Part shown: positions 1 through 38,613 of the stretch, piece after piece
Layout: each line of letters begins with the position of its first letter
Numbering within the stretch: the stretch's first letter is position 1
Assembly: GCA_945897985.1 (NCBI GenBank)
Contig: CAMDGN010000005.1
Coordinates: 1-38,613 of the forward strand
DNA length: 38,613 nt
Source: a candidate division WWE3 bacterium
GTDB lineage: Bacteria; Patescibacteriota; WWE3; UBA101185; UBA10185
Reading direction: 5' to 3'
The notes under the pieces: generated by a model
What the model was told of the DNA's origin: nothing
The model's input: only the letters and a program-made list of their open reading frames with translations
The model's database searches: none
Translations under genes and position numbers: made by a program

Positions 1-52
1 TGAATTAGACGGAAGAGCAATTTTTGTTTCTGAAGCTAAAGCTAGAGAATAA
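1..52 (+). CDS. 3' end of an RRM-type RNA-binding protein (partial)
   Basis: Frame 2 reads ...ELDGRAIFVSEAKARE* (stop 50-52), matching the C-terminus typical of small bacterial RRM proteins. Confidence 0.7.
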   Translation, partial: ELDGRAIFVSEAKARE

Positions 53-96
53 TTTATTTATAATAATTTGACCTAATAAGTTGAATTAAATGAATA

Positions 97-132
97 ATGG
101 CGGCGAAATTTAGAAATAAATTTCGCCGCCAT
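97..132. terminator. 16-bp perfect hairpin with GAAA loop between convergent genes
   Basis: atggcggcgaaattta-gaaa-taaatttcgccgccat. Confidence 0.75.
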
Positions 133-136
133 CTTG

Positions 137-524
137 TTATAGGTCAGGATTAAAAATATGAGGGGTTCTTGAACCTTTCTCCCATATTATTAGTTCCTCA
201 CACCCCGAACGACCCTGGCAAAGTGTATAGTCCCAGTTTTCCGGGATCTCTACTATTTCAAGGAAATCTATGTCCTTGACGTTGGCCCCAGGGAACCAAC
301 TCAGGATCTTTTCGGAAAAAAAACTATCTTTTTCCATGAGAAGATCGTGATCATCGCTTGCGCGTTCAATGGTCTCATTGTAAGAGGTCACCATCTGAAC
401 AATCCTAGAATCAGCCTCTATCCCCTTGTATTGGGGGTTAAGGGAGGCAAATCCTGTTGCTTCTGGGGTACTGATAAACCCCGGACTCAAGTGACATACC
501 ACTATGAATAAGATGCTCATTGTT
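137..524 (-). CDS. Hypothetical protein, hydrophobic N-terminus (possible signal peptide)
   Basis: ORF; the SD 'aaggagataaca' precedes the internal ATG (MSILFIVVCHLSPGF...) near 522, so the longer listed start is unlikely. Confidence 0.6.
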
Positions 525-589
525 ATCTCCTTAATATAAAAATCCTTATATAGTTTACAACTTTTCAACCAGTTGTCAAATATTATGGG

Positions 590-1624
590 TTATTTAAGAT
601 TATCTTTAAAAAATTTAACGGTTCGATCCATAGCTATATTAAAAGAGCTTCCTTCAATATTATGGTTTCCGTAGTTATACTCGTAAAACTCAAAATTTTT
701 ATTATTTTCTTTTAAAATTTGAGCTAAATCTCTAGAATACCCTATATTTACTACCGAATCATTGATTGCATGGTGGATCTGGAGAGGCATTTCCAAATAT
801 TTTATATTTTTGGTCAAGGATACTTCTGACCAATAAGTATTATTAAAATCAATTTCTTGATAGTTCTCACGTAATTTAGAGGTATTTTGAGAAGTATCTC
901 GGTTTGGATCGTTAATTACTGTTCCTGGCTGGGTTTGAATCGGCGAATAGCTATTATCCTGGATTCGATATTTTGCGAAATCTTCATAACTGAATACAGC
1001 TCCCGCCCATATAACGCCTGCTTTTACCTGGTTTGTAACAAGCATGGATCTTAAAACTAAATTTCCACTCATGCTGTGGCCCCAGAAACCTATTTTTTCA
1101 GGATTTACTTTGTCAAATTTTTGTAAGGATTTTAAAGCAGAGATTGCATCTTTAGTATAACTTGATGAAAAGTACGATCCAGAAGCTATTCCCTCTGACT
1201 GCCCGTTCCCTCTAAAATCTATTTTCAAAACAATAAAACCGTTTCTGGCCAAGTAATCTACATATGAGACATAGTTTGATTGGGTTGAATATTGTTTAGG
1301 AGGAATGTATCCATGGTTAAACACAATAGCTTGGAAACCACCTTCGGGTTTCTCCCCTTTCGGAACAGTTAATAGGGCATATATTTTATTTCCCTCGCTA
1401 AGATAAGAAACAAGAAATCTTTCATAATTAGAACCATCTACCAGCTTTTGTTCGATGCTGATGCCGTCAGAATCAATATTAATTGACCTTAGATATGGAA
1501 TGCTGATTGGTGATTGATATGAAGGTGAGGTCACTTCTTGGCTGATACTTACATTTTCAAGAGAAGTAAAACCCAAAATCGATAAAGCAACGCCTGTAAT
1601 CCAGATCCATAAATTTTTAAACAT
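590..1624 (-). CDS. Alpha/beta hydrolase, S9-like, secreted or membrane-anchored
   Basis: N-terminal hydrophobic segment, FNHGYIPP, DFRGNGQSEG, nucleophile elbow GHSMSGN, C-terminal GNHNIEG. Confidence 0.8.
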   Translation of the reverse strand: MFKNLWIWITGVALSILGFTSLENVSISQEVTSPSYQSPISIPYLRSINIDSDGISIEQKLVDGSNYERFLVSYLSEGNKIYALLTVPKGEKPEGGFQAIVFNHGYIPPKQYSTQSNYVSYVDYLARNGFIVLKIDFRGNGQSEGIASGSYFSSSYTKDAISALKSLQKFDKVNPEKIGFWGHSMSGNLVLRSMLVTNQVKAGVIWAGAVFSYEDFAKYRIQDNSYSPIQTQPGTVINDPNRDTSQNTSKLRENYQEIDFNNTYWSEVSLTKNIKYLEMPLQIHHAINDSVVNIGYSRDLAQILKENNKNFEFYEYNYGNHNIEGSSFNIAMDRTVKFFKDNLK

Positions 1625-1661
1625 AATTAAATACTAATATAAAAGAGCTTAAAAGAAGTTG

Positions 1662-1689
1662 TTGACTTAGTATTTAAAACAGGTATTAT
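1662..1689 (+). promoter_or_regulatory. Sigma70-like promoter TTGACT-16-TATTAT
   Basis: TTGACT 1662-1667 and TATTAT 1684-1689. Confidence 0.55.
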
Positions 1690-1695
1690 TCACTT

Positions 1696-1775
1696 GTTAC
1701 TGAAATTGTAATTTATTACTTTTTTAGTAACACCTGAAACGCCGTCTGATCGCAAGTGAAGACGGCGTTTCTTAT
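1696..1775 (+). ncRNA. Candidate small structured RNA ending in an intrinsic-terminator-like hairpin
   Basis: Promoter just upstream; 5' stem GTTACT...AGTAAC (1696-1731) enclosing GTAAT-tt-ATTAC; then aaacgccgtct...agacggcgttt plus T-rich tail; no ORF. Confidence 0.4.
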
Positions 1776-1804
1776 TTATACATACTCTTTGATAAAATAG
1801 CTTC

Positions 1805-2100
1805 ATGATTATAGGAACCGGAATTTACAAACAGTTTATCGGATCTCCGGTACTTGAAAACATATCCTTTAAGCTTGGTAATAATAAAAAAATTGCTTTG
1901 GTAGGTAAAAACGGATGTGGAAAATCTACCCTATTTAATATAATTGCTGGGATTCTCGGCCCCATTCGGGCCATATTGAGCAGTCGCTAAGAGAGTACAA
2001 AGGGACATTATTTTTAATTTCTCACGATAGATATTTTGTTGAATCTATACTTCCAACTTCAGTTCTTTATCTAAAAAATGGTCAAATCAGTCAGTTATAG
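1805..2100 (+). pseudogene. Internally deleted ABC-F ATPase remnant
   Basis: 61-aa ORF has the N-terminus with Walker A GKNGCGKST; a second frame continues HIEQSLREYKGTLFLISHDRYFVESILPTSVLYLKNGQISQL* (1972-2100), an ABC-F C-terminal H-loop segment; everything between is missing. Confidence 0.75.
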
Positions 2101-2518
2101 TTTTCTTGTACTTGATAGTTATTAAAGCTAGAAGATAGATAGAGGCTCCATAAAAACACGGAGTTGTGAATACGTTATCAGTTATGATTCCAGCACATGA
2201 AGTTTTAATACCTGTAGTTGCATAGAATTTATAAACCTCGTATCCAAAATTTGACCAAGCAAAGATAGTGCCCCCAATAATCAAGAAATACAAAGGTTTT
2301 TCCATTTTTTTAATTGAAAGTATTAAGGCAATAACAAAAGCAATGGCACCATAAAAACAAGGTGTGGTGACCGGGTTAGGTATTGAACAATTCTCAATTC
2401 TAAAAATAGTGCCGTAAATTCTTTGAAATCTGTAAAAATCATTAAATACTGTATACCAAGCAAAAATAGTACCCCCGGTAAGGATAATTGTTAGGAGATT
2501 TTGTAATTTATTTTTCAT
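2087..2518 (-). CDS. Small 4-TM membrane protein with internal duplication
   Basis: Two copies of GGTIFAW...Y.F...(S/T)C...TTPCFYGA...ALI. Confidence 0.7.
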   Translation of the reverse strand: MKNKLQNLLTIILTGGTIFAWYTVFNDFYRFQRIYGTIFRIENCSIPNPVTTPCFYGAIAFVIALILSIKKMEKPLYFLIIGGTIFAWSNFGYEVYKFYATTGIKTSCAGIITDNVFTTPCFYGASIYLLALITIKYKKTITD

Positions 2519-2587
2519 AACTAAATACTACACCTCAGGGCATTAAATTATAGAAGAATCAGTCTAAATGTACTATAATGCACCCAT

Positions 2588-4066
2588 ATGGATAATAAAG
2601 GATTAAACACACTAACAAATAGAGACTATTTCAAGGGAGACGTTAAAATTATTAGAAAAGCTAAGCCAGGCCCAGTGGTCTTCATTGTAACCAATGGTTT
2701 AGGTGCAATTGAAGCTGTTATTAAAGACTCAGATTTTAATGTTGGTGATGTAGTTTATATTGAAGGACAAGTTAACGAACATAAAGGAAGAACCCAAGTT
2801 GAACTTAAAGTTATTAAAAAATCAGATACAGATTTCGATACAATAATGTTTGACAGATCAAAACCTATTAGAACTGAAACATCAATCAAATCACAAAGAT
2901 ACGACATCATGAAAGATACCATGGTCGAGATCGCTACAAGAATCAGAATGGCAATCCTAAAGGGACAACCAATCATGATCAGACATCACAACGATTCTGA
3001 CGGATTCATCTCAGGCATGTCTCTTGAATTCTCTATTCTTTCTTTCATGAAAGATCAAGGAATTGACCCTAAATTTTTATTATTCAGAAGCCCATCAAAA
3101 GCTCCTTTTTATACATCTGGTGATGTATTAAGAGATTTAACTTTATCTAAGAGATTCATTGAAGAAGAAAATTCAGATGTAAAACCTTTAGTTATTGTTG
3201 CTGACAATGGCTCAACACCCGAAGATGCTTTTGGTTTAGCTATTCTTAAAACTCTAGGTTATGACGCGATTGTTATCGATCACCACAATCCTGTTGTGAT
3301 TGATGAAAACGGTGTAACTTCTGTTGATAAATACCTTATCGGACACTTAAACCCTTATAAGCTTAAGCTTGATTCAAAAACTTCTGCAGGTCAGCTTTGT
3401 TATGAAATCGGAAGAATGGTTTCTGAGAAATTTGAACTAAACTTAATGCCTGCGGTTGCTGGTATTTCTGATAGATGTGATATTCAAGAAACTCAAGACT
3501 ATATTGATTTAACAGGTAAAACTAGAGAAGAACTTGCGATGATTGGTACTGCAATTGACTACATGTCCTATCAATTAAAGCACGACGCCGGAAAAGGTGT
3601 GTTCAATTTGGTTTTCCAAGATCAAAATTTTGTCAAACTTGTTAATGACGAGGTTAGAGTTGGATTTGAATCTCAACTTCAATGCTCACTTCCATATTTA
3701 AAATCTCAAGAAATCAATGGAGTTAACTTCTCCTACATCGATCTTGCGAAATACACTATGAGGTTTACTTTCCCAGCTCCAGGCGCAGTTCTTTCAAGAA
3801 TTCATGAAATTGCAGCTGCAGAGCATTCTACTGTACCTTCATTAACTGTCGGTATGATCGAGGATATGTTTATTATCAGAGCAAATAAACCTGTTTTACC
3901 AGTTCAAAAAATTATTGACTCACTACAAGCTAAATTCCCAACTGCAAATGTTGATGGCGGAGGTCACGAAATGGCCGGAGCTATCAGATTTGTTTCAGCT
4001 CACAGGGATGAACTACTTGAAGAAATCAAAAATATTTTGAAAAACCAAGTAACAACAATCGCTTAA
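2588..4066 (+). CDS. DHH/DHHA1-family phosphoesterase (archaeal RecJ-like) with N-terminal OB-fold
   Basis: HHNDSDGF, VADNGS, VIDHHNP, C-terminal GGGHEMAGA; OB-like N-terminus ...GDVVYIEGQVNEHKGRTQVEL. Confidence 0.8.
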   Translation: MDNKGLNTLTNRDYFKGDVKIIRKAKPGPVVFIVTNGLGAIEAVIKDSDFNVGDVVYIEGQVNEHKGRTQVELKVIKKSDTDFDTIMFDRSKPIRTETSIKSQRYDIMKDTMVEIATRIRMAILKGQPIMIRHHNDSDGFISGMSLEFSILSFMKDQGIDPKFLLFRSPSKAPFYTSGDVLRDLTLSKRFIEEENSDVKPLVIVADNGSTPEDAFGLAILKTLGYDAIVIDHHNPVVIDENGVTSVDKYLIGHLNPYKLKLDSKTSAGQLCYEIGRMVSEKFELNLMPAVAGISDRCDIQETQDYIDLTGKTREELAMIGTAIDYMSYQLKHDAGKGVFNLVFQDQNFVKLVNDEVRVGFESQLQCSLPYLKSQEINGVNFSYIDLAKYTMRFTFPAPGAVLSRIHEIAAAEHSTVPSLTVGMIEDMFIIRANKPVLPVQKIIDSLQAKFPTANVDGGGHEMAGAIRFVSAHRDELLEEIKNILKNQVTTIA

Positions 4067-4077
4067 TTTAGCTAAAT

Positions 4078-4473
4078 CTATCTATTAATGTAAGTTATGG
4101 TTAATTGCAATACTGTTGCAAATGATACCCATAATAAATATGGGATATTCAAATAAACAACTGCTTTATAATACGGCCAAATAACTACAAACATCCAAAT
4201 TATAGTGATCAGGATAAGTAAAATATCAATTGCTGCTAAATTAAAGTTTCTTATTCCAAATTGAAAATAAGTAAATGCAAAATTAAAAACCAAGTTTAGT
4301 ATGAATGGAAGAACTACAATCGCTGGGATTTTTTTATTCAGGGCTTGATAGAAGACAAACCCAAAGGTACTAAAAATAATTGTATAAAGAATCGACCAAA
4401 CTGGTCCAAACAGCCAACTAGGTGGCGCCCAGGTTGGTTTTAAATAGTCTTCGTATTTTAAGTAATTTTCCAT
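4078..4473 (-). CDS. tspO: TspO/MBR family tryptophan-rich sensory protein
   Basis: PTWAPPSWLFGPVWSILYT, five TM segments; ATG at 4471-4473 preferred to the GTG at 4488 because a TATATT box sits 6 nt upstream. Confidence 0.8.
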   Translation of the reverse strand: MENYLKYEDYLKPTWAPPSWLFGPVWSILYTIIFSTFGFVFYQALNKKIPAIVVLPFILNLVFNFAFTYFQFGIRNFNLAAIDILLILITIIWMFVVIWPYYKAVVYLNIPYLLWVSFATVLQLTITYINR

Positions 4474-4515
4474 ATACTTAATATACACCTATCACTTCAT
4501 TTGTTATATTGTGTT

Positions 4516-4761
4516 ATGTTTTATGTTTATATTGTTGAGTGTGTTGATAAAACTTTATATTGCGGATATACCAATAACCTTGAAGCTAGGATTAACGAGC
4601 ATAACAATGGAAAAAACGGCGCCAAATACACTAAAACAAGAAGACCTGTTCATTTGGTATTTTCTGAAAATTTCGAATCTAAATCTAGCGCCATGAAAAG
4701 AGAATACGAAATTAAACAATTATCCAAACTTCAGAAAATAAATCTAATTAACTTACAATAA
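4516..4761 (+). CDS. GIY-YIG nuclease superfamily protein (UPF0213/YhbQ-like)
   Basis: MFYVYIVECVDKTLYCGYTNNLEARINEHN...GAKYTKTRRPVHLV. Confidence 0.85.
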   Translation: MFYVYIVECVDKTLYCGYTNNLEARINEHNNGKNGAKYTKTRRPVHLVFSENFESKSSAMKREYEIKQLSKLQKINLINLQ

Positions 4762-5704
4762 ATACACCACTATACATTCCCATACTACATGAGAAATTTA
4801 TATAACCTTCTTGAATTGGAGTGAACTCAATTATATTTTCCCCCTTTTTCAAAAGTTTATTAATTTTGAGTTCTTTTGAATACAAACTAGCAGCACACGA
4901 TCGCTGATCTATTGAATTTACAATCCATCTTACTGGAACACCTTTTTTTAGATTGATCTTATTTGGTGTGTATCCCGAAATTCCTTGATCCATTCTGATA
5001 ATTTGTACCCCATTAGTTACTTCTAGACTACTACCTAAGACTTTTTCTTCATTCTTAGGCTGAGACAAGATCTCAAATCCCGAACGGATGTTAATTAAAG
5101 CTAAGATAATAATTGAAACTGCCACTACTTTTGAAAATAGTTGTGATTTTAGTGTTGAAATCAAGGATCCTAGCCCCAATAAACCAGGAATTGTTCCTAA
5201 TGAGAATACAAACATTGTCACTGCTCCAGTTTGAAAACTTCCTGAGGCGATTGCAAATAACTGTACAGTTTGAGCAAATCCGCACGGAATCAAAAAGCTC
5301 AAAAAACCAAGAATAGCTGGCTTTATATTCTTGTTTGATTCAAGGATTTTATCTAATTTTAATTTATTCAATATTTTGGGAGAAATCGAGAAATTATAAT
5401 TACTTAGAAATTTAAAAACATCTAAGGATTTAAGACCAAATAACAAGGTCAAAACGCCAATACCTAAAATAATATAAGCATTAAGAGTTTGATTAACTTG
5501 AAAAACAGAGCCGACAAGTCCTAAAATACCTCCCAAAATAGTAAAAGAAACAACTCTTGAGAGATTAAAGTAAATATGCGATTTTATATTTTTATCCAGC
5601 GAAAGAATCACGGAACTGAGAGTTGAGGTACAGGATGAAACACTAGCAATAACTCCAACCATAAATACCGCAGATAGGCTGCTTAGATTTGAATAATCAA
5701 TCAT
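4748..5704 (-). CDS. TauE/SafE (DsbD/CcdA-like) membrane protein with C-terminal cupredoxin-like domain
   Basis: Six TM-like segments, N-terminal SSCTSTL; C-terminal GYTPNKINLKKGVPVRW...FTPIQEGYINFSCSMGMYSGVFIV. Confidence 0.75.
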   Translation of the reverse strand: MIDYSNLSSLSAVFMVGVIASVSSCTSTLSSVILSLDKNIKSHIYFNLSRVVSFTILGGILGLVGSVFQVNQTLNAYIILGIGVLTLLFGLKSLDVFKFLSNYNFSISPKILNKLKLDKILESNKNIKPAILGFLSFLIPCGFAQTVQLFAIASGSFQTGAVTMFVFSLGTIPGLLGLGSLISTLKSQLFSKVVAVSIIILALINIRSGFEILSQPKNEEKVLGSSLEVTNGVQIIRMDQGISGYTPNKINLKKGVPVRWIVNSIDQRSCAASLYSKELKINKLLKKGENIIEFTPIQEGYINFSCSMGMYSGVFIVS

Positions 5705-5738
5705 ATCTAATTATACCCCTGCTATAATTATTTAATAT

Positions 5739-6755
5739 ATGGATGAAATCAATAAAGATTATAAAGAAAATTATGCTGTTGATGTTCTAACTGGGGTTAG
5801 ACCGACTGGAAATCTTACAATTGCCAATTACCTTGGTGCTATAAAACCACTTACTGAACTTCAAGCTCAAGGATTAAAAACAGTTATTTTTGTGGCCGAC
5901 ATGCACGGATTAACAGATAACGAGCCTAAAATTGTTAAATCCAATATTAAGGAAATCATTGCTGATTATCTTGGTCTTGGTATTGACCCTAAAAAGATTT
6001 TTATTTATGTTCAATCCGATATTTCAACCGAACTTTTAGAACTTACTATGCTTCTCCTTAGACACATAACAGTAGCCGAGTTGCTAAGAATTCCAACACT
6101 TAAAGATAAGTTAAAGCAAAATCAAACTCCCGAAAATGCTAATACCCTACTCGCAATCTACCCAGTTCTAATGGCTGCAGATATTTTGATTCAAAGATCA
6201 AAGTTTATTCCGGTTGGAGAAGATCAAAAGTCCCATATTGAAGTTACAAAACTTTTAGCAAGACGATTTAACTCCAAATATGGAAATACTCTTCCTGTAC
6301 CAGAAATGCAACTTATCAAACCTTTAAAAATTCTTGGTTTAAAGGGATTAGGAAAAATGAGCAAGTCGGATCCAGATAACGCAATCTTTTTAACTGACTC
6401 ACCTGAAATTGTTGCCAAAAAAATTAAAGGGGCAGAAACTGCCAACCCGGGAGAAATGACTCCAATTCTTGAGAGTCATTTTTTACTAGCTCGAGAACTG
6501 TGTAAAAGTGATGAAGAGTTTGAAAAAAACAAACAATTTGAAATAGATCACTTACTTGGAAAAAAAGTTATGGGTGAGTTTAAAGGCTTTCTTGAAATGC
6601 TAGTTGTTAACTTTCTATCAGAATTTCAAGATAAAAGATCTGAGGTATTAAAACAAGAAAATCTTATTGAAGAGATAATTCAACAAGGCAAGAACTTCGC
6701 ATCAAAAAATGCGAAGGATACCTTAGAGCAGATTAGATTTTCACTTAATAAATAA
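5739..6755 (+). CDS. trpS: Tryptophanyl-tRNA synthetase
   Basis: GVRPTGNLTIANYLGA (HIGH region), VGEDQKSHIE, GKMSKSDPDNAIFL (KMSKS). Confidence 0.95.
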   Translation: MDEINKDYKENYAVDVLTGVRPTGNLTIANYLGAIKPLTELQAQGLKTVIFVADMHGLTDNEPKIVKSNIKEIIADYLGLGIDPKKIFIYVQSDISTELLELTMLLLRHITVAELLRIPTLKDKLKQNQTPENANTLLAIYPVLMAADILIQRSKFIPVGEDQKSHIEVTKLLARRFNSKYGNTLPVPEMQLIKPLKILGLKGLGKMSKSDPDNAIFLTDSPEIVAKKIKGAETANPGEMTPILESHFLLARELCKSDEEFEKNKQFEIDHLLGKKVMGEFKGFLEMLVVNFLSEFQDKRSEVLKQENLIEEIIQQGKNFASKNAKDTLEQIRFSLNK

Positions 6756-6758
6756 ATA

Positions 6759-7001
6759 TTAGTTAGGCCAGACTTGCTCACCTGTTGTAGCATCGGTCAG
6801 GATAATTGCTTTAACAGGGCAAGATTGTGCTGCCATCATTATAATTTCAGCAGTTTCGTTTGCTCCCTCGATGACTACTGCTTTTCTTTCGTCATCTAAT
6901 TGAAAAACAGTTGGAGCAAATGCGACACAAGAAGCTGCACCAATACAAGTATCTCTAAGAACTTTTACTTTTAAATTACCAATTTGTACTTCTTTGTCCA
7001 T
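6759..7001 (-). CDS. Single-cluster ferredoxin
   Basis: KVLRDTCIGAASCVAFAPTVFQLDD...AAQSCPVKAI; likely start MDKEVQIG with SD-like aaagg, rather than the longer listed ORF. Confidence 0.85.
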   Translation of the reverse strand: MDKEVQIGNLKVKVLRDTCIGAASCVAFAPTVFQLDDERKAVVIEGANETAEIIMMAAQSCPVKAIILTDATTGEQVWPN

Positions 7002-7014
7002 AAAATACCTTTCT

Positions 7015-7872
7015 TTATAAATACTTATTAAATACATTATCCATGTTTTTTCGATCAAGGGGTATATCAATTAAAGGTTTACTTTCTAATTGAACATAAT
7101 GAGACTCAAGAGTTGGCTTCTCTTCAATATAAAAAATACCAAGGGGAATCTTTTTTTCACCAAATTCATGTGCTCTTTCAAAAGCTTTAGTTTTATTTTT
7201 AGGATCGTAGGAATCCTCTAAATAATAAACATTATCTTGATAAAATTGATGCGTTAGAATTTTATTATAAGTTTCACATGGCTGCAGGATATCAATAATT
7301 GCAAAACCTTTATGTTCGTTGGCTTTTTTTATTATTTCAGTTAATTGTTTAACATCGGAGCCATACGCTCTAGCTACAAATGTAGCACCAGACGCTATTG
7401 CCATAACGAGAGGATTAATTGGATTATCTGGATTTCCGGTTGGTGTTGATTTAGTTTTAACTTCGTGTTCAGTTAGTGGTGAGGCTTGGCCTGTTGTTAA
7501 TGCGTAAAGCCCGTTATCGTGAAGCATGATTGTAATGTCATGGTTTCTTCTTGCTGCATGTATAAAGTGATTGCCACCTTCTCCAAAACAATCGCCATCA
7601 CCAGTAAAAACAAAAACGTTTAATCTAGTATTTGCAAGTTTCACCCCACTAGCCAGTGGAAGAGGTCTTCCATGTAAGCCTTCAAATGAGGTTAGTTTAG
7701 TGAAATTTACTAAGTGCCCGTGACACCCAATTCCTGCAATAATTGAAGTGTTGGTGTTATCCCAGCCATTTTCAATCGCAGCATTTTTAAACGATAACCA
7801 GATAGTGAAATTTCCACAACCTGGGCACCAGTTTGGCATGATAGGAGTTGCTAGATCGGCCATTGTTGTCAT
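7015..7872 (-). CDS. 2-oxoacid:ferredoxin oxidoreductase, beta (TPP-binding) subunit
   Basis: NWCPGCGNF, GIGCHGH, TGDGDCFGEGGNHFIHAARRN, NGLYALTTGQASPLT. Confidence 0.93.
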   Translation of the reverse strand: MTTMADLATPIMPNWCPGCGNFTIWLSFKNAAIENGWDNTNTSIIAGIGCHGHLVNFTKLTSFEGLHGRPLPLASGVKLANTRLNVFVFTGDGDCFGEGGNHFIHAARRNHDITIMLHDNGLYALTTGQASPLTEHEVKTKSTPTGNPDNPINPLVMAIASGATFVARAYGSDVKQLTEIIKKANEHKGFAIIDILQPCETYNKILTHQFYQDNVYYLEDSYDPKNKTKAFERAHEFGEKKIPLGIFYIEEKPTLESHYVQLESKPLIDIPLDRKNMDNVFNKYL

Positions 7873-7873
7873 G

Positions 7874-9592
7874 TTATTTTTTTAACCTTTCGTTAATAAT
7901 ATCTTTAATATCTTCAACAAAGAAAGGCCTACCATCAAATTTTAGGATTTTGTCAGTAATATCGATTCCGGTGTGTTGTCTGATTAAAATTGCTAATTGT
8001 CCTGAATAATTACATTCAAGAATAACCAGTTTTTTGGCATTTTTTAAAATATTAATGATTTCATCGACTGGAAACGGGTTCATCCAGGTTAAATGCAAGT
8101 AATTAACATTTGTATATTCTTCTAACGCTTGAATAATAGATCCTTTGTTACTCCCCCATGAAACAATAGTTAAATCTGCGTTTTCGTTTCCATAAATTGT
8201 AGGCTTTGGTAAATCGTTTTTGATGAAAGTTTGTAACTTTCTCATTCTTTTATTCATTTGATTGTTTCTATTCTCAATCTCTTCATTCGAAAATCCCTTC
8301 TCGTCGTGCTCGTCTGAATTAGCAATAAAGAAATTTCCAACTCCAGGAATTGTTCTTGGTGAAATCCCATCCTCGGTAATTAAAAATCTTTTAAATTCTG
8401 GAGAAAATTCTGTTGTCATTTTTCCTCTATCAATTCGGTAGTCTGAAATATCGAATTTTGGAACTGACTGCTCGTGTTCGAGGATATTTTTATCAAGTAA
8501 AACAACAACCGGGGTTTGATATTTGTCAGCTAGATAGAAAGCTTCCATAGTCATGTAAAATGCTTCTGTTAGATCACCTGCAGCAAGTACAAGTCTTGGA
8601 AACTCGTCTTGATGTGCATTTAAAACAAACAATAAGTCTCCTTGAGAGTTCCAGGTTGGAAGTCCTGTTGCAGGGCCAGGCCTCATTCCTTCAATAATAA
8701 CTAAAGGTGTTTCGGTAATTCCGGCCAGACCATAACCTTCTGTCATTAGACAAAAACCGCCTCCAGATGTTGCGGTCATTGACCTTGCTCCGGCAAAGGA
8801 GGCGCCTATTGCCATTACAATAGCTGAGATCTCATCCTCGGGTTGCTTAAAAATAAATTTAAATTCAGTTTGAAGTTTTGCTAAATTGGAAAGAACCCCT
8901 GTTATTGGAGACATCGGGTAAATTGCAGAAAACTGTAAACCCGAAGCAACAGCAGCTAAGGAGACAGAATCGCTACCATTTAAGATCATTCTAGACTCCT
9001 TTTTGTGGTTTTGTAATTTAAAGCATGACTCAATTAAATCTTTAAAATTTTCCTGAGCGTATTTATATCCGTGCTCAATTGCTAAAATATCAGCTTTTAA
9101 TATTTCAGGCTTATCATGATATTCTTCTTCAACTAATGTCTGTAAGACAGTCATGTCCCCTTGCATCATTCCTGCAACAACACCTAGAGCAACCATATTG
9201 ATTAAGATATCCTGCCCTCCGATTTCATGAGCCATTTTAGATAAAGGAACTGAAAGAAGTTTTACTGAATTTGGCAAAGATTCAACTTTAATTTTAGAGG
9301 CACCATCGTATAAAACAAAAGCTCCTTCAGATAAAGAATTTTTATGTTTATGGATTGATTCCTGATTTAAGGCCACCAGAAAATCTGTTAATTTGCTTGG
9401 CCCGCTTACTTCTCCGTCAGAAATATTGATTTGCATAACATTATGTCCGCCTCTAATAAGTGAGGGGTATTCAAAGTAATTGTAAATATTGAAACCAGAT
9501 CTGGTTGCAAACCTTGCAAATGTTAGACCAGAGGATTTAATTCCTTGACCAGCTTGACCAGCAATTTTTAATTTATAAACTTTAGTAGGCAT
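7874..9592 (-). CDS. 2-oxoacid:ferredoxin oxidoreductase, fused gamma-alpha subunit
   Basis: KIAGQAGQGIKSSG (gamma); GSDSVSLAAVASGLQFSAIYPMSPITG and TSGGGFCLMTEGYGLAG (alpha). Confidence 0.93.
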   Translation of the reverse strand: MPTKVYKLKIAGQAGQGIKSSGLTFARFATRSGFNIYNYFEYPSLIRGGHNVMQINISDGEVSGPSKLTDFLVALNQESIHKHKNSLSEGAFVLYDGASKIKVESLPNSVKLLSVPLSKMAHEIGGQDILINMVALGVVAGMMQGDMTVLQTLVEEEYHDKPEILKADILAIEHGYKYAQENFKDLIESCFKLQNHKKESRMILNGSDSVSLAAVASGLQFSAIYPMSPITGVLSNLAKLQTEFKFIFKQPEDEISAIVMAIGASFAGARSMTATSGGGFCLMTEGYGLAGITETPLVIIEGMRPGPATGLPTWNSQGDLLFVLNAHQDEFPRLVLAAGDLTEAFYMTMEAFYLADKYQTPVVVLLDKNILEHEQSVPKFDISDYRIDRGKMTTEFSPEFKRFLITEDGISPRTIPGVGNFFIANSDEHDEKGFSNEEIENRNNQMNKRMRKLQTFIKNDLPKPTIYGNENADLTIVSWGSNKGSIIQALEEYTNVNYLHLTWMNPFPVDEIINILKNAKKLVILECNYSGQLAILIRQHTGIDITDKILKFDGRPFFVEDIKDIINERLKK

Positions 9593-12420
9593 TATGAGAA
9601 GCTCTCTGTATAAATTCTATCTGGATGACAGCCATTAGCAAGGAGCAAATCAGTCACATCAGAAATCATATTCCTGTGTCCGCAAAGATAAGCAGAAACT
9701 TTATCCGCATTATGATAATCTCTTTTTATAATTTCAGTTATAAAACCTTTATTTCCTTGCCATTCTGAGGTTGGGTCGGCCACACTTATTTCATAACTAA
9801 AGTTTGGATATTGTTTTTTTAATTCTTCAAGATGGTCAACCCAAAAAATTTCGGAATCATGAGTTAGTCCAAAATAGAGTTTAATTTTTTTGGTAAATTT
9901 TGATTCTTTAAGGGTACAGTCTATCAAACATCGCGTTGCACTCATTCCAGAACCTGTCGCCATAAATAATATTTCTTCAGAACCATCTTGTGGATTGAAG
10001 ACAAATTTACCAAAAGGACCTAAAAAGTCCATTGAATCACCTTCTTTTAAATTATCGAAAAATTGAGATCCAGGACCGCCAGGCCTTGAGTCAACTAACA
10101 AGTCAAAGTGCTTATTATCAGTTCTTGTGGCTATTGAGTAGGCTCTGATAGTGTTTGGTGCTACTTTAACGCTTATATATTGTCCTGGAATAAACTCAAA
10201 CGGTGAGCTTAATTCAAAGCTGCTGTGATGAAATTTAGATGATAAATTCTTATTCGAAGTTGTCTGAGCAGTTATAAATTTAGGACCCTTTGCTTGAAGT
10301 GAGGTTGGAACCAAATCCTTCATTAGGACTTTAGAATCTACAGCCCAGATGTCACTTTTAGTTATTATCAAAGGATTTATTTCGATTTCTTTAGCTTCAG
10401 GGATTATATGCTCTAGTTTTGAAAAATGAATTAACACTTTAACAAGCTCATCAATATTTACTTCGCTCTTTTGAATAATTTTGTTTATTTTCGAATTAAG
10501 AATTAAGTTCTTGGCTTGTAGATGGTTCATTGGAAGCAAGTGAATATTTTTATCCATTATTATTTCGACAAAAGATCCACCAGCCCCAAATAGTATTAAA
10601 TAACCAAATACAGGATCAATTTTCATTCCAACAATTACTTCAATCCCGTTTTCTACTTGTTTTTGAATTTGAATCTGTAAATTCTTCATTTCGGTCTTTA
10701 ATTGAATTTTATTGAAAGCATCTTGAAGTTCCTGGTCGCTTTTAATGCCGGTAATCACTCCCCCAGCATCCAGTTTATGAAGCATTCCCTGGCCTGAAAG
10801 TTTAAGGACTATTGGATAGTTATTTTGAGAAACAAATTCTCTAGCCTCCTCAATTTTTAAAATATATCTGGAAGCCGGAGTTTTAATTCCAACATAGTTC
10901 ATTAATTTATCAGCCTCGATATTTTCTAAAGTTATATGTTTTTCGTTAATAGAGTGTTGGATTATCTTTCTCACTTCATCCTCTTCTTGAATCTTAGAAA
11001 TTGTTTCATAAGAGTTATCGTGGTCACTGGATGAATTTAAATCAATTGATTTCTTATATCTCCACATAGAACCAATAGCTTTAATGGCTCGTTCAGGAAA
11101 CCTATAGACTGGAATTTTATTTTTATTCAAAATTTCTTCGCCTTTAGCAATATTTGTACCTCCGATAAACGAGCAAATGATAGGTTTTTTGTATTTCGAT
11201 GAAACGTAAGAGATGTATTCAGCAGTTTTTTCGATTTGAGTCATTATTTGAGGAGTTAGTAAGAATAGTACATAATCAACATTTGAATTTTCAATTACAA
11301 TTTCTGCTGAATGCCCATACCTTTCGGCCAAAGCATCGCCCATTAAATCTAGAGGGTCATGAAAACTCGCAGATCTTGGAAGAATTTTTCTAAGTTTTGA
11401 AGTTGTAGCTTCGTTAAATTCAATTAAATTTAAGCCTTCTAATACAACAGCGTCAGCGGAAATAACAGCTGGTCCACCGGCATTGGAGATTATTGCTACG
11501 TTTGGTCCAGCGGGAATTTGAGACCAAGCAAATGATTTTGTAATATCAAAAAAATCTTCCATACTTGAACACCTAATAATTCCAGCCTGCTTGAGTGCCG
11601 CATCTAAAACATCATCCTCGCCTGCAATTGATCCGGTATGTGACTTCATTGCAGAAGTCGCGGCGGATGTTTTTCCCGGCTTAATAATAAAGATTGGGTG
11701 TTTTTTAGAAAGTTCAGAAGCAATTTTTATGAATTCAACCCCATTTGAAATAGATTCAAGATACATTCCAATTGAAAAGTTAGATGAATCCCCTTCTCTA
11801 TCTGAAATAGATTTAAAATAATTTAAAATATCATTTTCATTAATATCGCTTTTATTTCCGATAGTTATAAATTCCCCAAAACCAAGACCGATTGAATTAG
11901 CCCAGTCAAAAATACTAGCTGCAATCGCTCCAGATTGGGAAATAAATTTTATATTTCCGACATCCTTAACTGACTCTCCAAAAGTTGCATTAAGCCCAAT
12001 ATTGTTATTTACAAAACCTAGGCAATTAGGGCCTAATAAATTAAGTTCGTTTTCAGAGATAAGTTTCAGCAGTTTTTCTTCTAAAACCTTCCCCTCTTCA
12101 CCGATTTCTTTAAAACCTGATGCATAGAGCACAATATTTTTAATACCTTTTTGAGCAACCTGAGAGATTACATCAAGCGAGATTTCTGAAGGAAGTGAAA
12201 TAGCAACCAAATCACATCCGTCCGGAATAGAAAAAATATCGGGATAACACTTTCTGCCATTTATTTCAGTTGTATTTGGGTTAATTGGGTAAATATCTCC
12301 TTTGAATCCCGAGTTAATAATATTTCGAAGAATAATTGACCCGACTTTTTCTGGAGTTCTGGAAGCACCTATAATTGCAATAGATTTAGGGTTAAAAAAT
12401 AAATTTAAATCTTTAGGCAT
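9592..12420 (-). CDS. Fusion: ADP-forming acyl-CoA synthetase (alpha+beta) with C-terminal FNR-type flavoreductase
   Basis: One 942-aa ORF: CoA-binding FFNPKSIAIIGASRTPEKVG; LLGPNCLGFVN; SHTGSIAGEDDV (ACD catalytic His); ATP-grasp GGSFVEIIMD...EINPLII; then IPGQYISVKV..RAYSIATRTDN..GGPGSQFFDNLKEGD..LGPFGKF..MATGSGMSATR..YLCGHRNMI (about 9592-10320). Confidence 0.92.
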   Translation of the reverse strand: MPKDLNLFFNPKSIAIIGASRTPEKVGSIILRNIINSGFKGDIYPINPNTTEINGRKCYPDIFSIPDGCDLVAISLPSEISLDVISQVAQKGIKNIVLYASGFKEIGEEGKVLEEKLLKLISENELNLLGPNCLGFVNNNIGLNATFGESVKDVGNIKFISQSGAIAASIFDWANSIGLGFGEFITIGNKSDINENDILNYFKSISDREGDSSNFSIGMYLESISNGVEFIKIASELSKKHPIFIIKPGKTSAATSAMKSHTGSIAGEDDVLDAALKQAGIIRCSSMEDFFDITKSFAWSQIPAGPNVAIISNAGGPAVISADAVVLEGLNLIEFNEATTSKLRKILPRSASFHDPLDLMGDALAERYGHSAEIVIENSNVDYVLFLLTPQIMTQIEKTAEYISYVSSKYKKPIICSFIGGTNIAKGEEILNKNKIPVYRFPERAIKAIGSMWRYKKSIDLNSSSDHDNSYETISKIQEEDEVRKIIQHSINEKHITLENIEADKLMNYVGIKTPASRYILKIEEAREFVSQNNYPIVLKLSGQGMLHKLDAGGVITGIKSDQELQDAFNKIQLKTEMKNLQIQIQKQVENGIEVIVGMKIDPVFGYLILFGAGGSFVEIIMDKNIHLLPMNHLQAKNLILNSKINKIIQKSEVNIDELVKVLIHFSKLEHIIPEAKEIEINPLIITKSDIWAVDSKVLMKDLVPTSLQAKGPKFITAQTTSNKNLSSKFHHSSFELSSPFEFIPGQYISVKVAPNTIRAYSIATRTDNKHFDLLVDSRPGGPGSQFFDNLKEGDSMDFLGPFGKFVFNPQDGSEEILFMATGSGMSATRCLIDCTLKESKFTKKIKLYFGLTHDSEIFWVDHLEELKKQYPNFSYEISVADPTSEWQGNKGFITEIIKRDYHNADKVSAYLCGHRNMISDVTDLLLANGCHPDRIYTESFS

Positions 12421-12468
12421 ACCTTAAATTTATTGGATTTTAGTATAAATGTAAAGCGGAGATAAGGC

Positions 12469-12497
12469 TTGAAAATTCATAATATATCCTATAGAAT
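12469..12497 (+). promoter_or_regulatory. Sigma70-like promoter TTGAAA-17-TAGAAT
   Basis: TTGAAA 12469-12474, TAGAAT 12492-12497, then SD gaggaggag before ATG. Confidence 0.4.
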
Positions 12498-12524
12498 ATC
12501 GCTACTTACAATATAGAGGAGGAG

Positions 12525-14198
12525 ATGATGAAGAAGACAGCTGTTTTGATTGTCCTTTGTTTCATAGTCTTTATTAGCTTGTCAGTAAATCGACAAGTTG
12601 TAAAGGCTGTTTCATTGGTTCCAGAGCCTAACACGGTCTGGATCACAGGTAATGGAGTAACGGACACATTCACGCCGGTCAAAGATACAATATGTTGGGG
12701 ATACTATATTCAAGGTTATGGATCCAATGTGGTTGTTAAATGGTATGAAACTGCTTCATCGCCTATTACGATGACAGATGCTGGTTGTGAAATATCGACA
12801 ACTATAACTGTCGCGCAAAGAGCGAGCTGGGCAGCAGCTAAGTACGGACTTAGCTTTGCGTATTCTGAAGTTGGGCCTTCGCCTATTCCGACTAATACTG
12901 CAACTTTCACACCCACACTAACACCCACGGAAACACCTACTAAGACTTACACTCCAACAAATACTGAAACTTTGACACCGACAAGCACAGCCACGAGTAC
13001 GTATACGAATACGGCGACTAATACTGCGACTAGTACTTTCACGTTGACTCCGACAAATACTCCAACGAGTACCCCAACGGAAACACCGACAAGTACAAAT
13101 ACCAGTACGCCTACCAGTTCTTATACAGCAACTGCGACGAATACGGCAACGAGTACTCCGACGTATACTCCTACTAATACCCCAACGGATACTAGTACGA
13201 ACACACCGACAAATACTCCAAGCAATACTCCGACCAGTACGTATACGAATACGGCGACCAATACTGCAACTAGTACACCAACGGAAACACCGACAAGTAC
13301 AAATACCAGTACGCCTACAAGTACTTTTACTAATACAGCAACTTCTACTCCAACGAGTACAGAGACGCCAACTAGTACTAATACTTGGACACCTACTCCG
13401 ACGCTAACGTTTACGTTGACACCAACGGATACAGAAACTAGTACAAGCACCGCAACTCCAACTAGCACGTATACCAGTACGCCTACATGGACGGAAACTT
13501 ATACGAAGACAAGTACTCCAACGAAAACGTACACGAATACGCCGACTGAAACTGATACGCCGACTGAGACAAATACGTTCACTCCTACTCGGACTTTTAC
13601 AAATTCTCCAACAAGGACTAAAACTCCAACGCTGGCAGTAACTGTAATTCCAAGTTTATGGTTCAATTGGACGACTGGCGGAGGAGCTTTTGCAGCATAT
13701 ACACCAAAAGCTGGTGATATATGTTGGGGAAATTCAATCGCAGGATATACCTATGTTGTAATTAAATTCAACAAAGCGTACCCAAGAGGTATTTATAATT
13801 CGGTAAGTTGTCAGTCTCCTGGAAAAAGTAAGTTGATGGATATAAGGAATTATCTTTACTCAAAAGGTTTGAACTTTTCAATCATCGAACTTCCCTACTA
13901 CTCTCCAACCAAGACTAGTATTCCAACGAGAACTCCGACGATTTTGCCAAGATTAAACTCTGACTGGACAACGTTTGGTTTATCTGCAAAGTTCAAACCT
14001 GAAAAGGGGAATATTTGCTGGGGCAAATCAGTTAATGGAAAAGCGTATGTTGTTGCTACATTCAAAATCAACTTTTTCAATCCAATTGAGATTGTTGATG
14101 GGGAATGTATCCTTAGTCCCAGGAACAAGATAACTGATATTGTAAGTTATCTACAGCGTCGAGTTGATTCTAGATATAGAAGCATCTCTTTGCCGTAG
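12525..14198 (+). CDS. Secreted Thr/Pro-rich stalk protein with three 'ICWG...C' domains
   Basis: Signal peptide [21 protein letters not shown]; (T-P-T-x-T)n low-complexity; ICWGYYI/ICWGNSI/ICWGKSV modules, each with a later Cys. Confidence 0.8.
12991..13320 (+). repeat. Imperfect long-period repeats within the Thr/Pro-rich coding region
   Basis: gtacgtatacgaatacggcgac(t/c)aatactgc at ~12998 and ~13238 (240-nt spacing); acggaaacaccgacaagtacaaataccagtacgcctac at 13077 and 13281 (204-nt spacing). Confidence 0.85.
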
Positions 14199-14201
14199 AT
14201 T

Positions 14202-14234
14202 ATGGCGGTGAGGAATTTATTCTTCACCGCTATT
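14202..14234 (+). terminator. Hairpin terminator
   Basis: atggcggtgaggaat..attcttcaccgctat (two G-U wobbles) followed by ttcttta. Confidence 0.7.
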
Positions 14235-14255
14235 TCTTTATAGGCTTTATTCAAA

Positions 14256-14283
14256 TTGACTTTCTGCCCATTTTCTATATAAT
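14256..14283 (+). promoter_or_regulatory. Sigma70-like promoter TTGACT-16-TATAAT
   Basis: TTGACT 14256-14261 and TATAAT 14278-14283; then leader with SD aaggag. Confidence 0.65.
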
Positions 14284-14314
14284 CTATAGGTTATTGCATA
14301 TTAAGGAGAAGAGG

Positions 14315-15217
14315 ATGAAACGATACATTGCTTTACTAGTTTTGATATTAGTAATTGCTATGTCGGTTGATAGTCAGGAAACCAAGGCGGCGGCTCAACC
14401 ACTACCAACTCCAGCAACAAGCTGGACGAGTGGTCCTTCTGCTACCTTTGCTCCCCGTAAGAATTTTATTTGCTGGGGAGATCAAATAGGTTCCTTTATT
14501 GGACCAATTGTGGTGAAATTTCACTCGAATCAACCAACAATGACAATGGTTTTTGCTGGATGTGAGTATGCGCCAATGGTTAGTGCAGAACAGAGAGCTG
14601 AGTGGGCTTTAGAAGTATATGGAAGATACTTTTCGTATGAAGATGTTGGTTTACCAACTGCAACTCCAACGAACACATCTACCAGTACTAAGACTCGGAC
14701 TAATACCCCGACCTTAACTAAAACACCATCAAAAACTCCGACTCCTTCATTAACTTTAACGCCTTCTGAAACACCGACGGAAACTGAAACTCCAACCGAG
14801 ACAATGACTCCAACCGAGACAATGACTCCAACGGAAACACCCACTCGAACGTATACAAAAACTAGAACTTATACTCGAACACCTTCGAGTACAAGAACTA
14901 GAACGTATACAAGAACCCCGTCCAATACTAGAACCCCAGTCCCGCCTAGTCCCACTCTTTACAGAGGTATAAGGTCCATAGTCGTTAACTGGTCAAGTAA
15001 TGGAAAAACGGTAAATGTGGTTCCCAGTTATAGATGGACCTGTTGGGGTACGATTAACGGCGTGAAGGATGTTGTAATCTTTTACAGGACGGATTATTCC
15101 TATCCAGAGTCAATTAACGGTGCTTGTCAAATCAAAAATGTGTATGATATTGCACAAATTTGGAATTATTGGCAATTTAAAACCGGTAGAAAATGGACTC
15201 AAATGTCTTTGCCCTGA
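14315..15217 (+). CDS. Secreted Thr/Pro-rich stalk protein with two 'CWG...C' domains (paralogue of 12525-14198)
   Basis: Signal peptide MKRYIALLVLILVIAMSV; FICWGDQIG...FAGCEY and WTCWGTING...NGACQI flanking a TPTETPT stalk; both proteins end in SLP. Confidence 0.8.
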   Translation: MKRYIALLVLILVIAMSVDSQETKAAAQPLPTPATSWTSGPSATFAPRKNFICWGDQIGSFIGPIVVKFHSNQPTMTMVFAGCEYAPMVSAEQRAEWALEVYGRYFSYEDVGLPTATPTNTSTSTKTRTNTPTLTKTPSKTPTPSLTLTPSETPTETETPTETMTPTETMTPTETPTRTYTKTRTYTRTPSSTRTRTYTRTPSNTRTPVPPSPTLYRGIRSIVVNWSSNGKTVNVVPSYRWTCWGTINGVKDVVIFYRTDYSYPESINGACQIKNVYDIAQIWNYWQFKTGRKWTQMSLP

Positions 15218-15232
15218 TTTATATAATGGCGA

Positions 15233-15262
15233 TATGTAGAAATACATATCGCCATCTTCGTT
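15233..15262 (+). terminator. 13-bp perfect hairpin with GAAA loop (approximate coordinates)
   Basis: atggcgatatgta-gaaa-tacatatcgccat followed by cttcgtttta. Confidence 0.75.
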
Positions 15263-15271
15263 TTATATACA

Positions 15272-15300
15272 TTGACGAGAAGATACTATAAATATATTAT
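15272..15300 (+). promoter_or_regulatory. Promoter TTGACG-17-TATTAT, -10 box 6 nt before ATG
   Basis: TTGACG 15272-15277, TATTAT 15295-15300, ATG 15307. Confidence 0.6.
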
Positions 15301-15306
15301 AAAAAT

Positions 15307-15855
15307 ATGCCTTCATTAGAGCAACAGCCATCAGGTTTAGAGATTTCAAAAAAAGAAAAATTAGAAAGATTAGAAAAAAGCCTTTCTTCATCTGAAAGAG
15401 CTGGACTTATAAAAAGATGGAGAGATGTTTCTAATAATTCTGAAGCAAAAGAAAATTTAGCTGCATTTGCTAGACTTGGAATTAATGTTGGTATCACAAT
15501 AGCAGATATGGTTCCAGGAGCTGGTGAAGCGACGGAGACTGGTTTAAATGTACTTAGATTGGCAGGGAATGTTTACCCTTGGTTAAGAGAAATTCACCCA
15601 ACAAAAAGTTTAAGTGCTACAGAAACTATTGCTGTTCAAGCCCTCTCCTCACCTGCCGAACTTGCTAGTTTGGGTACAGCTCCAACCTACCTTATAAATA
15701 CTATTAGACAAACTTGGGCTGACTATAAAGCCGGTAATTTTTCTAAACTAAAATATGTTGCAGGATATTTAATAACTGGAGATACAGATTACTATAATAA
15801 ATTAAAAGAGAATTCAAGCAATCTTGATACTGCTGCAGGACTCTTTAAGAAATAA
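15307..15855 (+). CDS. Hypothetical protein
   Basis: ORF with promoter; Gly/Ala-rich LGINVGITIADMVPGAGEATETGLNVLRLAG segment. Confidence 0.6.
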   Translation: MPSLEQQPSGLEISKKEKLERLEKSLSSSERAGLIKRWRDVSNNSEAKENLAAFARLGINVGITIADMVPGAGEATETGLNVLRLAGNVYPWLREIHPTKSLSATETIAVQALSSPAELASLGTAPTYLINTIRQTWADYKAGNFSKLKYVAGYLITGDTDYYNKLKENSSNLDTAAGLFKK

Positions 15856-15857
15856 AT

Positions 15858-16094
15858 ATGGATTTAAAAATGCAAAAAATTGAAGCAATAAAAACATTAC
15901 TTGAGTTTTCATTACTTTTTAATAATAAAGTAAAAGCTGAAATTATAAATAATTTAAGCAAATTTACTGAACCTGAAATCGAAAGCTTAGGAAAACTACT
16001 AGCAATAGAACATGAGAATAGATCTTCTCTCGATGAAGCAACTATCAAATCTTATATTGAAAACTTTAGCAAAACTTACGGAAAAAGGCACTAA
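15858..16094 (+). CDS. Hypothetical short helical protein
   Basis: ORF starts 2 nt after the previous stop, so likely co-transcribed. Confidence 0.5.
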   Translation: MDLKMQKIEAIKTLLEFSLLFNNKVKAEIINNLSKFTEPEIESLGKLLAIEHENRSSLDEATIKSYIENFSKTYGKRH

Positions 16095-16161
16095 TTATAC
16101 TGATAATAGAATGGATTATCTTAGTTGCTACTCGCTATCTAGATTTAACACTATTAATTTA

Positions 16162-17580
16162 TTAATAGTCTATCCAGGAAGTTAATTCAAGTTCAGTAAG
16201 ATCTTCAATTGTATCAACAAATTCTTCCATGTGGCTCACCATGATAATTGGTCCAGCATACTTGTTTACTGCTTTAGCAATAATTGGAAGATGTCTAAAG
16301 TTGATGTGATTAGTTGGCTCATCTAAGATTAAAATTCCAGGCTCTTGAAGCATAAATCGAGCATAACAAAGTAAACCTTTTTGACCTTCAGAAAGAGATG
16401 CGATTTTGTTATTTAATATAGCCCCGTTTAGTAAAAATTTAGCAGCCACAGCGTAGACTCTTTGTGGTTCTTTAACTTGAGCGACATTCATCAAAGACTC
16501 AAAGGCGGTTTGGCTATAGTCTAGCTCTGAAAAATCTTGGCTATAGTAGCCAACTCTAATTTTTGGATTAATATCGGCAGTTTGACCGGAAACAATACTT
16601 TTTAATAATGTGCTTTTGCCAATTCCATTTGGACCTTTAATTAAAAGTCTATCCCCTTTGTACATCTCTCTAAAAGATGGTTTACTCATTCTAATAACAT
16701 AACCTGCAAATTCTTGACTTGGGATAAAGAAATCAGAAATAGTTTTATCATCTTTTCTCATTTCAACCATATCTTCCCTATCCTCAGCAATGTCTTCTCG
16801 GATTCTTCTAGCTAATTGACTCATTTGGACACTCTTTCCTCCAAGTTTGTTTACTTTTTCAAACCTCTCTTTAATGCTTCTTTCAAGTCTAGCGTTTTGA
16901 AGTTGATCTCTTTTTAACTTAGCTGCAATTTCTTCCATAACGTCGTAATAGTTTCCTGCAAATTGCTCTACTTTATGAGTTTGAGCATCCAGATTTAAAA
17001 CTCCATCGGTAAAGCTATTTAAGAATGGTGCGTCGTGAGAAATTACGATACAGGTTTTTTGATAATTAATAAGAAAGTCAGTTAGGTGCTCGATTCCCGC
17101 TTTATCTAGATTGTTGGTAGGTTCATCTAGAAGAAGGATGTCAGGATTTGAAAATAAGGCAAAAGCAAGAAGAAGTCTAGCTTTCTGGCCCCCAGAAAGT
17201 TGAGCCACTTCTTTTTCAAGAGGAACTTCTAGATTTACAACTCTAAGTATTTTAACAATATTTCCTTCGTCACCTGGCCTAAAACCTGAAATACCGGTTC
17301 TAAAATAGTCTACAACAGAGAGACTAAGTTTTTCATGAGCAATCATTTGCTCAGAAATACCAACAGAAGCCCCGTTTTCAAGGTGAATTTTCCCACTTTG
17401 AGGGGTTAATTTTCCGAGTAATAACTTAAAAAGGGTACTTTTACCAGCTCCGTTTTGTCCCATAATTGTGACAATAGAGTTTTTTCGTACTGTAAAAGTG
17501 GCCTCATCTAAAATGACCTTTTTCTCGTTATATTGGTATGAAACTTTATCAAACCTTATGATTACATTATCTTGTGCCAT
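16162..17580 (-). CDS. ABC-F family ATPase (two ABC domains)
   Basis: GQNGAGKST, LSGGQKARLLLAFALF, LLLDEPTNNLD, VISHD; second GPNGIGKST, LSEGQKGLLCYARF, LILDEPTNH. Confidence 0.92.
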   Translation of the reverse strand: MAQDNVIIRFDKVSYQYNEKKVILDEATFTVRKNSIVTIMGQNGAGKSTLFKLLLGKLTPQSGKIHLENGASVGISEQMIAHEKLSLSVVDYFRTGISGFRPGDEGNIVKILRVVNLEVPLEKEVAQLSGGQKARLLLAFALFSNPDILLLDEPTNNLDKAGIEHLTDFLINYQKTCIVISHDAPFLNSFTDGVLNLDAQTHKVEQFAGNYYDVMEEIAAKLKRDQLQNARLERSIKERFEKVNKLGGKSVQMSQLARRIREDIAEDREDMVEMRKDDKTISDFFIPSQEFAGYVIRMSKPSFREMYKGDRLLIKGPNGIGKSTLLKSIVSGQTADINPKIRVGYYSQDFSELDYSQTAFESLMNVAQVKEPQRVYAVAAKFLLNGAILNNKIASLSEGQKGLLCYARFMLQEPGILILDEPTNHINFRHLPIIAKAVNKYAGPIIMVSHMEEFVDTIEDLTELELTSWIDY

Positions 17581-17663
17581 CGCACTATTTTACCAGAAAA
17601 TAGGTCTTTTTTAACCCTTAAAAGTTAGTTGACAAGTAAGCAGAAAGTGATATTAATTTTAGT

Positions 17664-18056
17664 ATGGACTTATATTTGTTACAGAAATTAAATCAAATCA
17701 AGGAGACTCAAGACGAAAATCTTGATCCTATTGAAATAGGCTATGAGTACAAAGTTGTTAGAAACTTTTATACAACAACATTTCTTGATAATTTATCAGG
17801 AGGTTTCTCGGATGTGTCCTTATTTGAAAAAACTGTTAAAGAAGAGGAATCAAATGGCTGGGAATTACTAAGAAAAATAGATAATAATAGACTTAAGTTT
17901 AAAAGAAAATTGAATACTCCCTTCCCACCTTATCCAAATATTAACCCCTATAGAACAACAATTAATTATAATGTTAATAAAAATGTATGGCTTATTTCCC
18001 TTGCTTTACTTATCGTAGTGTTCGTATTTGCTTTCTTTTTATATTTGTATTCCTAG
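17664..18056 (+). CDS. DUF4177-like protein with C-terminal TM anchor
   Basis: FEKTVKEEESNGWELLRKIDNNRLKFKR and terminal hydrophobic helix. Confidence 0.5.
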   Translation: MDLYLLQKLNQIKETQDENLDPIEIGYEYKVVRNFYTTTFLDNLSGGFSDVSLFEKTVKEEESNGWELLRKIDNNRLKFKRKLNTPFPPYPNINPYRTTINYNVNKNVWLISLALLIVVFVFAFFLYLYS

Positions 18057-18074
18057 CCTTTAAAGCTAATGTGA

Positions 18075-20023
18075 TGAAGTTTTTCTACTTACTTTTTTTT
18101 ACCACTTTATTTCTCCTTAATATCTCTACCGCAATTGCAGCTTCTGAAAGATTTACCTCTATTGACTCGGAAATCTACATTAGAAAAGATGGAGTTTTAG
18201 AAGTTACTGAAAACCTTACTGTTTTAGCAGACAATCAAAAGATTCTTCACGGAATTTATAGAGATTTTCCTCAAGTTTATAACGACTCGTTATTTAAAAA
18301 ATCTTTAAAAAGTTTTAGCGTTATGTCTGTATTAAAAGATGGTTCTGAGGAACCTTATTCTTTAATAGGTCTAGATAATGGAACTAGAGTCAAAATAGGT
18401 TCGCCCGATTTGTATGTTACACCTGGAAAACATACCTATACAGTTAAATATCAAACAGCTGATCAGTTAGGATTTTTTAACAATTACGTTCAGTTATATT
18501 TTAATATTATAGGAAATGATTTTTTACTTGATGTCGATTCAGTGACAGCCAAAATTAATTTTCCTGAAACAATAAACCCGAATAGTATAAAATTTTGGTC
18601 TTTTTTAGGTCCACAAGGTTCGCTTGAGGAAGGAAATTATTTTAAATTTACTGACAATACTCTAATTATTAAATCAGGCAGGAAGTTAGCTCCAGGAGAA
18701 GCCTTCACAGTAATGGTTCAATTTCCAAAAAATGTGGTTGAACAACCGTTTTATAAGAAATATCTACCAGCTTACCTCACATCAAAACAATCTTTATTTG
18801 GAATTGCTTACCTAACCATATTCTTAATTTTATTTAAGATCTTTAACCGAAGGTATCATTCAAAAAGATGTGTGATGGATAATCCCCCAGTGATGTTTGA
18901 CTTGCCAAAAAATCTCTCTGCTAGCTCAATTGGATTTATAAATCAAGTTGAGGGCAATAATCTTAAAAGTGACTTTGTTTCAATTGCAATTCTTGAACTT
19001 GCCATTAATGGTTATATCCAAATTACTGAGGACAATAAAGGAGTAAAAGCCTATATTCTTACTAAAACCAATAAATCACCGGACGATTTATTGGAAGATC
19101 AACTTTTTGTCTATGAAACAATATTCGAGGATAAAGACTCTTTAAAGTTAATTACTTCTAGATATAATGAAAAAATAGGCTTACTAGCCCTAGAAAATAT
19201 TTCAAGTTATCTAAAAACCTATAAAAAATACTACACTAACGAGTTTATAACCTACTTTATTGCTTTAAGTGCTTTTGTTTTGTTTTTAATCTCAAATTTT
19301 ATTATTGTTAATTCCGAATATCTTTTCCTCGCCAATTCGATGTACCCTAGCACTTTTATTCTATTTTTAACATACAATTTTATATTTTTTCCATTAGGAT
19401 ACAAAATCTACCTCGATTATAAATCTGGAAATTTGAATAATACCTTTACAGTTTTATGGATGTTATCAAAAACTGTGTTTCTAATTATTGGTCTTGCTAC
19501 TCTTTTTGTCTACTCAGTAGAATCCTATACTTTGTTTGGGGCTTTAGCTCTTACTTTTGGTCTATTTTTAATGAGTATTACATTTAAAAGAAGAGCAATG
19601 CCGTCCCCAGAAACCTGCGACAATATCAACCATATAAATGGTTTTAAACTTTTTGCACAGTCTCAAGATGATTATTTAAGCGCTGTTAAAATGGATTTAC
19701 CTCAGAAGTTTAATATGTACGAGAAATACTTGCCATTTGCTTTAGCTTTAGGACTTGAAACTGTTTGGAGTGAAAAATTCAAAAGTATCATTGATGAAGT
19801 AAAGCAATTAAATTTACCGCATTACAATAATTGGTATGTGGGTACGAGTAGTTTAAGTTCATTTAATTACTCAGAATTTAATAAAAACTTTAGCACCAGT
19901 ATTTCTTCAGCTCAAATTGATCCGTCAACTGTAAGTTCTTCGGGAGGGTTTTCAAGTGGAGGTTCATCTTCAGGAGGAAGTTCTGGAGGTGGTGGAGGCG
20001 GCGGAGGTGGAGGAGGATGGTAA
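18075..20023 (+). CDS. DUF2207-family membrane protein with Gly-rich C-terminus
   Basis: Signal peptide at internal ATG (MKFFYLLFFTTLFLLNISTAIAAS), IYIRKDGVLEVTENL, LHGIYRDFP, terminal GGGSSGG...GGGGGW. Confidence 0.85.
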
Positions 20024-20171
20024 AAATATCTAGCTTCTAATTATTATGGCTGATCATGTCGATCTAGAACCTGTTTTATTACAGGCTATAAATGAGAAAG
20101 TATAAAAGGTGTTATTACAAATCAAAAATTCAATCGAAGTAGCATGTATATATATATATATTACTAATAAA

Positions 20172-20609
20172 TTAGATCTTCTTAATAAAACCTATTCTTG
20201 AGTGTCCGGAAGGATAAAAAGATTTAAATTCGATAAAACCCTCGTACCCCATTTTTTTATAAAAATCCTTACCCTCGTATTCAGATGTCCAAGTCCAAAT
20301 ATATTCGACACCTTTACTTTTCATTTCTTCCTCTAATAATTGAAGAAGGTTACTTCCAATCCCCTTCTTTCTAAAGTCTTTTTCAACTAAAAGATCAGTA
20401 AGGTAGAAGTATTTTCCGTAACCAGAATCTTGTTTCATTGCTAATCCGCTCGAAGAACCGATATAGATACCATCTTGAGTTGCAACAAAACCAAATCTTT
20501 CTTGCTTCTCGGGAGGATTTCCATACTCTAGCCTATTTTCATCAAATGCAGCTAATTCTCGCTTGTATTCTAATTCAGTCATATCTCTGAAAACATATTG
20601 AATATTCAT
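20172..20609 (-). CDS. GNAT family N-acetyltransferase
   Basis: LTDLLVEKDFRKKGIGSNLLQLLEEEMKSKGVE...FYKKMGYE; ATG at 20607-20609 with TATGAT 6 nt upstream; the longer ORF runs into a tRNA. Confidence 0.85.
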   Translation of the reverse strand: MNIQYVFRDMTELEYKRELAAFDENRLEYGNPPEKQERFGFVATQDGIYIGSSSGLAMKQDSGYGKYFYLTDLLVEKDFRKKGIGSNLLQLLEEEMKSKGVEYIWTWTSEYEGKDFYKKMGYEGFIEFKSFYPSGHSRIGFIKKI

Positions 20610-20635
20610 AATAAAATCATACAGGAAAAAATTTA

Positions 20636-20709
20636 TGGCTGGGAGCCAGGGATTCGAACCCCAATAACTGGTACCAAAAACCAGAGTCCTGCCGTTAGAC
20701 GAGCTCCCA
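20636..20709 (-). tRNA. tRNA-Gln(TTG)
   Basis: TGGGAGC acceptor, CTGGT-TTTTGGT-ACCAG anticodon arm, GGGGTTCGAATCCCT T-arm, encoded CCA. Confidence 0.9.
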
Positions 20710-20786
20710 AACACCGTTATATTATACTAAAAAAGATAAAAATAAGAAACAAACAACCTTTTTCGAATTTAAGTTAAAATGGTGTT

Positions 20787-21542
20787 ATGAATCCATATTT
20801 TACCAAAGCTATAGTATTGTCCAAAGAATTAATAAAATCAGGTTTAAATGACTCCCCTAGCCTCCTAAAACTTACAATTAAACTTATTAATCCAGAAATT
20901 AAGCCTTTTAGACCAGGGCAATTTGTTACTTTTAGAATTTCTGAAGGAATATTTAGAGCCTATTCAATTGCCTCAGATTACAAAAATTTCTCGGAATATT
21001 CTTTTCTAATATCAATTGGTCATGAAGGTATTGGGGCTAATTATTTTAAATCTATCGAAGTTGGTGAGGACGTTGATTTTCTAGGGCCCAATGGACATTT
21101 TAAAATTGAATCCCCAGTTTCGGATAATATTGTCATTCTTGCAACAGGAACCGGAATTGCACCCTTTATACCAATGCTTGAATTTCTATTTGATAATAAC
21201 TGTAATTCTAAAATTGCCTTAATCCACGGAATAAAAAACGAAGCAAACTTAAACTTTTACCAAAAAATCCATAAAGAGTTAGGTGAAAAATGTGAAAATT
21301 TTATCAGCTATATGTATGTTTCAAGGCCCGAAACATCTTCCAATCTATTTATCAAAGGAAGGGTTTCTGATGAAGTTAAAAAACTTGATCTAATAAAACA
21401 TATAAAAACTCAATTCTACCTATGTGGCCACCCTGATATGGTTTCAGAAGTCACTGAGTATTTATTACAAGCCGGTATTCCAGAGAGAAACATTATTTCA
21501 GAAGTTTTTACTTCCCCAGGTTTCTATCAAAGAGAAAAATAA
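20787..21542 (+). CDS. Stand-alone FNR-type FAD/NAD(P) oxidoreductase
   Basis: FRPGQFVTFRI, RAYSIASDY, LGPNGHF, LATGTGIAPFIPML, YLCGHPDMV. Confidence 0.88.
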   Translation: MNPYFTKAIVLSKELIKSGLNDSPSLLKLTIKLINPEIKPFRPGQFVTFRISEGIFRAYSIASDYKNFSEYSFLISIGHEGIGANYFKSIEVGEDVDFLGPNGHFKIESPVSDNIVILATGTGIAPFIPMLEFLFDNNCNSKIALIHGIKNEANLNFYQKIHKELGEKCENFISYMYVSRPETSSNLFIKGRVSDEVKKLDLIKHIKTQFYLCGHPDMVSEVTEYLLQAGIPERNIISEVFTSPGFYQREK

Positions 21543-21566
21543 ATTCTTTTATGCTAATATTTAAAC

Positions 21567-21905
21567 ATGGCAAGTAAATCAAAGTCTACAGAAAATCTGG
21601 AGTTAGTCGGTCACTTTGTACATCTTACAGGTATTTTTCTATCTTTTTTGGGTCCTTTAATTTTGTACTTAATGTATAAAGATAAAGCTAATGATTTTGT
21701 TAAATCTAATATAATTGAAGCGTTAAATTTTCAACTTACAGGATTGGTTGCTCTTTTTGTTTGTATTATTATTCCGATTTTAGGCTGGTTCCTTCTACTC
21801 CCAATCGTTTCTCTTATTTTACTAATTTTACCTATCTTAGCTACAATCGAATCTGCGAACGATAGAAAATATAAATACCCAATTAAAATTGAATTTATAA
21901 AGTAA
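21567..21905 (+). CDS. DUF4870/Tic20-like membrane protein
   Basis: HLTGIFLSFLGPLILYLMYKDKANDFVKSNIIEALNFQLT. Confidence 0.8.
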   Translation: MASKSKSTENLELVGHFVHLTGIFLSFLGPLILYLMYKDKANDFVKSNIIEALNFQLTGLVALFVCIIIPILGWFLLLPIVSLILLILPILATIESANDRKYKYPIKIEFIK

Positions 21906-22381
21906 TGACTAGAACACTAAAACCAAACATTCACAGATTTACATCACTTTTAGAACACTCTAGAATTTTAATCTTATACATGGCTTGGATTATTGCCATT
22001 GTTGCATTTTTAGGAAGTATTACTTTTTCTGAAATTCTAAAACTAACTCCTTGTAAATTATGCTGGATTCAAAGAATTTGCATGTTTCCTTTAGTTTTTA
22101 TTTTAGGAGTAGGAATTGTTTATAAAGATGAAAAAGTTCCTTTTTACGTTTTACCTCTATCTTTAACTGGCTTAGCCATTTCTTTTTACCATGTTCTTTT
22201 ATATAGAGGTTTGGTACCTGAATCTAAAGCTTTGTGCGAAGCTGGTATTTCATGCACGACCAAATACATTGAATTTTTCGGATTTTTAAGCATACCAGCC
22301 CTCTCCTTTTTAGCATTTTTAGCCATCTCAGGATTAATGTTTTATTATCACTCCCTTAGACATAGCCATCAAACTGAGTAA
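21905..22381 (+). CDS. DsbB/BdbC-like disulfide bond formation protein
   Basis: CKLCWIQRICMFPL and CEAGISC in a 4-TM protein; start overlaps previous stop. Confidence 0.88.
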   Translation: MTRTLKPNIHRFTSLLEHSRILILYMAWIIAIVAFLGSITFSEILKLTPCKLCWIQRICMFPLVFILGVGIVYKDEKVPFYVLPLSLTGLAISFYHVLLYRGLVPESKALCEAGISCTTKYIEFFGFLSIPALSFLAFLAISGLMFYYHSLRHSHQTE

Positions 22382-23844
22382 TGACAACTGCTGCCTTAAT
22401 TTTTCCAAACCAATTATTCAAAAGTTCTGATCTTTTTAAATTGTCTGAGAATATTTATTTAATTGAGTACACTTTATTTTTTGGTGAGAGTAAAAATATC
22501 TCTAATTTTCACAAAAATAAAATTGTTTTGCACAGAGCTTCAATGAAACATTACTATGAAAATATTTTATCTAACTATAAGCCTCATTATATCGACTATA
22601 AAAATACCGATTTCGATTCAATATTCTCTAAACTTGGGTCGATTAAGAAACTCTATATTTATGAACCAAAGGATTTCTTAATTGAGAAGAGAATTAAAAA
22701 ATACTGCAAATTAAATGATATAGAGTTAATCCAGATTGAAAACCCTTCATTTCTAACTCCACCAAGTGTTTATAATGAATATTTTGAAAAACATAAATAC
22801 TTTATGACCCCATTTTATATTGAGCAGAGAAAGAGATTGAAGGTTCTAATTGATAATAATCAAAAACCCCTTCACGGAAAATGGACCTTTGATACTGAAA
22901 ACCGACTCAAACTCCCAGCCACAATTGAGGTACCTGAAACAAAAATATTTGGAAATAATTCCTATGTAAAGGAAGCAAAGGAGTATGTAGATTCTAATTT
23001 CTCCCAAAATATAGGTACTCATGAAAATTTCATCTACCCAATTAATCATGCAGAGGCATTAAAAGCTTTACATGAATTTTTAAAGGAAAAATTAAATGAT
23101 TTTGGTCCCTACGAAGATTCAATTTCTCAAAAGCATGTCTTTAATTTTCATAGTGTTCTATCCTCTTCTTTAAACATAGGGCTTTTAACTCCTTCGGAAG
23201 TCTTAAAGGAAACACTAAAGTTCGCTGAAGAAAACAAAGTACTCTTTTCTTCACTGGAAGGTTTTATCAGACAAATTATCGGGTGGAGGGAATTTATGAT
23301 GATTGTTTATGTTAGAGATGGGGTAACAGAAAGAAACTCCAACTTTTTTGAGCATAAAAGAAAATTACCAAAAAGCTTCTATGACGGTACGACAGGCATA
23401 AAGCCAGTTGATGACACCATTAAAAAGGCTTTAAAGTATGGTTATTCACACCACATTGAAAGATTAATGATTCTAGGAAATTTCATGTGTCTTTGTGAAA
23501 TTGATCCCGATGAAATATATAGGTGGTTTATGGAATTTTATATTGATTCTTACGACTGGGTAATGGTTCCTAATGTTTATGGAATGAGCCAGTATGCTGA
23601 CGAAGGATTAATTACAACCAAACCTTATATCTCCTCTTCTAACTATATTCTTAAAATGTCGGATTATAAAAAAAATGAAGATTGGTGTGAAATATGGGAC
23701 GGATTGTTTTGGAGGTTTTTACACAAAAATAAAAATAAAATTTCTTCTAATTCTAGAATTGGAATGCTTGTAAAAACAAATTCATTTGAAAAAGTTAAAG
23801 ACAAAATTAAAATTGCTGATGAATTTTTAGATAAATTGAAGTAG
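22381..23844 (+). CDS. Cryptochrome/photolyase-related protein (COG3046/PhrB-like)
   Basis: IFPNQLF, HRASMKHY, FIRQIIGWREFM, RLMILGNFMCL, DWVMVPNVYGMSQYADEG. Confidence 0.9.
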   Translation: MTTAALIFPNQLFKSSDLFKLSENIYLIEYTLFFGESKNISNFHKNKIVLHRASMKHYYENILSNYKPHYIDYKNTDFDSIFSKLGSIKKLYIYEPKDFLIEKRIKKYCKLNDIELIQIENPSFLTPPSVYNEYFEKHKYFMTPFYIEQRKRLKVLIDNNQKPLHGKWTFDTENRLKLPATIEVPETKIFGNNSYVKEAKEYVDSNFSQNIGTHENFIYPINHAEALKALHEFLKEKLNDFGPYEDSISQKHVFNFHSVLSSSLNIGLLTPSEVLKETLKFAEENKVLFSSLEGFIRQIIGWREFMMIVYVRDGVTERNSNFFEHKRKLPKSFYDGTTGIKPVDDTIKKALKYGYSHHIERLMILGNFMCLCEIDPDEIYRWFMEFYIDSYDWVMVPNVYGMSQYADEGLITTKPYISSSNYILKMSDYKKNEDWCEIWDGLFWRFLHKNKNKISSNSRIGMLVKTNSFEKVKDKIKIADEFLDKLK

Positions 23845-23851
23845 TAAAGCG

Positions 23852-23885
23852 ATGGGGATTTTGTGTTTTCACACAAAATCCCCAT
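23852..23885. terminator. Perfect hairpin between convergent genes
   Basis: atggggattttgtg...cacaaaatccccat. Confidence 0.75.
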
Positions 23886-23891
23886 TTAAAA

Positions 23892-24332
23892 TTACCTCAC
23901 TCCTTTAAAATAACAATTGTGACATATCGCTATCCCCTCAATATTTCTTGTTGCTACAGGTTTATCTTTATGGCAACCTGAACATTTCTGAAAATATTTA
24001 GGGTTAAAATAAGACCTCTTACTTCGGCAAGTAGAACATAGAAGTTCCCCTAGATAGCGAGAAAGCATTGGCCTCTCTTTACCGCACCCTTCACAAGGGT
24101 TTCTGGGTGCAAAGTTAGCTCTGTAACAACATTGGCAAATACCGTAGCCCTCAGGCGAACGCATAGCTGGACGCCTAAACCTGCCACAAATTCCACAGTT
24201 TTCCCATCCAACCTTGTTTAAGTACTTAAAGAAATCCAAACACTTGCGACATACTAATTTCTTAGTAGTTCTGTTCTTAAACACCATTCCACCAGGATCG
24301 CCGCATTTAGAACAAATACCGATCTTAGGCAT
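23892..24332 (-). CDS. Tandem zinc-ribbon protein (4 repeats, 8 Cys pairs)
   Basis: CSKC/CRKC, CGIC/CQCC, CEGC/CSTC, CSGC/CHNC; strong SD aaggaggag. Confidence 0.75.
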   Translation of the reverse strand: MPKIGICSKCGDPGGMVFKNRTTKKLVCRKCLDFFKYLNKVGWENCGICGRFRRPAMRSPEGYGICQCCYRANFAPRNPCEGCGKERPMLSRYLGELLCSTCRSKRSYFNPKYFQKCSGCHKDKPVATRNIEGIAICHNCYFKGVR

Positions 24333-24413
24333 GGCAATCTCCTCCTTAAATATTATAGGCTGATGTATTTTATATTAATATGGAAAAATGTCAAATTTAG
24401 GAGAAAAAAATAA

Positions 24414-24490
24414 TGGTGGGCCCACTAGGATTCGAACCTAGGACCTTTCGGATGTAAGCCGAATGCTCTAACCAACTGAGCTATGAGCCC
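24414..24490 (-). tRNA. tRNA-Val(TAC)
   Basis: GGGCTCA acceptor, TTCGG-CTTACAT-CCGAA anticodon arm, CTAGGTTCGAATCCTAG T-arm. Confidence 0.92.
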
Positions 24491-24513
24491 CCAATTTAGT
24501 ATTTTAACACAGA

Positions 24514-24852
24514 TTATCTGTGGTCGCCAGAACCTTGAAGAGTATTGTTTTCTTGTCTCTTTTTAAGCTTATCGTAGTTTTTAGAGGCAACTTCACCCAT
24601 ATCTAATCCAAATTCAGAGGCCACCATCGCAACATACCATAACACATCACCTAGCTCTTTTTTTATATCATCCCTATGTTCATCAGATATAACACCATCA
24701 GAATCTCTCATAATTTTTTTAACTTTATTTGAGATTTCTCCAGCCTCGCCGGTTAGACCTAAAGTTGGATAATATGGATTGGACCCGACTTTTGGATAAA
24801 TAGCTGTCTCTTTAGCACCTTCTTGATACTGGGTAAAAGTTAAATTTTCCAT
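24514..24852 (-). CDS. MazG-like NTP pyrophosphohydrolase
   Basis: LTGEAGEISNKVKK...KELGDVLWYVAMVASEFGLDMGEV. Confidence 0.9.
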   Translation of the reverse strand: MENLTFTQYQEGAKETAIYPKVGSNPYYPTLGLTGEAGEISNKVKKIMRDSDGVISDEHRDDIKKELGDVLWYVAMVASEFGLDMGEVASKNYDKLKKRQENNTLQGSGDHR

Positions 24853-24886
24853 AAAAACCTTTCAAGTTAAAACTGATTCTATATTT

Positions 24887-26359
24887 TCACTTACAAGAGT
24901 AAATTGCAACAACTTTATAATCGATAGGACCAAATTTTTGAATTAAATTTAAACAACCAAGACTATCAAACTCTTTTCTATCTATGTCCAAACTAACTAC
25001 AACATAATCTCTGGAGTCGTACGGGTCTCTTAAAGTTTTACCGTTATAAAACATAGAGAATGCTTCAATATTATTAGGTACAAAAACTTTTTTTTGAGGA
25101 TCTGTTTGATTTAAAAAACTAGCTGCATCATAAAAGTAGGTTCCACCGTTTTCATAAATCCCATTCTCAATTGCCGATTTAGTCCCTCCAAGAAGCGGAT
25201 TGTAATATGCAGAATATTGAGGGTTATAAATAAAGGAAATAAACACAACAAAAATAAGTGAAAAAATAACCGCAATGTTTTGAAATCTTTTTGAAGTTGT
25301 AGTCAAATAAACTGATGAAATTAAAATAATTGGTTGAAAGAAAACTAAAGAATACCTGTCTATCTTTTGATCTGAAACCGATAGAGATACTAAATAAATC
25401 CCAATTAGTAAGAATAAAATTAGTAACTCGAAGGATTTAATTTTCTTAATATTATAAATTGCAATTGCAAATAAAAATAAAATAATCGGTGAAAGTTTAA
25501 AAGGCAACACTACTAAATAAAAAAATTTATTAAGAAAGGGAGATAGAAGATAAACCCGAGGATCCTCCCCTACTGCGTGTATAATGCTATCTATAATTTT
25601 TCCTGAAGTTTGAATAGGCTCAACCCAAAGAGATGGAAAGAGAACAAAAATTGTAGTTAAATAAAAAATAAAGTAATAGATAGTAGGTTTAAATTGTCTA
25701 TTTTTCAAAAAATCTTTAACTAAAACCAATAAAATTACTGGACCTATAACAACCGAGGTAACTTTGGTTAATACTGCTAAAGCTAGAAAAACGCTTGATA
25801 AGGCTAAATTTCTATAGGTCCTATTTTTAAGCCAATAAAGAATATAAAGCACGGAAGTAAAACCAAATACAACCTCAAAGGATGTGAGGTGAAACCACCT
25901 ATTTATACCGATAAAATAAGGCTCAACTGCTATAAATAAAAAGTAAAATATAGCAGATTTTTCACTCCAGATACTTTTAATTAAATTTACTTGTAAAAAA
26001 ACAGTAAGAAGTACGACAACAACCATGCCTAATTTTGAAAATAAGTTAAGCAATGGAAAGATATCCCAATCAAAAAGATCAACCTTATAGTCTGTAAAAG
26101 TATATTGATAAGAATAGAAACTTTGCCTAATTGCAGAGTTTACAATCATTAGAGTAACTCCAGGGTGATACTTTTGGTAGGTATCAGAAAAGTCTCGATC
26201 TTTCAAAGCTTGCAGAAAACCCTCAGATCTAAGAAACCATCTAACTGAGTCATTATTAGTATGATCATAACCTAAAGAATCAAGTCTAAAAAAAAGATAA
26301 ATTAATGTAATCGCAATTAATTTGTATTTAAATTCTTTTACCCGACCTAAAATTTTCAT
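24887..26359 (-). CDS. GT-C type (PMT/GT39-like) multi-TM glycosyltransferase
   Basis: Early YHPGVT loop motif, many TM helices. Confidence 0.6.
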   Translation of the reverse strand: MKILGRVKEFKYKLIAITLIYLFFRLDSLGYDHTNNDSVRWFLRSEGFLQALKDRDFSDTYQKYHPGVTLMIVNSAIRQSFYSYQYTFTDYKVDLFDWDIFPLLNLFSKLGMVVVVLLTVFLQVNLIKSIWSEKSAIFYFLFIAVEPYFIGINRWFHLTSFEVVFGFTSVLYILYWLKNRTYRNLALSSVFLALAVLTKVTSVVIGPVILLVLVKDFLKNRQFKPTIYYFIFYLTTIFVLFPSLWVEPIQTSGKIIDSIIHAVGEDPRVYLLSPFLNKFFYLVVLPFKLSPIILFLFAIAIYNIKKIKSFELLILFLLIGIYLVSLSVSDQKIDRYSLVFFQPIILISSVYLTTTSKRFQNIAVIFSLIFVVFISFIYNPQYSAYYNPLLGGTKSAIENGIYENGGTYFYDAASFLNQTDPQKKVFVPNNIEAFSMFYNGKTLRDPYDSRDYVVVSLDIDRKEFDSLGCLNLIQKFGPIDYKVVAIYSCK

Positions 26360-26414
26360 AAAAATGCTTGTTGTATTTAATAAAATTATACATGCCTATA
26401 ATATATAAAAGGGG

Positions 26415-26445
26415 ATGGGGATTTTTGCAGAGCAAAAATCCCCAT
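26415..26445 (-). terminator. 14-bp perfect hairpin
   Basis: atggggatttttgc-aga-gcaaaaatccccat. Confidence 0.75.
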
Positions 26446-26456
26446 ATTTTAAAAGT

Positions 26457-26698
26457 CTAGTTGTTAGGTCGTGGATCATCAACTGAATGCCACCAATAAT
26501 CTACGCAGCGGGTAAAATAATATGTATATTTTTTACCTCTTCGTGCAAAAGACTTTAGCGCATTCTGCTTTTTGGTTCCGAATTTAGCTAATAATTCCTC
26601 GTAAGTTCCTTCGAACACGACTTCACGAACCCATACAGAATCCTCGACAGATTTGACGACTAAGCGGTACTTGCCGACATCGGGGGAAATTCTCATAT
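26457..26698 (-). CDS. Hypothetical small protein
   Basis: ORF with SD gagggag before the ATG (MRISPDVGKYRLVVKS...) near 26696, and 3' hairpin. Confidence 0.6.
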
Positions 26699-26750
26699 AC
26701 AACTCCCTCTGATTCTCGAGTAATGTTTTATATTTTACAATAAATTATGA

Positions 26751-27995
26751 TTATTTAACGAAAGTTAAAGCCACACCTTTTTTACCGATTCTTCCAGTTC
26801 TTCCGATTCTGTGAATGTAATCAGCATAAGTTGCAGGCTCATCGTAGTTAATAACGTGTGAGATGTTTGGAACGTCAATTCCTCTTGAAGCAACGTCTGT
26901 TGCAATCAAAATCTCAATTTCGCTTTTTTTAAAAGAACTTAAAATCCTCATTCTTTGACCAAGAGACTTATCTCCGTGGAGAGCATCGACTTTATGACCT
27001 TTGTTTTGTAAAGCAAGTGCAAGATCATCAGCTCCTCTTTTGGTTTTAGCGAATACAAGTACTTTATCAAACTCTAATCCGGCTAAAAGCTCGTGTAGTG
27101 TTTCTAACTTACCTTTTGAATTATTGATCTTAACAATGTTTTGTTCAACATTTTTAGCAGCAGACTGTTTTGCAATCTCGATTGTAACAGGATTTCTAAG
27201 TAAGTTTGATGCAACATCTCTAATTTTAGAGCTCATTGTAGCTGAGAAAAATAGTGATTGTCTTGTATCTTTAAGATTAGAAATGATTAATTTAATATCA
27301 TTAATGAATCCCATGTCTAACATTTGATCAACCTCGTCTAAAACGATAATGTCAAAATCAGCAAAGTTAATTTTTTTAGATTTGTAATGGTCGATAAGTC
27401 TTCCAGGTGTTGCAATAACAAGTTGAGGATTTCTGCTTAAAAGTCTGATTTGAGGTGCATAAGAAGCTCCTCCAATAACTAAAGCGTCTCTAACTGAAGT
27501 ACCTTCCGCGAAAATTTTGTATTCTCCTTGAATTTGATTAACTAATTCTCTTGTAGGAGCAATAATTAAACATCTCTTAGTAGTATCGCTCATAAGTAAA
27601 CTTAATACAGGAATCAAAAAGGCTCCTGTTTTACCAGATCCTGTAGAAGCAAGACCTAGTAAGTCTTTCTTATCTAGAATTGAAGGTATAGTTTGAGATT
27701 GAATTTTAGTAGGATTTTTATAATTTCTTGAAGTGATATTTCTAAGAATTCTAGGATGTAAGCCTAAATCAAAGAATGTAACGTTTGTATCGTAAATATC
27801 ATCTTGAGTAGTTTGTACAGGCTCAGCTTTAGAGATGTACATGTCATGCTTTAAGTTTTCAGTATTGTAAGGATTTGATCTTCTATTTCCTCCATCTTTA
27901 TTTCCAAATGAGGAGTTTCTATTTCCACCAAATCTTGAGCCACTATTATTAGAAGGTCTAAACCCCCTGTTTTTAAAGTTATTTTTTTTAAACAT
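26751..27995 (-). CDS. DEAD-box-family RNA helicase (motif II DEVD)
   Basis: ASTGSGKTGAF, APTRELVNQI, ATPGRLIDH, LDEVDQMLDMGF, FSATM, HRIGRTGRIG. Confidence 0.92.
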   Translation of the reverse strand: MFKKNNFKNRGFRPSNNSGSRFGGNRNSSFGNKDGGNRRSNPYNTENLKHDMYISKAEPVQTTQDDIYDTNVTFFDLGLHPRILRNITSRNYKNPTKIQSQTIPSILDKKDLLGLASTGSGKTGAFLIPVLSLLMSDTTKRCLIIAPTRELVNQIQGEYKIFAEGTSVRDALVIGGASYAPQIRLLSRNPQLVIATPGRLIDHYKSKKINFADFDIIVLDEVDQMLDMGFINDIKLIISNLKDTRQSLFFSATMSSKIRDVASNLLRNPVTIEIAKQSAAKNVEQNIVKINNSKGKLETLHELLAGLEFDKVLVFAKTKRGADDLALALQNKGHKVDALHGDKSLGQRMRILSSFKKSEIEILIATDVASRGIDVPNISHVINYDEPATYADYIHRIGRTGRIGKKGVALTFVK

Positions 27996-28092
27996 ATTTA
28001 TTTTCTATGGGATGGAGCAAAAAATGAGATGAGACAATTAAAATTCAAATCTTTCTTGATCTATCCGATCACAGGAGAAACTATATCATACA

Positions 28093-28133
28093 ATCTCAAA
28101 ATATCCTAATTTTATAGGATATTTTGAGATAAG
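28093..28133 (-). terminator. Hairpin downstream of the tRNA cluster
   Basis: atctcaaaatatccta...taggatattttgagat. Confidence 0.65.
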
Positions 28134-28150
28134 AGATAAATAATCCTTAA

Positions 28151-28226
28151 TGGTGGGGAGGGTGGGAGTTGAACCCACATCGCCGGTTTTTCAGACCGGT
28201 GCCTTGACCACCTTGGCTACCGCCCC
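28151..28226 (-). tRNA. tRNA-Phe(GAA)
   Basis: CCGGT-CTGAAAA-ACCGG anticodon arm, GTGGGTTCAACTCCCAC T-arm, encoded CCA; acceptor has one C-U mismatch. Confidence 0.85.
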
Positions 28227-28230
28227 ATTT

Positions 28231-28305
28231 TGGAGCGAGAAACGGGGTTCGAACCCGCGGCCTCCTCCTTGGCAAGGAGGCGCTCTACCACTGAGCTATT
28301 CTCGC
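28231..28305 (-). tRNA. tRNA-Gly(GCC)
   Basis: GCGAGAA acceptor, CCTCC-TTGCCAA-GGAGG anticodon arm, U73 and encoded CCA. Confidence 0.93.
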
Positions 28306-28352
28306 GATTACACAGGTATTATATCAAATATTTAGTTCAATTCTTCCTAATT

Positions 28353-28440
28353 TGGTGCGCAGAACAGGACTCGAACCTGCACGGGTTTAACCCCACAACG
28401 ACCTCAACGTTGCGCGTATACCAAATTCCGCCACCTGCGC
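28353..28440 (-). tRNA. tRNA-Leu(GAG)
   Basis: CAACG-TTGAGGT-CGTTG anticodon arm, long variable arm, encoded CCA. Confidence 0.92.
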
Positions 28441-28459
28441 ATAATTTAACATTATACAA

Positions 28460-29785
28460 CTATTTAGCTGGAGTTTTCTTTTTAGCCGCTATTATTCTCC
28501 TACAAAACTTAGGCCAATTTTTAAAAGGGACATCTGTTACAAGGGCTATTGCCTCATCTTGGGAAAACCCGCCTTCATTTAATAAAGTATTAAAAGAATC
28601 CACACCTGTTGAAACGCAAGATTCGTACTCGTCAATTGAAATTTTTTGAATATAGTCTTTCCAAACATCTGGAAAATCGGGATCTTTTAAGCCGCCGTAT
28701 CCTCCGTGTTTACTATAATATCCATTTTCAAAAAATATCTTACTTCGTGCCTTTTTCCCTCCCTTAACTTGCGCCAAAAGCTCATCTTTAACTCTTTCTA
28801 AAGACGAAAAATTAAGGTAATTTCGTAAATTCAGCTCGATTTGATAGGGAGTTGCTGAGGCATAATTTTCAGGGTAAATAATAGACGAACGATCGAAAAT
28901 ACGATTCTCAATTATCTCCTCAATCATACTATTTTTAACATGCTCCCTTTCATGCACCAGTATTCGTTCATGGAATAATTCAAATAAGCTTCTAAACGGA
29001 GGGGCCAACTCCTCCACACCTGCGTGATTAAAAGTTAAATAAACTTCTTCAGGCTTAGAATCTTCAGTAAGTCTAGTTAATCCAGTAGTTTTAAACCCAC
29101 CCAAGCTCATATTCGACCAAAAGTTTTTATCAGAACTTTGACCTTGAGTGTAAATTTGAGCGGCAGCAACATCATTTGCATCAATATCAAATGAAAAAGG
29201 TCCTAGTTTTACAGCAACTTTAGCATCTGTATCAAGGACAATTTTTGTTAAATGGGTAATCAGATCCCTATCGTCTTTAAATTTTTCTCGGAGTTTTTTC
29301 ATATTTTTGCGATTTTCTAAGAAACTATCTATTACTAAAGAAAATATGTTTTCTTGTTCAGAGCTAAAACCGTATTGAGTCTTAAATTTATTAAAAATAA
29401 ACATTAACTCATCTTTTGAAACATCCGGCTCAACATTAATCATTCTCTCCATAAAAGTTCTACAAATAGCTATTGCCTCCTGTTGTCTTAATAAAGATGA
29501 TTTGTATTCTTCAAGCGCTTGCTTTCTTGTGACTTTAGGACTGGATTTAACCTTTTCTAACTCAATTTTTGGGTCAAAAGAGTCATTGAGTGGAGGGTTG
29601 TCTAATAACTCCTGTTTGAAATCAATATTTAACAGTTTAGATAATTCCGATTTATTAATTTTTCCAAAATATTCTTTAACTTTAAGCGCCTTGTACTCCA
29701 CAAATGAAGAGATTTTCCCCTTTTCTCTTTCAGAGGGTTGGATGTATTCTGGATTATTAGAAATTGTAGACATTAATTTAACCAT
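28460..29785 (-). CDS. Hypothetical protein with HExxH motif (putative zinc metallopeptidase-like)
   Basis: LFELFHERILVHEREHVKNSMIEEIIENRIF contains HEREH; no signal peptide. Confidence 0.5.
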   Translation of the reverse strand: MVKLMSTISNNPEYIQPSEREKGKISSFVEYKALKVKEYFGKINKSELSKLLNIDFKQELLDNPPLNDSFDPKIELEKVKSSPKVTRKQALEEYKSSLLRQQEAIAICRTFMERMINVEPDVSKDELMFIFNKFKTQYGFSSEQENIFSLVIDSFLENRKNMKKLREKFKDDRDLITHLTKIVLDTDAKVAVKLGPFSFDIDANDVAAAQIYTQGQSSDKNFWSNMSLGGFKTTGLTRLTEDSKPEEVYLTFNHAGVEELAPPFRSLFELFHERILVHEREHVKNSMIEEIIENRIFDRSSIIYPENYASATPYQIELNLRNYLNFSSLERVKDELLAQVKGGKKARSKIFFENGYYSKHGGYGGLKDPDFPDVWKDYIQKISIDEYESCVSTGVDSFNTLLNEGGFSQDEAIALVTDVPFKNWPKFCRRIIAAKKKTPAK

Positions 29786-32220
29786 TTCATCTTATGCAAA
29801 ATTACTTTAACAACTTCTGAAAGAACAAAATACGAAAGAACCACATAAATAATTATCTTCAGGATATCCATATTTAACGGTGTAAATCCTAAAAATGTGT
29901 TGATTGAAGGATGGAAAACAGCTAAAACCGCCCCTATAGCAGTAATTACAGCAACAATGCTTAAAAATAAAGAAGGCCTTGAAGATCTTAAGAAAAAGCT
30001 TGGGGATCTTAATGAAAAAATGATAACAATTTCAGTTAAAACAGAAGTTAAAAACCATGCCGATTGAAGAATTGGCTCACCGAAAGTTCTAAAGTAGAAA
30101 AAAACTATAAAATCAAAAATGGTTGAGATTGCTCCCATAACCATTGTGATACTAATTAATCTCGTGAAATTTGATTTAGAAGGTCTTTTTAAATCAACTT
30201 GATCCACATTATCTGTTGAAACAGACATTAAAGGGACATCAGAGACGAAATTTAAAAGTAAAATTTGAATTGGTTTTAAAGGCAAGTAGCTCACAAAAAA
30301 AGTAGATGCTAACATAGCGAAGTAGTTTCCAAAGTTTGAAGAAATTGTAATCTTTATGTATTTAGTTACATTATAGAAAATCTTTCGACCCTCAAGAATT
30401 CCATCAACCAAAACATTTAAACTTTTTTTAGTTAGAATAATATCAGCGGAGGATTTGGCAATATCTGATGAGTTAGAAACAGCAATTCCGACATTTGCGA
30501 GTTTAAGTGCTGGAGCGTCATTAATACCGTCGCCTAAATAACCAACTTGATATTTAGTTTGAAGAGTTTTGATTATTTCATACTTCTCTTCGGGCGAAAC
30601 TCTACAAAACACTTTAGTGTTAAAAATAGCGTTTCGATAGTCCTCTCCCTTTAGTTTTGAAAGCTCGGTAGAGGAAATGACATCTTGAATTGAATTAGCT
30701 AAACCTAATTTCTCAGCTATGTAATAAGAAACCTCTTTACTATCCCCAGTCAAAATTTTTACTGCAATGTTTAAATTCTCAGCCTTTGCAAGAGCTTCAA
30801 CGGCCGAAAATCTTAGCGGGTCTTCAAAAGCTACAGCTCCGCAAAGCGTTAAATCTTGTTCATCTGACTCATCAAAGATGTCTTTTTTAATCTTGCTATA
30901 CCCGATAAGTAAAACTCTATTTCCCCTGCTACTTTGATCTTTATTAAAAGCAATTAATTCTTTTCTGTCTTTTTCAGTAATATGGTCAAATTTCGAAACA
31001 ATCTCAAACGCACCTTTAACAATCAAAATATTCTCATCTTTAAATTTAATTAATTTGGAGGATCTTCTTCTTAGGGGATCAAAAGGTATTTCCGATAGCT
31101 CCTTATATTTGTATTTGTAGTCACAAAAGGAAAGGATGGCCTCATCAAACGTATCCAAATTCCCCTTTTGAGAAACTGAGAAGTAAGCTAGTTTTAAAAC
31201 ATCTTCATCGCAAAATGAAACATGACCGGATACTTTCATTTTATTCTCAGTTAAAGTTCCCGTTTTATCAGTGCACAAAACTTCAATCCCGCCTAAATCC
31301 TCAATGGAGGTGAGTCTTTTCACCAAAACCTTATTTCGATAGAGCTTTAAGGCCCCATTTGAAAGCGAAAAAGTGATGACTAAAGGCAATGCTTCAGGAA
31401 TTACTGTTACAGCAAGAGCTACAGAAAATAGTAAAAATTTAGGTAAGGTATCAAAGTTATAAAAATAATTAAAGAGCACAGCTCCGGTTAGAGTAATGGA
31501 AACAAGTTTTAAGATAAAATCACTTAACTTCTTGGATTCTTTTTCGTAAATACTCTCCCCAACAGTAGATGTAGAAAGTTTGGAAATATTTCCAATTCTA
31601 GATGAAGGTCCGGTATAAACCACAATAGCGGTTCCATAACCTTTGATTACAGAAGTCCCAGAAATTAAAAATGGATCTGAGTCTTTAGTTTGATGGATTG
31701 ATTTATAAGCGGGTTTGGATTCCCCGCTAATAACAGACTCATTTAGATATAAATCATTTGATTCAACTAACTTTAAATCTGCAGGAATAATATCCCCAGC
31801 TTTAAATTCAACTAAGTCACCCGGAACCAATTCCTCATGATCAATCGAGTACTTAACTCCGCCCCTAATAACACAAGTTTTGTAGGCCGAGTATTTTTCT
31901 AATAACTTTGCAGTTTTATCAGATTTATATTCTTGGTAGAAACCTAAAGTTACATCAAGAACTACAAAGAAAAGTATAAAAAGAGCGTCAATATATTCTT
32001 TTAGAACAAGGGAGAAAAGGGCTGAAAAAATTAATAAAAAAACAAAAACATTAAATTGAGAAAGAAATAGTCTAAAAACGGAGCTCTCTTCTTTATGAAT
32101 TCTATTAAAACCAAATTTCTTATGATTTATGGCAACTTGCTCTAAAGTTAAACCTTTTTTTAAATCACTAGAGAATTCATTAGCTAAATTTTCAACCTTA
32201 TAATTAAGTAAATTCAACAT
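29773..32220 (-). CDS. Cation-translocating P-type ATPase
   Basis: VSGES, PEALPLVITFSL, CTDKTGTLTENKM, KILTGDS, GDGINDAPAL. Confidence 0.93.
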   Translation of the reverse strand: MLNLLNYKVENLANEFSSDLKKGLTLEQVAINHKKFGFNRIHKEESSVFRLFLSQFNVFVFLLIFSALFSLVLKEYIDALFILFFVVLDVTLGFYQEYKSDKTAKLLEKYSAYKTCVIRGGVKYSIDHEELVPGDLVEFKAGDIIPADLKLVESNDLYLNESVISGESKPAYKSIHQTKDSDPFLISGTSVIKGYGTAIVVYTGPSSRIGNISKLSTSTVGESIYEKESKKLSDFILKLVSITLTGAVLFNYFYNFDTLPKFLLFSVALAVTVIPEALPLVITFSLSNGALKLYRNKVLVKRLTSIEDLGGIEVLCTDKTGTLTENKMKVSGHVSFCDEDVLKLAYFSVSQKGNLDTFDEAILSFCDYKYKYKELSEIPFDPLRRRSSKLIKFKDENILIVKGAFEIVSKFDHITEKDRKELIAFNKDQSSRGNRVLLIGYSKIKKDIFDESDEQDLTLCGAVAFEDPLRFSAVEALAKAENLNIAVKILTGDSKEVSYYIAEKLGLANSIQDVISSTELSKLKGEDYRNAIFNTKVFCRVSPEEKYEIIKTLQTKYQVGYLGDGINDAPALKLANVGIAVSNSSDIAKSSADIILTKKSLNVLVDGILEGRKIFYNVTKYIKITISSNFGNYFAMLASTFFVSYLPLKPIQILLLNFVSDVPLMSVSTDNVDQVDLKRPSKSNFTRLISITMVMGAISTIFDFIVFFYFRTFGEPILQSAWFLTSVLTEIVIIFSLRSPSFFLRSSRPSLFLSIVAVITAIGAVLAVFHPSINTFLGFTPLNMDILKIIIYVVLSYFVLSEVVKVILHKMKWLN

Positions 32221-32259
32221 AACTATAATTTATTATATAGATAAAGTATAATTTTTAAT

Positions 32260-32901
32260 ATGATAGATTTCGACCTTTTAACAGAAATATCAAAGAATGT
32301 TCATAAACATTTGGGATCAAAGTCATTCCTTCAAGTAAATTCAACTGAGCTTGATTTGTTAAATCTTTTAAAAGAAACCGATCTTAAAATTAAAAATACA
32401 GAAGGATTCTATAATCTACTAGAGCAAAAAAGAATTTCAGATCTTAAATTTGCTTCATTTGATGCGGATCAAAAGAGAAGAGTACATTTTATAATTCACG
32501 CTCTTAATATGCTTGAAGAATCAATTAAAATTACTAAAGAAGATAGAAGTTTCAATAGTAACAAAAGAATGGTTCTTTACCTTAATTACCTTAGAACAGT
32601 TAAAATTCTTTCCAATTTTATGACTAAAGACGTAAAGAAAGAAACACTTCTGCTAATAAATCTAGCTATAGATTCCCTCTCTACTGACATTGTATTTTTA
32701 AAATCTTGGTTCTTACTTTTCAAAACACAAATATTAATTGATTTAGGTTATTTTACTGAAGCCACAGTTCTTCTTAACCTTGCTAAAAAAATGTATTTTG
32801 AAAATTACAGCGATTTTTTCTTCACCCTGCAATCTGACTACGGTAAGAATTACTGGGATGAAGTTTCGTTAAAGTTACAGCATGATTTGGAAAATAAGTA
32901 A
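32260..32901 (+). CDS. Hypothetical helical protein
   Basis: ORF with TATAAT 7 nt before ATG; helix-rich. Confidence 0.55.
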   Translation: MIDFDLLTEISKNVHKHLGSKSFLQVNSTELDLLNLLKETDLKIKNTEGFYNLLEQKRISDLKFASFDADQKRRVHFIIHALNMLEESIKITKEDRSFNSNKRMVLYLNYLRTVKILSNFMTKDVKKETLLLINLAIDSLSTDIVFLKSWFLLFKTQILIDLGYFTEATVLLNLAKKMYFENYSDFFFTLQSDYGKNYWDEVSLKLQHDLENK

Positions 32902-34042
32902 AACCCAAGCGCTTATAGCGTTACTTGTTATAGCTAGCCTTTATTTCAGAATTATTGAAATCAACAGGCCTCTGTGGTCCGATGAACTTATAACAACAAG
33001 AACCACCGATATAAATCCCCTACTTAACCCGCTTTACAATGGAATCTCAACCAACCTACCTCTGTTCTACTATTTAGTAAAAATTTTTGAAATTATAACT
33101 TTGGATGGAATTAATCTAAGATACTTAAACGTGTTAATTTATGTTATTACAATTTTATTTGTCTATAAAAAATATGAATACCTATCTCAAACCACTAAGT
33201 CGGTTTTACTTCTTTTTCTAGCCCTATCCCCGCTTCAAATTTATTACTCGATTGAATTAAGAACTTATGCCTTAGCTCAATTACTATTAATTATAAATTT
33301 CTACTACTTCCAAAAGAAAGATTTAAATATCTGGTTTTGGTTAACGGCCTACTTACTAACACTAACCCACTACTCTTGTTATGTGTACTTACTTGGAATT
33401 TTTATCTTCTATTTAATCACTAATAAATCAAATTGGAATTATATTTACAAATTTGTATTTCTTGGATTTTTTGGCCTAAGCCTTACTTATTTAATTTCTA
33501 AAAACCAAGGCTTCGCTGATTCTACAAGTACCAGCGTGTTAAGTAATAATTTTTCTAGATTTACATTAAATAATTTCATCGAAAACCTTCTAAGACTAAG
33601 GGAGGTTATCTCGGTATACTTTAATTTCGGTTTGCACTACTACCGTGTCGAAAATGAATTTCTATCATTAATTAAAAAACTAACTCAAATACTTACTAGC
33701 TTTTATATCGTATACATTTTTTACAATTATCGAAAAAATAAAGAAAAAATATTTAATGTGCTACTTATTGCCCTACTTATGAATTTGGCAATTTTATTAG
33801 ATCTAGCTGGAATTATGCCTTTTGGAGGAAGATATGTTTTCCCTTTTCACTTCTTCTTTTTAATACTTCTAGGTTATTGTTTTGAAGTCTTTGAAAAAAT
33901 CAGCAAATATTTAAGCTACACACTTATAACAATATTTCTACTTAGTTATCTATCCTATGATTACTGTCTTTCTGTAAGTTTAGATATTTTTAGAGGGAAC
34001 AATGATCCACAAGGATCTCTATATAAATCGTGTTTAAAATAA
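32882..34042 (+). CDS. GT-C type multi-TM glycosyltransferase-like protein
   Basis: RPLWSDELITTRTT (GT39-like first loop), YYSIELRTYAL, many TM helices; overlaps the previous ORF by 20 nt. Confidence 0.65.
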   Translation: MIWKISKTQALIALLVIASLYFRIIEINRPLWSDELITTRTTDINPLLNPLYNGISTNLPLFYYLVKIFEIITLDGINLRYLNVLIYVITILFVYKKYEYLSQTTKSVLLLFLALSPLQIYYSIELRTYALAQLLLIINFYYFQKKDLNIWFWLTAYLLTLTHYSCYVYLLGIFIFYLITNKSNWNYIYKFVFLGFFGLSLTYLISKNQGFADSTSTSVLSNNFSRFTLNNFIENLLRLREVISVYFNFGLHYYRVENEFLSLIKKLTQILTSFYIVYIFYNYRKNKEKIFNVLLIALLMNLAILLDLAGIMPFGGRYVFPFHFFFLILLGYCFEVFEKISKYLSYTLITIFLLSYLSYDYCLSVSLDIFRGNNDPQGSLYKSCLK

Positions 34043-34046
34043 TTAT

Positions 34047-34121
34047 TGGTGAGGGCGGTGAGATTCGAACTCACGACAAACTGGTTAAGAGCCAGCTACT
34101 CTGCCACTGAGCTACGCCCCC
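34047..34121 (-). tRNA. tRNA-Lys(CTT)
   Basis: GGGGGCG acceptor, CTCTTAA anticodon loop, GTGAGTTCGAATCTCAC T-arm, encoded CCA. Confidence 0.9.
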
Positions 34122-35260
34122 TTATCGAATAAGCTATTATATCTCAATTTAGCCCCAATTTTAACTAAAACGTAAGCTGCAACCATCGTTACACCCATGT
34201 ACCAAATTGAAACACTGATATCCTGAGATTGTAAGGATAAACCTAAGAATAGGGCAAGAATCACATAGGGAAATTTATAAATAAAACTAAAGAATGAAAT
34301 AACCCCAGCTCGTTCCCCATCTGAGACTTTATTATTAATATATTTGAGAAAAAGCTGGTTTGAAAATATCACTAAAAACGAAAATACGAAAAATGTAACT
34401 ATTTCTAGTTGATTCCAAAAATAGGAAACTAAAAACAGGGCACAAAGACTAAGGTAGCCAAATCGAAGGGTTTTAAGTAAATCCCAATTTTTAGCTATAA
34501 GGTAATTAGAAAACCCCATCCCAAGTAAGCTACCCAAAATAATATAAATATAATTATTGGAAACATCAGAAAACTTGTCTAGAAGTACTAGCTTTAGAAA
34601 ACCGTAATCAAAAGCAAAACACACTGAAAGAAAAAAAAGTAAGTAGCTAATTGTTTTAAAATTTAGCGAATTAAGTAAGCTTAGATACCCTTTTTTGGCA
34701 TCTTCCGAAGAAGCAACTTTAGGTATATTTATAATAAGTACCGAAAACAAAAAGGCAAATAGATAATTAGCCGTCCACATAATATTAGGCAAATTATTAT
34801 TTATATTATAAAAGTATCCGCCAATCAAAAGCGAAATCAAATAAGAAAAAGTTGAGATCGAGGAAGCTTTAATTAAAACTTTATCATAGTCTTCCTTGGC
34901 TTGAACTGAAGCCTCATACCCAAAAGACTCAATAGTTCCTGAAAATAAAGCAACTCCCAATTGAAATATAATAAAACCAAGTCCGATTTGAAATCCGGTT
35001 GTAGCTAATGTAATAATTAAAGATCCTGCAAATTGAAATGCTTGGGATAGGGTTAAGGTTAGTTTACGTCCTAATTTATCCGAAATAATACCTGATGGAA
35101 ATTCAAACATAATACCTATAAAAAAAGCTAGGGAGTCTATTATTCCAACATCCTTTATCGTCATGAATTTTAACCAATAGAAAAGCCAGCTTGAAGTGAT
35201 AAACCAGAGATTATTGAATGAGGTTATAAAGTAATAAAGTTTTAAATTTGTAATTTTCAT
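34112..35260 (-). CDS. MFS transporter
   Basis: 12-TM profile, FEFPSGIISDKLGRKLTLTLSQ signature. Confidence 0.88.
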   Translation of the reverse strand: MKITNLKLYYFITSFNNLWFITSSWLFYWLKFMTIKDVGIIDSLAFFIGIMFEFPSGIISDKLGRKLTLTLSQAFQFAGSLIITLATTGFQIGLGFIIFQLGVALFSGTIESFGYEASVQAKEDYDKVLIKASSISTFSYLISLLIGGYFYNINNNLPNIMWTANYLFAFLFSVLIINIPKVASSEDAKKGYLSLLNSLNFKTISYLLFFLSVCFAFDYGFLKLVLLDKFSDVSNNYIYIILGSLLGMGFSNYLIAKNWDLLKTLRFGYLSLCALFLVSYFWNQLEIVTFFVFSFLVIFSNQLFLKYINNKVSDGERAGVISFFSFIYKFPYVILALFLGLSLQSQDISVSIWYMGVTMVAAYVLVKIGAKLRYNSLFDKGA

Positions 35261-35336
35261 GGCGCCTCTAGAGAGATTCGAACTCCCGACCCCTTCGTCC
35301 GAAGCGAAGTGCTCTAATCCGCTGAGCTATAGAGGC
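35260..35336 (-). tRNA. tRNA-Arg(TCG)
   Basis: GCCTCTA acceptor, CTTCG-CTTCGGA-CGAAG anticodon arm, GGGAGTTCGAATCTCTC T-arm, G73-CCA. Confidence 0.92.
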
Positions 35337-35361
35337 AATAATTTATCAGATAATTATACTA

Positions 35362-36546
35362 TTATTCGTATCTTAATGCTTCTATCGGGTCTTTTTTAGC
35401 AGCTTTTAGGGCTGGGTAGGTTCCAAATAATATACCGACACAAGCTGAAAACAGAAAGGCTAATAAAACTGACCATAGGGGAACGGTTGCATCAAAGTTT
35501 GCGTAGGTTCTAATTAAAAAGGCAACCAAGATTCCAAGTCCGATTCCAATTGAGCCGCCTAAAACTGAAAGGGCTGTTGCTTCAATCAAAAATTGAATTG
35601 CAATGTTGTTTGGTGTCGCACCCACGGCTTTTCTAAGTCCAATTTCCCTAGTTCTTTCAGTAACTGTAACCAACATGATATTCATAATTCCAATTCCTCC
35701 TACCAAAAGTGAGATTGCCGCAATAGCCCCAATTCCTAAAGTTACAGTTGATAGGATGCTTGAAAAAGAATTAAGCAAATCTTTTTGAGATAGAACTGTA
35801 AATTCATCTTTATCTAAATCTCTATAAAGCGCGATTTCAATTCTCTTCATTGCAGAATCAACATTTTCAGAATCTAAAGCTTTCATGACAATACTTGAAT
35901 AATTTTTAATATTAAAAATTGATTTTGCTGTTGTATAAGGAATATATGCTCTATTATCAATAGAGCCTCCTTTTTCAGCAGCAACTCCAATAATTAAGAA
36001 AGTTTTATCCCCAATTTTAATATTTTTTCCAACCGGATCTTGATTAGAAAATAATTCATTCAAAATATTTGAGCCCAAAACAACTACTCTGCTATTTGAG
36101 GTTATATCAGCTCTAGTAAAGAACCTCCCACTATCTAATGTAAGGTTATAAGTTGAAAATCCATCCTCATCAAACGCGTTTACCACAGTGTAATAATTTT
36201 TGTTTTTATAAGATAATGTTTTTCCAATCTCAATATAGGGCGTAATCCCTGTAACAAAATCAGAAGAATAAGTTTCGATGAGTTTTACGTGTTTATCGTC
36301 AAGCTTATTTGAAGAAAAATTAGCACCTGGGTCACCTCTGAGATTTCTTTTTCCTGGGCTGACAAATAAAAGATTAGAACCTAGTGAGCTAAACTGTTTG
36401 GTTACATAATTTTGAATACCTTCACCAACTCCGATTAGGGTTATCACAGCGAAAACACCGATAATAATTCCGAGCATGGTTAAGAAAGTCCTAGTTTTAT
36501 TGGATAGCAGAGACCGGATTGCGCTTAGATATAATTCGTAAATCAT
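35362..36546 (-). CDS. MacB/FtsX-like ABC transporter permease
   Basis: MIYELYLSAIRSLLSNKTRTFLTMLGIIIGV; ERTREIGLRKAVGAT; PALKAAKKDPIEALRYE. Confidence 0.93.
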   Translation of the reverse strand: MIYELYLSAIRSLLSNKTRTFLTMLGIIIGVFAVITLIGVGEGIQNYVTKQFSSLGSNLLFVSPGKRNLRGDPGANFSSNKLDDKHVKLIETYSSDFVTGITPYIEIGKTLSYKNKNYYTVVNAFDEDGFSTYNLTLDSGRFFTRADITSNSRVVVLGSNILNELFSNQDPVGKNIKIGDKTFLIIGVAAEKGGSIDNRAYIPYTTAKSIFNIKNYSSIVMKALDSENVDSAMKRIEIALYRDLDKDEFTVLSQKDLLNSFSSILSTVTLGIGAIAAISLLVGGIGIMNIMLVTVTERTREIGLRKAVGATPNNIAIQFLIEATALSVLGGSIGIGLGILVAFLIRTYANFDATVPLWSVLLAFLFSACVGILFGTYPALKAAKKDPIEALRYE

Positions 36547-37220
36547 TTGACGAACTCCCCGTCCTTAATAACAAAGACTTTATCGGCAATTTTAGCTAAG
36601 TCGTTATCATGAGTTACCAAGATTATAGTTTTTCCTAATTTATTTAGTTCAATAAACTTCTTTATAATTTCAGAACCTGTTTTGGAATCGAGATTACCAG
36701 TCGGTTCATCAGCTAGTATAATCGAAGGATCGTTAACTAGAGCTCTTGCAATTGCAACTCGTTGCCTTTGACCTCCAGAAAGTTCGTTAGATTTATTGTT
36801 TACTCTTTCTTGAAGATCAACAAGTTTGAGCATCTCCATAGCCTTTCTCTCCCAATTCTTCTTTGGGGTATTAGAGTACTGTAAAGGAAGCATTACATTT
36901 TCAAGAGTAGTGGCTCTTGATAAAAGGTTAAAGGCTTGAAACACAAAGCCTATCTCACTATTTCTAACTTTAGCTAAGTGCTCTTCGGGGTATTTGGAAA
37001 CATCTTTACCATTCAAGATTACCTGACCTGAAGTTGGAGTGTCAAGCAAACCTATAATGTGCATTAAAGTAGATTTGCCACTTCCCGATTTACCAACTAT
37101 AGAGATAAAATCTCCGGGATGGATATCAATTGAGACATTTTTCAATGCTTCAATTTTTTGACCGCCTATCTGATAAGACTTATTGATATTTTTAAGTGAG
37201 AGAATTGGTTCTACTGCCAT
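36543..37220 (-). CDS. MacB/LolD-like ABC transporter ATP-binding protein
   Basis: GKSGSGKSTLMHIIG, LSGGQRQRVAIARAL, ILADEPTGNLDSKTG. Confidence 0.95.
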   Translation of the reverse strand: MAVEPILSLKNINKSYQIGGQKIEALKNVSIDIHPGDFISIVGKSGSGKSTLMHIIGLLDTPTSGQVILNGKDVSKYPEEHLAKVRNSEIGFVFQAFNLLSRATTLENVMLPLQYSNTPKKNWERKAMEMLKLVDLQERVNNKSNELSGGQRQRVAIARALVNDPSIILADEPTGNLDSKTGSEIIKKFIELNKLGKTIILVTHDNDLAKIADKVFVIKDGEFVK

Positions 37221-38257
37221 TAGAATGTAACTGAGTTACCCTCTTGGACATTCTTTGCAGATGAATCAGGGATAACCACAAACTCAGGTAATTCAGTCTT
37301 AATTGAAGTTAGAGTATCCCCTTCAAGATTAACTTCGATAAATTTCTTTTGTAGTTTATTGGATGATGAAACTGTCCAAATATACTTCTTATCACCTTCG
37401 GAATAAATTGCATCAAAAGGAAGCGCTCGTACATTTTTTTCTTCACTAACAATAATACTTACATCCCCTGTCATTCCTTTTACAATCATGTCATTTTTAT
37501 TTTCAAGAGTAATTTTAAGTTTGAAGGTTTTAGTTGCGGAATCTTCATCAACATACGAAGGAACAGATTGAACTTTACCAATAAATTTGTCTTGAGGATA
37601 AGCATCAAGAATAATTTCTGTAGATTGATCAGGCTTTACAAACTTATAGTCTTCTTGATCTAAATCTGCTTGAAATTCCAAGATACCTAAATTAGATATT
37701 TTTATAACACTAGACGAAGTAGCAATTTCACCAATATCAAAAGGTTGTGAAGTAATTGTTCCATCAAAAGGAGCGTAAAGGTATGTTTTCTTTAAAGTCG
37801 CAAGAGAAGATTTATATGAATTATCATAAATTCTCAAGTCGTCGGTTAACTTATCAAAATTCAAGTTGTATTGAGAATCACCTCCAACCCTGCTGGTGTG
37901 GTTTTGATTTGCATCTAGGTAGATATCTCGTGTTTTTTGAGCACTATCCTTCTTTTTTCTAGCAGATTCAGCATCAAAATAGATGTCCTCATTAAAAACT
38001 TGAGCAACTAAATCGCCCTGCTTTACACTGTCTCCTTCTTTTTTGTAAATACTAACAATTTTTCCTGATATTGGAAAACCAACGGAAGCTTCAAGAGGAG
38101 ATTTAATATAGCCAGATGCTGAAACAGATCTAACAACATCAGCGGTTATGACTGAAACTTTTTTAGCTTTTACTGAAGAAGGAGCTGTAAATCTATAAAT
38201 AATAAATCCAATGAAAGTAACTGCTATAATTATGATAATTAATTTCTTAGTAGTCAT
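37220..38257 (-). CDS. HlyD/MacA-like periplasmic adaptor subunit
   Basis: Single N-terminal TM, SASGYIKSPLEASVGFPISGKIVSIYKKEGDSVKQGD, YAPFDGTITS. Confidence 0.88.
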   Translation of the reverse strand: MTTKKLIIIIIAVTFIGFIIYRFTAPSSVKAKKVSVITADVVRSVSASGYIKSPLEASVGFPISGKIVSIYKKEGDSVKQGDLVAQVFNEDIYFDAESARKKKDSAQKTRDIYLDANQNHTSRVGGDSQYNLNFDKLTDDLRIYDNSYKSSLATLKKTYLYAPFDGTITSQPFDIGEIATSSSVIKISNLGILEFQADLDQEDYKFVKPDQSTEIILDAYPQDKFIGKVQSVPSYVDEDSATKTFKLKITLENKNDMIVKGMTGDVSIIVSEEKNVRALPFDAIYSEGDKKYIWTVSSSNKLQKKFIEVNLEGDTLTSIKTELPEFVVIPDSSAKNVQEGNSVTF

Positions 38258-38271
38258 ACGGTAATTTTAAC

Positions 38272-38613
38272 ATGAATCAAAAAAATAACTATTTTAAAAA
38301 TCTATTTAAAACCGAACTTAACCGAGATTTATTCAAGATTATTTTAGTTTTATTTGTTTATATAATTATTATTTTTATATTTAAGTCAGGATATGATTAT
38401 CAAAGCGTTATTCCATTTAGAGAAAAAGAAGAAGTTGAGCCTGTAAATAAAATTACATATTTCTTAAATATAAATGGAAAGGAATATACACTAGATTTTG
38501 ACTCTAGAAAGAGCTTACTCTCAATTATTGAATCAATCTCGGACCTAAATGTTGATATTGTTAAGTTTTACGAAGGAAATAAAATTAAAACTATTAATAA
38601 TTCCTCTAGTGTC
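38272..38613 (+). CDS. Hypothetical membrane-anchored protein (partial, truncated by window end)
   Basis: Manual translation MNQKNNYFKNLFKTELNRDLFKIILVLFVYIIIIFIFKSGYDYQSVIPFREKEEVEPVNKITYFLNINGKEYTLDF...; open to the end and absent from the supplied track. Confidence 0.6.
   Translation, partial: MNQKNNYFKNLFKTELNRDLFKIILVLFVYIIIIFIFKSGYDYQSVIPFREKEEVEPVNKITYFLNINGKEYTLDFDSRKSLLSIIESISDLNVDIVKFYEGNKIKTINNSSSV

What the first reader, a model, noticed from the sequence alone, without database searches (positions are those of the whole stretch)
9592..12420. ADP-forming acyl-CoA synthetase fused to an FNR-type flavoreductase
One uninterrupted 942-aa ORF has the whole ACD architecture (CoA-binding, catalytic-His SHTGSIAG region, ATP-grasp to EINPLIITKSDIWAVDSKVLMKD). 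It then continues with a full FAD/NAD(P)-binding FNR module (RAYSIATRTD, GSQFFDNLKEGD, LGPFGKF, MATGSGMSATR, YLCGHRNM). ACD makes ATP from acyl-CoA, while FNR proteins move electrons between ferredoxin and NAD(P). Joining them couples the two products of an OFOR, acyl-CoA and reduced ferredoxin, in one polypeptide. I do not recall this fusion as a described family.
Basis: partly seen in the sequence, partly recalled or inferred. Interest (0 to 1): 0.86.

Follow-up and report, generated by a model that had tools for sequence, protein, structure and literature searches.

The report
ATP-making enzyme fused to electron-carrier reductase
In a group of tiny, poorly known bacteria, the enzyme that makes ATP from acyl-CoA is built as one protein with a flavin enzyme that probably passes electrons between ferredoxin and NAD(P)H, which may explain how these cells balance electrons during fermentation and how their odd two-part hydrogenase is wired.

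Summary
Observation confirmed. Window 12420-9592 (minus strand) is one intact 942-aa ORF: a complete ADP-forming acyl-CoA synthetase (ACD, ~1-700), a flexible linker, and a complete FAD/NAD(P)H reductase domain (~714-942). It is not an assembly artefact: the same fusion (48-59% identity) occurs across Patescibacteria, in 14 genomes, 10 genera and 5 families counting the window's (two split by contig ends). Both halves are under strong purifying selection.

The fusion heads a four-gene operon: ACD-FNR, OFOR alpha, OFOR beta and a mono-cluster ferredoxin (7001-6759). That ferredoxin occurs in all fused genomes; unfused ACD-OFOR operons carry a flavodoxin or an SDR instead. Thirteen of 14 fused genomes (not the window's) have a 'hyd2'-like [NiFe] hydrogenase, 12 on the same contig. 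Elsewhere such hydrogenases sit beside the same kind of ferredoxin plus a non-homologous PF07992 reductase. So the FNR domain is most likely the module's NAD(P)H:ferredoxin oxidoreductase.

Neither activity has been assayed; 'coupling' means physical tethering, not shown energetic coupling. New variant of a known kind, offering a testable answer to what partners hyd2, which Jaffe et al. 2020 left open.

The parts
9592..12420 (-). ACD-FNR fusion gene, 942 aa
   Evidence: one open frame; six Pfam domains in order; conserved full length in 11 other genomes
10321..12420 (-). ACD part, residues 1-700 (CoA-binding, phospho-His and ATP-grasp domains)
   Evidence: Pfam; best solved relatives 8wzu and 4xyl; YLESI 220, SHTG 260, LHK 547, EINP 680
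10282..10320 (-). flexible linker, about residues 701-713
   Evidence: pLDDT under 50 at 704-712; variable in the alignment
9595..10281 (-). FNR-like domain, residues 714-942 (FAD- and NAD(P)-binding, no 2Fe-2S domain)
   Evidence: FAD_binding_6 and NAD_binding_1; BenC 1krh best by sequence; model pLDDT 93.6, NqrF, GcoB, BenC and Fre by fold
7874..9592 (-). OFOR gamma-alpha fused subunit, 572 aa; start overlaps the ACD-FNR stop (TAATG)
   Evidence: TIGR03710 618 bits against cut-off 483; overlap seen; YPMSP motif at 225
7015..7872 (-). OFOR beta subunit, 285 aa
   Evidence: TIGR02177 324 bits against cut-off 262; candidate cluster cysteines 16, 19, 50, 199
6759..7001 (-). mono-cluster ferredoxin, 80 aa, three cluster cysteines (CIGAASC...CP)
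   Evidence: Fer4_13 47.8 bits against cut-off 24.5; aligned to P. furiosus ferredoxin; conserved in all fused genomes

Best explanation
A bifunctional fermentation enzyme of some Patescibacteria. The N-terminal 700 residues are an ADP-forming acyl-CoA synthetase that turns the acyl-CoA made by the adjacent OFOR into acid plus ATP through a phospho-histidine. The C-terminal domain is an FAD-containing NAD(P)H:ferredoxin oxidoreductase that exchanges electrons between NAD(P)(H) and the mono-cluster ferredoxin encoded at the end of the same operon. That ferredoxin serves OFOR and, in most relatives, a soluble hyd2-like [NiFe] hydrogenase. The tether keeps the two steps that clear OFOR's products (acyl-CoA and reduced ferredoxin) in one protein at 1:1 ratio. 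Shown: the fusion, its conservation and selection, the four-gene layout, the association with ferredoxin and hydrogenase, and replacement of the FNR domain by other carrier or reductase genes. Inferred: both activities, the substrate (probably pyruvate to acetate), cofactor preference (NADH-like), direction of electron flow, any channelling.
For: Conserved fusion in 14 genomes of 5 families; dN/dS 0.03-0.06 in both halves; operon with overlapping or near-touching genes, same gene order in relatives. The operonic ferredoxin is in all 14 fused genomes and missing from unfused ACD-OFOR operons, which carry flavodoxin or an SDR. In G319 the same module has an unfused ACD and a separate PF07992 ferredoxin-reductase-type gene beside the ferredoxin; G109 and G288 also pair that reductase with the ferredoxin and hydrogenase. 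FNR domain resembles NADH reductases that serve iron-sulfur partners. Fer2 proteins not found, and classical two-cluster ferredoxins (Fer4_9) in only 2 of 23 genomes.
Against: No activity measured. The ferredoxin lacks the second cluster cysteine, so a [3Fe-4S] cluster is predicted; from general knowledge such clusters are usually less reducing than OFOR-type ferredoxins, which makes ferredoxin-to-NAD flow less easy. The FAD-motif Arg (RAYS) is replaced by Asn in several fused relatives. G039 has the same hydrogenase and OFOR with neither FNR fusion nor operonic ferredoxin, so the FNR domain is not always needed.
Confidence: 0.68

Rival explanations
1. Same parts, opposite main direction: NAD(P)H from glycolysis reduces the ferredoxin through the FNR domain, and the ferredoxin feeds hydrogenase, so H2 is the sink for glycolytic NADH.
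For: Hydrogenase in 13 of 14 fused genomes; FNR closest to NADH-consuming reductases; three-cysteine ferredoxin resembles those fed by NADH reductases in P450 systems (CYP51-ferredoxin fusion 6mcw among hits).
Against: The window genome has no detectable hydrogenase, yet keeps the fusion; OFOR in the same operon supplies electrons to the same ferredoxin.
Confidence: 0.35
2. The FNR domain accepts electrons straight from the OFOR beta [4Fe-4S] cluster, making an NAD(P)-linked 2-oxoacid oxidoreductase; the ferredoxin serves something else.
For: OFOR genes touch the fusion gene; ACD and OFOR are linked in fused and unfused forms.
Against: The ferredoxin tracks the FNR domain rather than OFOR: unfused ACD-OFOR operons lack it.
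Confidence: 0.12
3. The FNR domain is a free-flavin reductase or oxygen-scavenging NADH oxidase; the fusion is only a co-expression convenience.
For: E. coli Fre is among the structural neighbours; stand-alone FNRs exist in the same family.
Against: Specific co-occurrence with the operonic ferredoxin and substitution by flavodoxin or PF07992 reductase.
Confidence: 0.1
4. Assembly or frameshift artefact joining two genes.
For: None found.
Against: Same full-length frame at 48-59% identity in 11 other genomes of five families.
Confidence: 0.01

Closest known systems
Single-chain NDP-forming acyl-CoA synthetases (ACD), e.g. Nitrosopumilus 4-hydroxybutyrate-CoA ligase (8wzu) and Korarchaeum ACD1 (4xyl)
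   Same: Domain order, phospho-His loop and ATP-grasp
   Different: No reductase domain; the window protein scores below the acetate-specific cut-off of TIGR02717 (502 against 567 bits), so the substrate is not assigned
PatZ/Pat-type protein acetyltransferases (9it0, 9isq) and DMSP lyase DddX (7cm9)
   Same: ACD-like core; PatZ also carries an extra C-terminal domain
   Different: The PatZ extra domain is a GNAT acetyltransferase (general knowledge), not an FNR
NADH-dependent oxygenase reductases (BenC 1krh, GcoB 5ogx, MmoC 1tvc) and NqrF
   Same: FAD and NAD modules, motifs and fold of the C-terminal domain
   Different: Those carry their own 2Fe-2S domain or sit in a membrane complex; here that domain is absent and an ACD is fused in front
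hyd2 [NiFe] hydrogenases of CPR bacteria (Jaffe et al. 2020, PMC7304191)
   Same: Hydrogenase linked to the fusion in relatives has a short small subunit and no beta or gamma; that paper also reports NAD-binding hits, PF07992 proteins and an iron-sulfur family near some hyd2
   Different: Its main text has no occurrence of 'fused', 'fusion' or 'ADP-forming' and leaves hyd2 function uncertain; identity with hyd2 is by description, their tree was not rerun
Group 3b sulfhydrogenase gamma subunit (Pyrococcus SHI, 9nez_C, 9nf0_C)
   Same: FNR fold; among structural hits (rank 40 and 42)
   Different: Lower similarity; the PF10418 iron-sulfur module is absent

Membership tests
NDP-forming acyl-CoA synthetase (ACD) | CoA_binding, Succ_CoA_lig, Ligase_CoA_2 and ATP-grasp_5 in one chain | tested here: met
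   all above gathering scores
NDP-forming acyl-CoA synthetase (ACD) | phospho-His motif and beta-side His motif | tested here: met
   SHTG at 260 and LHK at 547, conserved in the aligned members
NDP-forming acyl-CoA synthetase (ACD) | acetate--CoA ligase alpha equivalog (TIGR02717 cut-off) | tested here: not met
   502 bits against 567; family membership stands, acetate specificity is not assigned
NDP-forming acyl-CoA synthetase (ACD) | ATP formation from acyl-CoA, ADP and Pi | not testable with these tools
   needs enzyme assay
FNR-like flavoreductase superfamily | FAD_binding_6 and NAD_binding_1 with RxYS, GSG and CGxxxM motifs | tested here: met
   Arg of RxYS present in the window protein, replaced by Asn in several relatives
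ferredoxin-NADP reductase (plant/cyanobacterial PetH type) | PetH equivalog cut-off | tested here: not met
   49 bits against 600
Group 3b hydrogenase gamma subunit | PF10418 iron-sulfur module after the FNR | tested here: not met
   no match in 18 genomes; not in the window protein
2-oxoacid:ferredoxin oxidoreductase (two-subunit type) | gamma-alpha fused subunit and beta subunit above curated cut-offs, beta cluster cysteines | tested here: met
   TIGR03710 and TIGR02177; Cys 16, 19, 50, 199
mono-cluster [4Fe-4S] ferredoxin | four cluster cysteines CxxCxxC...CP | tested here: not met
   second Cys is Ala in all aligned homologues; [3Fe-4S] predicted
hyd2 [NiFe] hydrogenase (linked genes in relatives) | group 3b-like large subunit with both Ni-binding cysteine pairs, short small subunit, no beta or gamma beside it | tested here: met
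   RICGTC and DPCMSC conserved, small subunit ORFs 161-201 aa, no PF10418; hydrogenase not found in the window genome
hyd2 [NiFe] hydrogenase (linked genes in relatives) | placement in the hyd2 clade of the published large-subunit tree | not tested
   tree of PMC7304191 not rerun

The most novel reading that the evidence does not exclude
ACD-FNR, OFOR, the three-cysteine ferredoxin and the hyd2 hydrogenase form one soluble fermentation unit in which the FNR domain stands in for the missing gamma (NAD(P)H) subunit of hyd2 and the ferredoxin for its missing beta subunit. Electrons from the 2-oxoacid and from NAD(P)H would be merged into H2 while the tethered ACD makes ATP from the same turnover.
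Probability: 0.25. Interest if true: 0.82.

Novelty: new variant of a known kind. Interest (0 to 1): 0.62.

Why it matters
Patescibacteria have tiny genomes and poorly understood energy metabolism. This fusion shows, in one gene, that acyl-CoA-driven ATP synthesis and ferredoxin/NAD(P)H exchange belong to the same module. It names concrete candidate electron partners (a dedicated ferredoxin and its reductase) for the two-subunit hyd2-like hydrogenase, whose missing subunits and function were left open in the 2020 survey of CPR metabolism (PMC7304191). The ACD-FNR protein, OFOR and ferredoxin are soluble and expressible, so the question is directly testable in vitro.

Tried and rejected
Assembly artefact: rejected by 11 independent full-length homologues. 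OFOR linked to classical two-cluster ferredoxins: a CxxCxxCxxxC pattern scan gave mostly chance hits (the backwards control was about as frequent in many genomes), and the single hit in the window genome contains a stop codon; Fer4_9 matched in only 2 of 23 genomes and Fer2 in none. FNR as a true sulfhydrogenase gamma subunit: rejected, no PF10418 and BenC/NqrF-like instead. Fusion outside Patescibacteria: no FNR or OFOR hit above 50 bits in 76 further ACD loci from many phyla, but that set came from one pattern-limited scan and is not exhaustive. Origin of the fusion: fused ACDs cluster, but forks inside the cluster are weak; one gain with two losses fits and separate origins are not excluded (in one search one row was wrongly labelled fused because its name ended in 'f', corrected). 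An FNR remnant after the unfused Daviesbacteria ACD (L022) was looked for and not found. Literature searches on the fusion gave no paper describing it.
Full report
Observation. The minus-strand ORF 12420-9592 is 942 aa with no internal stop. Pfam finds, in order, CoA_binding_2, Succ_CoA_lig, Ligase_CoA_2, ATP-grasp_5, FAD_binding_6 and NAD_binding_1, each above its gathering score. Motifs of both halves are intact: YLESI 220, SHTG 260, LHK 547, EINP 680, RAYS 759, GPFG 801, ATGSG 821, CGHRNM 913. An AlphaFold model from 22 aligned sequences has mean pLDDT 85, and the stretch between the halves (704-712) is disordered. The FNR domain modelled alone reaches 93.6. Foldseek places the first part on single-chain ACDs (8wzu) and PatZ, and the second on NqrF, BenC, GcoB and Fre.

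Not an artefact. The window lies in a 584-kb, 92%-complete genome. I place it in Patescibacteria (CPR): the four closest ACD records from named genomes are titled Patescibacteria, Daviesbacteria and Uhrbacteria, and G008 of the same family has its fusion on a contig of the same length (10657) as record JAHYJU010000033 of Patescibacteria isolate KA30. The same architecture, full length and in frame, is found in G005, G008, G010 and G022-G025 (same family), G041 (same class), and G094, G220 and G274 (other families). G009 and G018 carry it split by contig ends. With the window that is 14 genomes, 10 genera and 5 families, at 48-59% identity to the window protein. An alignment of 12 members shows conserved catalytic motifs on both sides of a variable linker. 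Between close relatives dN/dS is 0.03-0.05 for the ACD part and 0.05-0.06 for the FNR part, so both are maintained. In a sample of 380 genomes of the phylum, 91 have a strong match to the query and 13 of those are fused. In 76 further ACD loci from many phyla no FNR or OFOR hit above 50 bits was seen, a limited sample.

Operon. The ACD-FNR stop overlaps the start of OFOR gamma-alpha (TAATG). OFOR beta follows after 1 bp, and an 80-aa mono-cluster ferredoxin (7001-6759) after 13 bp with a ribosome-binding-like AGAAAGG. OFOR alpha and beta exceed the curated cut-offs of TIGR03710 and TIGR02177, and beta has cysteines at 16, 19, 50 and 199 for one [4Fe-4S] cluster. The ferredoxin matches Fer4_13 but aligns to P. 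furiosus ferredoxin with Ala at the second ligand; all aligned homologues read C-I-x-A-x-x-C...CP. That predicts a [3Fe-4S] cluster. The order ACD-FNR, OFOR alpha, OFOR beta, ferredoxin is kept in the fused genomes examined.

What tracks the FNR domain. The operonic ferredoxin is present in all 14 fused genomes at 86-176 bits; genomes of the same family without the fusion have only more distant paralogues (under 70 bits) or none. ACD-OFOR operons without the FNR domain also lack this ferredoxin: in G098 and G281 a flavodoxin follows OFOR beta, and in G038 and G039 a short-chain dehydrogenase does. In G319 the same module is present (ferredoxin, ACD, OFOR beta, OFOR alpha, hydrogenase, HycI-like protease, DUF6390, EamA) with an unfused ACD, and a PF07992 pyridine-nucleotide reductase of the rubredoxin/ferredoxin-reductase type lies next to the ferredoxin. 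G109 and G288 also have ferredoxin plus that reductase beside their hydrogenase. Replacement of the FNR domain by a non-homologous NAD(P)H:ferredoxin-reductase-like gene is the strongest argument for its function.

Hydrogenase link. Thirteen of the 14 fused genomes, all but the window's, have a [NiFe] hydrogenase; in 12 it, or a piece of it, shares a contig with the operon or part of it. Its large subunit (433 aa, RICGTC and DPCMSC intact) is nearest the alpha subunit of Thermococcus/Pyrococcus group 3b enzymes; its small subunit is short (161-201 aa by ORF). Among 380 genomes the 72-77%-identity clade of this hydrogenase occurs in 13: 12 carry the fusion and one (G039) an unfused ACD-OFOR operon. 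The next relatives are at most 54% identical. Fisher p is about 1e-20, not corrected for relatedness. No DHODB_Fe-S_bind (gamma-subunit module) exists in any of 18 genomes. This fits the description of 'hyd2' in Jaffe et al. 2020 (PMC7304191): truncated small subunit (mean 164 aa), no consistent beta or gamma, gamma-like NAD-binding hits in the vicinity but not on the same strand, some PF07992 proteins and an iron-sulfur family nearby, function uncertain. The ACD-FNR fusion would be a natural source of some of those gamma-like hits; that is my inference, and their tree was not rerun.

Mechanism. OFOR splits a 2-oxoacid into acyl-CoA, CO2 and electrons. ACD converts acyl-CoA to acid and ATP. 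The small ferredoxin carries the electrons and the FNR domain exchanges them with NAD(P)(H). In most relatives the hydrogenase can take or give electrons as H2. The fusion places both product-clearing steps in one chain. Direction is open: NADH-type relatives and a three-cysteine ferredoxin favour NADH-to-ferredoxin flow (NADH disposal as H2), while supply from OFOR favours ferredoxin-to-NAD. 'Coupling' should be read as tethering; no energetic coupling is shown. No hydrogenase was detected in the window genome, so there NAD(P)+ is the only electron acceptor identified so far.

Evolution. ACD trees put the fused members in one cluster with a few unfused ACDs (G038, Daviesbacteria L022, L023, G383). 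One gain with later losses is the simplest reading, but support inside the cluster is weak. Fused and stand-alone patescibacterial FNRs share about 29-35% identity.

Limits. All evidence is comparative and structural. The search outside Patescibacteria was shallow.

Verdict. Real, conserved, undescribed as far as I could search, and made of known parts; the novelty lies in the architecture and in the module it reveals.

Noticed in passing
window 6759-7001 (-): Small ferredoxin with Ala in place of the second cluster cysteine; a distant paralogue of it sits in the same genome at G000:C1:11618-11824 beside SUF-like and NifU-like genes.
   Followed up: partly
L107:15998-16603, L113:19340-19864, L210:7633-8124 and homologues: Short hydrogenase small subunit in which the usual CxxC of the proximal cluster reads CxxD (FTC[SC]EDS), so Asp may be a cluster ligand.
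   Followed up: no
L107:13583-14299, L139:14001-14723 and homologues: DUF6390 and an EamA transporter recur beside this hydrogenase in fused and unfused lineages; DUF6390 shows a weak HypC-like match, suggesting a maturation role.
   Followed up: partly
window 20787-23844 (+): Cluster of a stand-alone FNR-like protein, DUF4870, DsbB and a photolyase-related (DPRP) protein; a redox cluster of unknown purpose. Stand-alone FNRs recur in the family.
   Followed up: no
window 4748-5704 (-): One protein joins a DsbD_2-type membrane domain to a cupredoxin-like domain.
   Followed up: no
window 2588-4066 (+): Relative of the archaeal Hef-associated nuclease (285 bits, below its cut-off of 840) in a bacterial genome.
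   Followed up: no
L113:9013-9771, L116:12406-13191, L111:504-1322, L211:8439-9239, L023:8175-8984: A short-chain dehydrogenase gene recurs beside the ACD or OFOR genes in several lineages, fused and unfused; possibly an NAD(P)H-consuming partner.
   Followed up: no
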